From Microbispora amethystogenes (lineage in GTDB: Bacteria > Actinomycetota > Actinomycetes > Streptosporangiales > Streptosporangiaceae): DNA of 64,000 bases. Made by a program: the position numbers and the translations under genes. The DNA lies in the NCBI RefSeq assembly GCF_016863015.1, contig NZ_BOOB01000046.1, positions 1 through 64,000 of the forward strand, read 5' to 3'. Under the pieces are notes generated by a model, which searched no databases, was not told the origin of the DNA, and saw only the letters and a program-made list of their open reading frames with translations. Shown piece by piece: positions 1-64,000 of the stretch; the first letter of the stretch is position 1; the number at the start of each line of letters is the position of its first letter.

Positions 1-760
1 CAGTGGAGAAGTCCCCCGGCGAACTCGTGTTCCGGTGAATCCACAGATCACCGCCCGCGACCCCCGCGATGTCCTTCTTCCCGTCACCGTCGAAGTCACC
101 GAGCGTCTGATACTGGGGTGCCGGAGGCGGCGACTGCGTGTCGTCGACGATGTTCTTGTACCGGATCGGGCGGAAGTTCTGCATGCTCGACCACGACTCG
201 TCGCCCACCTGGCCGTGGGAGTTCGCCGTCGGCCCCTTGGCCCAGTCCTGCTCCCAGCCGTTGCCGTCGGGACTGCCCGTGCCGTTGAGGGAGTAGGTCC
301 ACGCGCCCTTGGTGTGGTCGGCGGAGTCCTTCCACCGGGCGAACAGTTCCATGTGGGTCGATTTGAGGATCGCGTCTCCGGGCTTCAGATCGTGGAGGCT
401 GCCCAGATACTCCTTTCCGCTCCAGCCCTCGAAGTCGTAGGTGCTGTTGCCGCCCTTGCCGGAGTTCGCGGTGATGTGCCACGCCATGGAGACCAGGCCG
501 GAACAGTCGGGGCCGTACTTGTGCCCTCCGTCCACGTCGGTGTAGAGGCTGCTCGCGCTGCGGCTCTGGTTGTACTTGACCCCGCGGTCGACCCAGTTCT
601 GGGCGCGGGCGAGCACCTCGGAGCGGGTGATCTGACCGCCGGCCGTGGAGGCCGCGGCCGGCGTGGCGGTGGTGAGGGTGGTCACCGCGACTCCCGCGAA
701 GCCGAGGGAAGCCGCCGCCACCATGCTGAGCGTGCCCGCGATAAGGCGGTTGAGTTTCAT
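1..760 (-). CDS. Secreted NlpC/P60-like protein with VCBS/FG-GAP repeat (3' end beyond window)
   Basis: The gene starts at ATG 760 and stays open to base 1, so only the first 253 residues are visible. Residues 1-38 look like a Sec signal peptide (MKLNRLIAGT start, hydrophobic core, ATPAAAS cleavage region). A cysteine-peptidase-like region follows, with DCSGLVSMAW at residues 85-94 (Cys86 is the candidate nucleophile), then a LKPGDAI stretch and a downstream His, the layout seen in NlpC/P60-type or CHAP-like amidases. The visible C-terminus has LGDFDGDGKKD, a calcium-binding VCBS/FG-GAP repeat signature. It is probably an exported cell-wall or surface hydrolase; the substrate is not known. 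It lies upstream of the SARP gene on the same strand but with no evidence of co-transcription across the window edge. An alternative is a non-enzymatic surface protein that keeps only the fold. Confidence 0.75.
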   Translation of the reverse strand, partial: MKLNRLIAGTLSMVAAASLGFAGVAVTTLTTATPAAASTAGGQITRSEVLARAQNWVDRGVKYNQSRSASSLYTDVDGGHKYGPDCSGLVSMAWHITANSGKGGNSTYDFEGWSGKEYLGSLHDLKPGDAILKSTHMELFARWKDSADHTKGAWTYSLNGTGSPDGNGWEQDWAKGPTANSHGQVGDESWSSMQNFRPIRYKNIVDDTQSPPPAPQYQTLGDFDGDGKKDIAGVAGGDLWIHRNTSSPGDFST

Positions 761-877
761 GGGGCCTTCCGGTGGAGAGGTGGTGTTCGTCCTCTTGCAC
801 CGGAAGACTCGAGCAAGGCGCTGAAAATCCGGTGAAACTCCGTGGGGGATGCTTTTCAGCGGTTCGCGGCGGGTGTT

Positions 878-3800
878 TCAGGGAGCGGGGGTGTCGCCGG
901 TGAGCTCGCCGTACTCGCGGGCGCCGTGATCGCGGAAGACCGTCAGCACCCGCGCCCGGATCGTCGCCGCCGTCTCGACGTCCCCCCTCGCCTCGTGCAG
1001 CAGGGCCAGCGTGTGCTCCGTACGTGCCTGCCAGAGCGGGGCCTCCATGCCGTCCCACACGCCGATGGCCGAGGTCAGGCACGCGGCCGAGTCCGTCAGG
1101 TTGCCGTCGGCGAGGTGCAGCTCGCCCAGGGTCCGCAAAGCGATGCCGAGCCCCCACCGGTCTCCCATCGCCTGACAGGTGGACAGCGCGCCTTCCAGTG
1201 GGGCCAGGACCTGCCGCGTCTGACCCAGGCGGAGCCGGGCCTTGGCCCACGTACGGACGGAATACGCCTCCAGCAACCGATCGCCGAGCTCGACGAAGAT
1301 CTCCGTCGCGGCCTCGGCGGTCCGGATGGCCGCGTCGTAGTCGCCGGCCGCCCGGTGGAACAGGCTCATGGTGCGCAGGGTCACCGCCTCGCCGCGGCGG
1401 CTGCCGAGGCGGCGGTAGCCGGCCATGGACTCCTCCAGACCACGCCAGGCGGCCGGATAGTCCCCACGCTCCAGTCGCACCGAGGCGGCCAGCCGCCGCA
1501 GGTACGTGACGCCGAGATCGTCGCCGAGGCCGGTGAGCAGGACGTCGGCCTGGTCCAGAAAATGCAGTGCCTCGGCCAGGCGGCTCGCCTCCCGGCAGGT
1601 CACGCCGAGCCCGGCCAGCGCCACGGCCTGGCCGCGCGTGTCACCCATCTCCCGGAAGGCGGCGAGCGCGTGGCCCAGAAGCCGGCGCGCCTCCGGGAAC
1701 CGGTCCTGGAGATAGCGCAGGTCGCCCAGTTCGGCCAGCATGGTCGCCTCGCCGCGCCGGTCGCCCGCCCGGCGGGCCGCGGCCAGCGCCGCATGGTTGA
1801 TCCGCTCCCGGGACTCGAACCTGTTGACGCCGAGGAACGACGGGCCGAGTCGTGTGGAGGCGAACTGGCAGACCATGTCGTGCAGGCCCAGCACGGCGGC
1901 GCGCTCCAGGCCGACGACCAGCGCGGGCTGTTCGATCTCGAACCAGTCGTGCGGGGCCGCCAGCACCCGCGCGGTCAGCTCGTCCGGGATCGCCGGGGCG
2001 GCCGCGGCGGGGTGCATCCAATCGACCTCATCGGGCGGGGCGTCGGCCGCCACCCGGTCGGCCAGGGCGAGCCAGCCCCCGAGCACCCGGCCCGCGGCCG
2101 CCGTGAGCCGTTCGGACGGCTCCTCCGCCTCGGCACGCTCGCGTCCGTAGATGCGCACCAGGTCGTGGATCCGGTAGCGGAGCGCGCCCAGGTCGTCGAC
2201 TCGGCTGAAGTCCGCCATTTGGGCGTCGACCAGGCGTTCCACGATGTCTTCCGCGAGCTTGCCGTCGATGTCGCACAGCCAGGCGGCGATCCACGGGGAG
2301 AACTCCGGAACCCCCAGGTGACCGAGCCGCCGCAGCGCCCGGCGTTCGTCGTCGTCCAGCCCCCGGTAGCTCAGCTCGAAACCGGCCCGCACCTCCAGGT
2401 CGGCGATCGCCAGCTCGTCCAGCCTGCGCCGCTCGTCGGCCAGCCGGTCGGCGAGCAACCGCAGCGGCCATCGCTGCCTGGTGGCCAGCCGGGCCCCGGC
2501 GATGCGGATCGCCAGCGGCAGCCGGCCGCACAGGTCGACGATGTCGTGGGCCACCGCCTCCTCGGCGGCCACCCGCTCGGTTCCCACGATCCGGGCGAGC
2601 AGCTCGACGGCCTCGACCGGTTCGAGGACGTCCAGGTCCGTACGGCGCGCACCGCTGAGTCCTCCGAGCCGGTCGCGTGAGGTGATCAGTACGCCGCCGG
2701 CGCCACCCGGCAGCAGCGGGCGTACCTGCGGCTCCCCGGCGGCGTCGTCGAGCAGCACCAGCACCCGGCGTCCGGCCAGCAGGCTCCGATAGAGCTCGGC
2801 CCGCTCGGCGGTCGCGGAGGGAAGATCATCCTGACGCACCCCGAGCGCCTTGAGGAACCTCCCCAGCACCTCGCCCGGATCGGTGGGAGCCTCGCTCATC
2901 CCGCGGAGCTCGGCGTACAGCCGTCCGTCGGGGAAGGCATCCGCGACCTGGTGGGCGACGTGGATCGCCAGGGCCGACTTGCCGCTGCCGGCACGACCCG
3001 CGACGACCTGGATCATCGGGGCTTCTCCCGAGGTCAGCGCCGTCACCAGGGCCGCGCTCTGCACGGAACGGCCGGTGAAGTCCGCCGGCGCCAACGGCAA
3101 CTGGGCGGGTACGGCGAGGCGGACCGTCTCTCCGGACGGCGGCGCCAGCAGTGCGGGGTCGCCGCGCAGGACGGCGTGGTGGAGGGCGGTCAGCTCAGGC
3201 CCCGGGTCCACTCCCTGGTCCTCGGCCAGGATCCGGCGGCCCTCCCGGAACGTGGCCAGCGCGTCGGACTGCCGGCCGAGCCGGTACAGAACGGTCATGT
3301 ACTGGCCGCGCAGCCGCTCGTTGAGCGGATGGGCCCCGACCAGCGCGGCCAGTTCCCCCACCAGCCGGCCGTGCCGGCCCAGCGCCAGGCCGGCGGCGAC
3401 GCGTTCCTCGGTGGCGGTCAGCCGCAGCTGTTCCAGTCGTGCGGCCTCCCCAGCCAGCGGCGAGTCGCCCAGTCCGGCCAGGGCGGGCCCGCGCCACAAC
3501 TCCAGCGCGGAGTCGAGCAGCCCGGAGGCCTCCTCGGGCGTGGCCGCGCCGCGCGCGTCGGCGAGGAGCCGTTCGAACAGGTCGGCGTCCAGCGACTCGG
3601 CGGGGATCCGCACGAGGTAGCCCGGTGCGCGGGTGACGATCACGTCCGGAGCCCCGGCCCGGGTCAGCGCCTGGCGCAACGTCTTCACATAGGTCTGAAT
3701 CGCCGCCTTGGCGCTCTCCGGCGGCTCGTCCGGCCAGAGGATGTCGATGAGACGGTGCGTCGGCAGGACGTGCCCCCGCTCCAGGAGCAGCGCTGCGAGC

Positions 3801-3883
3801 AGCGTCTTCGGTTTGGCTCCCCCCAGCGGGACCGGGACCCCGCCGACCGACACCTCAACCGGCCCCAGCAGCCGAAACTCCAC
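878..3883 (-). CDS. AfsR/SARP-family transcriptional regulator with NB-ARC and TPR domains
   Basis: This is a 1001-residue multidomain regulator. Residues 1-250 are a SARP head: an OmpR-like winged helix (start VEFRLLGPVEV) followed by a BTAD domain. Next is an NB-ARC ATPase with Walker A GRAGSGKS at residues 296-303 and a Walker B VLVLLDD near 375. The C-terminal third is a run of TPR-like helical hairpins (repeats of the AxxLGDLxYLQ type). AfsR-type proteins activate secondary-metabolite promoters by binding direct repeats and recruiting RNA polymerase. I chose GTG 3883 because AGGGGA sits six bases upstream and the winged helix starts there; GTG 3889 and an ATG at 4000 are in frame but give leaders without domain content. 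No biosynthetic cluster is next to it, so its target is unknown. It may be orphan or global, as AfsR is. Confidence 0.9.
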   Translation of the reverse strand: MEFRLLGPVEVSVGGVPVPLGGAKPKTLLAALLLERGHVLPTHRLIDILWPDEPPESAKAAIQTYVKTLRQALTRAGAPDVIVTRAPGYLVRIPAESLDADLFERLLADARGAATPEEASGLLDSALELWRGPALAGLGDSPLAGEAARLEQLRLTATEERVAAGLALGRHGRLVGELAALVGAHPLNERLRGQYMTVLYRLGRQSDALATFREGRRILAEDQGVDPGPELTALHHAVLRGDPALLAPPSGETVRLAVPAQLPLAPADFTGRSVQSAALVTALTSGEAPMIQVVAGRAGSGKSALAIHVAHQVADAFPDGRLYAELRGMSEAPTDPGEVLGRFLKALGVRQDDLPSATAERAELYRSLLAGRRVLVLLDDAAGEPQVRPLLPGGAGGVLITSRDRLGGLSGARRTDLDVLEPVEAVELLARIVGTERVAAEEAVAHDIVDLCGRLPLAIRIAGARLATRQRWPLRLLADRLADERRRLDELAIADLEVRAGFELSYRGLDDDERRALRRLGHLGVPEFSPWIAAWLCDIDGKLAEDIVERLVDAQMADFSRVDDLGALRYRIHDLVRIYGRERAEAEEPSERLTAAAGRVLGGWLALADRVAADAPPDEVDWMHPAAAAPAIPDELTARVLAAPHDWFEIEQPALVVGLERAAVLGLHDMVCQFASTRLGPSFLGVNRFESRERINHAALAAARRAGDRRGEATMLAELGDLRYLQDRFPEARRLLGHALAAFREMGDTRGQAVALAGLGVTCREASRLAEALHFLDQADVLLTGLGDDLGVTYLRRLAASVRLERGDYPAAWRGLEESMAGYRRLGSRRGEAVTLRTMSLFHRAAGDYDAAIRTAEAATEIFVELGDRLLEAYSVRTWAKARLRLGQTRQVLAPLEGALSTCQAMGDRWGLGIALRTLGELHLADGNLTDSAACLTSAIGVWDGMEAPLWQARTEHTLALLHEARGDVETAATIRARVLTVFRDHGAREYGELTGDTPAP

Positions 3884-4031
3884 CGCCACTCCCCTGTCAC
3901 GTCGTCCCCCCGGACGCAGCCCCGGCGGCTCCCGTGCTGCCGGGGCGTGAAACGCGGTCCCGATGATCTTCACGCCAGCATGGCCAGTCGGAATCCCCAA
4001 TGCAAGGGGGTGGATATCAGGACCTGCGCGC

Positions 4032-4964
4032 TTATCGGCGCGTTCGCCACCAGGCGACCGTCTCCTTCACCCCGTCCTCGACCGGCGTCGGCGCGAAGCC
4101 GAGGACCTCCTGCGAGGCCGACGAGTCGAGCACATACGGCCGGTCGAACTGGTAACGGGTCTCCCCCAGCTCGCGCAGGAACGGCACGGCGAGGCCACCC
4201 GCCTTCAGCATCCACCCCGGCAGCCGCCGCAGACGTGGCGCCGGAACGCCCCCGGCCTCGCACACCATCCCGGCGTACTCCCGCATCGTCACGGGCGGCG
4301 CGGTCGGGACGTGCCACGGCCGCCCCCACGCGCGCTCCTCCTCGGCCGCGGCGGCCAGCGCCCGCACGACGTCGGGCAGGTACGTCCAGCTGTGCGGGAT
4401 GTCGGGGTCGCTCACGACGGTGGCGGGCTTGCCGCCGAGCAGCGGTTCCAGGAGCCGCGGCCCCAGGTAGGACTGGTCGGACGAGCCCGGGCCGTAGTAG
4501 TCCGAGCCGCGCACCTCGGTCACCCGGACCCTGCCCGCCTCGTGGGCCGCCCGCATCTCCTCCCACATCCGCGCCCGGACCCTGCCCTTCGTGCCCGTCG
4601 CGGCGAGCGGCAGGTCCTCGGTCATCGGGCCGTCCACCGGGCCGTACCCGTAGAGATTGCCCAGCGTGACCAGCACGGCCCCGGACGACTCGGCGGCGGC
4701 CAGGAGCGAGGCCGCGACCGGCGGCCAGTCCTCCTGCCAGCGGTGGTAGGGCGGGTTGACGCAGTTGTAGATCGCGCCGGCCCCTTCCGCGAGCCGCCGC
4801 ATCACGGCGGCGTCGCCCGCGTCCGCCGCGACCGGCGACACCCCCGACCGCCTCGGGCCGGAGCCCGAGCGGGTGACGACGGTCACCTCGTGCCCCCGCT
4901 CGGCCAGCGCCACGGCGAGCGCTCCGCCGACCTGTCCCGCTCCCACCACGACATGCCTACCCAT
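4032..4964 (-). CDS. NAD(P)-dependent epimerase/dehydratase family protein
   Basis: This 310-residue protein begins with a Rossmann nucleotide-binding loop (VVGAGQVGGALAVALAERGHEV), with GAGQVG as the dinucleotide-binding glycine motif. It belongs to the extended/atypical short-chain dehydrogenase superfamily and resembles the NAD-binding epimerase-like proteins that actinomycetes place next to TetR regulators. A YGYG stretch (NLYGYGPVDG) lies in the region where the catalytic Tyr-x-x-x-Lys would be expected, but no clear YxxxK follows, so it may be an atypical member. The DUF2568 gene ends ten bases upstream on the same strand, so the two are probably one transcript driven from the TetR intergenic region. 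Substrate unknown. Confidence 0.8.
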   Translation of the reverse strand: MGRHVVVGAGQVGGALAVALAERGHEVTVVTRSGSGPRRSGVSPVAADAGDAAVMRRLAEGAGAIYNCVNPPYHRWQEDWPPVAASLLAAAESSGAVLVTLGNLYGYGPVDGPMTEDLPLAATGTKGRVRARMWEEMRAAHEAGRVRVTEVRGSDYYGPGSSDQSYLGPRLLEPLLGGKPATVVSDPDIPHSWTYLPDVVRALAAAAEEERAWGRPWHVPTAPPVTMREYAGMVCEAGGVPAPRLRRLPGWMLKAGGLAVPFLRELGETRYQFDRPYVLDSSASQEVLGFAPTPVEDGVKETVAWWRTRR

Positions 4965-4974
4965 GATCTCTCCT

Positions 4975-5322
4975 TCACACCTGATTCGTCAGCAGCCGCA
5001 GCGCGGCGTCGACCACGTACACCACCGCGAACACCACACCCGCGGTCACCAGCCCCGAGGCCGCCAGCGCGGCCGCTCCCGCGCCGAACCACACGACCTC
5101 GAAGGCTCCCCGGGCGATCCCGTGCAGCTGGTACGGCGCCTTGCCGCCGGCCATGAACAGTCCCCAGAGCGTCGCGAACGCGGCCGGTGTGCCGAGCCCC
5201 AGCAGGATTCTGACCACGATGTTCGCCTCCCGGGTGAAACCCCAGCGCGCCAGCGCGATCAGCACGCCGAGCTCCAGGAAGAACATGAGGGCGGCGGCCG
5301 CCCCCTTGGTCATGGTGAGCAT
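4975..5322 (-). CDS. YrdB/DUF2568 family small membrane protein
   Basis: This 115-residue protein is almost entirely hydrophobic, with about four membrane-spanning segments (LMFFLELGVLIALARWGF; the IVVRILLGLGTPAAFATLWG region; FEVVWFGAGAAALAASGLV; VVFAVVYVVDAALRLL). Its pattern and length match the YrdB family of four-helix membrane proteins of unknown function. ATG 5322 is preceded by AAGGAG at five-base spacing; a GTG at 5328 is in frame but overlaps the ribosome-binding site. It is divergent from the TetR gene and followed closely by the epimerase gene. The two palindromes in the intergenic region suggest that TetR represses this transcript. Role unknown. Confidence 0.8.
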   Translation of the reverse strand: MLTMTKGAAAALMFFLELGVLIALARWGFTREANIVVRILLGLGTPAAFATLWGLFMAGGKAPYQLHGIARGAFEVVWFGAGAAALAASGLVTAGVVFAVVYVVDAALRLLTNQV

Positions 5323-5352
5323 CGGCACTCCTTGCGTAGGTCGCTCCGTTAC

Positions 5353-5367
5353 GAGAGCAATGCTCTC
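5353..5367. promoter_or_regulatory. TetR operator 1 (perfect palindrome)
   Basis: GAGAGCA-A-TGCTCTC: two 7-base arms around one central base, in the divergent intergenic region 31 bases upstream of the DUF2568 start. It shares the core AGAGCANTGCTCT with a second copy 22 bases further on. Twin palindromes between a tetR gene and a divergent operon are the usual sign of autoregulation plus control of the neighbour. Confidence 0.75.
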
Positions 5368-5388
5368 TCATGTGAGCGTCAGCCGTCA

Positions 5389-5401
5389 AGAGCAGTGCTC
5401 T
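5389..5401. promoter_or_regulatory. TetR operator 2 (perfect palindrome)
   Basis: AGAGCA-G-TGCTCT: 6-base arms, same core as operator 1, centred about 35 bases upstream of the tetR ATG. A further half-site (GGTGCTCTGAT) follows near 5407. Binding here would block the tetR promoter. Confidence 0.75.
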
Positions 5402-5429
5402 CGAATCGGTGCTCTGATAACATCAGGCC

Positions 5430-6128
5430 ATGAACGCGAGTCGTACCGCGCGGGAGCGGGTCAGGGCGGAACTCATCCGGGAGATCACCGGCATCGCGCG
5501 GCGTCATCTCGCCACCGACGGCGCCCCGGGCCTGTCCCTGCGTGCGGTGGCCCGGGAGATGGGGATGGTCTCCTCCGCCATCTACCGCTATTTCCCCAGT
5601 CGCGACGACCTGCTCACCGTGCTGATCGTCGACGCGTACAACGCGATCGGCGAGGCCGTCGAGCGCGCCGACGCCACCCGCCCGCGCGACGACTTCACCG
5701 GGCGCTGGCTCGCCGCCTGCCGCGCCGTCCGCGAATGGGCCCTGGCCCATCCGCACGAGTACGCCCTGCTGTACGGCTCGCCGGTGCCGGGTTACCGCGC
5801 CCCGGAGGACACGATCGGCCCGGCGTCACGGGGCACGATCGTGTACGGCCGCATCCTGGCGGACGCCCAGCGGGCCGGCCGCCTCTCCCCTCCGCCGATG
5901 TGCCCGCCGCCGCCCGCGATCCTGTCCCAGGACGCGGAGGCCGTACGGTCGGTGATGCCGGGCGTGTCCGACGACGTGGTCGCGCGGGCGCTGGTCGCCT
6001 GGACCGGGCTGTTCGGAATGGTCAGCTTCGAACTGTTCGGCCAGTTCAACAGCGTGATCGAGCACCGGGCCGAGTTGTTCGACCACAACATGACCTGCCT
6101 GGCCCATCTGCTCGGCTTCTCCTCGTAG
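5430..6128 (+). CDS. TetR/AcrR family transcriptional regulator
   Basis: This 232-residue repressor has an N-terminal TetR helix-turn-helix: ITGIARRHLATDGAPGLSLRAVAREMGMVSSAIYRYFPSRDDLLTVL is laid out as expected, with SAIYRYFPSRDDL as the recognition-helix end. The C-terminal part matches the TetR_C ligand domain common in actinomycetes (WLAACRAVREWALAHPHEYALLYGSPVPGY), ending in the helix EHRAELFDHNMTCLAHLLG. It is transcribed divergently from the DUF2568-epimerase pair, and two copies of AGAGCANTGCTCT lie between them. By family logic it represses itself and the divergent pair until a small ligand binds. The ligand cannot be read from sequence. Confidence 0.93.
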   Translation: MNASRTARERVRAELIREITGIARRHLATDGAPGLSLRAVAREMGMVSSAIYRYFPSRDDLLTVLIVDAYNAIGEAVERADATRPRDDFTGRWLAACRAVREWALAHPHEYALLYGSPVPGYRAPEDTIGPASRGTIVYGRILADAQRAGRLSPPPMCPPPPAILSQDAEAVRSVMPGVSDDVVARALVAWTGLFGMVSFELFGQFNSVIEHRAELFDHNMTCLAHLLGFSS

Positions 6129-6146
6129 CGCTTCTCTGTGCGCGCA

Positions 6147-6174
6147 GGCGGCCGGGAGGCGTCCCGGCCGCCTT
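6147..6174. terminator. Bidirectional hairpin between convergent tetR and HNH genes
   Basis: A perfect 12-bp stem (AGGCGGCCGGGA / TCCCGGCCGCCT) with a GGCG loop lies between two convergent stops. It is GC-rich with no long T-run, as is common for actinomycete terminators. Confidence 0.75.
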
Positions 6175-6190
6175 CGCTCTGTCTCGGCTG

Positions 6191-6988
6191 TTACAGCCCG
6201 GCCTGCCTGACCGCGGTGCGCCAGTCCTTCGCGATCGCCTTCTGCGCGCGGGCCAGCGGCACGTCACCGGCGCAGACGGCCTTCCACAGACGACGCTCCA
6301 CGGCGTTCTTGTCCGCCGCGCTCCTGCCCTTGACCTTCCACGCGGGCTCCGGCCAGAGGTTCTTCACGCTCTTGGGCGACCCGCCGAGGAGCAGCGGGAT
6401 CAGATGGTCCTCCTGGTAGCGGGCCGGCCTGCGGTCCGGGTAGCCGTACTCGGCGATCTGCCTGACCTTCAGCGCGCTCAAGTAGCTCGCCGTGGGCGCC
6501 GTCTTCGCGTCGAAGCCCGGACTGCAGATCGTCGTACGGATGGTCGCCTGGGTGACGGCGGGGTTGCGCGTCCCGGGCGTGCAGCGGGGATCGGGCAGGG
6601 GCAGGTAGGCCCGCGAGCACTTCGCCTTCGCCGGCTTTCCGCCGGGCGTGGTCGTCGGCTTCGGGCTCGGCTTGGGAGTCGGTGTCGCCTTGGGAGTCGG
6701 CTTGGGGCTCGGTTCGGGATTCGAGCCAGACGAGGAACCGGCGGGCTTCCATCTCCAGTACGAGCCGTCCTGGACGCACTGGTATTTGGCGCCGCTCTCG
6801 GAATATCCGTACAGGCCGTGGGCTGCGGCAGGGCAGAATGCGCCGGGGGTGACGCATTCCCAGTGGTCCCCGACCTGGCGGTAACAACTCGCGACGGACG
6901 CGGACGAAGCCACGGCCGATTGGGTCTGAATCGGTACAAACAGGCCGATAGCCACAGCTACGGCGAACAACAGAGAACGAACGCGCAA
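6191..6988 (-). CDS. Secreted HNH-nuclease-like protein with Pro/Lys/Thr-rich linker
   Basis: This is a 265-residue exported protein. An N-terminal hydrophobic segment (SLLFAVAVAIGLFVPIQ) is followed by an Ala/Ser cleavage region. A small Cys-rich domain comes next (CYRQVGDHWECV...FCPAAAHGLYGY...KYQCV), then a linker rich in PKPTP/PSPKP repeats, and a C-terminal domain with EDHLIPLLLGG and NLWPEPAW. The DHLxPxxxGG plus NLWPE arrangement is the core of an HNH/ββα-metal motif found in extracellular actinomycete proteins. I chose TTG 6988 because AGGAG lies five bases upstream; GTG 6994 and TTG 7015 are in frame but badly spaced. It is divergent from the unknown helical gene at 7120. It could be a secreted nuclease; activity is inferred only from the motif. 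Confidence 0.7.
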   Translation of the reverse strand: MRVRSLLFAVAVAIGLFVPIQTQSAVASSASVASCYRQVGDHWECVTPGAFCPAAAHGLYGYSESGAKYQCVQDGSYWRWKPAGSSSGSNPEPSPKPTPKATPTPKPSPKPTTTPGGKPAKAKCSRAYLPLPDPRCTPGTRNPAVTQATIRTTICSPGFDAKTAPTASYLSALKVRQIAEYGYPDRRPARYQEDHLIPLLLGGSPKSVKNLWPEPAWKVKGRSAADKNAVERRLWKAVCAGDVPLARAQKAIAKDWRTAVRQAGL

Positions 6989-7119
6989 AACCACTCCTCG
7001 ACTCGGATGGAACAACCGAAGAGAGGACGCTCGGATGAGACGCAGGTTTACTTCTGATACTTATATGACCTGTAGGCAAATTTCCCGTTTTATCCCCTAC
7101 CCCACTTCAGGAGCCGACG

Positions 7120-8355
7120 ATGGACGACGAGATTCAGCTGATCAGTGACGGCGATGGCCTGGCGGTCATCGGGGATCCGACTGCTGTCGAGCGCTTCCTC
7201 GTCTCCGAAGGACTACCGTCGAAGGACCTCGGGCTGCCGAGGCTCGGATCTGTTCTCCGTACCGGTTCTGGAGCCGCACAGGCGGGTTCCAAGATTGCCG
7301 CCGACTCGGGGCGCTGGGTGAAGCTGACCCAGGAGTCGGCGCAGCTGGTCAATAAGTACGGGCTGAGGGAAAGCTCGAAGACGGGTCTGAGCACAGGCGT
7401 GTTGAAGGGAAACAAGGGCCAGATCAAGGGATTCGTCGAATTCTCGAAGGGGGCGCGTCTGACCAATCCGGCGCTTCTCGCCGGTGCCGCTGGGCTCATG
7501 GCGCAGCTCGCGATGCGGCAGACCATGGACGAGATCACCGACTATCTCGCCGCCATAGACGAGAAGGTCGACGACGTGCTCCGCGCCCAGAAGGACGCCG
7601 CGCTGGCGAACATGATCGGCGTGGACCTCGTGATCGAGGAGGCCATGACCATCCGGGAGCAGGTGGGCCGGGTCTCCGAGGTCACGTGGTCGAAGGTGCA
7701 GACCACGCCGACCACGATCGCAAGCACTCAGGGGTACGCCTTGAGGCAACTCGACGGACTCGCGAAGAAGATGGAGCAGCAGAACAAGATCGGTGATCTC
7801 GCCAGGACGTCCAAGGAGGCCGAGCTCACGGTTCAGGAGTGGCTCGCCGTCCTGGCTCGCTGCTTCCAGCTGCAGGACGCGATCGCCGTGCTCGAACTCG
7901 ACCGGGTGCTGGAAACGTCTCCGGAGGAGCTGGACCGGCATCGCCTCGGGCTCCGGACCGCACGGCAGAACCGGCTGGAGCTCATCTTCCGGAGCACCGA
8001 GCGTCTGATGGCCCGCATGGACGCGGCCGCCGAGACGGCCAACACGAAGGTGCTGTTGCACCCGACCACGTCGCGGGCTGTGGTGCATTCGAGCGACCGC
8101 GTCGCGATCGCCGTCGTCGACTTCCACGGGCGGCTCGGGATCGAGCGCGGCCGGCAGTCGCTGGAAGCGCGACGATGGGTGGACGCGGCCGCGGAGGTGC
8201 GGGACAAGGTGCTGGAAACAGGAGCAGAGGGCGTCGACGCCGCCAGGAACCTCGGCAACGAGACCCTCGACCGGGCCAGATCGGTGACCGGCAAGCTCTC
8301 CAGCGGGCTCGCCGAGCGAGCACTCCGCCGACGCGGGGACGCCGAGAAAGGCTGA
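7120..8355 (+). CDS. Unknown helical protein (411 aa)
   Basis: I do not recognise a named family. The protein is soluble-looking and predicted mainly helical, with a short N-terminal beta-like segment (MDDEIQLISDGDGLAVIG), one moderately hydrophobic stretch at about residues 108-130 (LTNPALLAGAAGLMAQLAM) and long amphipathic helices before and after it (TMDEITDYLAAIDEKVDDVLRAQKDA). That layout, a hydrophobic hairpin within long helices, is seen in pore-forming and membrane-remodelling proteins, but that is only a resemblance. The ATG has CAGGAG seven bases upstream, and the 80 bases before it are markedly AT-rich compared with the region. It is divergent from the secreted HNH-like gene and ends at a hairpin shared with sigJ. 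Body codon use looks normal for the window. Confidence 0.75.
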   Translation: MDDEIQLISDGDGLAVIGDPTAVERFLVSEGLPSKDLGLPRLGSVLRTGSGAAQAGSKIAADSGRWVKLTQESAQLVNKYGLRESSKTGLSTGVLKGNKGQIKGFVEFSKGARLTNPALLAGAAGLMAQLAMRQTMDEITDYLAAIDEKVDDVLRAQKDAALANMIGVDLVIEEAMTIREQVGRVSEVTWSKVQTTPTTIASTQGYALRQLDGLAKKMEQQNKIGDLARTSKEAELTVQEWLAVLARCFQLQDAIAVLELDRVLETSPEELDRHRLGLRTARQNRLELIFRSTERLMARMDAAAETANTKVLLHPTTSRAVVHSSDRVAIAVVDFHGRLGIERGRQSLEARRWVDAAAEVRDKVLETGAEGVDAARNLGNETLDRARSVTGKLSSGLAERALRRRGDAEKG

Positions 8356-8446
8356 GCGAGCGCCGCCGTCGGTCACATGGGCCCGAAGGTGAGTGGGCCC
8401 TGTGGCGAAGGGACGCGGCGGCGAGACGAGTCGGCGCGGCACCCGG

Positions 8447-8480
8447 TTCCGTTAGCGGTGCTGTGGCTCCGCTCACGGAA
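8447..8480. terminator. Bidirectional hairpin between convergent genes
   Basis: TTCCGT-T-AGCGG pairs with CCGCT-C-ACGGAA across a 10-base loop; one opposed T/C mismatch. It lies between the stop of the helical protein gene and the stop of the sigJ-type gene. Confidence 0.6.
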
Positions 8481-8511
8481 GGAGTCAGCACAGCCGCGGG
8501 AACCCACGCCG

Positions 8512-9444
8512 TCAGGGCTGTGGCTCCTCTCGCCACGGGTGGAGTTTCTCGGGGTTGCGAACCGCCCAGATGTGCCGGATCCGATCGTCCACGATGTCGA
8601 ACGCCATCACGACCTCGGTGACGCCGTCTCGCTGCCCGATCAAGCCCGGCTGGCCGTTGACCGTACGCTCCAGGAGCGTCAGGCCGCCCGCCTTGCCGAT
8701 GAGGGCCGCGGCGTAGCGCGCGAGCTCCTCGGCGCCTTCGAGCGGGACCAGCAGGGCGTCGACCACTCCGCCGCCGTCTGCGGTCACGGTGGCGCCGGGG
8801 TCGAGGATGCCGATGAGGGCGTCGATGTCCCCGGCCTCCCACGCCTGCTTGAAATCCCTGACGACACCGGCCTGCCGGGCCGTCGGAGCCGCGGCGGGCC
8901 GCGACGCGCGGACGCGGCGGCGGGCCGAGGAGGCCAGCTGGCGGCACGCCCCCGGCGTACGGCCGACGATCTCGGCCACCTCGGCGAAGGAGTGGCAGAA
9001 GACGTCGTGCAGCACGAACGCGACGCGCTCGGCCGGGGTCATCGATTCGAGCACGACGAGGAAGGCCATGCTGACCGACTCGTCCAGAGTCACCCGGTCG
9101 GCCGGGTCGGCCGCCTGTCCGGTGACCCACTCCGCGCGGTCCGGCAGCGGCTCGGGGATCCACGCGCCGACGTAGCGCTCCCGCCGGGCCCGCGCCGAGC
9201 CCAGCAGGTCGAGGCAGATACGGCCGGCCACCTTCGTCAGCCAGGCCCCCGGGGACTCGACGGCCTCCCGCCGTGAGGGAGACATGGCGTACCAGCGGGC
9301 GTACGTCTCCTGCACGACGTCCTCCGCCTCGGCCAGGGAGCCGAGGAGCCGGTACGCGAGATTGGTCAGCTGACGTCGCTCGCTCACGATCGCGCTCAGC
9401 CCTGGATCGATCGGGCCCTCCGCCGGCTCGGACTGGATGGTCAT
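8512..9444 (-). CDS. sigJ: ECF41-type RNA polymerase sigma factor (SigJ-like)
   Basis: This 310-residue sigma factor has region 2 (LTNLAYRLLGSLAEAEDVVQETYARW) and region 4 (RVAFVLHDVFCHSFAEVAEIVGRTPGACRQLASSARRRV), followed by a C-terminal SnoaL-like extension of about 100 residues (FKQAWEAGDIDALIGILDPGATVTADGGG) that ends in AFDIVDDRIRHIWAVRNPEKL. This architecture defines the ECF41/SigJ group, in which the SnoaL domain acts as a built-in modulator instead of a separate anti-sigma factor. ECF41 genes are typically adjacent to a carboxymuconolactone-decarboxylase-like, oxidoreductase or epimerase gene, and here a CMD/AhpD-like gene is divergent from it. I prefer ATG 9444 (sigma region starts 25 residues later); ATG 9480 and 9525 are in frame. 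Confidence 0.92.
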   Translation of the reverse strand: MTIQSEPAEGPIDPGLSAIVSERRQLTNLAYRLLGSLAEAEDVVQETYARWYAMSPSRREAVESPGAWLTKVAGRICLDLLGSARARRERYVGAWIPEPLPDRAEWVTGQAADPADRVTLDESVSMAFLVVLESMTPAERVAFVLHDVFCHSFAEVAEIVGRTPGACRQLASSARRRVRASRPAAAPTARQAGVVRDFKQAWEAGDIDALIGILDPGATVTADGGGVVDALLVPLEGAEELARYAAALIGKAGGLTLLERTVNGQPGLIGQRDGVTEVVMAFDIVDDRIRHIWAVRNPEKLHPWREEPQP

Positions 9445-9629
9445 GGTCTCGCGGGCTCCCTCGGTCTCGCCTGCCTTCATCAGTACGACGAGACGACCGC
9501 CCGGAATGTGAGGCCGGCGCATCACCTCACATTCCGGGCTACCGCGTCGTCGGACAACCGGGACGGCGTACGGCCGGAGCCGCGCCGCCCCTGCTCCGCA
9601 AGACCGCTCAGACTCAGGAGGAAGACCTC

Positions 9630-10142
9630 ATGATGTCCATTCCCACAGCCACCAAGGACGACAGTCTCCAGTCGCGTCTGCCCGACCCCGTCCAGTTCTT
9701 CCCCGAAGAGGTGGCCGCGCTCGCCGGAGTCATGCTCAAGGCCACCCGGAACGGCTCGATCCCACAGACCACGATCAGCCTGGTGCAACTCCGCGCCGGG
9801 CAGCTCGTCGGCAGCACCTACCACACCATCAGGCAGACGGGCGAGCTTCGCAAGGCCGGGGAGACCGAGGAGCGCATCACCTCCGTGGCGACCTGGCGGG
9901 ACTCCCCCTACTTCACCGACGCCGAACGGGTCGCGCTGGAGCTCGTGGAGGCCGTGCTCACCCCGAGCCCGTCCGGGGAACGCGTGCCCGACGAGCTGTA
10001 CGCCAAGGTCGCCCAGCAGTACGACGAGAAGGCCCTCTGGACGCTCACGATCGCGATCGGCCAGATCTGCTTCTTCATCCCCGTCGCCCTCATCGCCAGG
10101 CCGATCCCCGGCGAGGCCCCCGGCAAGAACTACCGGAAGTGA
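9630..10142 (+). CDS. AhpD/carboxymuconolactone-decarboxylase-like protein lacking the CxxC
   Basis: This 170-residue all-helical protein fits the CMD/AhpD fold: a core SLVQLRAGQLVGSTYHTIRQTGELRKAGETEERI in the expected register, then WRDSPYFTDAERVALELVEAVL. In AhpD-type peroxidase reductases the core carries Cys-x-x-Cys with a nearby His. Here those positions read S-T-Y-H, so both cysteines are missing; the only Cys is near the C-terminus (IGQICFFIP). It therefore probably is not a thiol peroxidase reductase. ATG 9630 has AGGAGG eight bases upstream. It is divergent from the ECF41 sigma gene, the conserved partner arrangement of that group, so it is likely a target of that sigma factor. A terminator hairpin follows at 10166. 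Confidence 0.88.
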   Translation: MMSIPTATKDDSLQSRLPDPVQFFPEEVAALAGVMLKATRNGSIPQTTISLVQLRAGQLVGSTYHTIRQTGELRKAGETEERITSVATWRDSPYFTDAERVALELVEAVLTPSPSGERVPDELYAKVAQQYDEKALWTLTIAIGQICFFIPVALIARPIPGEAPGKNYRK

Positions 10143-10165
10143 CACACCGCCTGCCCTGAAGAACC

Positions 10166-10205
10166 GTGAGAGGCGGCACATGGATGCGGGGGCGCCGCCT
10201 CTCAC
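10166..10205 (+). terminator. Terminator hairpin after the CMD-like gene
   Basis: GTGAGAGGCGGC pairs perfectly over 12 bases with GCCGCCTCTCAC; it starts 24 bases after the stop. A 37-codon frame (10180-10293) begins inside the loop and is probably not a gene. Confidence 0.75.
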
Positions 10206-10338
10206 CTATTTCACGGCCGCCCCCCATGCGGTGGCCTACGGACTGCCCGACGCGACCGGTCAGGAGTTCCTGGAGCACCTGACCCACCGATAAGGACACT
10301 CGACGGCCCGATCTCGGCGGCGGCGTCCAGGCGCTGAG

Positions 10339-10380
10339 GTGCCCGGCCGGGAACTACGGGGGAAGGTCCCGGCCGGGCAC
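10339..10380. terminator. Strong GC-rich hairpin
   Basis: GTGCCCGGCCGGGA pairs perfectly over 14 bases with TCCCGGCCGGGCAC. It lies downstream of the minus-strand ATP-binding gene (stop at 10434) and, read on plus, is followed by GTTTGTG. It can serve both directions. The rest of 10206-10433 shows no supported gene. Confidence 0.65.
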
Positions 10381-10433
10381 GTTTGTGGGGCGTTTCTCCG
10401 GTTCTCGCTGCTACTGGCGTGGTTCTCGCGTGG

Positions 10434-10877
10434 TCAGGGCGCGGCATCGGGCGGGCCGGACGTGGGCCAGGCGATTCGCAGAGCGCACCAGACCGTACGG
10501 CCCGGGCGGTCGTCGTGCCGGCCGACGCCCCACGCGGCGGCGATCGCCTGGACGATCAGCAGGCCCCGGCCGTCCTCCTCGTCCGGTTCGGAACGGAGAC
10601 GAGGACCGGTGAGCGACGCTCCCGGGTCCCGCACCTCCACCCGGACGAACGCGTCCGTCACGACCAGCGTGAAACCGATGACGTCATCGGCCTGGCAGCC
10701 GGAATGCCTGATCGCGTTTGTCACCAGTTCGGACGCCGCCAGCGCGGCATCGTCCACCACCGGGTGCTCATGGCCGAGCAGCCGACGAACCTCTGAGCGT
10801 GCGCGGGAAGGCGAGGCAGGGTCGCAGGAAAGACGGACCTCGTGCCGGGCCTCGGGCAACGTGCCGGCTGTTTTCAT
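10434..10877 (-). CDS. ATP-binding (HATPase_c_2) anti-sigma-like regulator
   Basis: This 147-residue single-domain protein has the GHKL ATPase fold as found in SpoIIAB/RsbW-type kinases: N-box ALAASELVTNAIRHSGCQ, a G1 region DPGASLTGPRL, and GRGLLIVQAIAAAWGV as the G2/ATP lid. Actinomycetes have many such small proteins, some acting as anti-sigma kinases and others as orphan regulators. It is divergent from the XRE and DUF397 genes. This three-gene association (HATPase, XRE with a DUF5753-type domain, DUF397) is a recurrent actinomycete cluster linked to development and antibiotic control in loci of the abaA/whiJ type. ATG 10877 is preferred; GTG 10889 is in frame. Confidence 0.88.
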   Translation of the reverse strand: MKTAGTLPEARHEVRLSCDPASPSRARSEVRRLLGHEHPVVDDAALAASELVTNAIRHSGCQADDVIGFTLVVTDAFVRVEVRDPGASLTGPRLRSEPDEEDGRGLLIVQAIAAAWGVGRHDDRPGRTVWCALRIAWPTSGPPDAAP

Positions 10878-10935
10878 GACTTCACCCACTTGAGAGACGT
10901 GAGCCCCGATCTGCCCTCCGACCTTCCCATCCTTT

Positions 10936-10950
10936 GCTACTTTAAGTAGC
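10936..10950. promoter_or_regulatory. Palindrome in the XRE/ATP-binding divergent promoter
   Basis: GCTACTT-T-AAGTAGC, perfect 7-base arms around one base, sits midway between the two divergent genes in an AT-richer stretch. It is a good candidate operator for the XRE protein. The pairing is seen directly; which protein binds is inference. Confidence 0.6.
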
Positions 10951-11028
10951 CAAACGGATTCAACCAGCTATTAACGGTTGCAGTGGAAGCCACGATGAAA
11001 CCCCCTGAGAGGCGACGAGGAGATCCGG

Positions 11029-11853
11029 ATGCCACCGGAAAGCGTTCTCAACCCCACCGACTCCCCCACCGCGCTCTTCGGCTTCGAGTTGCGGCGGCAC
11101 CGCAAGGCGCGAGGCTGGTCGCAGTTGCGACTGGCCCGCGCGGTGCCGTACTCGGTGGGAACGATCAGCATGATCGAGACCGCGAAGCGGTCACCCTCAG
11201 AGCAGTTCGCCCGGCACTGCGACGAGGCGCTGGAGGCCGACGGCGCGCTCATGCGGCTGTGGCCGATGGTCAGCCACGCCTCCGCTCCCCCGTGGTTCCG
11301 GCCCTGGCTCGACGTCGAGGCGACGGCGGAGGCGATCCGCACCTGGGAACCACTACTCGTGCCCGGCATACTCCAGACCGAGGACTACGCGAGAGCCATC
11401 CTGAGCGGCGAGCCCGGGGCGAGCGACGAAGAGATCGAGATGCACGTCGTGGCCCGGATGGAACGGCAGACGATCCTTCGCCGTCCCAAGCCGCCGATGC
11501 TGTGGGTCGTCATTGACGAGGGCGTCATGCACCGCCCGATCGGCAGCCCGGCCGTAATGGCGGCACAACTCACCCATCTCCTCGAAGCCGGCCAAGCCCC
11601 CAGAATCACCCTTCAGGTTCTCCCTCTCAGCGCCTGCTCCACTACCGGCCTCCTTGGCGGCTTCGCCATAGCCTCGGCACGCGGTACTCCCGAAACCGCC
11701 TATGTCGAGGCGGCATGCGACGCTCAGGTAACCGACTGGACGGAGAGCGTCGGGACCCTAGCATTGAGATACGAGGGGATCCGCGCCGAAGCCCTGCCAC
11801 AGCGCGATTCCCTAAAATTGATCAAGGAGACGATACAACGATGGACGAACTGA
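11029..11853 (+). CDS. XRE-family HTH regulator with DUF5753 domain
   Basis: This 274-residue protein has an N-terminal XRE helix-turn-helix (LRRHRKARGWSQLRLARAVPYSVGTISMIETAKR in layout) and a C-terminal DUF5753 region marked by WEPLLVPGILQTEDYARAIL, RQTILRRPKPPMLWVVIDEGVMHRPIGS and LLGGFAIASA. These proteins pair with small DUF397 partners; the XRE protein binds DNA and the partner antagonises or modulates it (known for WhiJ-like systems). GAGGAG precedes the ATG. The stop overlaps the DUF397 start by 13 bases, so the two are translationally coupled. It lies opposite the HATPase gene across a palindrome. Confidence 0.93.
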   Translation: MPPESVLNPTDSPTALFGFELRRHRKARGWSQLRLARAVPYSVGTISMIETAKRSPSEQFARHCDEALEADGALMRLWPMVSHASAPPWFRPWLDVEATAEAIRTWEPLLVPGILQTEDYARAILSGEPGASDEEIEMHVVARMERQTILRRPKPPMLWVVIDEGVMHRPIGSPAVMAAQLTHLLEAGQAPRITLQVLPLSACSTTGLLGGFAIASARGTPETAYVEAACDAQVTDWTESVGTLALRYEGIRAEALPQRDSLKLIKETIQRWTN

Positions 11854-12062
11854 TCCAGGAACTACGGGCAGCGACCTGGACCAAGTCGTCCCGTTCCGGA
11901 AGCAATGGCGGCAACTGCGTTGAGGTGGCTGAGCTGTCCCAAGGACGTCGGGGCGTTCGCGACAGCAAGAACCCCACCGGCCCGACCCTGGTATTCACCG
12001 CCGCCGAGTGGGATGCCTTCGTCCAGGGCGTGAAGCACGGCGAGTTCGACAATCTGCCCTGA
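11841..12062 (+). CDS. DUF397 domain protein (XRE partner)
   Basis: This 73-residue protein carries the DUF397 hallmarks in order: TWTKSSRSGSNGGNCVEVAEL, then VRDSKNPTGPTLVFTAAEWDAFVQGVKHGEFD. DUF397 proteins are the small modulators of XRE/DUF5753 regulators. Its ATG lies inside the end of the upstream gene (11841-11853), implying coupled translation. The next feature is the convergent end of the hsd operon, so it closes this small transcript. Confidence 0.95.
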   Translation: MDELIQELRAATWTKSSRSGSNGGNCVEVAELSQGRRGVRDSKNPTGPTLVFTAAEWDAFVQGVKHGEFDNLP

Positions 12063-12117
12063 TCCTCCTATAGCCACGCCCGCTCATATCTCTCATCGGC
12101 GGCTTGAAGCTGTAGTG

Positions 12118-13272
12118 TCAGAGTCGGTCCGTGAACGCGGCGTTCAGCAAGGATGTCCGTAGCGCGGCTACATGCCCGTCCGTCTGTGCGGCCGTCCTCA
12201 TGCCCTGCGCAAGGCCATCCAGCAACCTGGCGATGCGATCTTGAACGGAGCGATCAGGAATCGGGACGCGGAGCCTCTCGAAAGCCTTGATTCCTAGTGT
12301 TCTATTTCGATCCGCCATTCCCGGAGAACAAACTCCAATGTCCGCCAGGCCTGTCCTCGTCAGAAGATAGTGCCGGATATAGCTGATGTTGACACGGGAA
12401 TCACGTGGAAGGTAGAAGAGAAACCGGTTCGACGCTACGCACTCGGTGTCTTCCCGAGCAGTGACACCGATCGCACCTTCCCATGCCTTAATATTACTAA
12501 GGACGAGCGCACCCTCGGGAAATCGGAAGTAGCGCAGCTTGCTGAGCTCGGAGCCGGGAACGAAATCATATCGGATCGTCCCCTTACCAAAGGACCGCAG
12601 ACCGAGCGCCCTGTAGCGAGCATCGGGATCGATCCCTACAGGAGTTCTGCGGGATAGGAGGAGCTCATCGACAGCCGGTCGAGGGACGTCGGCGTCCACA
12701 ACGGATGAGAATAACGACTCGGCGAGTGCGGCCTGCTGACGACGCATCTGCGATCGAAGCTGCTCAATCGAACTGATCTTCTTGCCAGCAGCATCCAAGT
12801 GAGCAGCCATCCTGCGCTGCTCATATAGGTCAGGCAGTTGAAGTTCAATAGATTCAAATGCCTTGATGCCCAGGGTACGATTCCGGTCCGCAGATCCTGG
12901 AGACGCCCGCCCTATTTGCGCAAGCCCTTTTTCCGAAAGGAAATAGTGGAACAGATAGCGAATTTCAATATCCTCGACGACAGGAGTATAGAAAAGAAAG
13001 CGATTCGATGCCACAGCCCCCAAGTCGCTCGCAGCCGATACCCCAATCGCACCCTCCCACGCCTTGATATTACTAATAGCCAAGGCATTATCAGGAAATC
13101 TAAAATACCTCAGCTTGCTAAGCTGCCCGCCTGGGGCTGCCGGATAGTGAAATATCCCCTTCCCGAATGACCTGATGCCGATAGCCTGGTATGCACAATC
13201 GGGTTCAATCTCAACGGGATATCGCTCAAGTTGCAGAATATCCCCAACCCGCACCCTCTTCATCGAAGTCAT
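12118..13272 (-). CDS. hsdS: Type I restriction-modification specificity subunit with two near-identical TRDs
   Basis: This 384-residue HsdS would dock with HsdM and HsdR and set the recognition sequence. Residues about 20-160 and 211-352 are two copies of one target-recognition domain plus helix: each has RSFGKG, SKLRYFRFP, SNIKAWEGAIGV, ASNRFLFY and DRNRTLGIKAF in the same order, offset by 191 residues. Classic HsdS proteins have two different TRDs for an asymmetric bipartite site; identical TRDs would read a symmetric, interrupted palindrome. ATG 13272 is two bases after the hsdM stop. Base composition is AT-richer than flanking genes, and the codon use differs, consistent with horizontal transfer. 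The DNA copies have diverged, so the duplication is not recent. Confidence 0.93.
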   Translation of the reverse strand: MTSMKRVRVGDILQLERYPVEIEPDCAYQAIGIRSFGKGIFHYPAAPGGQLSKLRYFRFPDNALAISNIKAWEGAIGVSAASDLGAVASNRFLFYTPVVEDIEIRYLFHYFLSEKGLAQIGRASPGSADRNRTLGIKAFESIELQLPDLYEQRRMAAHLDAAGKKISSIEQLRSQMRRQQAALAESLFSSVVDADVPRPAVDELLLSRRTPVGIDPDARYRALGLRSFGKGTIRYDFVPGSELSKLRYFRFPEGALVLSNIKAWEGAIGVTAREDTECVASNRFLFYLPRDSRVNISYIRHYLLTRTGLADIGVCSPGMADRNRTLGIKAFERLRVPIPDRSVQDRIARLLDGLAQGMRTAAQTDGHVAALRTSLLNAAFTDRL

Positions 13273-13274
13273 AT

Positions 13275-14741
13275 TTATGCCTCCATCAGATCTTTAGCGA
13301 GATCTTCAAGAAGGTGAAGAATCTCCTTTTCGGTCTTGATCAGCTCAGCGAGAAGCTCGTGCGGAGGACGATGCGCGAGGTCGTCACCCTGGTGGGGATT
13401 CGTGAGATCAAAGTTCAAGCCGTTGGCTGCGATGTCGGCAATGGGGACGCGCCAGGCATGCTCGTTCTCGACGCGACCCTCGCGCGACTTTCCGCCCCAC
13501 CAGTCGGCGCACTCGGCGAACTCCTCGTCGCGCATCGGCTTGGTCTTGCTGTAGCCCTTGCGTCCTTCGGGTGGGGATATCTCGTAGAACCAGGTCTCCT
13601 TCGTCGGCCCCGTCTTCTCGAAGAAGAGGAGATTCGACGGGATCTGTGTGTACGGGGCGAAGACACCCTGCGGGAGCCGTATGACCGTGTGCAGGTCGCA
13701 CTCACGCAGCAGTCGTTCCTTGATTCGAGCACCGGCACCTTCGCCGAACAGTACGCCGTTCGGCAGGACGATGGCGCATCGGCCACCTGGCTTGAGCTTG
13801 TCGAGGATCGCCAGCAGGAACAGCCAGGCCGTTTCCTTGGTGCGTACCCCGGCCGGGAAACGCTGTGAAACCGAGGTCTCCTCCTCCCCGCCGAAGGGCG
13901 GGTTGGTGAGCACCACGTTGACCTTGCTCGCCGGGCCGATCTCGTTGGTCATCTGCACGAGCGCGTTGTTCCGCACGACGGCCGGCGTGTCGACACCATG
14001 CAGGATCAGGTTCATCAGGCACAGCAGGTACGGCAGCGGCTTCTTCTCGATGCCACGCAGATCGGTGTGCAACCGCTTACGTGAGGTTGTGGTGTCGGCC
14101 TTGTCCGCCAACTCCTCCAACACCTCGACGAGGAAGCCGCCGGTCCCACAGGCCGGGTCGAGGATGCTTTCGCCTAACGAGAGGAACGACTGCTGGACCA
14201 TGAACCGAATCACCGGGCGCGGGGTGTAGAACTCGCCCGAGTCTCCGGCCGCGTCACGCACCTCCTTGAGGATCGACTCGTAGAGGTAGGCCATCGTGTG
14301 AATGTCGTCGCTGGAGGTGAAATTGATCTCGTTCAGCCTGCTCACGAGGTCCCTCAGCAGGTAGCCCGAGAGCATCCGGTTGTGGATCTCCTTGAACAAC
14401 GACGTCAGCACCGGATCCTTGGGCCCGGTTCCGTCAAGGTCCCCCCGCAGGTACGGCAGCAACTCATTGTTCACGAAGCTCCGGAAGTCATCACCCGTGA
14501 AATCGGCGTTCGGTGCCCAGTCGCGCCAGCGGTAAGGCTTGTCGATGGCGGGCCGGTAATCCTCCTCGACCAGTTCCCGGGTGTCCTCCATCGCGTCGAA
14601 GGCCCGGAGGAACAGCAGCCACGAAAGCTGCGGCAGGCGATCGAGGTCGCCATTGAGGCCGGCATCCTTGCGCATGATGTCACGTGCGGCCTTGATGACC
14701 GCGGTCAGCCGAGCCCGAGAGGTCTTGTCCGCCGTCGCCAT
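13275..14741 (-). CDS. hsdM: Type I restriction-modification DNA methyltransferase subunit
   Basis: This 488-residue N6-adenine methyltransferase has the HsdM_N helical domain (residues 10-130), SAM motif I DPACGTGGF (about 195-203) and catalytic motif IV NPPF (about 280-283, followed by GG). It methylates the target defined by HsdS, protecting host DNA and forming the M2S core for HsdR. Its ATG 14741 shares the A with the TGA of the AbiEii-type toxin gene (TGATG), so translation is coupled to the toxin; a TTG at 14744 is also in frame. hsdS follows after two bases. Normal length for the family, no visible defect. Confidence 0.96.
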   Translation of the reverse strand: MATADKTSRARLTAVIKAARDIMRKDAGLNGDLDRLPQLSWLLFLRAFDAMEDTRELVEEDYRPAIDKPYRWRDWAPNADFTGDDFRSFVNNELLPYLRGDLDGTGPKDPVLTSLFKEIHNRMLSGYLLRDLVSRLNEINFTSSDDIHTMAYLYESILKEVRDAAGDSGEFYTPRPVIRFMVQQSFLSLGESILDPACGTGGFLVEVLEELADKADTTTSRKRLHTDLRGIEKKPLPYLLCLMNLILHGVDTPAVVRNNALVQMTNEIGPASKVNVVLTNPPFGGEEETSVSQRFPAGVRTKETAWLFLLAILDKLKPGGRCAIVLPNGVLFGEGAGARIKERLLRECDLHTVIRLPQGVFAPYTQIPSNLLFFEKTGPTKETWFYEISPPEGRKGYSKTKPMRDEEFAECADWWGGKSREGRVENEHAWRVPIADIAANGLNFDLTNPHQGDDLAHRPPHELLAELIKTEKEILHLLEDLAKDLMEA

Positions 14742-15610
14742 CAAGATTCCCTTCCGTCAAGAATGATCGCGCGAGCCCAGAAGCCTCGCAGAAGTACCAT
14801 CGCCTCTGCAAAATGAACCGTCGGCGTGAGACCGCGTGCCAGGACCGGGTAGTCGATCTCCCATCGCGGCGGCGGGTCGTTGATCTCAGTCGGCAGATCA
14901 TGTGTCGCACGGACCCGGAAGACATGCCGGACGACTTTCACGAGTTCCTCGTTCGGAAGCAGCCCCATCTCGATGAGCAGGACGAGGTCTACTAGATCCT
15001 TGACCCGCGTGTTCGGCCGGCCCCCGAAGTCACGGGTGAGTGCGTGCAACTTCTCGGCGAAGTGCTGCCGCGGGTGGACGGCCTCAACGGTCGGAGTGGG
15101 GACGCCAGCGAAGGCCAAGGTTCCAGGTAGCCGCAGGTTATCCGTCTCGGCGAGTTCTTCGCCGCGAAGTGCGGCGTCCAGCCTCAACGCGGCGAAAGTC
15201 TTGCCGGCGAGCCGCGCCTCGATGCCGAATCGCCAAGCGGGACGTCCGGCTCCATCCGGCCGGAGCTCAGACGGCGAGGCGACGCGGAAGACGAAGCCGT
15301 CTCCGTCGAGGTCTGCGACAAGCGACTCGATCAGCTCTTCCTGCAGGGCCGTGCCGCTGATATCGCCCGACCGGACGGCCAGGTCCAGGTCCTTGGTCGC
15401 CCGCGCCCGGTCGAGTAGCCGGAACTCCATCGCGGCGCCACCCTTGAGTATCCATCGCCCCGGCTGTAGGACAGCCAGTCGGGCGGCCACTCGCTCGAAG
15501 AGGACGCGTCGACGAAGCCGACTTAGATCGGTGCCCTGATCATCAGCCTGTTGCTTGAGACGTGCTTCCAAAGCTTGGCGTAGCGAAACGGCATTGCCGT
15601 ACCGCGTCAT
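14741..15610 (-). CDS. abiEii: AbiEii/AbiGii-family nucleotidyltransferase toxin
   Basis: This 289-residue protein is a DNA-polymerase-beta-like nucleotidyltransferase: WILKGGAAMEFRLLDRARATKDLDLAV contains the GG...DxD motif (Gly57-Gly58, Asp74 and Asp76). A following helix has HFAEKLHALTRDFGGRPNTRVKDLVDLVLL, the conserved K...R.KDxxD part of the family. AbiEii toxins transfer nucleotides to cellular targets (GTP-dependent, and tRNA in studied relatives), causing reversible growth arrest and phage abortive infection. It overlaps abiEi by four bases (ATGA) and hsdM by one. The active-site residues look intact. The placement inside an hsd operon is unusual; see findings. Confidence 0.93.
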   Translation of the reverse strand: MTRYGNAVSLRQALEARLKQQADDQGTDLSRLRRRVLFERVAARLAVLQPGRWILKGGAAMEFRLLDRARATKDLDLAVRSGDISGTALQEELIESLVADLDGDGFVFRVASPSELRPDGAGRPAWRFGIEARLAGKTFAALRLDAALRGEELAETDNLRLPGTLAFAGVPTPTVEAVHPRQHFAEKLHALTRDFGGRPNTRVKDLVDLVLLIEMGLLPNEELVKVVRHVFRVRATHDLPTEINDPPPRWEIDYPVLARGLTPTVHFAEAMVLLRGFWARAIILDGRES

Positions 15611-16209
15611 GCTGGCTCCTCCCGGATCGCCCGTTCTACGCCCATCTCGGCCTGTGCACCTAGCCGCTGCGCAGCCCGCAGGAGCTGACCCCGAGTCGCC
15701 TCACCGCGAGCGAGGATCTCGGCGACCGCCGAATCCAGGACGTCCTGGCCGATGCCTTCGGCGGCACACTCGGCGATCGCACGGACCGGGGTGGTGACGC
15801 GGAAACCCTCCCGATCCTCAACCTCGCCAGGCTCCAGCGCAGCCCGGTGGATCACGAGGGCGTCATCCCGCTGCCGGAAGCCCGGCCCCACCGTCAGATG
15901 GACCTTCTCCGGGTTGGCGATGCCAAGATCGTGTACAACCAGGGCCGTTGCATGCGACACCACAGCACGACCCTTGCTCCAGAGCCACCATCTGATCAGA
16001 TGATCATGCTCATTCGCAGGCAGGATCGTGAACTCGCGGAGCCGATAAAGCCCCCGGTCGATGCGCAGCCAGTTTCCCCGCTGCACGTGGAAGTGCTGCG
16101 CCTGGTGCGAGTAGCCGACCTGGACCGCCTGAGCGGCCGTGAAGTAGCCCCGCTGGCTCACGGCGAGTTCCCACAGCTTGTCGCGCGGGCCTCGGGGTTC
16201 GATCAGCAT
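15607..16209 (-). CDS. abiEi: AbiEi-family antitoxin with winged-helix domain (type IV TA)
   Basis: This 200-residue protein begins with the AbiEi N-terminal winged helix (LWELAVSQRGYFTAAQAVQVGYSHQAQHFHVQRGNWLRIDRGLYRLREF in layout), followed by the AbiEi C-terminal domain (HLTVGPGFRQRDDALVIHRA...VTTPVRAIAECAAEGIGQDVLDSAVAEILARG). In type IV systems the antitoxin does not bind the toxin; it neutralises its effect, and its winged helix represses the operon by binding inverted repeats upstream. Here a perfect 23-bp inverted repeat ends 22 bases before the ATG. ATGA overlap with the toxin gene implies coupled translation. Confidence 0.92.
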   Translation of the reverse strand: MLIEPRGPRDKLWELAVSQRGYFTAAQAVQVGYSHQAQHFHVQRGNWLRIDRGLYRLREFTILPANEHDHLIRWWLWSKGRAVVSHATALVVHDLGIANPEKVHLTVGPGFRQRDDALVIHRAALEPGEVEDREGFRVTTPVRAIAECAAEGIGQDVLDSAVAEILARGEATRGQLLRAAQRLGAQAEMGVERAIREEPA

Positions 16210-16230
16210 GCGGCTATGGTAGCAAAGTGC

Positions 16231-16293
16231 AACTACAAGCCACTTTTAGTTTCACGCATATCGCGTACACGAAACTAAAAGTGGCTTGTAGTT
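16231..16293. promoter_or_regulatory. Perfect 23-bp inverted repeat upstream of abiEi (candidate AbiEi operator)
   Basis: Arms at 16231-16253 and 16271-16293 are perfectly complementary over 23 bases; the arm core is CCACTTTTAGTTTC and its mirror. The 17-base spacer itself contains ACGC...GCGT (16254-16266). The whole element sits between the abiEi start and the hsdR stop; the distal arm overlaps two bases of the hsdR TAA. AbiEi antitoxins are known to autoregulate through paired inverted repeats in their promoter. A second reading is a terminator for hsdR, but there is no T-run. Arms are AT-rich for this genome. Confidence 0.8.
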
Positions 16294-18757
16294 ATGCTGC
16301 GTCATAGACGCACCGACCGAGCCTGTCCAGTGCCTCTCGGAACCCCTCCTTTCCGCCGAACCGGGCGGCCAGCTCGGGGGCGCTACCGAGATCGGTGAAG
16401 GGATACACCTGGAGCACTGCGGGCACAAGCTGGTCAGGGCCGTGCTCTGCGTACTTGTCGAGGATCAACTCCAGGATCCCCTGTGCGTCCTCCGCGAAGG
16501 ACTCAAGGAAGGCCCGGTGCTCCCGGCGTACACGCCGGGCACGTTCCTGCCTCGTCATCCTGGGTAGTTCCCAGGCGACCGCCAGCAGCAGATCAAGCGG
16601 ATCGGCGTCCTGGTCGTGCAACTGCTTGGCGAGTTCGTTGACATCGATCCCCCGGCTGTCCAACTCTCGCAGGATCTCCGACCGCGATCGCGCCCGCGCC
16701 CATCGACCGCGCAGCTCCCCCGGGCTGAGATAGAGCCTGCGGACCTGGTCACGTGCGAACAGGCGATACTCGATCACTCGTGGCCGGCTGCTCTCGTCCA
16801 GCACATACAGGGTGTCGTTGTAGACGAACACCTCCTGTCCGTCCACGTAGAGCCGACGTGCTCGCGTGGTCACTGCGGAGACCAGGTCCTCGTCGTCCAG
16901 GTCCGCTGCTGGGGGAGGCAGTTCCCCTCCCTCTTCCTCGCGGTACTCGAACCCCGGCTCAGCCACCTGCGATGTCCCGTCGGACGGCGTCTCATCCTCT
17001 CGGTCGACCAGGCGACCCTGGTCATCGATAGTGTCCTGATACCGCTTGATCGGGGGGCCGTCGAACTCGGGATCGTCGAAGTACCGGGTGGCGTAGACGA
17101 AGTCGATGATGTCGAAGCTGAACTTGTCCCCTTCACCAAACAGCCTTGTGCCGCGTCCGATGATCTGCTTGAACTCAGCCATCGAGCTGATGGGGCGGAA
17201 CAGGACGATGTTCCGTACCGTCGGCATGTCAACGCCGGTGGACAGAAGCTTCGCTGTCACGGCGATCACCGGCGTCTCCGAGTCCACTTTCTTGAACTCG
17301 TCCAGGTGGACGAGCCCGGGTTGGCCGTCCCTTGAGGTGATCCGGACCACGTAATCACCGCCGTACTGGCGGGACAGATCCGCATTGGCGTTGTGCAGGG
17401 CGGTACGCATCCGGTTCGCATGATCGGAGTCCACGCAGAAGACGATGGTCTTGTTCATTCGGCCGGTCTCGTGCAGGAGATCCGTCAGGTATCGCGCGGC
17501 TTCCTCGGTGCGCTCTACGATCGCGATGACCCGCTCGAAGTCCCTCTGCGTGTACACCCTGTCGGGAATCAGCGCGCCGTACTTGTCGACCTGGCCCGGC
17601 TCGGGCCGCCAGCCGAAGGCGTCGACGTTGATGTTCACCCTGCGCACACGGTAAGGGGCGAGGAATCCGTCCTCGATGCCCTCCTTCAGGGAGTATTCGT
17701 ACACCGGGTCGCGAAAGTACTCAAACGTATCGGCATCGCGCTCACGAACGGGGGTCGCGGTGAGGCCAATCTGCACAGCCCGATCAAAGTACTTCAGAAT
17801 TTTCCGCCAGTTCGAGTCCTCCTTGGCACTGCCCCGATGGCACTCATCGACGATCACCAGGTCGAAGTAGTCCGGGTCGAACTTCTCGAACAGCGCCTTG
17901 TCGTCCCCATCCGTCTCCTTGCCCTTCTCCAGGGACTGGTAGAGCGCGAAGTAAATGTGACGGCCCAGCTTCGCCACTCCCCCACCCAGTTTGTGGACGG
18001 CCTCGCCGAATCCGGGGATGAAGTAGTCATCCTTCGGCTGATCCACCAGGATGTTCCGGTCGGCGAGGTAGAGCACCTTCGGCTGACGACCTTCAACCCA
18101 TCCAGCACGCGCCAGCTTCTTCACGAGCTGGTAGGCGACCATGGTCTTGCCGGTACCGGTGGCGAGGACGAGCAGGACCCGATTCCTCCCACGCCCGATC
18201 GCCTCAACCGCATGCTGGACCGCAAGCCTCTGGTAGTAGCGCGGCACCTTCAGAGTGCGATCCCAATTCAGCAGGCTCTCGTCGAAGGGTGCCAGGAGCA
18301 GATCGGCGACGAGCTCCGCGCCAGGTCCCTCGTCGAGCCCCTTCGCTCGGCGATACCGCGCCCACAATTGCTCCGGCGAGGGAAACGCACCGACATCGGC
18401 GATCTTCCCCGAATCTCGGTCGACTTCCTGGATCTTGAGGCCATTGGTGACATAGGCGAAAGGCACCTGGAGCTTCTTCGCGTATCGCTTCACCTGCTCG
18501 ATGCCGTCTCCGGGATCGATGGATGTCCGTTTCGCCTCGATGACGGCGACAGGCAGACCCGGCCGATATTCGAGCACGTAATCGGCACGCAGGGGCGCCT
18601 TCCGCCTTGGCCGGCCTCCCGCGACCATGATCTGCCCGTCGGTGATCGGATACTCGTCGACGATCTGGTCCCGATTCCAACCCGACTGCTTCAGGTGACG
18701 TTCGATGAGGATGCGCCTGGTTTCGCCCTCGTTCGGGCTGTGAGATGCACTCGCCAC
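16292..18757 (-). CDS. hsdR: Type I restriction endonuclease subunit (DEAD/DEAH translocase)
   Basis: This 821-residue HsdR has an N-terminal PD-(D/E)xK nuclease core (RADYVLEY Asp59, then AVIEAK with Glu74 and Lys76), a superfamily-2 ATPase with Walker A ATGTGKT (199-205) and DECHRGS box (304-307), a helicase C lobe with QIIGRGTRLF, and a C-terminal domain that contacts the methyltransferase. It translocates DNA with ATP and cuts remote from the unmethylated site. It is first in the minus-strand island; the abiE operator and abiEi follow at its stop. GTG 18757 is chosen. About 100-200 residues shorter than enterobacterial HsdR but typical of actinobacterial EcoEI-like forms. No inactivating change is seen. 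Confidence 0.95.
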   Translation of the reverse strand: MASASHSPNEGETRRILIERHLKQSGWNRDQIVDEYPITDGQIMVAGGRPRRKAPLRADYVLEYRPGLPVAVIEAKRTSIDPGDGIEQVKRYAKKLQVPFAYVTNGLKIQEVDRDSGKIADVGAFPSPEQLWARYRRAKGLDEGPGAELVADLLLAPFDESLLNWDRTLKVPRYYQRLAVQHAVEAIGRGRNRVLLVLATGTGKTMVAYQLVKKLARAGWVEGRQPKVLYLADRNILVDQPKDDYFIPGFGEAVHKLGGGVAKLGRHIYFALYQSLEKGKETDGDDKALFEKFDPDYFDLVIVDECHRGSAKEDSNWRKILKYFDRAVQIGLTATPVRERDADTFEYFRDPVYEYSLKEGIEDGFLAPYRVRRVNINVDAFGWRPEPGQVDKYGALIPDRVYTQRDFERVIAIVERTEEAARYLTDLLHETGRMNKTIVFCVDSDHANRMRTALHNANADLSRQYGGDYVVRITSRDGQPGLVHLDEFKKVDSETPVIAVTAKLLSTGVDMPTVRNIVLFRPISSMAEFKQIIGRGTRLFGEGDKFSFDIIDFVYATRYFDDPEFDGPPIKRYQDTIDDQGRLVDREDETPSDGTSQVAEPGFEYREEEGGELPPPAADLDDEDLVSAVTTRARRLYVDGQEVFVYNDTLYVLDESSRPRVIEYRLFARDQVRRLYLSPGELRGRWARARSRSEILRELDSRGIDVNELAKQLHDQDADPLDLLLAVAWELPRMTRQERARRVRREHRAFLESFAEDAQGILELILDKYAEHGPDQLVPAVLQVYPFTDLGSAPELAARFGGKEGFREALDRLGRCVYDAA

Positions 18758-19116
18758 GGAAGATTTTTACCCTTGAAGAGAAAAAGCCGACCCAGTTTCG
18801 CCAGAACGTGATCATCACGAGACGCGTGGAGCACCGCGTCGAGCGCTGCCATCGAGCTCGGATTCACCGGTGCCTCCCTTTTCCCTGATCCAGACCTGGT
18901 CGCGGCCAAGGGGATCCTGAGTTGGGGGAAGGTGGGCGGGGCTGGAAATGACTCGACCGCGCTGCCGCGGGATCTGCGGTGTGCGCGGTCGAGGATTCGA
19001 CGTCGGGACCGGGATGCCGTCCCTACGCCCCGGCGCGCCGGCAGGTCGTGCCGGTCGCGCCCGGTCTTGGGGAGCGCCCGTGGATCAGCGAAGATCTAGG
19101 GCACTGCCGGCCGTCT
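18758..19116. other. Intergenic region upstream of hsdR, no supported gene
   Basis: This 359-base stretch holds the hsdR promoter region (transcribed leftwards) and the 3' flank of leuA. Minus-strand frames here overlap the hsdR start in another frame and show no recognisable family. I see no tRNA, direct repeat pair or integrase that would mark an island attachment site. Confidence 0.5.
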
Positions 19117-20991
<1,875 letters not shown>

Positions 20992-21010
<19 letters not shown>

Positions 21011-21039
21011 CGGATAAGAAGAAGAAGTCCGCGCAGCAT
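20992..21039 (-). CDS. leuA leader peptide (attenuation)
   Basis: The frame ATG 21039 to TAA 20992 encodes the 15-residue peptide MLRGLLLLIRRGEGL, with four consecutive leucine codons (CTT) and three arginine codons. It ends inside the attenuator stem, 150 bases upstream of leuA. Ribosome stalling at the Leu run when charged leucyl-tRNA is low would free the downstream sequence for antitermination. Leucine-rich leaders before leuA are known in actinobacteria. Confidence 0.8.
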
Positions 21040-21148
21040 GTCAAGCAGACTAGCAGACGCCTCAGCGGGACGAGACACGCGATCAGATGCCGAGACGGAC
21101 CGCCGAGCGGGGGCGGGTTAGGGTGTGCCGTGACGAAGGAGGGGTCAC

Positions 21149-21394
21149 ATGGAGGACAACCAGATCCTGGGGCAGATCAAGGACCTCGTCGAGGAGGAGC
21201 ACTCGCTGCGCGAACGGCTCGTCGCGGGTGAGCTGACCTCCGAGGAGGAGCACACCAGGATCGCCTCGCTGGAGGAGCAGCTCGACCGCTGCTGGGACCT
21301 GCTCCGCCAGCGCCGTGCGCGGCGCGAGATGGGCGAGGACCCCGACAACGCCGCTCCCCGCCCCGTCAGCGAGGTCGAGAACTACCTCCAGTAG
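21149..21394 (+). CDS. DUF2630 family protein
   Basis: This 81-residue highly charged helical protein (ILGQIKDLVEEEHSLRERLVAGELTSEEEHTRIASLEEQLDRCWDLLRQRRARREMG in layout) matches the DUF2630 family of small coiled-coil proteins. The HxRLxxLExxLDxCWDLLRQRRAxRE pattern is typical. Function unknown. It is divergent from leuA, with AGGAGG upstream of the ATG, and followed by the GNAT gene. Confidence 0.9.
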   Translation: MEDNQILGQIKDLVEEEHSLRERLVAGELTSEEEHTRIASLEEQLDRCWDLLRQRRARREMGEDPDNAAPRPVSEVENYLQ

Positions 21395-21501
21395 ACCCGG
21401 CCACACCGCTCCGGCCCCCGGACCCGCACCGCCTCCGCCGCCCACAGCCGCCGTGACAAAATGGTTCGCGCCGCGAAAAGGCGGTGCGGTTTCCTGTCCG
21501 C

Positions 21502-22515
21502 ATGCATATCGAGCGCGTCGCCGCCGCGGAGCACGAGAACGGCCCCGAAGACGGCCCCGAGGACAGTCCGGCGGGCCTGGGCGGCCTGTTCGAGATCGCC
21601 CGGGTCTGCGCCCTGCCCGGCCCGGCGATGTCGTGGCCGCACTTCGTCGCGGGCGCCGCGAGCGGGTCCAGCGGTGAGCGTACGGAGAGCTGGGTGGCGC
21701 GTGACGGCGGGCAGGTGGTCGGCGGCCACATCCTCCGCCTGCCCTCGCACGACAACACCCACGTCGCCCTGCTCCAGCTGATGACCCATCCCGGCCGCCG
21801 CCGCGAGGGCATCGGCGGAGCACTGCTCGACCACGCCATCGCGCGGGCCCGCGCGGAAGGCCGGAGCGTGCTGGTCGGCGAGGCCCCCGCAGACGGCCCG
21901 GGCTCGGCCTTCGCCGACGCCCGCGGCTTCTCCCGCGCCACCACCGAGACCCGGCTGGTGCTCGACCTGCCCACCGCCGACTGGTCCGGCCTCGAACTCC
22001 TGCGGGCCCGCGCCGTACGGCACGCCACCGGCTACTCGCTCGAACGGTGGGCCGGGCCGACCCCCGCCGACCTGCTCGACGACATGGCCCGGCTGAACGA
22101 GGGCATGAACGACGAGCCGCTCGGCGACCTCGCGATGGAGGACCAGCGGTGGACCGCGGAGCGCGTGCGCGCCCGCGACGAGATGCTCTCCCGGGCGGGC
22201 CAGCGGACCTACACCGTGATCGCCCGGCACCTGGGCGGCGGTGACCCGGCGGGCTACACCCAGCTCGTGATCGACGCCGAGCGGCCGGAGGGGTGGGTCC
22301 GCCAGTCCTCCACGGCGGTGCTCAAGGCGCACCGCGGCCGGCGGCTCGGCCTGGTGCTCAAGCTCGCCAATCTCATGTGGCTGCGCGCCTGCGAACCCTC
22401 GGCCGAGCGCGTGATCACGTGGAACTCCGTCGAGAACCCCCACATGCGGTCGATCAACGAGACGATCGGATTCGAGGTCTTCGACACCTGGCACGTGCTG
22501 CAGCTCGCCATCTGA
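21502..22515 (+). CDS. Tandem GNAT-family N-acetyltransferase
   Basis: This 337-residue protein has two GNAT folds. The first has LLQLMTHPGRRREGIGGALLDHAIARA, with the R/Q-x-x-G-x-G/A acetyl-CoA loop (RRREGIGGAL). The second has GWVRQSSTAVLKAHRGRRLGLVLKLANLMWLRA (HRGRRLGL as the loop) and ends with WNSVENPHMRSINETIGFEV, the usual N-x-x-M-x-x-I/V-N-x-x-x-G-F end. The second module is the better candidate for catalysis. Substrate unknown. Start ATG 21502; GTG 21484 is in frame. There is no evident Shine-Dalgarno sequence. Confidence 0.88.
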   Translation: MHIERVAAAEHENGPEDGPEDSPAGLGGLFEIARVCALPGPAMSWPHFVAGAASGSSGERTESWVARDGGQVVGGHILRLPSHDNTHVALLQLMTHPGRRREGIGGALLDHAIARARAEGRSVLVGEAPADGPGSAFADARGFSRATTETRLVLDLPTADWSGLELLRARAVRHATGYSLERWAGPTPADLLDDMARLNEGMNDEPLGDLAMEDQRWTAERVRARDEMLSRAGQRTYTVIARHLGGGDPAGYTQLVIDAERPEGWVRQSSTAVLKAHRGRRLGLVLKLANLMWLRACEPSAERVITWNSVENPHMRSINETIGFEVFDTWHVLQLAI

Positions 22516-22592
22516 CCATGGGCACGGTCGCCGCTCGTTCAGCCCTGTCCGGCGCCTCGGCCGGGCCACCAGGCTGACCGCAGGCGCGTCGA

Positions 22593-22830
22593 GGTGTCCC
22601 GAGCTGAACGGAGCGGGGATCGCTCCCCCGTACGTTCTCGTCGGGCATTCCGCCGGGGGGAACATCGTCCGGCTGTTCGCCGCCGAAACGCCTGACGCCG
22701 CCGCGGCGGTCGTCCTCGTCGATTCCAGCCATCCCGAGCATCCGCCTGCCGCACCGGACGAGAGCCGCCATCGCCCGGGAAATGCTGCGCTCGCGCCTCA
22801 CGCCGCTGGGCCTGCGGCACCTGGTCTTCG
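22593..22830 (+). pseudogene. Alpha/beta-hydrolase fragment (broken)
   Basis: A plus-strand frame gives ELNGAGIAPPYVLVGHSAGG, then NIVRLFAAETPDAAAAVVLVDSSHPEH, the nucleophile elbow (GHSAGG) and following strand of an alpha/beta hydrolase. After about 22755 the protein match continues in another frame (RAAIAREMLRSRLTPLGLRHLV), so there is at least one frameshift. No start codon or N-terminal domain is present and the lid and catalytic His are missing. It is a decayed hydrolase next to the NB-ARC gene. Confidence 0.7.
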
Positions 22831-23313
22831 ATACTCGACCACGTTCGGCGAGTCCGGATCGCCCCTCACGAGCGGCGGCGGAGACGACGGAGGAAGCGGT
22901 CGGGCCGTGCGCAGTGCCGGGTCCGTACGGCTCCCATCCCGAAGGGTGTGGAACCCACGGCGCGGCCAAAGGCGTTCACACGCGCGATCGCTTCCTCCCC
23001 TCCAGCGTAAGCGCCTTCCCTCCCGGCGTCTCCCCCCACCCCGGCTGGACGGCACCGGCGACCATTGGCGAGGCTGAAAGCCCATGCGGCGAGGTGACAC
23101 GTTCGTTACTCTGCGCGACACTTCTGGGGCCGGGCAGCACGCTGGAAGCATGGCGAATGCGAGGAACAGCTCAGCATCGGCGTCGCGACCAGGTGCGGCC
23201 GCCGGACTCGGCGCCAGTCCGGGCGTGTATCTACGACCGCATCTCCGATCTACGGAAATCGCATGCCGCCTCGCGGACCGTCGGCCCGGCCCGCAGCCGC
23301 ACGAGGTGATTCG
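22831..23313. other. Degenerate intergenic stretch before the NB-ARC gene
   Basis: No intact gene is supported. A 55-codon plus frame from ATG 23150 overlaps the next start by ATGA, and another frame near 23222 reads RACIYDRISDLRKS, which faintly recalls a serine-recombinase N-terminus. Both are too short to call. The stretch looks like rearranged DNA continuing from the broken hydrolase. Confidence 0.4.
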
Positions 23314-25638
23314 ATGACGGGTGGATCAGGGGCTCGGCGGGGGCGTCTGGTCATCGTCGCGTTGGGTCCCACGGCCGGCATGATCGCTGGAGGACTCACC
23401 AACCTGCTCACCATGACGTGGAACTGGTGGCTGTTCGGCGGACTGGTCTTGATGACGATCCTGGTGAGTGCGGGCACACTGATCGCTCTTCCGCGCGGCG
23501 GCCCGCCGCACCCGGTGACGCCTCAGGCAGAAGATCAGGAGGCTGGTGCGCTACTACAGCCTCCGTCCGGCACCCGAGTCTTCATAGGTCGCAGCAGGGA
23601 ACTGCGCCGACTGACAGCACCTGCCTCCACTGAGAGCCGGCTCGGACCTCTCATACTGGTGATCACCGGTATGCCCGGGACCGGGAAGACTGAACTGGCA
23701 ATCCGCGCCGCCCACGCACTCACCGCGCGTTACCCCGACGGATTGTTCTGGCTGGGCCTGCGCACCTATGCCGCGGCCGAATCCCGGATGACCGGCACCG
23801 AAGCGTTGCGCACCTTGCTCAACGCCCTGGACGTACCACCCAACCCGAACGCCACCACTGTGAACGCACTCAGCCGCGAGTGGCGTGCCGCCACGATGGG
23901 CAAGAAGATGCTGATCGTCTTGGACGACGCCGATTCCGCCGAACAGATCCGCCCTCTGTTGCCTGCAGCGGAAGAAGCGGCGGTTCTGGTCACCACCCGT
24001 CACGTGCTGATCGGTCTCGACCCCGACCAGAGCATGACCTTGACGCCGTTCACCCGCGCCCAGGCGGCCGGCCTGGCCGGAGCCATCCTGCGCCGCGCCG
24101 GGCTTCACGACCCCCAGGCGGTTGCCGCGATCGCCGCCGCCTTCCGGCTCCCACTCGCGATCCGTCAGATGAGCGATCTGAAAGCGGCCAACCCCACCCA
24201 ACACATCCCCACCTCTCCTGGGGAGAAAATCAGCGACGAGACGGCCGCTGCGTTCGCCCGCTCTCTTGCGGCCCTGACCAAAGCCGCCCGCCTCGTGCTG
24301 CGCCGTGTCGCCCACTACCCCGGCTCGCTGATCACCGCGCCCATCGCCGCCGTCCTCGCCGATCAGCAAATCAGCAAGGCCACCACACTGCTGGCCACCC
24401 TCTATCAGCGCGGTCTGCTCATCGCAGACAACCGGACCAGCGGCGGCTACCGCATACACGACGCCGTACGCGCCGCCGCGCTGATCGAATCGGACAAGCG
24501 CGACAGCTCCCGACACCTGGCCGCCGCCGACGAACGACTCTTCCGGTACACAAGAAGCGCCATCGGCGCCGCGGTTCTGATGGTTGACTCCAATGCACTC
24601 ATCGCCTGTATAGAGGCCGACGGACATCACCTGGCGTCACTTCTCCAGCACGAATCGGATGTCGCCGCGCTGCGATGGCTCGATCGGCATCACCCGGATC
24701 TACTCGCTGTGGCCCGCCGGTGCCTGTCCGCTCGCTCCCCCGAAGCATGGCGGCTGATCTACCAGCTGGAGTTCTACCAGCGGATGCGCGGCTTCTATAC
24801 CGAGATCATCGAACTGCACAGCCAGGCGCTGAGCCTGACCCAGCACACCGGCGACTCTCTCGGTCAGGGAGCCATGCACCACAATCTCGGCCTGGTGGAC
24901 ATGCGCACCAGCAACTACCAAGCCGCGCTCACGCGCTTTCAGACCGCGCTCGCGCTTTACGAGCAGGTCGGCAGCCGAGCCGGCCAAGCGGAGATCCACC
25001 ACGAGCTCTGCAATGTCAACAAGTGGCTCGGCGACCTCGCCCAGGCCCGAGCCCACGCGACGTTCTGCTTCGAAGTCGCCTCCTCGGGCGAAGACCTCGT
25101 CGAGCTGGCATTCGCCCACGCCACCCTCGGCATCCTCGACCGGTTGGAAGGCAGCTACACCGCTGCCCGCGAACACCTCACCCGGGCGATGAAACTGTTC
25201 GAGCAGGCCGGGCAACGCCGTGGCTTGGGCATCTGCCACCGGCAACTCGGCATGCTGGACGAGCGCCTGAGCCGGTACCACGACGCGCGAGCTCACCTGG
25301 ACCATGCCCTCTCCCTGTTCCAAGAGTTGGGAGACCTCATGAACCAGGCCGACGCCCACCACAACCTCGCCGTCGTACACCGCGGGCTGGGCTCGCTGGT
25401 GACCGCCCACGAGCACGCCACCACCGCCCTCGCCCTGGCCTCGCAGATCAACCACTTCCAAGGACAAGCCGACGCGCACACGGAACTCGCCCAGTTGGCG
25501 CAGGCCACAGGTGACCACACGGCGGCACGTGCCCACCTCCACCACGCTCGCGACCTTCACCGGCGCCTCCACCAGCATGGCGGACCGGGTCCAGACGTTC
25601 TGGACGCCGGAGATCCGGCGGTTCGGCGGGACGGCTAG
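23314..25638 (+). CDS. Membrane-anchored NB-ARC/TPR STAND protein
   Basis: This is a 774-residue signalling-type ATPase. Two hydrophobic helices (about 11-33 and 38-59) precede an NB-ARC core with Walker A GMPGTGKT (119-126), Walker B KKMLIVLDDADS and a LVTTR sensor stretch. A winged-helix region follows, then at least six TPR units (LGDLAQARAHATFCFEVA, LEGSYTAAREHLTRAMKLF, LSRYHDARAHLDHALSLF and so on). Unlike SARP proteins it lacks a DNA-binding head; the membrane anchor takes that place. STAND proteins switch on ligand binding to the repeat domain, and many take part in defence or signalling. ATG 23314 is preceded by GAGGTGA. No effector domain is evident, so a partner is expected but not seen here. 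Confidence 0.85.
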   Translation: MTGGSGARRGRLVIVALGPTAGMIAGGLTNLLTMTWNWWLFGGLVLMTILVSAGTLIALPRGGPPHPVTPQAEDQEAGALLQPPSGTRVFIGRSRELRRLTAPASTESRLGPLILVITGMPGTGKTELAIRAAHALTARYPDGLFWLGLRTYAAAESRMTGTEALRTLLNALDVPPNPNATTVNALSREWRAATMGKKMLIVLDDADSAEQIRPLLPAAEEAAVLVTTRHVLIGLDPDQSMTLTPFTRAQAAGLAGAILRRAGLHDPQAVAAIAAAFRLPLAIRQMSDLKAANPTQHIPTSPGEKISDETAAAFARSLAALTKAARLVLRRVAHYPGSLITAPIAAVLADQQISKATTLLATLYQRGLLIADNRTSGGYRIHDAVRAAALIESDKRDSSRHLAAADERLFRYTRSAIGAAVLMVDSNALIACIEADGHHLASLLQHESDVAALRWLDRHHPDLLAVARRCLSARSPEAWRLIYQLEFYQRMRGFYTEIIELHSQALSLTQHTGDSLGQGAMHHNLGLVDMRTSNYQAALTRFQTALALYEQVGSRAGQAEIHHELCNVNKWLGDLAQARAHATFCFEVASSGEDLVELAFAHATLGILDRLEGSYTAAREHLTRAMKLFEQAGQRRGLGICHRQLGMLDERLSRYHDARAHLDHALSLFQELGDLMNQADAHHNLAVVHRGLGSLVTAHEHATTALALASQINHFQGQADAHTELAQLAQATGDHTAARAHLHHARDLHRRLHQHGGPGPDVLDAGDPAVRRDG

Positions 25639-25777
25639 GTTCAGAGCCGCAGCATCGTTCACACGGCCCGGGCACAAGCCGCCGGTGATCTCTGCATTCC
25701 GGCCGCATCCCCTCCGCTGACGGCAGTCACCTCCGGAACCACGCGAAGGGGGCATGCACATCGATCACAAGCAAGTG

Positions 25778-26470
25778 TCAGACCGACAGGAGGCGGTGGA
25801 CCTCCTCGTCCTGCAGGTCCTGGGCCGCGCCGGAGCGCACCACATGCCCGGCGTCGAGGATCAGGAACGCGTCGGCCAGCCGCAGCGCCAGGTCCAGATA
25901 CTGCTCCACCAGCAGGATCGCGAGCCCGGACGCGTGCAGGCGCTCGACCGCCTCCTCGATCTCCAGGATGATCGAGGGCTGGATGCCCTCGGTCGGCTCG
26001 TCCAGGATCAGCAGCTTCGGCCGGGTGACCAGGGCGCGGGCCATCGCGAGCTGCTGCTGCTGGCCGCCGGACAGGAAGCCCGCCGGCCGTTTGAGCAGCG
26101 GTTTGAGCCGGGGAAAGACCTCCAGGGCCTCCTCCACCGCGGCCTGGTCGCGGTGCGCGGACGCCTCCAGCGTGACCAGCAGGTTGTCGATCACGCTGAG
26201 CTGCGGAAACGTCTCGTGTCCCTGCGGCACGTAGCCCATGCCGAGCCGTACGCGCTGGTCGGGGCGCAGGCGGGTGACGTCCCTGCCCTCGAACGTCACC
26301 TTCCCGCCGGTCGCCGGGAGCACGCCCATGACGGTGTTGAGCAGGGTGGTCTTGCCGACCCCGTTGCGGCCCATCACGCAGACGAGGCGGCCGGGGGGCA
26401 CCTCCAGCGAGACTCCGAACAGCACCCGGGCCCGGCCGTATCCCGCTTCGAGTCCCTCAACGGACAGCAT
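25778..26470 (-). CDS. urtE: Urea ABC transporter ATP-binding subunit UrtE
   Basis: This 230-residue ABC ATPase has Walker A GRNGVGKTT, Q-loop region YVPQGHETFPQLSV, signature LSGGQQQQLAMARAL and Walker B LLILDEPTEG, ending with H-switch-like ILLVEQYLDLAL. LivF-type ATPases look alike; the assignment to urea rests on UrtA and the adjacent urease operon. ATG 26470 has GGGAGG nine bases upstream; ATG 26479 is also in frame. It overlaps the urtD end by 14 bases. Last gene of urtABCDE. Confidence 0.93.
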   Translation of the reverse strand: MLSVEGLEAGYGRARVLFGVSLEVPPGRLVCVMGRNGVGKTTLLNTVMGVLPATGGKVTFEGRDVTRLRPDQRVRLGMGYVPQGHETFPQLSVIDNLLVTLEASAHRDQAAVEEALEVFPRLKPLLKRPAGFLSGGQQQQLAMARALVTRPKLLILDEPTEGIQPSIILEIEEAVERLHASGLAILLVEQYLDLALRLADAFLILDAGHVVRSGAAQDLQDEEVHRLLSV

Positions 26471-27278
26471 CCTCGGCATCCTCCCGCGCGCGTCCCAAGT
26501 AGATCTCCTGCACGTGCGGATCGGCCCGCACCTCGTCGACCGAGCCCTCCATCAGCACCTTGCCCTCGTGCAGGACGGTCACCTGGGAGGCGTACCGGCG
26601 CAGGAAGTCCATGTCGTGCTCGACCACGATCACGGTGTGGTCGCGGGCGATCTCGGTGAGCAGTTCGCCGGTGCGCTCGCGCTCGTCGGACGCCATGCCG
26701 GCGACCGGCTCGTCGAGCAGCAGCAGCCGTGGCCGCTGGACGATCAGCATGCCGATCTCCAGCCACTGCCGCTGCCCGTGGGAGAGCACCCCGGCCCTGC
26801 TGCGCGCGAGCGAGGTGAGGCCGATCGTCTCCAGCGCCGCCGCGACCTCCTCCGACACCCCGCGCCCGCGGCGCAGCAGCGACCACAGGGGACGGCGGAA
26901 CGACGCGGCGAGGTCGAGGTTCTCCAGCACCGTGAGCTCCTCGAAGACCACGGAGGTCTGGAAGGTGCGGCCCACTCCGAGCCGGACGATCTCGTGCTCC
27001 CTGCGGCCCGCGAGGTCCAGGCCCTCGAACCGCACCGTTCCCGCGGTGGGTTTGGTCAGGCCGGTGATCACGTCGATGAGTGTGGTCTTGCCCGCGCCGT
27101 TCGGCCCGATGAGGAACCGCAGCTCGCCGCGCCCGACCGTCAGGTCCACGCCGTCGATGGCCCGGAAGCCGCCGAACGCGACTTGCAGACCCCTGATCTC
27201 CAGTAACGCGGTCTCCAGTAGCGCCGTCTCCGGAGACGCCGTCGCCGCAGGCGTGGTCTCCGCCGGGGCCTCGCTCAC
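26457..27278 (-). CDS. urtD: Urea ABC transporter ATP-binding subunit UrtD
   Basis: This 273-residue ABC ATPase starts at GTG 27278 (GGGAGG seven bases upstream) with a 25-residue Ala/Thr/Glu-rich leader containing a duplicated TALLE. It then shows Walker A GPNGAGKTT, LSHGQRQWLEIGMLI as the signature, Walker B RLLLLDEPVAGM and VIVVEHDMDFL. LSHGQ and WLEIG are the UrtD forms, different from LivG. It pairs with UrtE as the heterodimeric motor. Start overlaps the urtC stop (GTGA). Confidence 0.95.
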   Translation of the reverse strand: MSEAPAETTPAATASPETALLETALLEIRGLQVAFGGFRAIDGVDLTVGRGELRFLIGPNGAGKTTLIDVITGLTKPTAGTVRFEGLDLAGRREHEIVRLGVGRTFQTSVVFEELTVLENLDLAASFRRPLWSLLRRGRGVSEEVAAALETIGLTSLARSRAGVLSHGQRQWLEIGMLIVQRPRLLLLDEPVAGMASDERERTGELLTEIARDHTVIVVEHDMDFLRRYASQVTVLHEGKVLMEGSVDEVRADPHVQEIYLGRAREDAEDAVR

Positions 27279-28360
27279 GTCCCGGCCTCCCTTCTCCTCC
27301 GTACGAGCCCGGCGGCCAGGCCGGCGATGCCCCTGGGTGCGAGCGTCATGACGAGGACGAACAGGGCGCCCTGCAGATACAGCCAGGCGGCCGGGAGCTC
27401 CTCGCTGAAGTACGTCCGGGCGTAGCCCATGACGACCGCGCCGAGGATCGCGCCCGCGAGGGCGAAGCGGCCGCCGACGGCCACACCGACGACGAGTTCC
27501 AGGGAGGGGACGACGCCGAGCAGCGCCGGCGAGATGATCCCGACGACCGGGACGAACAGCGCTCCCGCGATGCCGGCCATGCCCGCCGAGACGGCGAAGG
27601 TCAGCGTCTTCACGGTGGCCGGGTTGTAGCCCAGGAAGCGCACCCGGTCCTCGCCGTCCCTGACGGCCAGCAGCAGCCGCCCGAACCGGCTGCGGACGAG
27701 CTGCCGGGCGCCCAGGTAGAGCACCCCCAGCACGACCGCCACCGTCAGGTAGAGGCCCCGCTGCGTCTCGTCGGCGGCGAGGTCCTGACCGAAGAAGTCG
27801 AAGAAGTTGGTCAGCCCGTTCGTGCCGCCGGTCAGCCCCTGCTGCCCGACCAGCAGGATCACCAGGGCCGCCGCCAGCGCCTGGGTGAGGATCGCGAAAT
27901 ACGCCCCGCGTACGCGCTGGCGGAACACCAGCGCGCCGAGCAGCAGCGCGACCACGACGGGCACCGCGACGGCCATGGCGAGCGCGAAGACCGGGTTGCC
28001 GAACGGTGTCCACAGCGCCGGGAGCTTCTCGACCCCGCTCCAGACCATGAAGTCGGGCAGGTCCCCGCCCGCGTCGTGGAGCTTGAGATACATGCCCATC
28101 GCGTAGCCGCCGAGGCCGAAGAACACCCCCTGCCCGAGCGTCAGCATGCCGCCCTGTCCCCACGCGAGGCCGATGCCCAGAGCCACGATCGCGTAGCACA
28201 GATACTTCGCCAGCAGCCCGAGCCGGAACGGCTCCAGCAGCAGCGGCGCCACGACCAGGGCGAGCAGCGCCACCGCGGCGAAGGCCGCCGGGCCCTGCCA
28301 CCGGCGCGGTTCCCGCCGTACGACGGGGGGCGCCTCGACGGGCGCCTCGACGGCCGTCAC
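27275..28360 (-). CDS. urtC: Urea ABC transporter permease UrtC
   Basis: This 361-residue permease has eight to ten hydrophobic helices (AAFAAVALLALVVAPLLL; YLCYAIVALGIGLAWGQGG; VAVPVVVALLLGALVF, and more). GQGGMLTLGQGVFFGLGGYAMGMYL is the LivM/UrtC signature, and long loops such as MVWSGVEKLPALWTPF are of UrtC type. It forms the membrane channel with UrtB. GTG 28360 overlaps the urtB stop by four bases. Not truncated. Confidence 0.96.
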   Translation of the reverse strand: MTAVEAPVEAPPVVRREPRRWQGPAAFAAVALLALVVAPLLLEPFRLGLLAKYLCYAIVALGIGLAWGQGGMLTLGQGVFFGLGGYAMGMYLKLHDAGGDLPDFMVWSGVEKLPALWTPFGNPVFALAMAVAVPVVVALLLGALVFRQRVRGAYFAILTQALAAALVILLVGQQGLTGGTNGLTNFFDFFGQDLAADETQRGLYLTVAVVLGVLYLGARQLVRSRFGRLLLAVRDGEDRVRFLGYNPATVKTLTFAVSAGMAGIAGALFVPVVGIISPALLGVVPSLELVVGVAVGGRFALAGAILGAVVMGYARTYFSEELPAAWLYLQGALFVLVMTLAPRGIAGLAAGLVRRRREAGT

Positions 28361-29211
28361 GTCAGCGCCCGCGATCGCACGAAGAACAGCCCCTGCGGCC
28401 GGATCTGCAGGAACCCGATGATCGCCACGAAGACGATCACCTTGGCGAGGCTGGCGTCGCTCCAGAACTCGGCGTAGGAGTTGAGCAGGCCGAGGCCGAT
28501 CGCGGCCAGCACCGCGCCGCGGAGCTGCCCGAGACCGCCCGCCACGACCACCAGGAACGCGTCGACGATGTAGTACGTCCCGAGCGTCGGCCCGACCGGC
28601 CCGATCAGCGTGAGGGCGACCCCCGCGACCCCGGCCAGGCCGGAGCCGATGAAGAACGTCCGCTGGTCGACCCGCCCGGTGTCGATGCCGCTGGTGGCCG
28701 CGAGCCTGCGGTTCTGCATCACCGCCCGCATCCGCCGGCCCTGCCCGGTCCTGTGCATGTACGCCCAGATGGCGAGCACCGACAGCACGGCGAGGGCCAT
28801 GATGAACAGCCGGTTGTACGGCAGGATGCCGAGGCCGCCGCGCAGCCAGGCCGGCGAGACGACCTGCACGTTGGGCGCCCCGAACAGGTCCCGGGCCAGC
28901 TGCTGGAGCATCAGGCTGACTCCCCAGGTGAGCAGCAGCGTGTCCAGCGGGCGGCCGTAGAAGCGCCGGATCAGCGTGCGCTCCAGCACCAGGCCCATGA
29001 GCCCGGCGACCACGAACGCCGCCGGCAGGGCCACCAGGAAACCCACGCTCTGCAGCAGGAAGGCCGTGTAGGCCCCCGCCATGATGAACTCTCCGTGGGC
29101 CATGTTGATCACGCCCATCTGCCCGAACGTGAAGGTCAGCCCGAGAGCGATGAGCAGCAGGACCGCTCCGATCGACAGTCCGATCGGCAGCTGGTTCAGC
29201 ACCCCTTCCAC
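28357..29211 (-). CDS. urtB: Urea ABC transporter permease UrtB
   Basis: This 284-residue permease has the LivH/UrtB fold with about eight helices. LTFTFGQMGVINMAHGEFIMAGAY is the signature, and GGLGQLRGAVLAAIGLG forms the conserved cytoplasmic loop for ATPase coupling. GTG 29211 has GGAGGTGAC right upstream. It lies 75 bases after urtA and overlaps urtC. Shorter than some UrtB proteins (which have an N-terminal extension) but complete for the permease domain. Confidence 0.95.
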   Translation of the reverse strand: MEGVLNQLPIGLSIGAVLLLIALGLTFTFGQMGVINMAHGEFIMAGAYTAFLLQSVGFLVALPAAFVVAGLMGLVLERTLIRRFYGRPLDTLLLTWGVSLMLQQLARDLFGAPNVQVVSPAWLRGGLGILPYNRLFIMALAVLSVLAIWAYMHRTGQGRRMRAVMQNRRLAATSGIDTGRVDQRTFFIGSGLAGVAGVALTLIGPVGPTLGTYYIVDAFLVVVAGGLGQLRGAVLAAIGLGLLNSYAEFWSDASLAKVIVFVAIIGFLQIRPQGLFFVRSRALT

Positions 29212-29286
29212 GTCACCTCCCGACGTTGTCCCGCGCCGGGGCGCGGCGCGCCCCGGTCGCGGCTGTGCACGGTCATTCGGCGGCGG

Positions 29287-30513
29287 TCAGACCAGGCCGC
29301 CGGCCCAGGAGTACGTCTTGAGGTAGGGGTCCGGCTTGATCGGCTCACCGGAGTTCCAGACCTCCTTGATCTGGCCGTCCGGCTGGACGACGCCGATGCG
29401 CGCGGTCTTGTACACGTGCTGGTTGTCGCCGTCGATCGTGACCTTGCCCTCGGGGCGGTCGAGCGAGACGCCGCCGGCCGCCTTCTTCACGGCCTCGACG
29501 TCGGTACTCCCGGCCTTCTTGGCGGCCTCGGCCCACAGGTAGACGGCGTTGTATCCGGCCTCCATGGGGTCGGAGGTCACCTTGTCCGCGCCGTACTTGG
29601 CCTTGAAGGCGGCGACGAACTTCTGGTTCGCCGGGGTGTCGGTCGTCTGGTAGTAGTTCCAGGCCACGAGCTGCCCGGCGACGTTGTCGACGCCGATGCC
29701 CTTGACCTCCTCCTCGGCCACCGAGACCGACATGACCGGCATCTGCTCGGCGCTGACCCCGGCACTCTTGAGCTGCTTGAAGAACGCGACGTTGCTGTCG
29801 CCGTTCAGGGTGTTGAACACCGCGTCCGGCTTCGCCTCGGTGATCTTGTTGACGAGCGTGCTGTACTCGGTGTGCCCGAGCGGGGTGTACTCCTCGCCGA
29901 GGACCTCCATGCCGTTCGCCGCGGCGTACGCCTTGATGATCTTGTTGGCGGTTCTCGGGAAGACGTAGTCGCTGCCGACGAGGAAGAGCTTCTTCTTGCC
30001 CTTCTCCTTCAGGTAGTCGAGCCCCGGGACGATCTGCTGGTTGGTCGTGGCGCCCGTGTAGAAGATGTAGGGGGAGCTCTCCAGGCCCTCGTACTGGACG
30101 GGGTACCACAGCAGCGCCTTGCGCTTCTCGAAGACGGGGAGCATCGCCTTGCGGCTCGCCGACGTCCAGCCGCCGAAGACGGTGGCGACCTTGTCCTGCG
30201 CGATCAGCTTGGTGGCCTTCTCCGCGAACGTCGGCCAGTCGGAGGCGCCGTCCTCCACGACGGGCTCCAGCTTCTTGCCGAGCACCCCGCCCGCCGCGTT
30301 GATCTCGTCGATGGCGAGCAGCTCGGCGTCCCTGACCGTGACCTCGCTGATGGCCATGGTGCCGCTCAGGGAGTGCAGGATGCCGACCTTGATGGTGTTT
30401 CCGCCCCCGGACGAGGCCGACGTGTCACTTTTTCCAGATTGTCCAGCGCATGCCGCGAGCGTCACCGTCGAAAGCGCGATGACCGCCCCGGTACGCCATA
30501 ATGAGTTACGCAA
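29287..30513 (-). CDS. urtA: Urea ABC transporter substrate-binding lipoprotein UrtA
   Basis: This 408-residue protein is exported and lipid-anchored: [15 protein letters not shown] gives a lipobox with Cys22. The mature part is a periplasmic-binding fold of the Leu/Ile/Val family, with [30 protein letters not shown] and [19 protein letters not shown]. The [10 protein letters not shown] element separates UrtA from amino-acid binders, and the tail has GLPV-free urea-type residues. TTG 30513 has AAGGAGAGG upstream. It heads the minus-strand transporter operon, divergent from ureA across 182 bases. Confidence 0.96.
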
Positions 30514-30695
30514 GTGCCTCTCCTTGCCGCCTACGGCCCCCGCGCCGATCCGTCTGCCGCAAAGGTGAGCGCGCGCTATTTCCCGTCGAAATCACGACGG
30601 TTAACAACTCATTAGCGAAGCCTCACCACCGTCCGGATACGCATACGAAATGCCTGGGTAACGCGGGAGAAACCGCGGGTACCTATCGTCCCGCC
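30514..30695. promoter_or_regulatory. Divergent urt/ure control region
   Basis: This 182-base region separates urtA and ureA. It includes an inverted repeat CCGTCG-AAATCA-CGACGG at 30583-30600 followed by GGTTAACAACTCATTAGCG, the AT-richest part. Nitrogen control by GlnR is usual for such operons in actinomycetes; a GTTAAC element is present but I could not fit it to a full GlnR box. Confidence 0.45.
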
Positions 30696-30994
<299 letters not shown>

Positions 30995-30998
<4 letters not shown>

Positions 30999-31342
30999 CC
31001 GGGCCGAGTGGGGCGGGTGCGCCGGGCGAGATCCTGTACGGCGAGGGTGACGTGCCACTGAACCCCGGCAGGGAGCGGATCACCCTGAGAGTCGTCAACA
31101 CCGCGGACCGGCCGGTGCAGGTCGGGTCGCACTACCACTTCGCCGCCGCCAACCCCGGTCTGGAGTTCGACCGGGAGGCGGCCTGGGGTCACCGCCTCGA
31201 CATCCCCGCGGGCACCGCCGTCAGGTTCGAGCCCGGAGTGGAGCGTGACGTGACGCTGGTTCCGCTCGCGGGCGCGCGGGTGGTGCCCGGCCTGCGCCCC
31301 GAGTGGGCCGGGCCCCTGGACGAAAGGACGACCGGTGTCTAG
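30995..31342 (+). CDS. ureB: Urease beta subunit
   Basis: This 115-residue protein has [40 protein letters not shown] and [18 protein letters not shown], the UreB core. VGSHYHFxxxN is diagnostic. It overlaps ureA (4 bases) and ureC (8 bases), so the three structural genes are translationally coupled. Confidence 0.97.
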
Positions 31343-33053
31343 CATCGAGCGCTCCCGCTATGCCGCGCTGTACGGGCCGACCACCGGCGACCGGGTGCGA
31401 CTGGCCGACACCGACCTGTACGTCGAGGTGACCGAGGACCTCTCGATGGGGCCGTCCGGGGCCGGAGACGAGGCGGTGTTCGGCGGCGGCAAGGTCATCC
31501 GCGAGTCGATGGGACAGGCGCGCGCCACCAGAGCCGAAGGCGCGGCCGACCTCGTCATCACCGGCGCGGTGATCCTGGACCACTGGGGGGTCGTCAAGGC
31601 CGACATCGGGGTGCGCGACGGCCGCATCGTCGCGATCGGCAAGGCCGGCAACCCCGACACGATGGACGGCGTCCACCTCGATCTGGTCATAGGCCCGTCC
31701 ACCGAGATCCTCGCGGCGAACGGCAGGATCGTCACGGCGGGCGCGGTCGACTCGCACGTCCACCTGATCTGCCCGCAGATCCTCGACGAGGCGCTCGCTT
31801 CTGGCGTGACCACGATCGTCGGCGGCGGCACCGGGCCCGCCGAGGGCACCAAGGCCACCACCGTGACCGGCGCCTGGTACCTCGGCCGGATGCTGGAGTC
31901 CCTGGACGCGTACCCGGTCAACGTGGCCCTGCTCGGCAAGGGCAACACGGTCAGCGAGGAGGGGCTGCTCGAACAGCTCAGGGCCGGCGCCTCGGGGTTC
32001 AAGCTGCACGAGGACTGGGGCACCACCCCCGCCGCCATCGACGCGTGCCTGCGGGTGTGCGACGCGACAGGCGTGCAGGTCGCCATCCACACCGACACCC
32101 TGAACGAGGCGGGGTTCGTGGAGTCGACCCTGGGGGCCATCGCCGGCCGGGGGATCCACGCCTACCACACCGAGGGCGCGGGGGGCGGGCACGCGCCGGA
32201 CATCATCACGGTCGCCTCCCACGCCAACGTGCTGCCGTCGTCCACGAACCCGACCAGGCCGCACACGGTCAACACCCACCACGAGCACCTGGACATGCTC
32301 ATGGTGTGCCACCACCTCAACCCCTCCATCCCGGAGGACCTGGCCTTCGCAGAGTCGCGGATCCGGCCGTCGACGATGGCGGCCGAGGACGTGCTGCACG
32401 ACATCGGCGCGATCTCGATGATCGGCTCGGACTCGCAGGCGATGGGACGTGTGGGCGAGACGGTCATCCGCACCTGGCAGACGGCGCACGTCATGAAGCG
32501 TCGCCGGGGCGCGCTGCCCGGCGACGGCCCGGCCGACAACCTGCGCGCCCGCCGGTACGTCGCGAAGTACACGATCAACCCGGCCGTCGCCCACGGGCTC
32601 GACGCGGAGATCGGCTCGGTCGAGCCCGGCAAGCTCGCGGACCTCGTCCTGTGGAGCCCGGCCTTCTTCGGGGTGAAGCCCGAGCTCGTGATCAAGGGCG
32701 GGGTCATCGCGTACGCGCAGATGGGCGACGCGAACGCGTCGATCCCGACGCCGCAGCCGGTGCTGCCCCGCCCGATGTTCGGCGCGGCCCCGGTCACCGC
32801 CGCGGCGACGTCGCTGCACTTCGTCGCACCGCTCGCGCTGGAGGACGGCCTCGCCGACCGGCTGGCCGTCCGCAGGCGGCTGGCTCCGGTGGCCGACGTA
32901 CGCGCCCGGCGCAAGGACGCGATGCCCCTCAACGACGCCCTGCCGGACATCCGGGTGGACCCGGACACCTTCGCCGTACACGTGGACGGCGAGCTCATCG
33001 AGCCCGCCCCGGCCGAGTCGCTGCCGATGGCGCAGCGCTACTTCCTCTTCTGA
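31335..33053 (+). CDS. ureC: Urease alpha (catalytic) subunit
   Basis: This 572-residue nickel hydrolase shows every catalytic residue at the expected spacing: nickel ligands His141 and His143 (SHVHLICPQ), Lys223 to be carbamylated (GFKLHEDWG), His225, His252 (IHTDTLNE), His278 (HTEGAGGGH), the mobile-flap CHH at 325-327 with His326, and Asp366 (GSDSQAMGR). Length is normal for bacterial UreC. It is followed nine bases later by ureF. No defect seen, so the operon should encode active urease if the maturation factors work. Confidence 0.99.
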
Positions 33054-33061
33054 GAGGTGCG

Positions 33062-34165
33062 ATGGACGGCATGCGCGGAGACCCGGCGGCACTGCTGTTG
33101 CTGGCCGACTCCCGGCTGCCCGCGGGCGGTCACGCCCATTCGGGCGGGGTGGAGGAGGCCGTACGGCTCGGCACGGTCACCGACGTCGACGACCTCGCGC
33201 GGTTCCTGCGGGGCAGGCTCGCCACCGCCGGTCTCGTGACCGCGGCCCTGTCGGCCGCCGCCTGCGAGCTCGCGGCCGGCGAACCGGACCTCGTTGGAGG
33301 ACCGGGCTCCGGCGGCGAAGCCGGAGAGCGGGCCACGGCCGTCGCACCGGGGCCGCACGCCCCGCCCGCCCGGCCGTACGCCGCCGACGCGTCGTGGCGG
33401 ACGGGCGTCAACGGCGGGCCGGGAGCGGCGGCCGGGGTCGCGGCGGCGGAGGACGTCCGCCGGCGGCTGTGGCGGCGGCTGGACGACGAGGCAGACGCGC
33501 GGACCGCGTCGCCCGCGCAGCGGGAGGCCGCGCGGACCCAGGGGCGGCTCCTGCTGCGCACGGCCCGCCGGTTGTGGCCCTCGGCGGCCCTGGACACGCT
33601 GGCGCGGGCCATCCCGGAGGGCCCGCATCACCCGATCGCGCTGGGCGCCGCGGCGGCGTCCGCGGGCTGCGAGCCCCAGCAGGCGGCGCTGGCCGCCGCC
33701 TACACCTCGGTGACGGGCCCGGCCACGGCCGCGGTGCGGCTCCTCGGCCTCGATCCGGTGACCGTCCACCGCCTGCTCGCCGACCTCGCGCCCGCGCTCA
33801 ACGACGCGGCCCACGCCGCCTGCGCGTCCCTCATGGACACCGTGCTGACGGAGCCGGTCCTGACAGACACGGCGCTGATCGACGGGGTGCCGACGGACGG
33901 GGCTCCGATGGACACGACACTCACGGGCAAAACGCCGGCAGACCCGGCCCTGGGTGATCCAGCCCTGGGTGATCCAGCCCTGGGTGGCCCGGCGGGCATC
34001 GACACCCCGCCGGGCGACGCCGGTCCTCCGCCGGGGGACGCGCCCGGAGCCGCCCGGGCGGAGTGGCGAGGGGGCTGGGCGGGGCTGCCCGGACACAGCG
34101 CGCCGGCCCTCGACCTCCTCGCGGAGGGACACCTGGCCAACCCGATGAAGCTCTTCGTCTCCTGA
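33062..34165 (+). CDS. ureF: Urease accessory protein UreF with repeat insert
   Basis: This 367-residue protein is far longer than usual UreF (about 225). The UreF core is present: [81 protein letters not shown] and the closing [15 protein letters not shown]. One insert of about 55 residues follows ELAAGEPDL and is Gly/Ala/Pro-rich. A second, about 75 residues, lies before the C-terminal HLANPMKLF end and is built from ten phased 15-bp units (33845-33994). UreF forms the UreG-UreF-UreD pre-activation complex; the inserts fall in loops and may be tolerated. Confidence 0.95.
33845..33994 (+). repeat. Ten phased 15-bp units in ureF (pentapeptide repeat)
   Basis: Units begin CTG/CCG and carry GAC at codon 3, giving pentads [50 protein letters not shown]. 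The core from 33941 to 33985 is three near-perfect copies. The xDG(V/A) pentads resemble those in ureG. Confidence 0.85.
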
Positions 34166-34241
34166 CACCTCCGAGACGTCCCCCGACGTCGCCGACCGAG
34201 CCGCGTCTCACACAGCGGCTCACGAGCAGAAGGGTCCAGAC

Positions 34242-35195
34242 ATGGGCGCTTACCACGACGACCTCCACGACGCGGCCGAGCCGGACGGGCGGGCGCTCCG
34301 CCTCGGCATCGGCGGCCCGGTCGGCAGCGGCAAGACGGCCCTGGTGGCGGCGTTGTGCCGCAGCCTCGGGCCGTCCCTGCGGCTCGGGGTCGTGACCAAC
34401 GACATCTACACCACCGAGGACGCCGACTTCCTGCGCCGGGCGGGAGTGATCGACCCGGAGCGGATCCAGGCGGTGCAGACGGGCTGCTGCCCCCACACGG
34501 CGATCCGCGACGACATCGCGGCCAACATCGACGCCGTCGAGACGCTGGAAGAACGGTTCGGCCCGCTCGACCTGGTCATCGTCGAGAGCGGCGGCGACAA
34601 CCTCACCGCGACCTTCAGCCGGGGCCTGGCCGACCGGCAGATCTTCGTGCTGGACGTGTCCGGCGGCGACAAGGTGCCCCGCAAGGGCGGGCCGGGGGTG
34701 ACGACGGCCGACCTACTGGTGATCAACAAGACCGACCTCGCGCCGATGGTCGGCGCCGACCTGACCGTGATGTCCCGCGACGCGGCGGCCGTACGGGAGG
34801 GCAGGCCGGTGCTGTTCACGTCGATCAGGGAGGACCGGAGCGCGCACATGGTCGCGCAGTGGGTGACCGACATGGTCGACGTATGGCGGCACGAACACGG
34901 CGTCGCCCACCACCACGGCCTCTCCGCGCACGGTGCCTCAACGCACGGTGCCTCAACGCACGGTGCCTCCGCGCGGCGCGTCCCGGAAGGCGTCTCCCTC
35001 GATGACCTCTCAGCGGACGGGATATCCATCGACGGGGTCATCGTGGACGGAATCTCGGCAGACGGGCTCTCTGCGGACGGAATCTCCGTGGACGGGGTCG
35101 CCGCGGACGGAATCTCCGCAGGCGGGGTCTCACCGGAGCGGAAGGAGCACGAGGAGCACGAGGAGCAGCCGTCGCGTCCCGTCACCGCGCCGTGA
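34242..35195 (+). CDS. ureG: Urease accessory GTPase UreG with His-rich, repeat-bearing C-terminal extension
   Basis: This 317-residue SIMIBI GTPase has P-loop [11 protein letters not shown], the nickel-binding CPH motif ([12 protein letters not shown]), Walker B/ESGG ([15 protein letters not shown]) and NKTDLAP specificity loop; the canonical protein ends near VDVWRHEHG (about residue 218). About 95 extra residues follow: a His-rich stretch [15 protein letters not shown], three HGAST units and eight xDG(I/V)S pentads. UreG hydrolyses GTP to deliver nickel to UreC. ureE, the usual nickel donor, is absent from the operon; the His tail might store nickel in its place. ATG 34242 begins 76 bases after ureF. 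Confidence 0.96.
34926..34970 (+). repeat. Three 15-bp tandem units in ureG (HGAS-T/A)
   Basis: GCG/ACG CAC GGT GCC TCA repeated three times, encoding a His every five residues ([15 protein letters not shown]). It continues the His-rich segment that starts at about 34890. Confidence 0.9.
35013..35132 (+). repeat. Eight 15-bp units in ureG (xDG(I/V)(S/A) pentads)
   Basis: Units [40 protein letters not shown]. The DNA unit (for example ATCGACGGGGTCATC) is close to ureF units (ATCGACGGGGTGCCG), so the two arrays are related. Confidence 0.9.
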
Positions 35196-35959
35196 GCACG
35201 GCGGCGGCGGTCACCGCGCGGTCGCTGATCAGGACGAGCATGGCCGGCGGCGGCACCCGGCTGGAGACCCTGCGGTCGGACCCGCCGCTGACCCTGCGGC
35301 AGACCGGCCCGCATCGGGTGCATCTGGTCTCGACGGGCGCCGGGCCCCTGCGGGGCGACCACCTCGATCTCGGCGTGGACGTCGCGCCGGGCACGTCGCT
35401 GGAGGTGTGCTCGGTGGCCGCCACGCTGGTGCTGCCGGGGCTCGCGGAGGCTCCCTCGATCATGCTGGTGCGGGCCCGGGTGGGGGCCGGCGCGACGCTG
35501 CGCTTCTCCCCCGAGCCGACCGTGCTCGCCGCCGGATGCTCCCACCACCTCGTCGTACGGCTCTCGCTGGCGGAGGACGCGACCGTCCTGTGGCGCGAGG
35601 AGATCGTGTTCGGGCGGCACGGGGAACGGCCGGGCCGCTGTCAGGCGAGGTTCGACGCGACCGTCGCCGGACGGCCCCTGCTCCGGCAGAACCTGGTGGT
35701 CGGCGAGGAGACCGTGGACGGCAGCCCCGCCGTCTACGGAGACGCCCGGTGCGTCGGCTCCACGCTGGTCGCGGGCCCCGCCTGGCGGCCGTCCCCCGAG
35801 GACAAACGGGAGCGGCGCGCGGTGGTCGGAGAAGGCTGGGCCGCGCTCCCGCTCGCCGGTCCCGGCGTGCTGGTCTCCGCCCTCGGCGCGGACGCGGTGC
35901 AGCTCAGACGGCGGCTCGAACGCGGCGAGGACGCCGCCGCGTCACACGCGACCGGCTGA
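35192..35959 (+). CDS. ureD: Urease accessory protein UreD (UreH)
   Basis: This 255-residue scaffold protein overlaps ureG by GTGA. Recognisable features are [42 protein letters not shown] and [27 protein letters not shown]. It tunnels nickel to the UreC active site in the UreG-UreF-UreD complex. The order ureABCFGD without ureE is common in actinomycetes. It is the last gene of the operon; the next 280 bases are GC-rich without a supported gene. Confidence 0.94.
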
Positions 35960-36242
35960 ACCGTACCCACGCCCGAACCACGCCCACGCCTGGTGCCGTG
36001 GACCGATACGACCCGCGACGCCTCCGCCCGGCTGGTCGACGCGACGCTTTCCCCGTGGGCGGTGATGCCGGGAACACCGAATCCACCCCGCCCCTGCCAC
36101 CCCGAGCTCCGCACTCCCCGAATCCCCCCCACCCCGGCGGATCCCCGTCCAGAGCCGCACCCGGCCCTCACAACGGACCGCACACAATCACCAGCCGGAA
36201 CGCACCCGATCTCCGCATCGGGCGGCGCCGGGCCGTAGCCTG

Positions 36243-36728
36243 GTGATCGTGTCGGAACCCACGCCGCATTCCGCCTCCCGTCCGCGCCGCACGAGCGTGG
36301 CCGGCGCCCTGCGGGCCGCCGGGGTGATCGCCGCGGGGTTTGTGCTGGCCGTCGCCGCACTGCTCCCGTGGGCCGGGCTCACGGCCGAGTTCGGCGTGTT
36401 CGACGCGTCGCTCACCGCCGTACGCGGCGTCGACGAGGGCCCCGGGTGGATCGTCCTGGGCGCCGGGATCGCCGCGATGCTGCTCGGCGTGCTGGGCGCG
36501 GCGCGTAGCTGGCTGTTCACCGGGCTGGCGATCCTGCCCGGCGCGGTCGCGGCGTTCGCGCTGGCGATGTTCCTCGCCGATCCGCGCGACCTGGTGAGCC
36601 GGCTCGACTTCCACGTCTCCGGGCTGCTCCGGGTGCACCCGACGGTCCAGTACGGCTGGTTCACCGGGCTGCTGGCCTCCGTCGCGCTGGCCGTGCTGGC
36701 CTGCGTCGCGCTGCTCCGCCGCCGGTGA
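36243..36728 (+). CDS. Small four-helix membrane protein
   Basis: This 161-residue protein has about four transmembrane segments (AAGVIAAGFVLAVAALLPWAGL; WIVLGAGIAAMLLGVLGAA; LFTGLAILPGAVAAFALAMFL; GLLASVALAVLACVALLRR). Its spacing resembles the Trp-biosynthesis-associated membrane protein fold (TIGR02234-like) but I cannot assign it. It is convergent with era and separated by only nine bases. GTG 36243 or GTG 36249 could be the start; neither has a clear ribosome-binding site. Confidence 0.75.
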   Translation: MIVSEPTPHSASRPRRTSVAGALRAAGVIAAGFVLAVAALLPWAGLTAEFGVFDASLTAVRGVDEGPGWIVLGAGIAAMLLGVLGAARSWLFTGLAILPGAVAAFALAMFLADPRDLVSRLDFHVSGLLRVHPTVQYGWFTGLLASVALAVLACVALLRRR

Positions 36729-36737
36729 CCGGCGGGG

Positions 36738-37649
36738 TCAGTCGTAGAAGCCGAGCCGGCGCAGCTGCTTGGGGTCGCGCTGCCACTCCTTGGCCACCTT
36801 CACCCGGAGGTCGAGGTAGACCCGGGTGCCGAGCAGGGCCTCGATCTGCTGCCGGGCGCGGGTGCCCACGTCCTTGAGCCGGGCTCCGCCCGGGCCGATG
36901 ACGATCGCCTTCTGGGACTGCCGCTCGACGAACATGTGGGCGTACACGTCGAGCAGGTCGTCGCGGCCCTCCCGGGGGTTCATCTCCTCCACCATGACGG
37001 CGATCGAGTGGGGCAGCTCGTCCCGCACGCCCTCCAGCGCCGCCTCGCGGATCAGCTCGGCGACGAGCACCTGCTCCGGCTCGTCGGTCAGCTCGCCGCC
37101 GGCGTACAGCGGGGGCGACTCGGGCAGCCGCTTGATCAGCACGTCGGCGAGGATGTCGAGTTGCTCGCCGCTCTGCCCGGACACCGGGACGATCTCCGCG
37201 AACTCGGCCAGCGCGGACACCGCCAGAAGCTGGTGCGCGATCTGCTCGCGGGTGGCGAGGTCGCACTTGGTCACGACGGCCACGACCGGCGTCTTCTTGA
37301 CCGCGGCGAGCTTCTCGGCGATGAACCGGTCGCCCTTGCCGATCGGCTCGTTGGCCGGGACGCAGAACCCGATGACGTCGACCTCGGTGAGCGTGGACAG
37401 CACCAGGCTGTCCAGCCGCTCACCCAGCAGGGTGCGCGGACGGTGGAAGCCGGGGGTGTCGACGATGACGAGCTGGGCGTCCGGCCGGTGGACGATGCCG
37501 CGGATGGCCCGCCGCGTGGTCTGCGGCTTCGACGACGTGATCGCCACCTTCGTGCCGACCAGTGCGTTCATCAGCGTCGACTTGCCGACGTTGGGCCGGC
37601 CGACGAAGCAGGCGAAGCCCGCGCGGAAACCGCTGGGTTCGGCGTTCAC
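36738..37649 (-). CDS. era: GTPase Era
   Basis: This 303-residue GTPase has G1 GRPNVGKS (17-24), G3 DTPGFHRP (64-), G4 TKCD and a C-terminal KH domain with VIGPGGARLKDVGTRAR, which binds the 3' end of 16S rRNA. Era acts in 30S maturation. GTG 37649 lies one base after the stop of the cytidine-deaminase-like gene, so the two are one transcript, as in other actinobacteria. Confidence 0.98.
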   Translation of the reverse strand: MNAEPSGFRAGFACFVGRPNVGKSTLMNALVGTKVAITSSKPQTTRRAIRGIVHRPDAQLVIVDTPGFHRPRTLLGERLDSLVLSTLTEVDVIGFCVPANEPIGKGDRFIAEKLAAVKKTPVVAVVTKCDLATREQIAHQLLAVSALAEFAEIVPVSGQSGEQLDILADVLIKRLPESPPLYAGGELTDEPEQVLVAELIREAALEGVRDELPHSIAVMVEEMNPREGRDDLLDVYAHMFVERQSQKAIVIGPGGARLKDVGTRARQQIEALLGTRVYLDLRVKVAKEWQRDPKQLRRLGFYD

Positions 37650-37650
37650 G

Positions 37651-37986
37651 TCAGATGTACCGGCCCTTCAGCGAGCCGTCCGGGGCGGCCAGGAACAGCG
37701 TGCCGTTGCCCATGTCCTCGACGACGGAGACGTCCTGCTCGCCGGGTTCGTCGGCCTCGCTGACGATCGCCGCCGCCTCCAGCGACTTCGCTCCGCTGGA
37801 CACGGCCATGGCCACGGCCGCCTGGAGGGCCGAGAGCCGGAGCGAGGGCAGCGCCACCGTGGTCGCGGCGTACGTGCGGCCCGTCTCGTCACGCACCGCG
37901 GCGCCCTCCGCGACGCCCGCGCGTGCCCGCGCCGACCTGGCCAGCGTGATGATTTTGGTGTCCTCGGGGTCCAGCGTCTCTGTCAC
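37651..37986 (-). CDS. Cytidine-deaminase-like protein lacking zinc ligands
   Basis: This 111-residue protein occupies the place of the small cytidine deaminase next to era. The fold is recognisable: AVRDETGRTYAATTVALPSLRLSALQAAVAMAVSSGAKSLEAAAIV aligns with the active-site helix, but the Cys-Ala-Glu is replaced by Ser-Ala-Leu (RLSALQAA) and no PCxxC follows. With neither zinc ligands nor the catalytic Glu it cannot deaminate; it is a retained non-enzymatic homologue. Such forms occur near era in actinobacteria. Role unknown. It overlaps the PknH-like gene by four bases. Confidence 0.8.
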   Translation of the reverse strand: MTETLDPEDTKIITLARSARARAGVAEGAAVRDETGRTYAATTVALPSLRLSALQAAVAMAVSSGAKSLEAAAIVSEADEPGEQDVSVVEDMGNGTLFLAAPDGSLKGRYI

Positions 37987-38795
37987 CCGTCAAGCGTACC
38001 GACCTCCCGGACGAGCAAACGGGCCAGTTCGGCCGTACGGGCGGGATCGGGCGGGGTCAGGCCCGCGTGCACGAGCGTGATCAGGGTGTGGCCGGAGCGG
38101 GCCACGACCAGGTGCATGCGGTAGGGATAGCCGCCGACCCGGCCGGTCAGGCCACGCCCGGCGGCGTCGGGGCCGCCGATGCCCGGCAGCGGCATCGGCG
38201 AGGCCTTCAGGCGGTCGTACGGCGTGCCCGCGTCGGCGGTGACGCAGCGGATCAGGGCGGCACGCAGCGCGTCGAGGCGCCCGGCCGCCTCGTTCCCGTC
38301 GTAGACGGCGAGCCCGACGCCGGCCAGCTCGCCGAGGTGCGGGCCGTCGTACGTCGCGGCGGTCACTGCGGTGGCGCCGCCGAGGCCGTCACGCGCAGGT
38401 CTGCCCGCCGCGGCGTCGAAGAGCGCACGGCAGGCGCTCGCACGGGGGCGGAACGGCGCCCGCCAGGGGGCCCGCGCGTGGCTGAAGAATCCCTCGGGGA
38501 GATCTCGCATCGTCCCCAGCATGCCCCTCAGCCGCCCGGCGCTCCGCGCCGCCATGGCGTCCCGTGTGGTTCCCGCGCCCCGGGCGACCCCCGCGCCCGC
38601 GCCCGCGCCGGACCCTGTTCGCGCGCCCGCGCCGTGCATGGCAGGGGTGTCGCGGGCGGCCCGCTCGGTGGCTGTGGCTCCCCCTGCGACTCCCGCTGTG
38701 GCTCCCCCAGTGACTCCCACGGTGGCGTGCGTCGCGACGCTGGGCCCGGTGGCGAGGGCCAGGAAGCCCGCGACTGCCGCGTGGACGATTCGCAT
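37983..38795 (-). CDS. Secreted PknH-sensor-domain-like protein with Gly/Ala/Thr repeats
   Basis: This 270-residue protein has a signal peptide (MRIVHAAVAGFLALATG), then a low-complexity region with a 27-30 base repeat (encoding GVTGGATA, GVAGGATA) and GAGAGAG, then a folded domain from about residue 115 on. The latter (GMLGTMRDLPEGFFS, CRALFDAAAG, AVYDGNEAAGRLDALRAALIRCV, YPYRMHLVVARSGHTLITLVHAG) resembles the extracellular PknH_C-like sensor domain in which two Cys form disulfides. ATG 38795 is chosen; a longer frame to 38891 lacks sense. It ends overlapping the CDA-like gene. It interrupts the usual corC-CDA-era order. Confidence 0.65.
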   Translation of the reverse strand: MRIVHAAVAGFLALATGPSVATHATVGVTGGATAGVAGGATATERAARDTPAMHGAGARTGSGAGAGAGVARGAGTTRDAMAARSAGRLRGMLGTMRDLPEGFFSHARAPWRAPFRPRASACRALFDAAAGRPARDGLGGATAVTAATYDGPHLGELAGVGLAVYDGNEAAGRLDALRAALIRCVTADAGTPYDRLKASPMPLPGIGGPDAAGRGLTGRVGGYPYRMHLVVARSGHTLITLVHAGLTPPDPARTAELARLLVREVGTLDG

Positions 38796-39045
38796 GCCCG
38801 CCTCCCCGCCGCTCGGGCGCATTGCCGGAGGTTTTCCTTCCCCGGACCGGAAGCGGGTAATCACTTTGCGTAACCGATACGGGGCTTCCACCTCGGAAGG
38901 TGAAAGCCCCGCACCGCTTACGGATCCCCCATGGGAGTTGCCGGTGCTCCGCGAACCCCTCCCGAAGCGCCGGACTCCCTATGAGGCGCCCCGAACCCCT
39001 TCTGGGCGCCTGGGACAACAGTGGCAGGCCACACTTGCAACCTGC

Positions 39046-41373
39046 TTAAAGGAGGCTTGCACCCGTCGGTGGGCTCTGTGTCTCGCGGAGCCGGTCCCGG
39101 GCCACCGAGGCGTAGTCTCGGGCGGGCCGCGACCCGGGTGCCCGGGTGAGCCCGCTCTCCCGCCGCGCGTAGCGGAGGTCGGCCCGCTCGGCGGCGGTCA
39201 GGGCGTACCGCGCCGCCTTCACCGGGTCGCCGCCCAGCGCGTAATGGTGCGCGAGCGCCGCCGCCTCGTCCGGGCGCAGCCGTTCGAGCACCGCCGCCAC
39301 CCGGGCGTGCGTGCGGGCGCGGCGCAGTCGCGGCATCGCGCCGTACACGGTGTCGCGGATGACGGGGCTGGCGAAGCGGAGCCCGCCGTCGTCGGGTTCC
39401 ACGAGCACCCCGGCCAGGAGCGCCTCCTCGGCCGCGTCCACCACCGCGTCCATCACGGCCTCCACCACTGCGTCCTCACCACCGCCGTGGACGGCCGCGA
39501 GCACGTCGAGGTCGACGCCCCCGGCGTGCTTCCCCGGGACCTCGGCGTCGAGCACCGCCGCCACGCCCAGCACCGTACGCACCCGGGGGGGCAGGACGGC
39601 GAGGCGCGCGTTGAGCACGTCGCGAACCCCGGCGGGAACGGTCGTCAGGGCCGCCGCCTCGCCCTCGGCCGCGATCAGGCGTGCGGTCTCCCGGAGGAAG
39701 AAGGGGTTGCCCCCGGTTCGCGCGACGACCGCGGTCAGGGCCGGGCGGGTGACGGGCACGCCGGCGACGGCGGTCACGAGGCCGGCGGCGGCGCCGGGCC
39801 GCAGGCCGCGCAGGCCGACCCGGAGCGGTTCGTGCCGGGCGAGCGCCGCCGTCGTTCCCGCCAGCCGGCCCGCCTCCTCCTGCCGGAAGGTGCAGACGAC
39901 GGAGACGGCCGCGCCGGCCGTCTCCGCGACGACGTCCAGGAGGGTGTCCAGCGTCTCGCGGTCGGCCCGGTGCAGGTCCTCCACGACGAGCAGGATCGGC
40001 GCCTCCGCCGCGGCGTCGCGCAGGTAGGCCGCGACCGCCCGCCGCCCGTGGAACCCCTCCCCCCGCACGCCCTCCCGCCGCGAACGCTCCTCCGGCGCCT
40101 CGCTCACCTGCGACCCGCCCTCGTACGAGCCGTCCTTCCGCGCGGCCTCGGGAAAGGCGGCGAGCAGCCGGGTGATCGACTCGGCCGTGTGCTCGCGGGG
40201 CTGCACGGCCGCCGTGAGCGTACGGAGGATCTCGGCCCAGGCCCAGCCGGGCGGCGCGCCCCTGGTCGCCGGGCAGCGCCCGACGGCGACCCGCGCGCCC
40301 TGCCCGGCCCGGACGGCGGCGACCTCCTCCACGAGCGCGGTCTTGCCCATGCCCGCCTCGCCCGTGACGAGTGCGACCCCCTCGGACAGGCCCAGCAGAA
40401 GCGACACCTCGCTCCGCCGCCCGAACAACCGGATCCGGCCCTCCTGGCGGGCCGCCGCCACCGGAACCGCTGTGGAGATCTCCGCGAGGCCCGCCGCGGG
40501 AGCCGTTGCGGGAACCTCTGTGGAGACCTCGAGGAGAACTGCGGGGATGTCGCGCGGGAGAGGGAGACGTGCGGCCGGGTTGTCGGGCTCGGCCGTACGG
40601 GCCGGGCCGGGCAGGTCCAGCTCCGGGGAATGGGCGAGGATGCCGGCCTCCAGGCGGCGCAGCGCGGGGCCGGGATCGACGCCGAGTTCCGCCGCGAGCA
40701 GGCGGCGGGCCTCCCGGAGCGCGGCGAGCGCGTCGCCCTGCCTGCCCTGCCGGTAGAGCGCGGTGGCGAGCAGCCGCCAGCCCTCCTCGCGCAGCGGGTG
40801 CTCGGCGAGGTGGGCGCGCAGGTCCGCGATCACCGAGCCGGGCGTGCCGAGCGCCATCACCGCCGAGGCACGCTGCTCGACGGCGGTCGCCCTGACCTCG
40901 TCGAGCCGGGCGATCTCGTTGAGCGCCCAGTCCGCCGAGGCGAACTCCTGGTACGCCGGGCCCTTCCACAGGGCCAGTGCCTCCTCCAGGGCGGCGACCG
41001 CGGCCGTGGCGTCACCGTCGAGCAGCCGGCGGCTGCCCTGCCGCACCAGTTCCTCGAACCGCCAGGCGTCCACGTTCTCGGCGCGCAGGGCGTACCCCGG
41101 GGGCACGGTCACGAGGAGCCGCGCGGGCGTGCGGATCGTCCGCTGCGGCTCCAGGGCCCGGCGCAGGTGGGAGACGTACGTCTGGATGGAACCGGCGGCG
41201 CCCGGCGGCGGCTGGTTCCGCCACAGGTCGCTGATCAGCCGCCCGACCGGCACGACCTGGCCCCGGGCGACCAGAAGACGCCCGAGCACCGAGCGCTGAC
41301 GCGGGCCGCCGAACTCGATCGGCCCGTCTTCGCCGATGGCTTGTAGCGCTCCAAGTACGGAGAAGACCGCCAT
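39046..41373 (-). CDS. SARP/BTAD regulator with AAA ATPase domain, C-terminus short
   Basis: This 775-residue regulator has a winged helix and BTAD head (VFSVLGALQAIGEDGPIEFGG; VSHLRRALEP; LWKGPAYQEFASADWALNE), a Pro/Ala/Glu linker with two related copies (TEVPATAPAAGLAEISTAVPVAA), and an AAA_16-type ATPase (RIRLFGRRSEVSLLLGL; Walker A GEAGMGKT; ILLVVEDLHRADRETLDTLLDVV). The frame stops soon after ALAHHYALGGDPVKAARYALTAAERA, where a long TPR or LuxR tail would start in related proteins; the last 40 residues look unstructured. It may be truncated or simply a short form. It lies between the conserved corC and era genes. ATG 41373 chosen. Confidence 0.85.
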   Translation of the reverse strand: MAVFSVLGALQAIGEDGPIEFGGPRQRSVLGRLLVARGQVVPVGRLISDLWRNQPPPGAAGSIQTYVSHLRRALEPQRTIRTPARLLVTVPPGYALRAENVDAWRFEELVRQGSRRLLDGDATAAVAALEEALALWKGPAYQEFASADWALNEIARLDEVRATAVEQRASAVMALGTPGSVIADLRAHLAEHPLREEGWRLLATALYRQGRQGDALAALREARRLLAAELGVDPGPALRRLEAGILAHSPELDLPGPARTAEPDNPAARLPLPRDIPAVLLEVSTEVPATAPAAGLAEISTAVPVAAARQEGRIRLFGRRSEVSLLLGLSEGVALVTGEAGMGKTALVEEVAAVRAGQGARVAVGRCPATRGAPPGWAWAEILRTLTAAVQPREHTAESITRLLAAFPEAARKDGSYEGGSQVSEAPEERSRREGVRGEGFHGRRAVAAYLRDAAAEAPILLVVEDLHRADRETLDTLLDVVAETAGAAVSVVCTFRQEEAGRLAGTTAALARHEPLRVGLRGLRPGAAAGLVTAVAGVPVTRPALTAVVARTGGNPFFLRETARLIAAEGEAAALTTVPAGVRDVLNARLAVLPPRVRTVLGVAAVLDAEVPGKHAGGVDLDVLAAVHGGGEDAVVEAVMDAVVDAAEEALLAGVLVEPDDGGLRFASPVIRDTVYGAMPRLRRARTHARVAAVLERLRPDEAAALAHHYALGGDPVKAARYALTAAERADLRYARRESGLTRAPGSRPARDYASVARDRLRETQSPPTGASLL

Positions 41374-41412
41374 GGGGGGCACATTACAAGGCTGGATATT
41401 TCCAGACCAGAT

Positions 41413-42708
41413 TCACTCGTGGTCGGCGCTCGCGGCCACGACCTCGTCGCCGGGAGCGGGCTCCTCACGGCGTACGACGACGGTGCTGATCCGGTTGCGG
41501 CGTCCCGCGAGGTTCTCGGCGGTCAGGCGCAGGTCGCCGATCAGGGCCTCGGAGCCCGCGATCGGCACCCGGCCCAGAGCGTGCGCCAGCAGGCCGCCGA
41601 CCGTCTCGACGTCCTCGACCTCGATCTCGGTGCCGAACAGCTCGCCCAGCTCGCCGGCCGGGAGCCGCGCGGTCACCCGGGCGGCGCCGTCGTCGAGCCA
41701 CTCGATCCGCGGGGTCTCCTGGTCGTACTCGTCGGCGATCTCCCCGACGATCTCCTCGATCACGTCCTCGATCGTGACGAGGCCGGCGGTGCCGCCGTAC
41801 TCGTCGATGACGATGGCGAGGTGGATCTGCCGCGCCTGCATCTCGCGCAGCAGTTCGTCGATGGGCTTGCTCTCCGGCACGTAGGTCGCGGGGCGCATGA
41901 GCTCGTCCACCCGGACGCCGTCGTCGCCGGTGTCCTGGATGCGGCGGACGATGTCCTTGAGGTAGGCGATGCCCACCACGTCGTCCTCGTTCTCCCCCAC
42001 GACGGGGATGCGGGAGAAGCCGCTGCGCAGGGCCAGCGAGAGCGCCTGGCTCAACGTCTTGCCCCGCTCGATGAAGACCATGTCGGTGCGCGGCACCATG
42101 ACCTCGCGCACCAGCGTGTCGCCCAGCTCGAAGACCGAGTGGATCATCTCGCGCTCGTCGGGCTCGATGACCCGGCGCTGCTCGGCGAGGTCGACCAGGT
42201 CGCGCAGCTCCGCCTCGGAGGTGAACGGCCCCTCCCGGAACCCCTTGCCCGGGGTGAGCGCGTTGCCCAGCAGGATCAGCAGCTCCGGCAGCGGCCCGAA
42301 GATCTTGGTCAGGCCGTACACGACCGGCGCGCTCGCCAGGGCGACGGGCTCGGCGTGCTGGCGCCCGAGCGTGCGCGGCATGACCCCGACGATCACGTAG
42401 CTCACCAGGATCATGGCCACGGCCGCCCCGGCGTACGCCTGGCCGCGGTCGCCGAGCCAGTCGATGAACAGCAGCGTCGCGATCACCGTGGCGACGAGCT
42501 CGCAGCTCAGCCGCAGCAGGAGCACCAGGTTGAGGTAGCGCGGGGGGTCGGCGACGATGGTCTGCAGCCGCGCCGCGCCGCGCCGCGCCTCCTTGACGAA
42601 CTCCTCGGCCCGTACGCGGGAGATGCGGGTCAGCGCGGTCTCGGCGCTCGCGAGGAGGCCGCCGACCACGATGAGGACGACGGCCGAGATCAGCCAGCCG
42701 TTGTTCAC
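41413..42708 (-). CDS. HlyC/CorC-family transporter (CNNM-like)
   Basis: This 431-residue membrane protein has an N-terminal DUF21 domain with about three to four helices ([45 protein letters not shown]), two CBS domains ([37 protein letters not shown], with [24 protein letters not shown]) and a C-terminal CorC_HlyC transporter-associated domain. Family members take part in magnesium or cobalt efflux or resistance. GTG 42708 overlaps the ybeY stop by four bases. It is in the conserved phoH-ybeY-corC order. Confidence 0.95.
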
Positions 42709-43175
42709 GGCTTCCGCCGCACCTCCCGCCAGGCGCCGAGGAGCTCGTCCTGGAGCCCGAACATCTCGGCGTGCTCCTCGGGCTCGGCGTGGTCGTAGCC
42801 CAGCAGGTGGAGGATGCCGTGCGTGCACAGCAGCTCCAGCTCGTCCTGGGCGCTGTGCCCGGCCTCGGCGGCCTGCTTGGCGGCCACCTGCGGGCACAGC
42901 ACCACGTCGCCCAGCAGCGCCGGGTCGGGGGAGGCGTCCTCGTCCCGCCCGGTGTTGGGCCGCAGCTCGTCCATCGGGAAGGCCAGCACGTCGGTCGGGC
43001 CCGGCTCCCCCATCCACTGCTCGTGCAGCTCGGCCATCGCCCCCGCGTCGATCACCAGGATCGACAGCTCGGCCAGCGGGTTGATCCCCATCCGGCCCAG
43101 GACGTGCCCGGCGAGCTCGACGAGTGCCGTCTCGTCGACCTCGACGCCGGACTCGTTGGCCACCTCGATGCTCAC
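42705..43175 (-). CDS. ybeY: Endoribonuclease YbeY
   Basis: This 156-residue zinc metalloprotein carries the [11 protein letters not shown] motif that binds zinc and matures 16S rRNA 3' ends. [12 protein letters not shown] is the usual fold element. Start GTG 43175 has GGAG upstream. It lies between phoH and corC, overlapping the latter. Confidence 0.97.
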
Positions 43176-43203
43176 GGGGTCTCCTCACCCGCCATGGTCG
43201 TGC

Positions 43204-44226
43204 TCACCGCCGGTTGTTCCGCGGCCGTTTGCTGATCGCCCGCGGCTCGGAGGCCATCGCTGCGTCATATCGGCCGTAGGCGTCGACGATGTCGCTCACC
43301 AGCTTGTGCCGGACCACGTCCGCGCTGGTCAACCTGCTGAAATGGATGTCCTCGATGCCTTCGAGGATGTGCTGGACGACCTTCAGGCCGCTGTCCTGGC
43401 CGCCGGGCAGGTCGATCTGGGTCACGTCGCCGGTGACCACGATCTTCGAGTTGAACCCGAGCCGGGTCAGGAACATCTTCATCTGCTCGGGCGAGGTGTT
43501 CTGCGCCTCGTCCAGGATGATGAAGGCGTCGTTGAGCGTGCGCCCGCGCATGTAGGCGAGCGGCGCGACCTCGATCGTCCCGGCCGCCATGAGGCGGGGG
43601 ATCGAGTCGGGGTCCAGCATGTCGTGCAGGGCGTCGTACAACGGCCGCAGATAGGGGTCGATCTTCTCGTAGAGCGTGCCGGGCAGGAACCCGAGCCGCT
43701 CCCCCGCCTCGACGGCGGGGCGGGTGAGGATGATGCGGTTGACCCTCTTGTTCTGCAGGGCCTTCACGGCCTTCGCCATCGCCAGGTACGTCTTGCCGGT
43801 GCCGGCGGGGCCGATGCCGAAGACGATGGTGTGCCTGTCGATCGCGTCGACGTACCGCTTCTGGTTGACCGTCTTCGGGCGGATGGTCCGGCCCCGGGAG
43901 GACAGGATGTCCAGGGACAGGACCTCGGCCGGGCGGTCGGTGGCCATCCGCAGCATGTGGATGCTGCGTTCGACGGCGTCGGGGGACAGCTCGGCACCCG
44001 AGCCGATCAACTCCACCAGCTCCTCGAAGAGGCGGACGACGACGCCGCTCTCCTCGGGACTGCCGGTGATGGTGATCTCGTTGCCCCGCACGTGGATGTC
44101 GGCGCTGAAGGCGCCCTCGATGACCCGCAGGAGTTCGTCACCCGACCCGAGGAGGCTGACCATCGGCTGCCCCTCGGGGATGACTACCTTGGCCTGGGTC
44201 TGGTTGATGTGCTGTGACTCGGACAT
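43204..44226 (-). CDS. phoH: PhoH family ATPase
   Basis: This 340-residue ATPase has an N-terminal KH-like segment (SLLGSGDELLRVIEGAFSADIHVRGNEITITG), then a P-loop GPAGTGKT (139-146), the TRPAVEAGERLGFLPGTLYEKIDPYLRPLYD motif, and Walker B AFIILDEAQNTS, followed by TGDVTQIDLP. This is the PhoH core with RNA-related functions. It is upstream of ybeY in the same transcript. Confidence 0.97.
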   Translation of the reverse strand: MSESQHINQTQAKVVIPEGQPMVSLLGSGDELLRVIEGAFSADIHVRGNEITITGSPEESGVVVRLFEELVELIGSGAELSPDAVERSIHMLRMATDRPAEVLSLDILSSRGRTIRPKTVNQKRYVDAIDRHTIVFGIGPAGTGKTYLAMAKAVKALQNKRVNRIILTRPAVEAGERLGFLPGTLYEKIDPYLRPLYDALHDMLDPDSIPRLMAAGTIEVAPLAYMRGRTLNDAFIILDEAQNTSPEQMKMFLTRLGFNSKIVVTGDVTQIDLPGGQDSGLKVVQHILEGIEDIHFSRLTSADVVRHKLVSDIVDAYGRYDAAMASEPRAISKRPRNNRR

Positions 44227-44285
44227 GGGCGGCCCTTGCGGCCCTGATCGCCTCCTCGGTTCCCTCTCATGCTACTAGGGTGTCC

Positions 44286-44630
44286 CTAGCCTGGGGGCCA
44301 GGTGAGGCTCCGGCCGCCGAGCACGTGCGCGTGGACGTGGAAGACCGTCTGCCCGGCGCCCGGCCCGGTGTTGAGCACGACCCGGTAGCCCGGCTCGGCC
44401 ACACCCTCCTGGACGGCCACCGCGTGGCAGGCTTTGAGCAGGTCGTCCGCGAGGCCGTCGTCGGCCGCGGCCAGGGCGGCGGCGTTCTCGTGGTGTGCCT
44501 TGGGCACGACGAGGACGTGTGTCGGGGCCTGCGGGTTGATGTCGCGGAAGGCGAGCGCCCGCCCGGTCTCCAGGACGATTTCCGCTGGGATCTGCCTGGC
44601 CACGATCTTGCAGAATAGGCAGTCGGTCAC
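44286..44630 (-). CDS. HIT-family histidine triad protein
   Basis: This 114-residue protein has TDCLFCKIVARQIPAEIV at the start and HVHAHVLGG (the His-x-His-x-His triad) at the end, typical of HinT-like purine-nucleoside phosphoramidase or AMP-lysine hydrolases. GTG 44630 is chosen since the family begins at the CxxC zinc-like region. Located upstream of phoH as in other actinobacteria. Confidence 0.95.
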   Translation of the reverse strand: MTDCLFCKIVARQIPAEIVLETGRALAFRDINPQAPTHVLVVPKAHHENAAALAAADDGLADDLLKACHAVAVQEGVAEPGYRVVLNTGPGAGQTVFHVHAHVLGGRSLTWPPG

Positions 44631-44751
44631 GCGCCTCAGCCTAACGGTCGCCGACGATGATTGATGACGGCAATGATCCTCCCGGCTACTGTGGTTGTGC
44701 GAGACTTCACCAGACCACCCCCCTAGTGTCGCGCGAGGACACCGTCGGGCC

Positions 44752-45357
44752 ATGCCCTCTAATGATTCGGAAGAACGTAAACCCCCCGGGGATGACGAGC
44801 GTCCTATTGACGTGACCACCGAGACCCTCGTGGCCGACAGGTCGTTGGGGACGGTGCCCGTCGGGTGGGATGCCGACATGGCCGTGACGGCGCTCTACAG
44901 CGCTCACTATCGGTCACTGGTGCGTCTCGCGGTGCTGCTGGTCCGTGACGTGGCCAGCGCGGAAGAGGTCGTTCAGGACGCCTTCGTCGCTCTCCACGGA
45001 GCGTGGCGGCGCCTGAGGGACACCGACAAGGCACTGGCCTACCTTCGCCAATCGGTCGTGAACCGCTCGCGTTCGGTGCTGCGGCACCGCGCGGTCGTCG
45101 AGAAGTACGCCCCGAAGGGCCTGCCGGACGCGCCGAGCGCCGAGAACGGCGCGATCGGCGAGCTCGAACGCTCCGCCGTCATCGAGGCGCTCCGCGGCCT
45201 GCCCACCCGGCAGCGCGAGGCGCTGGTGCTGCGATACTACGGCGACCTGTCGGAGGCCGAGATCGCACACGCGATGGGCATCAGCAAGGGCGCGGTGAAG
45301 AGTCACACGTCCCGCGGCATGGCCGCACTACGGATGGCACTGGAGCAGTTCTCATGA
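44752..45357 (+). CDS. SigE-family ECF RNA polymerase sigma factor
   Basis: This 201-residue sigma-70 factor has region 2 (VTALYSAHYRSLVRLAVLLVRDVASAEEVVQDAFVALHGAW) and region 4 (LPTRQREALVLRYYGDLSEAEIAHAMGISKGAVKSHTSRGMAALR). The SigE-type form of actinomycetes is the best match. ATG 44752 chosen; a start nearer 44695 is in frame. The downstream membrane protein overlaps by ATGA, so the pair is a sigma/anti-sigma-like unit, inserted between rsmE and the HIT gene. Confidence 0.92.
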   Translation: MPSNDSEERKPPGDDERPIDVTTETLVADRSLGTVPVGWDADMAVTALYSAHYRSLVRLAVLLVRDVASAEEVVQDAFVALHGAWRRLRDTDKALAYLRQSVVNRSRSVLRHRAVVEKYAPKGLPDAPSAENGAIGELERSAVIEALRGLPTRQREALVLRYYGDLSEAEIAHAMGISKGAVKSHTSRGMAALRMALEQFS

Positions 45358-46028
45358 CCTTCCCGTCCGACGACGAGTACGGCGAGTCGCTTCGCCGTGC
45401 CCTGCGCGCGGAGGCGGACTCGGTCGTGCCGTCTCCCGAAGGACTCGACATCATCCGCCGGCGGATCGACCAGCGGGGCCTGCGCGGCCTGCGGAACGTG
45501 CTGTGGCTGCGGGTGGGCGCCGCGGCCGCCGGAGCCGTCCTCGCGGCGGGCGCGGTCGTGATGCTCGTCCCCGGCCTGCGCGAGCAGGTCGCCGACCGCA
45601 CCGGTATCGCGGTGTCGGGCGACGCCCGCGAGGAGGACCCGCAGAGCTCGACCGTGACGCGCCCGCCCGCCGACGGGGCCCCCTCGCGGCCCGGCGTGGT
45701 GATCATCGTCACCACCAGCCCGAGCCCGTCGCACGGGCGGACCAGCCCGTCTCCTTCACACCGGCCGGGCCCGGCCACCAAGCCGTCTCCGTCGCCGTCC
45801 GACCCCTGCGCGTCGCCCCCGGCACGGGCCGGAGTGGTCGACCCCGAGCCGACCCTGCCCGCGACGTGCCCGCCCGTCCAGACGACGCAGCCCGCGCCGC
45901 CGTCGGCCACGCACACCACCGCCCCTTCGTCGGCTCCGCCCACGGCGACCGCCACGCCCTCGGCCACTCCCAGCGCCCCGCCCACGGAGACGGTCACGCC
46001 CAACGCGGCCGACACCCCCACTCCCTGA
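45354..46028 (+). CDS. Putative anti-sigma-type membrane protein with Pro/Ser/Thr-rich tail
   Basis: This 224-residue protein has a short cytosolic segment (EYGESLRRALRAEADSVVPSPEGLDIIRRRI), one transmembrane helix (VGAAAAGAVLAAGAVVMLVPG) and a long extracellular tail rich in SPSPS, TAPSSAPP and TATPSATP repeats. It overlaps the sigma stop by ATGA. No zinc-binding HxxxCxxC anti-sigma motif is seen, so the anti-sigma role is inferred from position and topology only. Confidence 0.75.
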   Translation: MTFPSDDEYGESLRRALRAEADSVVPSPEGLDIIRRRIDQRGLRGLRNVLWLRVGAAAAGAVLAAGAVVMLVPGLREQVADRTGIAVSGDAREEDPQSSTVTRPPADGAPSRPGVVIIVTTSPSPSHGRTSPSPSHRPGPATKPSPSPSDPCASPPARAGVVDPEPTLPATCPPVQTTQPAPPSATHTTAPSSAPPTATATPSATPSAPPTETVTPNAADTPTP

Positions 46029-46058
46029 CGGCCGTCAGGGAGTGCGGGCCGCGGTCCC

Positions 46059-46793
46059 TCACCAGCGGCCGCAGCGGGCCAGCAGGACCGCCGCCGCGGC
46101 CACGCCCGCCGTCGAGGTGCGCAGCACCGTGGGGCCGAGCAGGGCCGGTACGGCTCCCGCCGCGCGGAACCCGGCGATCTCCTCGTCGGTGACGCCGCCC
46201 TCCGGGCCGACGATCATCACGATGTCGCCGGGGTCCTCCGGCAGCTCGAGCCGGCTCAGCGGCTCGGCGGCCTCCTCGTGCAGCACGACCGCGAGCGCCG
46301 CCGCCGAGACGAGCGAGCGGACCCGAGCCGTCGTGGCCTGCTCGGTCACCTCGGGCAGGTGGAAGCGCCGGGCCTGCTTGGCCGCCTCGCGCGCTGTGCT
46401 CCGCCAGCGGGCGAGCGACTTGCCGGCCCGGTCGCCCTTCCACTGGGTGACGCAGCGGGCGGCGGCCCAGGGGACGATCACGTCCACCCCGGCCTCGGTC
46501 ATCATCTCGACCGCGAGCTCGCCCCGATCGCCCTTGGGCAGGCCCTGCACGACCACCAGCCGCGGCCGCGGGGGCGGCACCTCGTAGCGGCGCAGCACGG
46601 CGGCGGTCAGCGCGTCCTTGCCGGCCGTCGTGACCGTGCACTCGGCCACCCGGCCCGCGCCGTCGGTGAGGTCGACCCGCTCCCCCGCCCGAAGGCGGCG
46701 CACCGACGCGGCGTGCCGCCCCTCGGGCCCGTCGAGGACGATCGTGTCCCCCGCCTGACCGGCCGCCTCCGACAGGAACACCGGAACGCTCAT
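46059..46793 (-). CDS. rsmE: 16S rRNA m3U1498 methyltransferase
   Basis: This 244-residue SPOUT methyltransferase has an N-terminal PUA-like segment (GRHAASVRRLRAGERVDLTDG) and a knotted C-terminal domain with VVQGLPKGDRGELAVEMMTEAGVDVIVPW, IVMIVGPEGGVTDEEI and LLGPTVLRTSTAG. These are the RsmE signatures. ATG 46793 begins 86 bases after dnaJ. It methylates U1498 of 16S rRNA. Confidence 0.97.
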   Translation of the reverse strand: MSVPVFLSEAAGQAGDTIVLDGPEGRHAASVRRLRAGERVDLTDGAGRVAECTVTTAGKDALTAAVLRRYEVPPPRPRLVVVQGLPKGDRGELAVEMMTEAGVDVIVPWAAARCVTQWKGDRAGKSLARWRSTAREAAKQARRFHLPEVTEQATTARVRSLVSAAALAVVLHEEAAEPLSRLELPEDPGDIVMIVGPEGGVTDEEIAGFRAAGAVPALLGPTVLRTSTAGVAAAAVLLARCGRW

Positions 46794-46879
46794 GCCACCC
46801 CCTCGCCTGACGGCTCGGGGTCGCATGCGCGAAACGCACTGTGCCCACCGATTCGCTCGCTCCGCTCGCTCATCCGGCG

Positions 46880-48016
46880 TCAGCGGCCGTTGAAGGCGTC
46901 CCGCAGGCGCGAGAAGAAGCCCTGCTGGCCGGGAGAGAACTTGCCGGGCGGCCGCTCCTCCCCGCGCAGCTTCGACAGCTCCCTGAGCAGTTCCTCCTGC
47001 TGCGGGTCGAGCTTGGTCGGCGTCTCGACGTTCACGTGGATCAGCAGGTCGCCCCGGCCGGTCTCGTTGAGCCGCTGGATGCCCTTGCCGTACAGGGGGA
47101 TGACCTGACCGGCCTGGGTGCCGGGCCGCACGTCGATGGCCTCCGCGCCGTCGAGGGTGTCGATCGACAGCACGGTGCCGAGCGCGGCGGCGGTCATCGG
47201 GATCTGGACGGTGCAGTGGAGGTCGTCGCCGCGGCGTTCGAAGATCTGGTGCGGCCGCTCGACGATCTCCAGGAACAGGTCGCCCGGAGGGCCTCCGCCC
47301 GGCCCGACCTCGCCCTCGCCCGCGAGCTGGATGTGCGTGCCGTCCTCGACGCCGGCCGGGATCCGCACCTTGATCGTGCGCCGGGTCCTGACCCGTCCCT
47401 CGCCCGAGCACTCCATGCAGGGGTGCCGGATGACGCTGCCGTACCCCCCGCACTGGGGGCAGGGGCGGGACGTCATGACCTGGCCCAGGAACGAGCGGGT
47501 GACCTGCGAGACCTCGCCCCGCCCGTGACACATGTCGCAGGTGTCGGGGTGGGTGCCGGACGCCGCCCCGGAGCCCTGGCAGACCTCGCAGACCACGGCC
47601 GTGTCGACCACGATCTCGCGCGTGGTGCCGAAGGCCGACTCCGCGAGGTCCAGTTCGACCCGGATGGTGGCGTTGCGGCCCCGGCGGGCGCGTGAGCGGG
47701 GGCCCCGCGCGGCGCCTGCCGAGCCGAAGAAGGCGTCCATGATGTCGCTGAACGGGAAGCCCGCGCCGAAGCCGCCCGCACCGGCCGGCCCGCCGCCACT
47801 CGCGAACGGATCGGCGCCCATGTCGTACATGCGGCGCTTGCCCGCGTCGGACAGCACCTCGTACGCCTGGTTGATCTCCTTGAACCGCTCCTGGGTCTCC
47901 GGGTCGGGGTTGACGTCCGGATGCAGCTCACGGGCGAGACGGCGATACGCCTTCTTGATCTCTTCCTGGCTGGCGTCGCGCCGGACGCCAAGGGTCGCGT
48001 AGTAGTCGTTGGACAC
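46880..48016 (-). CDS. dnaJ: Molecular chaperone DnaJ (actinobacterial DnaJ2 type)
   Basis: This 378-residue Hsp40 has a J-domain with HPD at residues 32-34, a short G/F segment, a zinc-finger domain of four CxxCxGxG repeats ([32 protein letters not shown]) and the C-terminal substrate-binding domain ([27 protein letters not shown]). It stimulates DnaK ATPase. GTG 48016 follows the hrcA stop (TAA 48017-48019) immediately, so it is co-transcribed with the repressor. Confidence 0.98.
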
Positions 48017-49030
48017 TTATGACCCCGCCAGGATCTGGCCGACGTACCGCGCCACAGCGCGCACCGCACCCATCGTCACCGGATAGTCCATTCGTGTCGG
48101 GCCCAGCACTCCCAGCCGGGCCAGTTCCTTGTCGCCCGAACCGTATCCGGCGGCCACGATAGAGGTGCCGCGCAGCCCGCTGTAGGGGTTCTCGGATCCG
48201 ATTCTGACGGTGAGTTCGGACAGCCCGCCGGTCTCGCCCAGCAGGCGCATGAGCACGACCTGCTCCTCCAGAGCCTCGAGCACGTCGCGCAGGCCCACGC
48301 TGAAGTCGGCGCCCGCCAGATTGGCCGTACCGCCGAAGACGATCTTCTCCTCGTGCCGCTCGACGAGCGTCTCAAGGAGCACGGACATGATGGTCGCCAC
48401 CACCGGCCTCTCCTCCGGCGGCAGCCGTTCGGGAATGCCGGCCACGGTCTCGGGCACCTGCGAGAGCCAGCACCCGTCGAGGCAGCCGTTCAGCACGGAG
48501 CGCAGGTTCGCGATCCGGTCCTCGGCGAGCGCCTCGGGCAGGTCGACCACCCGCTGCTCCACCCGCCCGGTGTTCGTGATCAGCACCAGCATGACCCGGC
48601 GCTCCGCCAGCGGGACGATCTCCACGTGGCGGACCGACGACCGGGTGAGGGAGGGATACTGCACGACGGCCACCTGCCGGGTGAGCTGCGCGAGCAGCCG
48701 CACCGTGCGCATGACGATCTCGTCGAGGTCGACCGCCCCGGCGAGGAACGTCTCGATGGCCCTGCGCTCCGCCCCGGACAGCGGCTTGATCTGCGACAGC
48801 CGGTCGACGAACAGGCGGTATCCCTTGTCGGTCGGGACCCGTCCGGCGCTGGTGTGCGGCTGCGTGATGTAGCCCTGCTCCTCCAGCGCCGCCATGTCGT
48901 TGCGGATGGTCGCCGGGGAGACGCCGAGGTTGTGCCTGTCCGCCAGGGCCTTGGACCCCACCGGCTCGTTGGTGGACACGTAGTCCTCGACGATGGCGCG
49001 CAGGACGGCGAGCTTGCGGTCGTCGAGCAA
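48017..49030 (-). CDS. hrcA: Heat-inducible transcriptional repressor HrcA
   Basis: This 337-residue repressor starts with a winged-helix ([64 protein letters not shown] in layout) and has the HrcA inserted dimerising/GAF-like domain. TTG 49030 is chosen since GGGAGGTGA is right upstream. The CIRCE element lies at 49065-49091, so the operon hrcA-dnaJ is autoregulated; GroEL is the known modulator. Confidence 0.98.
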
Positions 49031-49064
49031 TGTGTCACCTCCCTGTGCCCTGGAAACACCGACT

Positions 49065-49091
49065 CTGGCACTCTGTGTTCCCGAGTGCCAA
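49065..49091. promoter_or_regulatory. CIRCE element (HrcA operator)
   Basis: CTGGCACTC-N9-GAGTGCCAA: nine-base arms with one end mismatch and a nine-base spacer, matching the CIRCE consensus (TTAGCACTC-N9-GAGTGCTAA). It lies 35 bases before the hrcA TTG. Confidence 0.93.
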
Positions 49092-49206
49092 GTGTACGGC
49101 TACGACCGCTCGGCGTGCGATAACGAGGAGACGATCAGGGGCAACGCGACTTGATTGCGGGCGCATCGGGCGAGCCGGCGGCCCGGGATTTGCTAGCGTT
49201 CCCCGC

Positions 49207-50022
49207 ATGTACGGGCGGGACGTGCTTTCCGGAGACTGGCGGCGACCACGGCGGGGGCAGATCCCCGAGATCCCGGCCGAGCCCGACCTCGTGGTCGAGG
49301 ACGCCGAGGGCCGCTTCTGCGGCGCGGTGGTGGACTGCGACAAGGAGGCCGTGACGCTGGAGGACCGCTTCGGGCGGCGCCGGGTGTTCCCGCTGACCCC
49401 CGCCGGGTTCCTCCTCGACGGCAGGCCGGTGACGCTGGTCCGTCCCCAGGCGCGGCCGTCCGGCCCGCTGCGGAGCGCCTCCGGGTCGATCGCGGTCGAG
49501 GGGCTGCGCGCCCAGGTCGCCAAGGAGAGCCGCATCTACGTCGAGGGCGTCCACGACGCCGCGCTGGTCGAGAAGATCTGGGGCCACGACCTGCGGGTGG
49601 AGGGGGTCGTCGTCGAGTTCCTGGAGGGCGTCGACGATCTGCCCGCGATCGTGGAGGAGTTCGGCCCGGAGCCGGGCAGGCGGCTGGGCGTGCTCGTGGA
49701 CCACCTGGTGCCCGGCTCCAAGGAGAGCCGCATCGCCGCCCGGGTCTCCGGCGCGGACGTGCTCGTCGTCGGGCACCCCTTCGTGGACATCTGGCAGGCG
49801 GTCAAGCCCCGTTCGCTCGGCATCCCGGCGTGGCCGGACGTGCCGCGCGGCGTGCCGTGGAAGGAGGGCGTGATCGCCGCCCTGGGCTGGCGGATGGACC
49901 CCCAGGAGGCGTGGCGACACATCCTCGGCCGCGTCACGACCTTCGCCGATCTGGAGCCCGAACTGCTCGGCCGCGTGGAAGAACTCATCGACTTCGTCAC
50001 AGCCCCGGATCAGGCGGATTAG
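49207..50022 (+). CDS. DUF3097 family protein
   Basis: This 271-residue actinobacterial protein matches DUF3097: DVLSGDWRRPRRGQIPEIPAEPDLVVEDAEG..., ESRIYVEGVHDAALVEKIWGHDLRVEGVVVEFLEGVDDL, then LGVLVDHLVPGSKESRIA and VLVVGHPFVDIWQAVKP. The central part with VEGVHDAALVEK...VLVDHLVPGSKE recalls a Toprim-like fold, with E and D in the expected places. Role unknown. ATG 49207. It is divergent from hrcA and convergent with hemW (four-base overlap of stops). Confidence 0.92.
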   Translation: MYGRDVLSGDWRRPRRGQIPEIPAEPDLVVEDAEGRFCGAVVDCDKEAVTLEDRFGRRRVFPLTPAGFLLDGRPVTLVRPQARPSGPLRSASGSIAVEGLRAQVAKESRIYVEGVHDAALVEKIWGHDLRVEGVVVEFLEGVDDLPAIVEEFGPEPGRRLGVLVDHLVPGSKESRIAARVSGADVLVVGHPFVDIWQAVKPRSLGIPAWPDVPRGVPWKEGVIAALGWRMDPQEAWRHILGRVTTFADLEPELLGRVEELIDFVTAPDQAD

Positions 50023-51239
50023 GGGGTCAGGTCGCGTACGACGGCGTCGGCGAGGAGCCGGCCGCGCAGCGTGAGCACGGCCCGGCCCGCCTTGAACGCC
50101 TCGGTCTCCAGCAGGCCGCTCCCCAGCGCCCGCGCGCAGGCCGTACGCGCCTCGGGGGCGAGGTCGGCGAGCGGGAAGCCCGAGGCGAGGCGCAGCTCCA
50201 GCATGACGCGCTCGACGGCCCGGTCCTCCGCCGTCAGCACCTCGCGGGCGTGTGCCGGCGAGGCCCCCTCCGCCAGGCGGGCGGCGTACGCCGCGGGGTG
50301 CTTGACATTCCACCAGCGGGTGCCGCCGACGTGGCTGTGCGCCCCCGGGCCGACCCCCCACCAGTCGCCGCCGGTCCAGTAGAGCAGGTTGTGGCGGCAG
50401 CGGGCCTCGTCTCCCGCCGCCCAGTTGGAGATCTCGTACCAGCTCAGGCCCGCGGCCGTCAGCGCCTCCTCGGCGATGAGGTAGCGGTCGGCCGCCACGT
50501 CGTCCTCGGGCATCGGCAGCTCGCCGCGCCGGATGCGGGCGGCGAGCCGGGTGCCGTCCTCCACGATCAGGGAGTACGCCGAGACGTGGTCGGGCCCGGC
50601 CGCCAGGGCGGCCTCCAGCGAGGCCCGCCAGTCGTCGTCGCTCTCCCCAGGCGTGCCGTAGATCAGGTCGAGGTTGACGTGCTCGAACCCGGCCGCACGG
50701 GCCTCCCGTACGGCCTCGGCGGGGCGGCCGGGCGTGTGCCGCCGGTCGAGGACGGCGAGGACGTGCTCGCCCGCGCTCTGCATGCCGAAGCTCACGCGGG
50801 TGAAGCCGCCCTCCCGCAGTTCCTTCAGGTAGGTCGGGTCGACGGACTCGGGGTTGGCCTCGGTCGTCACCTCGGCGCCCGGCCGCAGGCCGAACTCCTC
50901 GGCGACGGCGTCCAGGATCCGTACGAGGTCGGCGGCGGGCAGCAGCGTCGGCGTGCCACCGCCGAAGAAGACGGTCTCGACCGGCGGCGCGGCGTCCCCG
51001 AGCACCCGCCGGGCCAGCCGCACCTCCTCGATCGCGGTGGCGGCGTAGTCGCGCTGCGCGGCGCCCGGGCCCAGCTCGGCGGCCGTGTAGGTGTTGAAGT
51101 CGCAGTAGCCGCAGCGCGTCGCGCAGAACGGCACGTGCACGTAGAAGCCGAACGGACGGGAGCCGAGCCCGTCGAGGGCTCCGGGCGGCAGCGCGCCGCT
51201 CGCGGGGGCGGGATCGCCGTCGGGAAGAACGGAAGGCAC
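50019..51239 (-). CDS. hemW: Radical SAM protein HemW (heme chaperone)
   Basis: This 406-residue radical SAM protein has the CATRCGYC cluster (Cys39, Cys43, Cys46), FFGGGTPTLLPAADLVRILDAV, TEANPESVDP and VSFGMQSAG; the C-terminal HemN_C domain carries WGVGPGAHSHVGGTRWWN. HemW is a heme chaperone, distinct from coproporphyrinogen dehydrogenase HemN by the missing fourth Cys and lack of an N-terminal extension. GTG 51239 has TGGAGGG upstream. Gene order with lepA matches other actinobacteria apart from the inserted genes. Confidence 0.93.
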   Translation of the reverse strand: MPSVLPDGDPAPASGALPPGALDGLGSRPFGFYVHVPFCATRCGYCDFNTYTAAELGPGAAQRDYAATAIEEVRLARRVLGDAAPPVETVFFGGGTPTLLPAADLVRILDAVAEEFGLRPGAEVTTEANPESVDPTYLKELREGGFTRVSFGMQSAGEHVLAVLDRRHTPGRPAEAVREARAAGFEHVNLDLIYGTPGESDDDWRASLEAALAAGPDHVSAYSLIVEDGTRLAARIRRGELPMPEDDVAADRYLIAEEALTAAGLSWYEISNWAAGDEARCRHNLLYWTGGDWWGVGPGAHSHVGGTRWWNVKHPAAYAARLAEGASPAHAREVLTAEDRAVERVMLELRLASGFPLADLAPEARTACARALGSGLLETEAFKAGRAVLTLRGRLLADAVVRDLTP

Positions 51240-51396
51240 CCCTCCAGTCTGCCGCCAGTCGCACCCTGCCGAGGCAGGCGTGAGAGGCGTCACCCCCGCT
51301 GAGTAACAGATGGGCAACGAGCACCAGAAGATCATCGGATGCCCCTTAACAGCCGACCACAATGATCGCTGCTGTAGGACACTAATGGGGGATCTG

Positions 51397-51993
51397 ATGA
51401 AACAGTTCAAGGTGGCCGCGTGCCTGCTCCTCGCCGGCGCGAGCACGGTCGTCACGCCCGCGCCCGTTCTCGCCCGGTCGGCGACCCCGGCGTCCGCTCC
51501 GTCGCTCACCTCGGCGACCGTTCGGGACGCGTCCGCCCTGAAGTGCCAGAACCGCAGCATCAAGTCCCGGGCGAACGGCAGGTATGTCTCCGCGGAACTC
51601 GGTTACGGCACGTCGGATTCCCGCTATGGGATGCTGCGCGCCCGCGCCACCGGCGTCGGCCCCTGGGAGAAGTTCCGGATCTGCTACAACGGCCGCAATT
51701 ACACGATCCAGTCCCGGCACAACGGCAAGTACGTCTCCGCGGAACTCGGTTACGGCACGTCGGATTCCCGCTATGGGATGCTGCGCGCCCGCGCGACCTC
51801 CGCCGGCACCTGGGAGAGGTTCTTCATCACCTCCTGCGGAACGGGCTGCGTGCTTATCGAAGCCGCCAACTTGAAGTACGTCGCGGCGGAACTCGGTTAC
51901 GGCAAGACGGATTCCCGGTACGGGATGCTGCGCGGCCGCACCCCCGACGTCAGCTACAAGATCGGCCCTTGGGAGAAGTTCAGCGTCCAGTAG
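51397..51993 (+). CDS. Secreted protein with three fascin-like beta-trefoil repeats
   Basis: This 198-residue exported protein has a signal peptide (MKQFKVAACLLLAGASTVVTPAPVLA) and three repeats of 47-49 residues, each with GKYVSAELGYGTSDSRYGMLRARA or a near form and a W-E-K/R-F end. That pattern fits fascin-like/actin-crosslinking beta-trefoil modules. Copies 1 and 2 share 62 identical bases (51586-51647 and 51733-51794), so the duplication is very recent. ATG 51397 has GGGGGA five bases upstream. It may bind carbohydrate or surface ligands; not tested by any known motif. Confidence 0.8.
   Translation: MKQFKVAACLLLAGASTVVTPAPVLARSATPASAPSLTSATVRDASALKCQNRSIKSRANGRYVSAELGYGTSDSRYGMLRARATGVGPWEKFRICYNGRNYTIQSRHNGKYVSAELGYGTSDSRYGMLRARATSAGTWERFFITSCGTGCVLIEAANLKYVAAELGYGKTDSRYGMLRGRTPDVSYKIGPWEKFSVQ
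51586..51794 (+). repeat. 62-bp perfect direct repeat in the fascin-like gene
   Basis: Identical 62-base tracts begin at 51586 and 51733 (147-base offset, 49 codons). A third copy near 51880 is diverged. Marks recent in-frame duplication or gene conversion. Confidence 0.9.
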
Positions 51994-52058
51994 GGCCGCC
52001 GCCCGGGCCGTCCGGCCTGCGGGCGATGACCGGCGGAGACGGAACCGGGACAGGCCCG

Positions 52059-52436
52059 TCAGGGGTGACACTCGTCGGGCCGTAACGGCCAGTCGCGCAG
52101 AGGCAGACGAACGACCCGCCAGAAGATTATGAAGGGAAATACGAAAACCCCGAAAAAGGGGACCAGGTACATGAGACAGTCTCGCCGCCGGTAGGACACC
52201 TTCGGCGTCAGGAAGAAAAGGGCCGCCATAGGCGAAAGCCGAGCCCCCACGGCCAGCGCGTCCCGGAGGGGCAGCGGCCAGCCGATCTGGTCGTCAACGT
52301 ACCACGAAAGACTGATCGGAAACGCCACAAGGGCGACCCAAAGAAGAAAAGCGAGAGTCACTCGAACACTCTTGTGCCGCCGGACTTCGAGCGACCGTCG
52401 GACGCCGGTTCCCGACGGGGCGAGTTCTTGTGCCAT
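52059..52436 (-). CDS. Hypothetical membrane protein
   Basis: This 125-residue protein has three predicted transmembrane helices (VTLAFLLWVALVAFPISLSWYV; GARLSPMAALFFLTP; LMYLVPFFGVFVFPFIIFWRVV) and basic ends. I do not recognise a family. ATG 52436. It is convergent with the fascin-like gene and divergent from the broken chitinase. Slightly more AT-rich than its neighbours. Confidence 0.7.
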   Translation of the reverse strand: MAQELAPSGTGVRRSLEVRRHKSVRVTLAFLLWVALVAFPISLSWYVDDQIGWPLPLRDALAVGARLSPMAALFFLTPKVSYRRRDCLMYLVPFFGVFVFPFIIFWRVVRLPLRDWPLRPDECHP

Positions 52437-52544
52437 CTACGTCTCGGCGCTTCCGTGGGGGGTTGTCTGGCGTTGCCATGAATTGTCGACTCCAACGGTA
52501 TCGTCAAGTCGGCCAGACAACTCCCCCATGCCGTAATCGCGAGC

Positions 52545-52760
52545 ATGCTCCACCACCTGGCCGCCGGGCTCGCGCCGGTCCAAGCGCACGCCACGACGGG
52601 CGCGGACCGCTACAAGCGCGTCGCGTACTTCATCCAGTGGGGCGTGTACGGCTAGAACTTCCGTGTTCGGGACGTGGACGTCAGCGGGGCGGCGGCGAAA
52701 CTGACCCATCTCAACTACGCCTTCGGCTTCGTCGGCCCCGAGGGCACCTGCTGCCGGATT
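52545..52760 (+). pseudogene. GH18 chitinase N-terminal relic with internal stop
   Basis: The frame reads LAAGLAPVQAHAT, a signal peptide end, then DRYKRVAYFIQWGVYG, a TAG stop (52653-52655), then NFRVRDVDVSGAAAKLTHLN and YAFGFVGPEGTC. This is the first strand and following helix of a GH18 chitinase. The frame ends at the left end of a TnpB element. The catalytic DxxDxDxE part is absent. See 54257 for the C-terminal relic. Confidence 0.85.
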
Positions 52761-54256
52761 CGCCCGTAGTGCTCTGGCCTGCAGGCCAGGGGTGAAGCGG
52801 ACCCGCCCGCGTAGCGGGGCAAGTAAAGCCGATTCGCCGCCAAGGCGGATCGACGTTCAAGCAGCGTCATGCCCCGGTAGTCACGAAAACCACGTGGGCC
52901 TGCAGGACGAAAACGCAATTCCTGCCGACTCTGACATCTCCATGTTCGATCACAGACCAATCGGTATCGTCACGGTGTGCAGCTCAGGTACAACTTCCGC
53001 CTCCACCCGACGCCTGGTCAGCGTGCCGCGCTGGCACGGGCGTTCGGGTGCGCGCGGGTCGTGTTCAACGACGGGCTGCGGGCACGGCAGGACGCCCGGG
53101 AGCACGGCTTGCCGTACATCTGCGACGGGGAGTTGTCCACGCGGGTCATCACCGACGCGAAGAAAACCTCCGAGCGTTCCTGGCTGGGCGAAGTGTCCGC
53201 CGTGGTGTTACAGCAGGCGCTGGCGGACCTGAACAAGGCGTACCGGAACTTCTTCGACTCGATCACCGGCAAGCGGAAGGGGCCGAAGGTCGCCCCGCCC
53301 CGGTTCCGGTCCAAAAGGGACAACCGGCAGGCGATCCGCTTCACCAAGAACGCCCGGTTCTCCATCACCGCGAGCGGGAGGCTTCGCCTACCGAAGATCG
53401 GAGACCTTCCGGTCCGCTGGTCCCGCACCCTACCCTCCGAACCCTCATCAGTGACGGTGATCAAGGACGCGGCCGGGCGGTACTTCGCCTCGTTCGTGGT
53501 CGAGGTCGCCGAACAACCCCTGCCGCCGGTCGAGCCGGAGGCAGGGATCGACCTCGGACTGACCGCCTTCGCGGTCCTGTCCAACGGGCGGAAGATCGAC
53601 GCCCCACGTTTCCTGCGCCGGGCCGAGAAGAAACTCAAACACCTCCAGCGGGCGCTGTCCCGCAAGGCCAAAGGGTCGAACAACCGGGCCAAAGCCCGGC
53701 AGGAGGTCGCCCGCCGGCACGCGAAGGTCGCCGACGCGCGCCGCGAGTTCCACCACCAGCTGTCCACCCGGATAGTTCGCGACAACCAAGCGATCTACGT
53801 GGAAGACCTGGCGGTCAAGGGACTGGCGCGCACGAGGCTGTCCAAGAGCGTGCACGACGCGGGCTGGTCGTCCTTCGTCGGCATGCTGGAGTACAAAGCC
53901 CGCCTGCACGGGCGGGCCTTCCATCGAATCGACCGGTGGTTCCCCTCCTCGAAACGGTGTTCTGCGTGCGGGGCGGTCGCCGGGTCGATGCCGTTGAACG
54001 TCCGGTCGTGGCGGTGCCCCTGCGGGGCGGCCCATGACCGGGACGTCAACGCCGCGAAGAACATCCTCGCCGCCGGACGGGCGGAGAGGTCAAACGCCTC
54101 CCACACCCGTGGGCGGGACGGCACACGCCGTCCCGGTGGAGGGCAGGTAAGACCACCCCACCAGGTGGCACAGCCCGGTGAAGCAGGAAGCCACAGAGGT
54201 GCCGCATAACACGGCACGGACTGAATCCCCAGCCCTCAAGCCGGGGAGCGCGTCAA
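52757..54256 (+). mobile_element. IS605-type element with tnpB only
   Basis: This element lies in a GH18 gene. The left part holds the palindrome CTGGCCTGCAGGCCAG (52774-52789) and further GC hairpins. The right end is the actinobacterial IS605-type terminus GAATCCCCAGCCCTCAAGCC, ending GGGGAGCGCGTCAA at 54256, with a hairpin at 54227-54246. No tnpA is present, so it depends on another element for movement or is immobile. The left boundary is approximate to within 20 bases. Chitinase sequence resumes after 54256 but with some 150 residues missing between the halves. Confidence 0.85.
52977..54209 (+). CDS. tnpB: TnpB RNA-guided nuclease (IS605 OrfB)
   Basis: This 410-residue protein has the TnpB layout: N-terminal HTH_OrfB (LHPTPGQRAALARAFGCARVVFNDGL), RuvC I GIDLGL (Asp192), RuvC II IYVEDLAVKGL (Glu276), a zinc ribbon with CSAC (328, 331) and CPCG (347, 349), and RuvC III HDRDVNAAKN (Asp356). 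All catalytic residues are intact. TnpB is the ancestor of Cas12, guided by a reRNA from the element's right end. GTG 52977 is the start. The last 45 residues are encoded by the region that also forms the reRNA. Confidence 0.95.
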   Translation: MQLRYNFRLHPTPGQRAALARAFGCARVVFNDGLRARQDAREHGLPYICDGELSTRVITDAKKTSERSWLGEVSAVVLQQALADLNKAYRNFFDSITGKRKGPKVAPPRFRSKRDNRQAIRFTKNARFSITASGRLRLPKIGDLPVRWSRTLPSEPSSVTVIKDAAGRYFASFVVEVAEQPLPPVEPEAGIDLGLTAFAVLSNGRKIDAPRFLRRAEKKLKHLQRALSRKAKGSNNRAKARQEVARRHAKVADARREFHHQLSTRIVRDNQAIYVEDLAVKGLARTRLSKSVHDAGWSSFVGMLEYKARLHGRAFHRIDRWFPSSKRCSACGAVAGSMPLNVRSWRCPCGAAHDRDVNAAKNILAAGRAERSNASHTRGRDGTRRPGGGQVRPPHQVAQPGEAGSHRGAA

Positions 54257-54272
54257 TCGGCCGACCCCTGGG
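54080..54272 (+). ncRNA. Probable TnpB guide RNA (omega/reRNA) with chitinase-derived guide
   Basis: By analogy with known TnpB systems the guide RNA overlaps the tnpB 3' end and extends through the right end (hairpin 54227-54246, GCGTCAA at 54250-54256) into flanking DNA; the first 16 or so bases after 54256 (TCGGCCGACCCCTGGG) would be the guide. Boundaries are inferred; the RNA itself was not seen. Confidence 0.5.
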
Positions 54273-54657
54273 CCCCCCCGACTGGCAGCGCCCGGTACCC
54301 GCCCGCAAGATCGTCGTCGGCGTCCCCGCGTACGGCCAGGGCTGGACCGGGGTCACCTCCCGCGGCGACGGCCGCTACGCCCCCGCCGCCGGGCCCGCGC
54401 CCGGCACCTGGGCCGCCGGCAGCGACGACTACAAGAACCTCGTCGGCAAGCCCGGCAAGCGCCACCGCGACCTGCTCACCGGCGCCCTCTGGCTCTACGA
54501 CGGCAATGAGTTCTGGTCGTACGACGACCCCGCCGTCATGCTGCAGAAGGCCGCCTACATCCGCCTCAAGGGCCTCGGCGGCTCCATGCCCTGGTCCATC
54601 GACCAGGACGACGCCAAGGCCTCCCTCACCACCGCCCTCTACTCCGTCCTCAGGTGA
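54257..54657 (+). pseudogene. GH18 chitinase C-terminal relic
   Basis: The frame reads GPPDWQRPVPARKIVVGVPAYGQGWTGV then SDDYKNLVGKPGKRH, ALWLYDGNEFWSYDDPAVML and LKGLGGSMPWSIDQDDAK, the final beta strands of a GH18 chitinase ending in TGA at 54655. It is joined to the IS right end; the conserved middle (with DxxDxDxE) is missing. Followed by a 19-bp perfect terminator hairpin at 54659. Confidence 0.85.
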
Positions 54658-54658
54658 G

Positions 54659-54703
54659 CGGATGGGGGACCGGGGCGCTGCCCCCGCCCCGGTCCCCCAT
54701 CCG
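54659..54703. terminator. 19-bp perfect terminator hairpin
   Basis: CGGATGGGGGACCGGGGCG (54659-54677) pairs perfectly with CGCCCCGGTCCCCCATCCG (54685-54703) across a 7-base loop. It lies between the chitinase relic stop and the convergent alpha-galactosidase stop and can serve both. Confidence 0.85.
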
Positions 54704-54716
54704 TACCGTCAGAGGG

Positions 54717-56384
54717 TCAGGGGCTGGTGCAGGTGGCGGTGGGGGTGGCCGCGTTGCCGTTGGCGGTGAAGCCGAAGGTCGTGGAGCCGCCCGCCGCGAT
54801 CGAGCCGTTGTAGGACTCGTTGGTGACCGTCACCGAGGAACCGGACGTGCTCTGCCGGCCGTTCCACAGGCTGCTGATGCTCTGGCCGCTCGGCCAGGTC
54901 CACTTCACGGTCCAGCCGTTGACCGCCGAGCTGCCCGCCTGCACCGTCACCTCGGACTGGAACCCGCCACCCCAGCTGTTGATCGTCTTGATCGTCGCCG
55001 AGCATCCGCCGGGAACCGGGGACCTCGTCGGCGAAGCCGACGGGCTCGCGCTGGGACTAACGCTGGGGCTCACACTTGGACTGGCACTCGGGCTGGCGCT
55101 CGGGCTCGCGCTGGGGCTCGGGCTGCTCCCCGGGCCGCTGACCCGGTAGACCACGGTGCCGTGCGCCGGAACGCTGGCGGAGATCGTGCCGCTCGTGGTG
55201 CTGGTCGCGTTGGTCCACGCGTCCGTCAGCGTCACCGTGCCGCCGGGCTTGCCGATGGCGGAGGTGGTCGTCGAGACCGTGGTGGTCGAGCCGCCCTGGT
55301 TGAACAGGGCGACCGCGACGTCGCCGTTGGCGAGCTTCTTGGCGAGCACGCGCCGGGTGCCGTCGTTGGAGACCTGGGTGGCCTGCAGGCCCAGCGAGTC
55401 CTGGTTGATGGCGATGAGGTTCTTGTTCTTGAGGATCGTCTGCGTCGCCGAGTCCATGGACCGGATGTCGTTGCCCGCGATCAGCGGGGAGGCCATCATC
55501 GCCCAGAGCGCGAAGTGGCTGCGCATCTCGGTGTCGTTCATGCCGCCCCGGCCGATCTCCATCATGTCGGGGTCGTTGAAGGCCCCGGGACCGGCGTACG
55601 AGGCGAGCGGCACGGTGACGTTCACGATGTTCTGGATGCCCATGGGATAGCCGTTCGTCTGGCCGGTGTCCCACTTGTTCGTGATGTCCTCGGTGGTGCG
55701 CCACATGTTCGCGACGTCGCCCCAGTTGCGCTGCGGGCCGGTCTTCGCGTGGATGCTGTTGGGGTTGATGCTGTAGACGATCGGCCGTCCGGTCGCCTTC
55801 AGCGCGTCACGCATCTTCGCGAACGTGGTGATCTGGTCGTTGATCGTGCCGTTCGGGGAGCACCAGTCGTACTTCAGGTAGTCGACGCCCCACGCGGCGA
55901 ACTGCCGGGCGTCCTGCGCCTCGTGGCCCTGGCTGCCGGTAGCGCCGGGGTAGCTGTTGAAGTACTGCGCGCAGGTCTTGTCCACGGGCACCTGGTAGAT
56001 GCCGAACTTCAGGCCCTTGTTGTGCAGGTAGTCGCCGAGCGCCTTCATCCCGCTGGGGAAGCGGGAGGGGTCGCCCTGGATGTTGCCCGACGAGTCGCGG
56101 TTGGGGTTGAACCAGCAGTCGTCGACCACCACGTACTGGTAGCCGAGGTCACGCAGTCCGCTGTTGACGATGGCGTCGGCCATCCCCCTGATCAGCGACT
56201 CGTTGATGTTGCAGCCGAAGGTGTTCCAGCTGTTCCACCCCATCGGCGGGGTCCTGGCCACCCCGTTCTCCAGTGCCTGCGCCGGGCTCACGGTGGTAAG
56301 CGCCACGGCGCCCGACGCGAGGGCCAGCGCCGCCGTGACGGCGGGGACCAGCTTCGCGCGGATGCGTTTCCTGTCCATCGGCAT
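54717..56384 (-). CDS. Secreted GH27 alpha-galactosidase with CBM2
   Basis: This 555-residue exported enzyme has a signal peptide (to SPAQA), a GH27 TIM barrel with nucleophile Asp173 (YLKYDWC) and acid/base Asp233 (WRTTEDITNKW), a beta-sandwich, a 28-residue linker of SPSA/SPSV repeats (12-bp units in DNA, about 55030-55130) and a C-terminal CBM2-like domain with WGGGFQSEVTVQAG, SSAVNGWTVKWTWPSGQSI and a final Cys pair. It hydrolyses alpha-1,6-galactosides such as in galactomannan. ATG 56384 or 56378. A palindrome at 56419 upstream suggests LacI-type control. Confidence 0.95.
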   Translation of the reverse strand: MPMDRKRIRAKLVPAVTAALALASGAVALTTVSPAQALENGVARTPPMGWNSWNTFGCNINESLIRGMADAIVNSGLRDLGYQYVVVDDCWFNPNRDSSGNIQGDPSRFPSGMKALGDYLHNKGLKFGIYQVPVDKTCAQYFNSYPGATGSQGHEAQDARQFAAWGVDYLKYDWCSPNGTINDQITTFAKMRDALKATGRPIVYSINPNSIHAKTGPQRNWGDVANMWRTTEDITNKWDTGQTNGYPMGIQNIVNVTVPLASYAGPGAFNDPDMMEIGRGGMNDTEMRSHFALWAMMASPLIAGNDIRSMDSATQTILKNKNLIAINQDSLGLQATQVSNDGTRRVLAKKLANGDVAVALFNQGGSTTTVSTTTSAIGKPGGTVTLTDAWTNATSTTSGTISASVPAHGTVVYRVSGPGSSPSPSASPSASPSASPSVSPSVSPSASPSASPTRSPVPGGCSATIKTINSWGGGFQSEVTVQAGSSAVNGWTVKWTWPSGQSISSLWNGRQSTSGSSVTVTNESYNGSIAAGGSTTFGFTANGNAATPTATCTSP

Positions 56385-56418
56385 CGCTCCTCAGCGGGTG
56401 CGCTTCAACTGACGGGGA

Positions 56419-56432
56419 TGTTAGCGTTAACA
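56419..56432. promoter_or_regulatory. Candidate LacI-type operator upstream of alpha-galactosidase
   Basis: TGTTAGCGTTAACA: five-base arms TGTTA/TAACA around GCGT, 34 bases upstream of the start. A second repeat GTGATCG-TTGC-CGATCAC follows at 56439-56456. Both are inverted repeats in the right place; the binding protein is not in the window. Confidence 0.55.
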
Positions 56433-56853
56433 AATCCAGTGATCGTTGCCGATCACAGACGTATCCCCCTTGGCGAAGGTCCGGTGGTCACCACGGACGG
56501 CGCCACGGCGCGGAGCCAATCCCATGTACGGAGAACGGTCAAGACACCCATGCGGGCGACGCCGGCGCACGATTCGGCCCGCACCGGCCTGATCTGGGCG
56601 CGGGAGCCCGCGACGGGTCACCCCGCCGTGGAGCACGGGCTGTAACTTTCACCTCCCGCCCACCTGGGCGAGAGGCGTCCGAGCCGCATTCTCGCGCGCC
56701 CTCCGTCACACCGTACGGCCGAGATAGCGCGCTCCGCGGTGGCTCCCATGGGCGCGTACGTGCCCGGCTCGCCCCCGATGCCACGGCGGAGATCAGAAGA
56801 GCGGCGCCGATCAGGCGACGCGGGGTCGGGCCCAGGCGATCAGGGCCGGGCGA
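56433..56853. other. Intergenic region between alpha-galactosidase and MOSC gene
   Basis: This stretch holds the inverted repeat at 56439-56456 and otherwise GC-rich sequence. Frames here are short and show no family features; a tRNA was not seen. It is the 5' side of the alpha-galactosidase gene and the 3' flank of the MOSC gene. Confidence 0.5.
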
Positions 56854-57501
56854 TCAGGAGCTGGTGGCCTCGGTGCGGCTGCCGAGCACGCGCCGGGCGA
56901 CTCTGTCCCACTTGTCGCTGTGGCCGGGCAGGCCGAGGATCCGCCGCAGCAGGTCCCCGTCGCCGTGGTAGGCCCGGAACGACTGGCCGATGGTGACGCC
57001 GTCCGCAGGCCGGTCCAGCACCTCGATCTCGTCGCCGGCGCCGAGCTCGCCCTCCTGGATCACCCGGAAGTACGCCCCCGTGCGGCCCGCCTCGGTGAAG
57101 CGCTTGACCCAGCCGCGCTCGTCGAGCCAGTTACGGAACACGACGCACGGGATGCGGGGATAGGTGACCTCCAGCACGGCGGTGCCGGCCCGCCACCGCT
57201 CGCCGAGGAGCGCCCCAGTCAGGTCGGCCCCCGACGTCGTGAGGTTCTCCCCGAACTGGCCGTCGCGCAGGTCGCGGCCCATCCGGGGCTCCCACCAGTC
57301 GTAGTCCTCCCGGGCGTACGCGTACACCGCCTGGTCCCGGTGCCCGTGGTTCACCGTGTCGGCGCGCTCGTCCCCCGCCAGGCCGTTCTCGCGTACGGCG
57401 ACCCGCCCCTCGGCGCGGCGCTTGTCGATGGCGGTACGCCGGAGGTCGCCGGCCCACTCGGCGTCGACCGCCCGGCCCACGTTCACAGAGAGGATGCGCA
57501 T
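56854..57501 (-). CDS. MOSC domain protein (YiiM-like)
   Basis: This 215-residue protein has MOSC domain marks: GLAGDERAD, HGHRDQAVYAYAREDYDWW, GQFGENLTTSGADL, GERWRAGTAVLEVTYPRIPC with conserved Cys, and FRVIQEGELGAGDEIEVLDRP. MOSC domains bind sulfur-activated molybdenum cofactor; the YiiM-like type acts on reducible N-hydroxylated substrates. Start at ATG 57501. It is separated from lepA by 70 bases. Confidence 0.93.
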   Translation of the reverse strand: MRILSVNVGRAVDAEWAGDLRRTAIDKRRAEGRVAVRENGLAGDERADTVNHGHRDQAVYAYAREDYDWWEPRMGRDLRDGQFGENLTTSGADLTGALLGERWRAGTAVLEVTYPRIPCVVFRNWLDERGWVKRFTEAGRTGAYFRVIQEGELGAGDEIEVLDRPADGVTIGQSFRAYHGDGDLLRRILGLPGHSDKWDRVARRVLGSRTEATSS

Positions 57502-57571
57502 GGCAAAACGTTAACGGATGGTCATGTTTCCGCGCGATCCCATTAAGTTGTCTTGAAACCAGGCAAAAAAG

Positions 57572-59425
<1,854 letters not shown>

Positions 59426-59528
59426 ACGGGTTTCGACTGACTGCTGTCGATCGGGCCGCCCTCGCCTCGCGTTCGGCGGGCCCTCTCGCGGCTGGCGGAC
59501 CAGCCACCCTCCATGGTGGCATGTCCGG

Positions 59529-60629
59529 GTGCTTGCCTCGACCACCAGACGACCCACCAGACGGACCGTCAGACGCGTTCTCCGCTGGACCGCCCTCGCC
59601 GCGGCCGTCCCGCTCGCGCTCGGCCTCGCGGCGGCGGCCGCGCTGCGCGTCCAGTTCGCCGGGACACCCGCCGCCTGGACCCGGACCACCGGGCACGACG
59701 CGCTGTGGATGGGCCACGCCTGGGTGGACGGCCGCCGCACCGAGGCCGACGTGCGGGCCCTCGCCGTACGGCTGCGCGCGAGCGGGATCAGGGACGTGTA
59801 CGTCCACAGCGGGCCGTTCAAGTACGACGGGACCCTGCCGCCGGACCGCTACGCCAACGCCGGAAATTTCCTGAAATGGTGGCGCAAGAACGTGCCCGGT
59901 GTCCGGGTGTCGGCCTGGCTCGGCCAGACCGTCAACGACAACGGCAAGCCCCACCTGAGCCTGGCCGACCCGGCCGCGCGGGCCCGGATCGTGGCGGGCG
60001 CCCGTGACCTGGTCGCCGTCGGGTTCGACGGGATCCACTACGACTTCGAGCCGGTGCCCGACGGGGACGGGCCGTTCCTCGGCGTGCTGCGGGAGACGCG
60101 GGCGGCGATCGGTGCCCGACTCCTGTCCGTCGCCACCCAGCAGATCGAGCCGCTGCCCGGCCTGCGCGCCCCCACCGGCCTCGCGATCGGCCACGACAAA
60201 TACTGGACGCCGGACTACTTCCGGCAGGTCGTCGGCCTCACCGACCAGGTGGCGATCATGACGTACGACTCGTGGACGCCGCTGCGCTCCCTCTACGGCG
60301 GCTACGTCGCGCGGCAGACCTCGCTCGCGCTCGGCCTGGTGCCCGAGGACAAGACCCTCCTCATCGGCGCGCCCGCCTATCACGACCACGGCGTCCCGTA
60401 CGCCGACCGGGCCGAGAGCGTCGAGGCCGCGGCCGAGGGCGCGCGGCTCGCGCTCGGCGAGCACGGGCCGCGCACCGAGTTCGGCCTGGCCCTGTACGTC
60501 GACTTCGCGGCCACGGAGGAGGACTGGAGGGAGTACGAGACGGCCTGGGTGCGCGGAGGAGCCGGCGGAGGCTCCGCCGAGTCGCTCGGGCGGGCCGATG
60601 TGCGGACCACGGCGGTCGTGCCGCGATAA
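59529..60629 (+). CDS. Membrane-anchored GH18-like protein
   Basis: This 366-residue protein starts with a basic segment and a hydrophobic anchor ([20 protein letters not shown]), then a TIM-barrel-like domain. [20 protein letters not shown] corresponds to the GH18 strand 4 motif (DGxxxDxE), with FE in place of [10 protein letters not shown] and [12 protein letters not shown] match later strands. It may hydrolyse chitin-like or peptidoglycan-type glycans, or be a lectin. GTG 59529 is chosen. Family match is at the motif level. Confidence 0.75.
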
Positions 60630-60660
60630 CATGGACGCAGGGCTGCCCGCCGTCGCGGAT

Positions 60661-60690
60661 TTGAGCGACGGCCCGGGCTGTTGGTATCCT
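60661..60690 (+). promoter_or_regulatory. rpsT promoter
   Basis: TTGAGC (60661-60666) and TATCCT (60685-60690) with an 18-base spacer fit a housekeeping sigma-70 promoter, 77 bases upstream of the rpsT GTG. Confidence 0.55.
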
Positions 60691-60767
60691 GTCCAACTGC
60701 GTGTGGCGCGCCCTCTCACGAGCCCGCGCGCCCCATCCGACCGAGACTTAACACTGAGGCTCTCTTC

Positions 60768-61040
60768 GTGGCGAACATCAAGTCCCAGATCAAGCGGAAC
60801 CGGCAGAACGAGAAGCGCCGGCTGCGCAACAAGGCCGTCAAGTCGTCCCTGAAGACCGCGGTCCGCAAGTTCCGCGAGGCCGCCGACCAGGGCAACGTGG
60901 ACGACGCCCTCGTCGCGCTCCAGGCCGCGTCGCGGCAGCTCGACAAGGCCGTCAGCAAGGGCGTGATCCACAGGAACCAGGCCGCCAACCGCAAGTCCGC
61001 GATCGCCAAGCGCGCCGCGGCCCTGCAGGCCGCCAAGTAG
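60768..61040 (+). CDS. rpsT: 30S ribosomal protein S20
   Basis: This 90-residue basic helical protein has [34 protein letters not shown] and ends [23 protein letters not shown], the S20 signature. It binds 16S rRNA in the small subunit. GTG 60768. It is followed by a strong terminator and lies between lepA and holA as in other actinobacteria. Confidence 0.99.
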
Positions 61041-61056
61041 TTCCGCACCGAGCGCA

Positions 61057-61092
61057 CGCCGCATCTTCCCTGATCGGGAGATGCGGCGTTTT
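61057..61092 (+). terminator. Rho-independent terminator of rpsT
   Basis: Stem CGCCGCATCT... pairs with ...AGATGCGGCG (61057-61088, one wobble) followed by TTTT. It starts 17 bases after the rpsT stop. Confidence 0.9.
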
Positions 61093-61271
61093 CGCGTTCC
61101 CGATCCCGCCCCTCGCCCCGGCCTTTTCCCGCGCAATGAGGCCCGCAATCGAGGCCTCCTCCGGTGAGGCCCGCGGTGAGGCCGGCATCCCGCCCACAGG
61201 CGAGGCCCTGTTGGCCGGCCCTGTTGGCTGGCCCCGCGACCGGCTGTCGCCTCGCTCCGCCCGCGAGGGCG

Positions 61272-62237
61272 TCAGCGGGCGGTGCGGCTGGCGACGATCG
61301 TGTGGATGGCCTTCTCCAGCGCGTACCCCGGGTCGGCGCCGCCTCCCTTGACCTGCTCGTCCGCGACGGCGACCGCCTGAAGGGCGGCGGAGATGCCCTC
61401 CGGGCCCCAGCCGCCGAGCTGGCGCTTGACCCGGTCGATCTTCCACGGCGGCATACCCACATGACTCGCGAGCTGGCCGCCCCTGAGGTTGCGGGGCGCG
61501 CCTCCCACCTTGGCGAGCGAGCGCAGGCCACCCGCCAGGGCGCTGACGATCAGCACCGGCGCCACGCCCGTCGCCAGGGCCCAGCGGACCTGCTCCAGCG
61601 CCTCACCCAACCGGCCTTCCACGGCCAGGTCAGCGATCGTGAAGCCGCTGACCTCGGCCCGCCCCCGGTAGTACTTCGCGACCGCCGCCTCATCGATGTT
61701 CTTGCCCTGGGTGTCGAACGCGAGCTGGCCGCAGGCCGCCGAGAGCTCCCGCAGGTCGCTGCCCACGGCGTCGAGCAGCGCCTGAGCGGCGGCGGGCGAG
61801 ATCGTACGGCCCTCCCTGCGGACCTCGGCCTTGATGAAGTCGAGCCGCTCCCCCGCCTTGGTCGGCTTGGCCACGGTGACGACGTCGGCGCCCGCCTTCT
61901 TCACCCCGTCGACCAGTGCCTTTCCCTTGACCCCGCCGGGATGGGCCAGCACCAGCACCGCCTCGTCGGCCGGGCGCGCGGTGTATTTCACCACCTCGGC
62001 GACGACGTCCTTGGGCAGGTCCTGCGCAGCGCGGATCACGATGATCGACCTGTCGCCGAACAGCGAGGGCGAGGTGAGCCCGGTCAGCTCCCCGGGCTCC
62101 ACCTTGCCCCCCTGGAGGTCGTGCACCTCCGCCCCCGGGTCCTCGGCGCGGACCGCCGCCACGACGGCCCGGACCGCCCGATCGGCCAGGAACTCCTCGT
62201 CGCCGACGACCAGGGTCACGGGTGCTGCGTTCGCCAT
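61272..62237 (-). CDS. holA: DNA polymerase III delta subunit
   Basis: This 321-residue protein is the clamp-loader delta subunit: LVVGDEEFLADRAVRAVVAAV at the start, LFGDRSIIVIRAAQDL and VLVLAHPGGVKGKALVDGVKKAG in the ATPase-like fold (no P-loop), then the C-terminal collar helices (GMPPWKIDRVKRQLGGWGPEGISAALQAV). It opens the beta clamp. ATG 62237; further Met codons upstream add an unlikely leader. Usual neighbour of rpsT. Confidence 0.95.
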   Translation of the reverse strand: MANAAPVTLVVGDEEFLADRAVRAVVAAVRAEDPGAEVHDLQGGKVEPGELTGLTSPSLFGDRSIIVIRAAQDLPKDVVAEVVKYTARPADEAVLVLAHPGGVKGKALVDGVKKAGADVVTVAKPTKAGERLDFIKAEVRREGRTISPAAAQALLDAVGSDLRELSAACGQLAFDTQGKNIDEAAVAKYYRGRAEVSGFTIADLAVEGRLGEALEQVRWALATGVAPVLIVSALAGGLRSLAKVGGAPRNLRGGQLASHVGMPPWKIDRVKRQLGGWGPEGISAALQAVAVADEQVKGGGADPGYALEKAIHTIVASRTAR

Positions 62238-62423
62238 GGCACGCAGCATGCCACGCCGGCCGGGCGGCGGCACACCCGGCGCCCGGCGCGTCCGTCCCGG
62301 CATCGGCCGTCCGGCTCACGCCCGGCGGGACCGAACCGGACGGCCTGATGACGAGTGGCCCCGCCCCCAGCCCCGGCCCTGGCGGAACGCTCCCCCGGTC
62401 GTCGACGTCGCCGTCGGCGCGGC

Positions 62424-62708
62424 TCAGCCCCGGGTGGCCGCGGCGCGGCTCCGCGCCGGCGTCTGGGTGGCCGGCGTCTGGGTGGCGGTCTCCCTCGCCT
62501 TCTCCCGCTCCTCCATCTCCTGCGTGCGGCGAGCTGTCCTGGAGAGGTCCTCCAGCTCGTGCGCGGTCTCCTGGAACTCCTGCGCGGCCTCCCTGGTCAT
62601 CCTGCTGACGAGCCTGCGGCCGCGAAGAGCCATGTCCTCGTAGACCTCGTTGGCTTTGGCGATTGCGTAGGGGCCCACGCCGGCGAGGGCGCAGAATGGC
62701 TTGGACAT
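62424..62708 (-). CDS. Hypothetical small helical protein with TQTPA repeat tail
   Basis: This 94-residue protein starts MSKPFCALAGVGPYAIAKANEVYEDMALRG and continues in an amphipathic helix (TREAAQEFQETAHELEDLSRTARRTQEMEEREKARE) before a TATQTPATQTPA tail. It resembles small phasin- or HBHA-like helical proteins of actinomycetes but has no named family here. ATG 62708 has GAGGA upstream. Function unknown. Confidence 0.7.
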   Translation of the reverse strand: MSKPFCALAGVGPYAIAKANEVYEDMALRGRRLVSRMTREAAQEFQETAHELEDLSRTARRTQEMEEREKARETATQTPATQTPARSRAAATRG

Positions 62709-63073
62709 CGTGATCCTCTTGACCGGTGTCGTCACTTGGTCACTCTCCGTTAAGGTCGCTCTGGCGAGGCTGCTCGGTTCCGTCTGTTCTGGTCAGGGGA
62801 GGAACGGCACGTCCGCGTCGGCAGGCGGGACGGGCCGGCGCTCTCCGGGTTCCGCCGGGGTCGTGCCTGGAGTGCGCGCCCGCTCCCCGACAGGCGAGCG
62901 CACACCGGCACCATCCCCGCACTCGCCCCAAGGACACCGGGCAGGAAAGCAAGCGCGGATCAAAGAGCGGCCCCGCGAGTCCCGCCACGCTCACCCCACG
63001 GAACCCGAAGCACGTCACAGCGATCCACGAAACTCGGCACGGTTCAAGGATTCGAAGTCGTGAGCCGTACCGG
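62709..63073. other. Intergenic region
   Basis: This 365-base stretch between two minus-strand genes holds the promoter area of the small helical protein and no recognisable gene. Frames in both directions lack family features. Confidence 0.5.
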
Positions 63074-63676
63074 CTAATCCCAGACGGTCACCGTTGCCGA
63101 GACTTGTTTATCGTCCAGTTCGTCGATGCTCAGGAGGGCGTACCGGCCCTGGTCGGTGAGCACGCAGGACGCATAGCCTCGGGCCACCCACGGTTCCGTG
63201 ACCAGCGGCGCGGTATAGAGCGTGGTCGCGCAATCCTCGTAGCTGTGAATAGGGGCTGCCTGCAATGGCGCGATGCTGGGTTGATCCTGGCGAGCCACGA
63301 TCGTCTTCATCTCGGGCCTGGGCTGGTATCCGACATCGTGGCCTCTCCAGCCGTTCGGGGTTCCGTTCCAGTCGGGTGCTTGGGAGTCAAGGTCATAGCC
63401 CCACCACCTCTTGAGCACGAGCCGCCCTTGACGTCGTACGACGTGTGCCACCCCTCCCGAGGGAGAGGCAGGCGGGGATGTCTGGAACGGCGCGTGAGTG
63501 GCCGACTCCGCGACCGACGAGGAGTCCTGATGTGACCAGACCTGCTGGATCAACGCGACCACGATGGTGCCCAGGACCGTTACCAGAGCGACCACGATGG
63601 CGCTCCTCGACTGTGCCGATATCTGCCGCGTCTCCTTGTCGTCCGCGGACCTCTGCCGTCGAGCCCGTCCTGCCAT
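63074..63676 (-). CDS. Hypothetical protein with one membrane segment
   Basis: This 200-residue protein has a basic N-terminus, one transmembrane helix (SAIVVALVTVLGTIVVALIQQVW) and an outside domain of about 150 residues with RLVLKRWWGYDLDSQAPDW, SYEDCATTLY and GYASCVLTDQGRYALLSI. Two Cys could form a disulfide. No family recognised. ATG 63676 follows GAGGGAGACG. Confidence 0.7.
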   Translation of the reverse strand: MAGRARRQRSADDKETRQISAQSRSAIVVALVTVLGTIVVALIQQVWSHQDSSSVAESATHAPFQTSPPASPSGGVAHVVRRQGRLVLKRWWGYDLDSQAPDWNGTPNGWRGHDVGYQPRPEMKTIVARQDQPSIAPLQAAPIHSYEDCATTLYTAPLVTEPWVARGYASCVLTDQGRYALLSIDELDDKQVSATVTVWD

Positions 63677-64000
63677 CGTCTCCCTCGCAAAGTCTCCCGC
63701 CTACATGATCGACCCGCATGTCCTGGACGTCCAGGGCACAACTCAGGTTGACGAGGGACAAGCTCAGGGCAGCCTCCGGGGACTCCCGGCCATGCCCGGA
63801 GAACGAGTTCGACCACCTATGTGCCCTTGGCGGGCAGGGTGACGACGAGGCCCGGTCGCGCCGTTCCTCGATCCCCCACCGCGCGGTTCCCAACGCTACG
63901 CAAAAGCGGCCTCGCAGGTCCCTCCGCCCTCAGCCGCTGGTCGTGGGCCTCTGGCTGTGCTCGGTCATCTGCCGCGTACGACCACGGCGAAATGGCCGTG
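63677..64000. other. Right-edge region, no firm gene
   Basis: A minus frame is open from the window edge to a TAG at 63817-63819; its last residues read RPGLVVTLPAKGT, which could be the end of an ATP-binding kinase domain, but 60 open codons are common at this GC content. Nothing else is supported. Confidence 0.3.

Follow-up and report, generated by a model that had tools for sequence, protein, structure and literature searches.

The window, a 64,000-nucleotide stretch of Microbispora amethystogenes (contig NZ_BOOB01000046.1, positions 1 to 64,000), carries on its minus strand a type I restriction-modification (R-M) locus with an AbiE toxin-antitoxin pair between hsdR and hsdM (Table 1). The order hsdR - operator - abiEi - abiEii - hsdM - hsdS and the gene overlaps given in the original prediction were confirmed from the minus-strand open frames: a 4-nt overlap (ATGA) joins abiEi to abiEii, abiEii and hsdM share 1 base (TGATG), and hsdM and hsdS lie 2 nt apart. 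As expected of a type I R-M system, hsdR, hsdM and hsdS are all intact open frames. Pfam domains were HSDR_N, ResIII and EcoEI_R_C in HsdR, HsdM_N and N6_Mtase in HsdM, and Methylase_S in HsdS, and the two halves of hsdS are 48% identical to each other. HsdR was assigned to the EcoAI/FtnUII family by an NCBIfam equivalog match.

Table 1. Features of the restriction-modification and AbiE locus, in positions of the window
Feature	Position	Strand	Description
hsdR	16292..18757	-	821 aa, GTG start, EcoAI/FtnUII-family type I restriction subunit
Predicted AbiEi operator	16231..16293		perfect 23-nt inverted arms, 16231-16253 and 16271-16293, 17 nt between
Candidate -10 element TACCAT	16216..16221	-	6 nt upstream of the abiEi ATG; picked out by eye, unlisted by the promoter scan
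abiEi	15607..16209	-	200 aa, antitoxin, presumed repressor
abiEii	14741..15610	-	289 aa, nucleotidyltransferase toxin, sequence relative of Rv1045
GGAAGGG, presumed hsdM ribosome-binding site	14749..14755	-	inside the abiEii 3' end; read by eye
hsdM	13275..14741	-	488 aa, N6 methyltransferase subunit
hsdS	12118..13272	-	384 aa, specificity subunit

AbiEi matched AbiEi_4 (27.6 bits, cut-off 25) and nothing else in Pfam; PADLOC identified it as AbiEi (E 3.6e-67), and a sequence search of the PDB set gave no match. AbiEii was recognised by both Pfam (AbiEii, E 2.9e-27) and PADLOC (AbiEii, E 4.9e-78), and it matched the Rv1045 structures at E 3e-14. The toxin motifs had been described as intact, and they are: K56-G57-G58, D74, D76, K187, D205 and D208, which we take to be the catalytic motifs of the nucleotidyltransferase, were present and invariant in 14 sequences.

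A search for the gene order across genomes had been named beforehand as a check, and the order recurs. Of 58 genome-contig loci retrieved with AbiEii, 22 have it, and this count rules out chance or one odd genome. Streptomyces griseofuscus DSM 40191 (L025) is one strain that carries the nested order. All five genes were visible in 19 of these 22 loci; one contig starts within abiEi (L014) and two stop before hsdS (L034 and L047). When genomes were chosen by HsdM alone, 10 of 22 (window included) had the nested order. Genes were placed by tblastn and, for the spacings, the starts nearest the expected one were taken; leaving the window aside, 23 of 25 nested loci showed a 4-nt overlap of abiEi with abiEii, and in 18 the distance from abiEii to hsdM fell between -8 and +7. 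Mantel tests on 18 nested loci revealed that AbiEii distances follow those of HsdM (r 0.891) and HsdR (r 0.898) more closely than HsdS follows HsdM (r 0.481), with r 0.927 for HsdR-HsdM. Placement of abiE is thus not random: the pair occupies one slot in one orientation, with tight spacing to hsdM, and is co-inherited with hsdR and hsdM. In 13 of 34 actinobacterial loci abiE was found without these hsd genes, and a PADLOC search of 10 large neighbours of such standalone loci gave one match only, an ATPase-like protein in L035. Our literature search, which covered mainly open-access papers, listed none that deals with AbiE placed within a type I hsd locus.

The inverted repeat shares 2 nt with the hsdR stop codon, and its core in the window is TTTAGTTT-N19-AAACTAAA. 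According to the accessible parts of PMC7319586 and PMC3985639, AbiEi represses its own operon through paired 23-bp inverted repeats, and such repeats, in the design described in PMC7319586, were found before abiEi in the window. The operator occurs at one place in the 8.13-Mb genome. Scored as TTTAGTTT-N18-20-AAACTAAA against 60 shuffles per locus, the core beat all shuffles in 19 of 25 nested loci (window included; the other six were L011, L026, L033, L047, L051 and L123) and in 12 of the 13 standalone abiE loci from actinobacteria. The dyad was preserved despite two-sided changes, for example TATAGTTT/AAACTATA in L047. Upstream of hsdR the operator was not found, with only 7-11/16 matches across 34 rows, and a sigma-70-type promoter scan at the operator listed no promoter. 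An assignment of the repeat to the hsd genes was rejected, since the same repeat precedes standalone abiE pairs. Judged by its sequence, the repeat is AbiEi's own predicted operator, of the published design.

Since this operator is AbiEi's own, hsdM and hsdS are very probably co-transcribed with the toxin-antitoxin pair, as the original prediction had proposed. The operator design, its single genomic copy, its presence before standalone abiE pairs and the failure to find one upstream of hsdR together make abiEi-abiEii-hsdM-hsdS most likely a single unit under AbiEi repression that leaves hsdR out. The description of abiE as nested within an R-M operon therefore stands in part: the pair does sit between hsdR and hsdM, but it probably comes first on the hsdMS message and is not enclosed by a single R-M operon, because hsdR is upstream of the operator and none was seen before hsdR itself. 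We put the probability of two transcription units, hsdR from upstream and an AbiEi-repressed message starting just after it, at roughly 70%; a promoter for hsdM may also lie inside abiEii. We infer a single transcript, its repression by AbiEi, and what would follow from them. In this scheme hsdR would be expressed from upstream, abiEi, abiEii, hsdM and hsdS would form one message from a start just past hsdR, and AbiEi would repress it by binding both 23-nt repeats, serving as antitoxin and at the same time controlling the modification and specificity subunits. In a naive cell AbiEi would be absent, so that a burst of HsdM and HsdS could methylate the host before repression begins; at steady state AbiEi would keep the level of both subunits low. 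A drop in AbiEi, whether the locus is lost or a phage shuts expression off, would let the toxin act and lift the repression of hsdMS.

A truncated AbiEi without a toxin precedes hsdM in a clade of three genomes (L102, L103 and L105), of which two share 97-98% identity in HsdR and HsdM. Their AbiEi is under purifying selection (dN/dS 0.065-0.107; binomial p 1.8e-8 to 2.3e-12), and conservation was also seen in the right half-site block. No further toxin-less hsdR-abiEi-hsdM loci turned up when 54 and 65 genomes from two genera were scanned. The shortened AbiEi, a 157-residue form, lacks about 43 C-terminal residues and scores 23.5 bits against the Pfam cut-off of 25; the operators of these loci lack the left half-site, and 17-21 of 60 shuffles score equally well. 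In streptococcal AbiEi the C-terminal domain is required for repression, as the accessible parts of PMC7319586 and PMC3985639 describe it. The toxin-less AbiEi may bind DNA yet not repress.

The repeat could alternatively work at the RNA level, as a hairpin terminating or protecting the hsdR message and not as an operator, with the two units as mere neighbours. It folds strongly in the window (-45.2 kcal/mol, z -7.45), it was classed as terminator-like, although its T tail is weak, and the abiE-less locus L095 retains a drifted palindrome after hsdR (z -1.74). However, the same dyad stands before standalone abiE pairs that have no preceding hsdR, the single half left in the toxin-less loci is unable to fold, and in many loci the outer arms are mismatched while the core half-sites are kept at 18-20 nt spacing; we consider the hairpin reading very improbable. 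Another reading is that the abiE-less relatives represent the state before insertion, with abiE gained by the window's lineage and not lost by its neighbours. The nearest HsdM relatives of the window (L093-L096) are all abiE-less and form a clade with it (100/98 in the HsdM tree), and counts of changes on the tree are unable to separate gain from loss. Nested loci, however, lie on both sides in that tree, and the abiE-less hsdR-hsdM junctions are long, 109-196 nt versus 9-51 nt in plain systems. Of five such junctions scored, only that of L093 has an intact AbiEi operator, and no AbiEi gene goes with it. The L095 junction resembles the abiEii 3' end, scoring 32 where none of 200 shuffles exceeded 19; L093 and L096 scored 20 against a shuffle best of 19, and L094 scored 18, reached by 2 of 200 shuffles. 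A gain of abiE by the window's lineage is judged unlikely. GGAAGG of the presumed hsdM ribosome-binding site is retained in abiE-less relatives.

No support was obtained for the idea that losing modification or the antitoxin must kill the cell: hsdR-hsdM-hsdS occurs without abiE in close relatives, AbiEi without a toxin in three, and abiE without these hsd genes in the 13 standalone loci. The toxin is dispensable, so a lethal link to the loss of modification is not supported. Alternatively, abiE may be a selfish addiction module that settled at the hsdR-hsdM junction and stabilises the locus by co-transcription, with control of hsdMS a by-product and toxin loss ordinary decay. AbiEi persists where the toxin was lost or broken in several lineages (L102, L103, L105, L106, L107 and L138), it is found without AbiEii and distant from hsd in L131 and L132, and abiE pairs occur without hsd. 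Against mere passage speak the co-inheritance of abiE with HsdR and HsdM, as tight as can be expected between abiEi and hsd partners, and the selection on the toxin-less AbiEi and its half-site block; we regard this account as a serious possibility, though a doubtful one. The layered defence of the original prediction corresponds to a guard in which phage attack on the Hsd complex or on host expression, by blocking or degradation, would free AbiEii and stop growth. EcoPrrI-PrrC is a precedent for a toxin gene with such a role embedded in a type I locus (PMC12707154, accessible parts), AbiE is described in the accessible text of PMC3985639 as an abortive-infection system, and the gene order is conserved. 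Here, however, the keeper of the toxin would be its own antitoxin, not the Hsd complex, and abiE and hsd are each found without the other, so a guard role seems unlikely.

Returning to the two-unit reading with AbiEi as repressor, the purifying selection on toxin-less AbiEi and the abiE-less junction that keeps its operator point to the antitoxin as a transcriptional controller of hsdMS. Among soil actinobacteria the antitoxin appears to control the modification genes, also in a few toxin-less relatives. More tentatively, at a little under even odds, AbiEi would be a dedicated type I modification controller (a burst, then repression) and AbiEii an addiction element, and one lineage would have discarded the toxin and kept a shortened AbiEi as a pure R-M regulator on a single half-site.

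With the AbiE type IV systems of Streptococcus agalactiae (AbiEi/AbiEii) and M. tuberculosis (Rv2827c/Rv2826c) the locus shares a 4-nt-overlap gene pair, an AbiEi-family antitoxin, a nucleotidyltransferase toxin and paired 23-bp inverted repeats. The repeats are 3 bp apart in S. agalactiae and 13 bp in each Rv2827c pair (PMC7319586 and PMC3985639, accessible parts), versus 17 nt in the window, whose message, unlike theirs, most likely continues into hsdM-hsdS. The HsdR equivalog and the HsdM and HsdS families are those of EcoAI/FtnUII-type systems, but in two plain plasmid relatives the hsdR-hsdM gap is an empty 17 and 51 nt, whereas in the window it is ~1.55 kb and holds abiE. Like EcoPrrI-PrrC, the locus embeds a growth-stopping toxin gene; PrrC responds to inhibition of the restriction enzyme (PMC12707154, in part), whereas the toxin here has its own predicted antitoxin-repressor heading the hsdMS message. 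Type II C proteins are locus-encoded DNA-binding proteins that time R-M gene expression, as predicted for the window, where an operator, the predicted AbiEi site, precedes abiE-hsdMS. C proteins, however, activate or repress an endonuclease in type II systems (PMC3874152, in part), while AbiEi, an antitoxin as well, is presumed to repress the modification genes of a type I system.

If the two-unit reading is true, the toxin-antitoxin pair and the modification genes would be physically coupled and more than neighbours in a defence island. That a type I system entering a new cell spares the unmodified host DNA is explained mainly by post-translational control of HsdR. A repressor before hsdMS but not before hsdR would be a transcriptional answer to safe entry, built from an antitoxin, and the toxin-less relatives let this regulator be studied free of toxicity. 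The R-M locus would, moreover, gain a stabilising toxin, an effect absent from the type I systems examined, for which the accessible part of PMC3874152 reports no postsegregational killing.

The window locus comprises five genes on the minus strand, and the open-frame coordinates bore out the gene overlaps of the original prediction, which placed an abiE pair inside a type I restriction-modification operon. Its AbiEii is similar to M. tuberculosis Rv1045 (E 3e-14), and across 14 relatives no variation was seen at residues KGG, D74, D76, K187, D205, and D208. AbiEii matches were found in two of 15 genomes of the genus: that of the window, and another where identity was 34%. The halves of HsdS share 48% identity with each other (93/192 positions), so its target may be nearly palindromic. 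Genes of the HTH_31/DUF5753 and DUF397 families lie convergent to hsdS at 11029-12062, and DUF5753-like frames were seen by eye near hsdS in two other loci (L004, L009).

Features of the window locus, with strand and basis of assignment
Feature	Position	Strand	Basis
hsdR	18757-16292	minus	open frame, family searches
inverted repeat	16231-16253 / 16271-16293 (hsdR-abiEi junction)		perfect, 23-nt arms, 17 nt between arms
abiEi	16209-15607	minus	open frame, family searches
abiEii	15610-14741	minus	open frame, family searches
hsdM	14741-13275	minus	open frame, family searches
hsdS	13272-12118	minus	open frame, family searches

The predicted order hsdR-abiEi-abiEii-hsdM-hsdS (nested) recurs across genomes. 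An AbiEii scan of genome contigs yielded 58 loci, 22 of them nested as far as the contigs reach, with all five genes visible in 19; going by record titles, 21 of the 22 belong to Actinomycetota, and one to a Candidatus Eisenbacteria bin. The remaining 36, 13 of them from Actinomycetota, have no such hsd genes arranged in this way. The reverse test used HsdM as query: among 297 genomes of the order it selected 15 (E up to 1e-60), and among 394 at class level 10 (E up to 1e-80), with three in common. These 22 distinct genomes included 10 fully nested loci, three with AbiEi only, two with an AbiEi remnant, and seven without abiE. All three plasmid abiE loci inspected were standalone, and the hsdR-hsdM gap in two plain plasmid systems was 17 and 51 nt.

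Gene spacing was compared in 25 nested loci besides the window. All but two of them, L032 and the fragmented L047, have the 4-nt abiEi/abiEii overlap (23 loci), and abiEii-hsdM spacing was -8 to +7 in 18. It was wider in L008 (26), L017 (49), L023 (26), L051 (25), and L121 (46), and the frames were disturbed in L002 and L047. The hsdR-abiEi gap was 66-113 nt, save in L051 (172) and L047; no hsdR can be seen in L014. A promoter therefore fits ahead of abiEi, and hardly ahead of hsdM.

Each junction was scored against 60 shuffles for the operator core, TTTAGTTT and AAACTAAA at 18-20 nt spacing. The core outscored every shuffle in 12 of 13 standalone actinobacterial abiE loci and, counting the window, in 19 of 25 nested ones; among abiE loci of other phyla it beat all shuffles in 0 of 21. 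Over 34 rows upstream of hsdR the top score was just 7-11 out of 16; a true hsdR start is lacking in a few of these rows (L033, L047, L107). Both half-sites had changed jointly, with symmetry kept, in L034, L047, and L011/L013/L025/L026, and the window dyad occurs once in its whole genome. Published AbiEi sites are paired 23-bp inverted repeats, with a spacing of 3 bp for S. agalactiae and of 13 bp within each pair of Rv2827c (PMC7319586, PMC3985639), whereas the window arms are 17 nt apart. Because the core scores at actinobacterial abiE loci and not at hsdR, and because the published sites share this design, the repeat is AbiEi's predicted operator, placed ahead of abiE-hsdMS and not of hsdR. 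Elusimicrobia-type bins (L036-L038, L043, L046, L049, L055) carry abiE with a different palindrome, CCTTAAT-n-ATTAAGG, ending 1-5 nt 5' of abiEi.

L102, L103, and L105, a single clade in the HsdM tree (100/99), make the strongest case that AbiEi acts for hsdMS as well as for its toxin. There a 157-residue AbiEi ends 5 nt ahead of hsdM, and abiEii was looked for and not found. In these three genomes, two of them close, dN/dS of AbiEi was 0.065-0.107, similar to intact AbiEi (0.093-0.106), and differed from neutrality (p 1.8e-8 to 2.3e-12) alike in both protein halves. The right half-site block is almost invariant and the left half eroded. Selection on the toxin-less AbiEi and retention of this block thus argue for a role in hsdMS control. 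Its Pfam score (23.5) is below the cut-off of 25, and in streptococcal AbiEi the C-terminal domain is required for repression (PMC7319586, PMC3985639). Scans of two genera, covering 54 and 65 genomes, added no further toxin-less hsd loci. Other decayed AbiEi copies lie in L106 and L104. L107 and L138 are decaying nested loci with abiEi whole, abiEii truncated, and hsdR interrupted. L131 and L132 encode full-length AbiEi away from hsd, with no AbiEii detected within a 3.4-kb stretch; the L132 genome also holds the abiE-less hsd locus L094.

In the HsdM tree the window clusters with four loci lacking abiE, L093-L096 (100/98), whose junctions measure 109-196 nt. They could represent the state before abiE insertion or its loss, between which the tree alone cannot decide. 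L093 retains an intact operator with no AbiEi gene; none of the other scored abiE-less junctions (L094, L095, L096, L124) passed for the core. The L095 junction keeps a palindrome of different letters, and its bases 5' of hsdM resemble the abiEii 3' end (score 32 vs. 19 for the best of 200 shuffles). This likeness was marginal in L093 and L096 (20 vs. 19) and not distinct in L094 (18, equalled by 2/200 shuffles). The L093 operator and the abiEii-like L095 junction favour loss.

Protein distances over 18 nested loci correlated at 0.945 for AbiEi-AbiEii, 0.927 for HsdR-HsdM, 0.898 for AbiEii-HsdR, and 0.891 for AbiEii-HsdM, and at just 0.481 for HsdM-HsdS; the protein trees were broadly concordant. 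Nested and standalone loci were intermixed in the AbiEii tree, which carries long-branch warnings: there were 12 changes, of which starred branches force at least 9, against a mean of 19.2 after shuffling, and the window AbiEii is sister to that of standalone L031 (99/93). On several occasions abiE has therefore also moved out of, or into, the hsd context. In L008, L033, and L095, hsdM is fused with a half-length hsdS into a single protein of 690-696 aa. When ORFs of the first loci were compared by blastp, convergent genes were seen downstream of hsdS in many nested loci: a RadC-like one in 11 (e.g. the L013 12606-15012 region) and a GmrSD_N/DUF262 one in 14, plus one weak match; neither is present downstream of hsdS in the window. 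In L035 (9107-18410) a standalone abiE precedes four large same-strand genes, and among these a defence-model match (mads_3, E 1.1e-57) came from the last one only.

AbiEi is likely to act as the repressor of abiEi-abiEii-hsdM-hsdS. Upon entry, a burst of modification would be followed by repression, and the toxin might be freed when the locus is lost or a phage shuts off expression. Since the type I systems examined are reported to lack postsegregational killing (PMC3874152), AbiE could add stability. By analogy with PrrC, for which a guard role is described (PMC12707154), AbiE might possibly act as a guard. A literature search found no description of this wiring, which does not prove its absence from print. 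The abiE and type I restriction-modification parts are of known kinds; their wiring is the new part.
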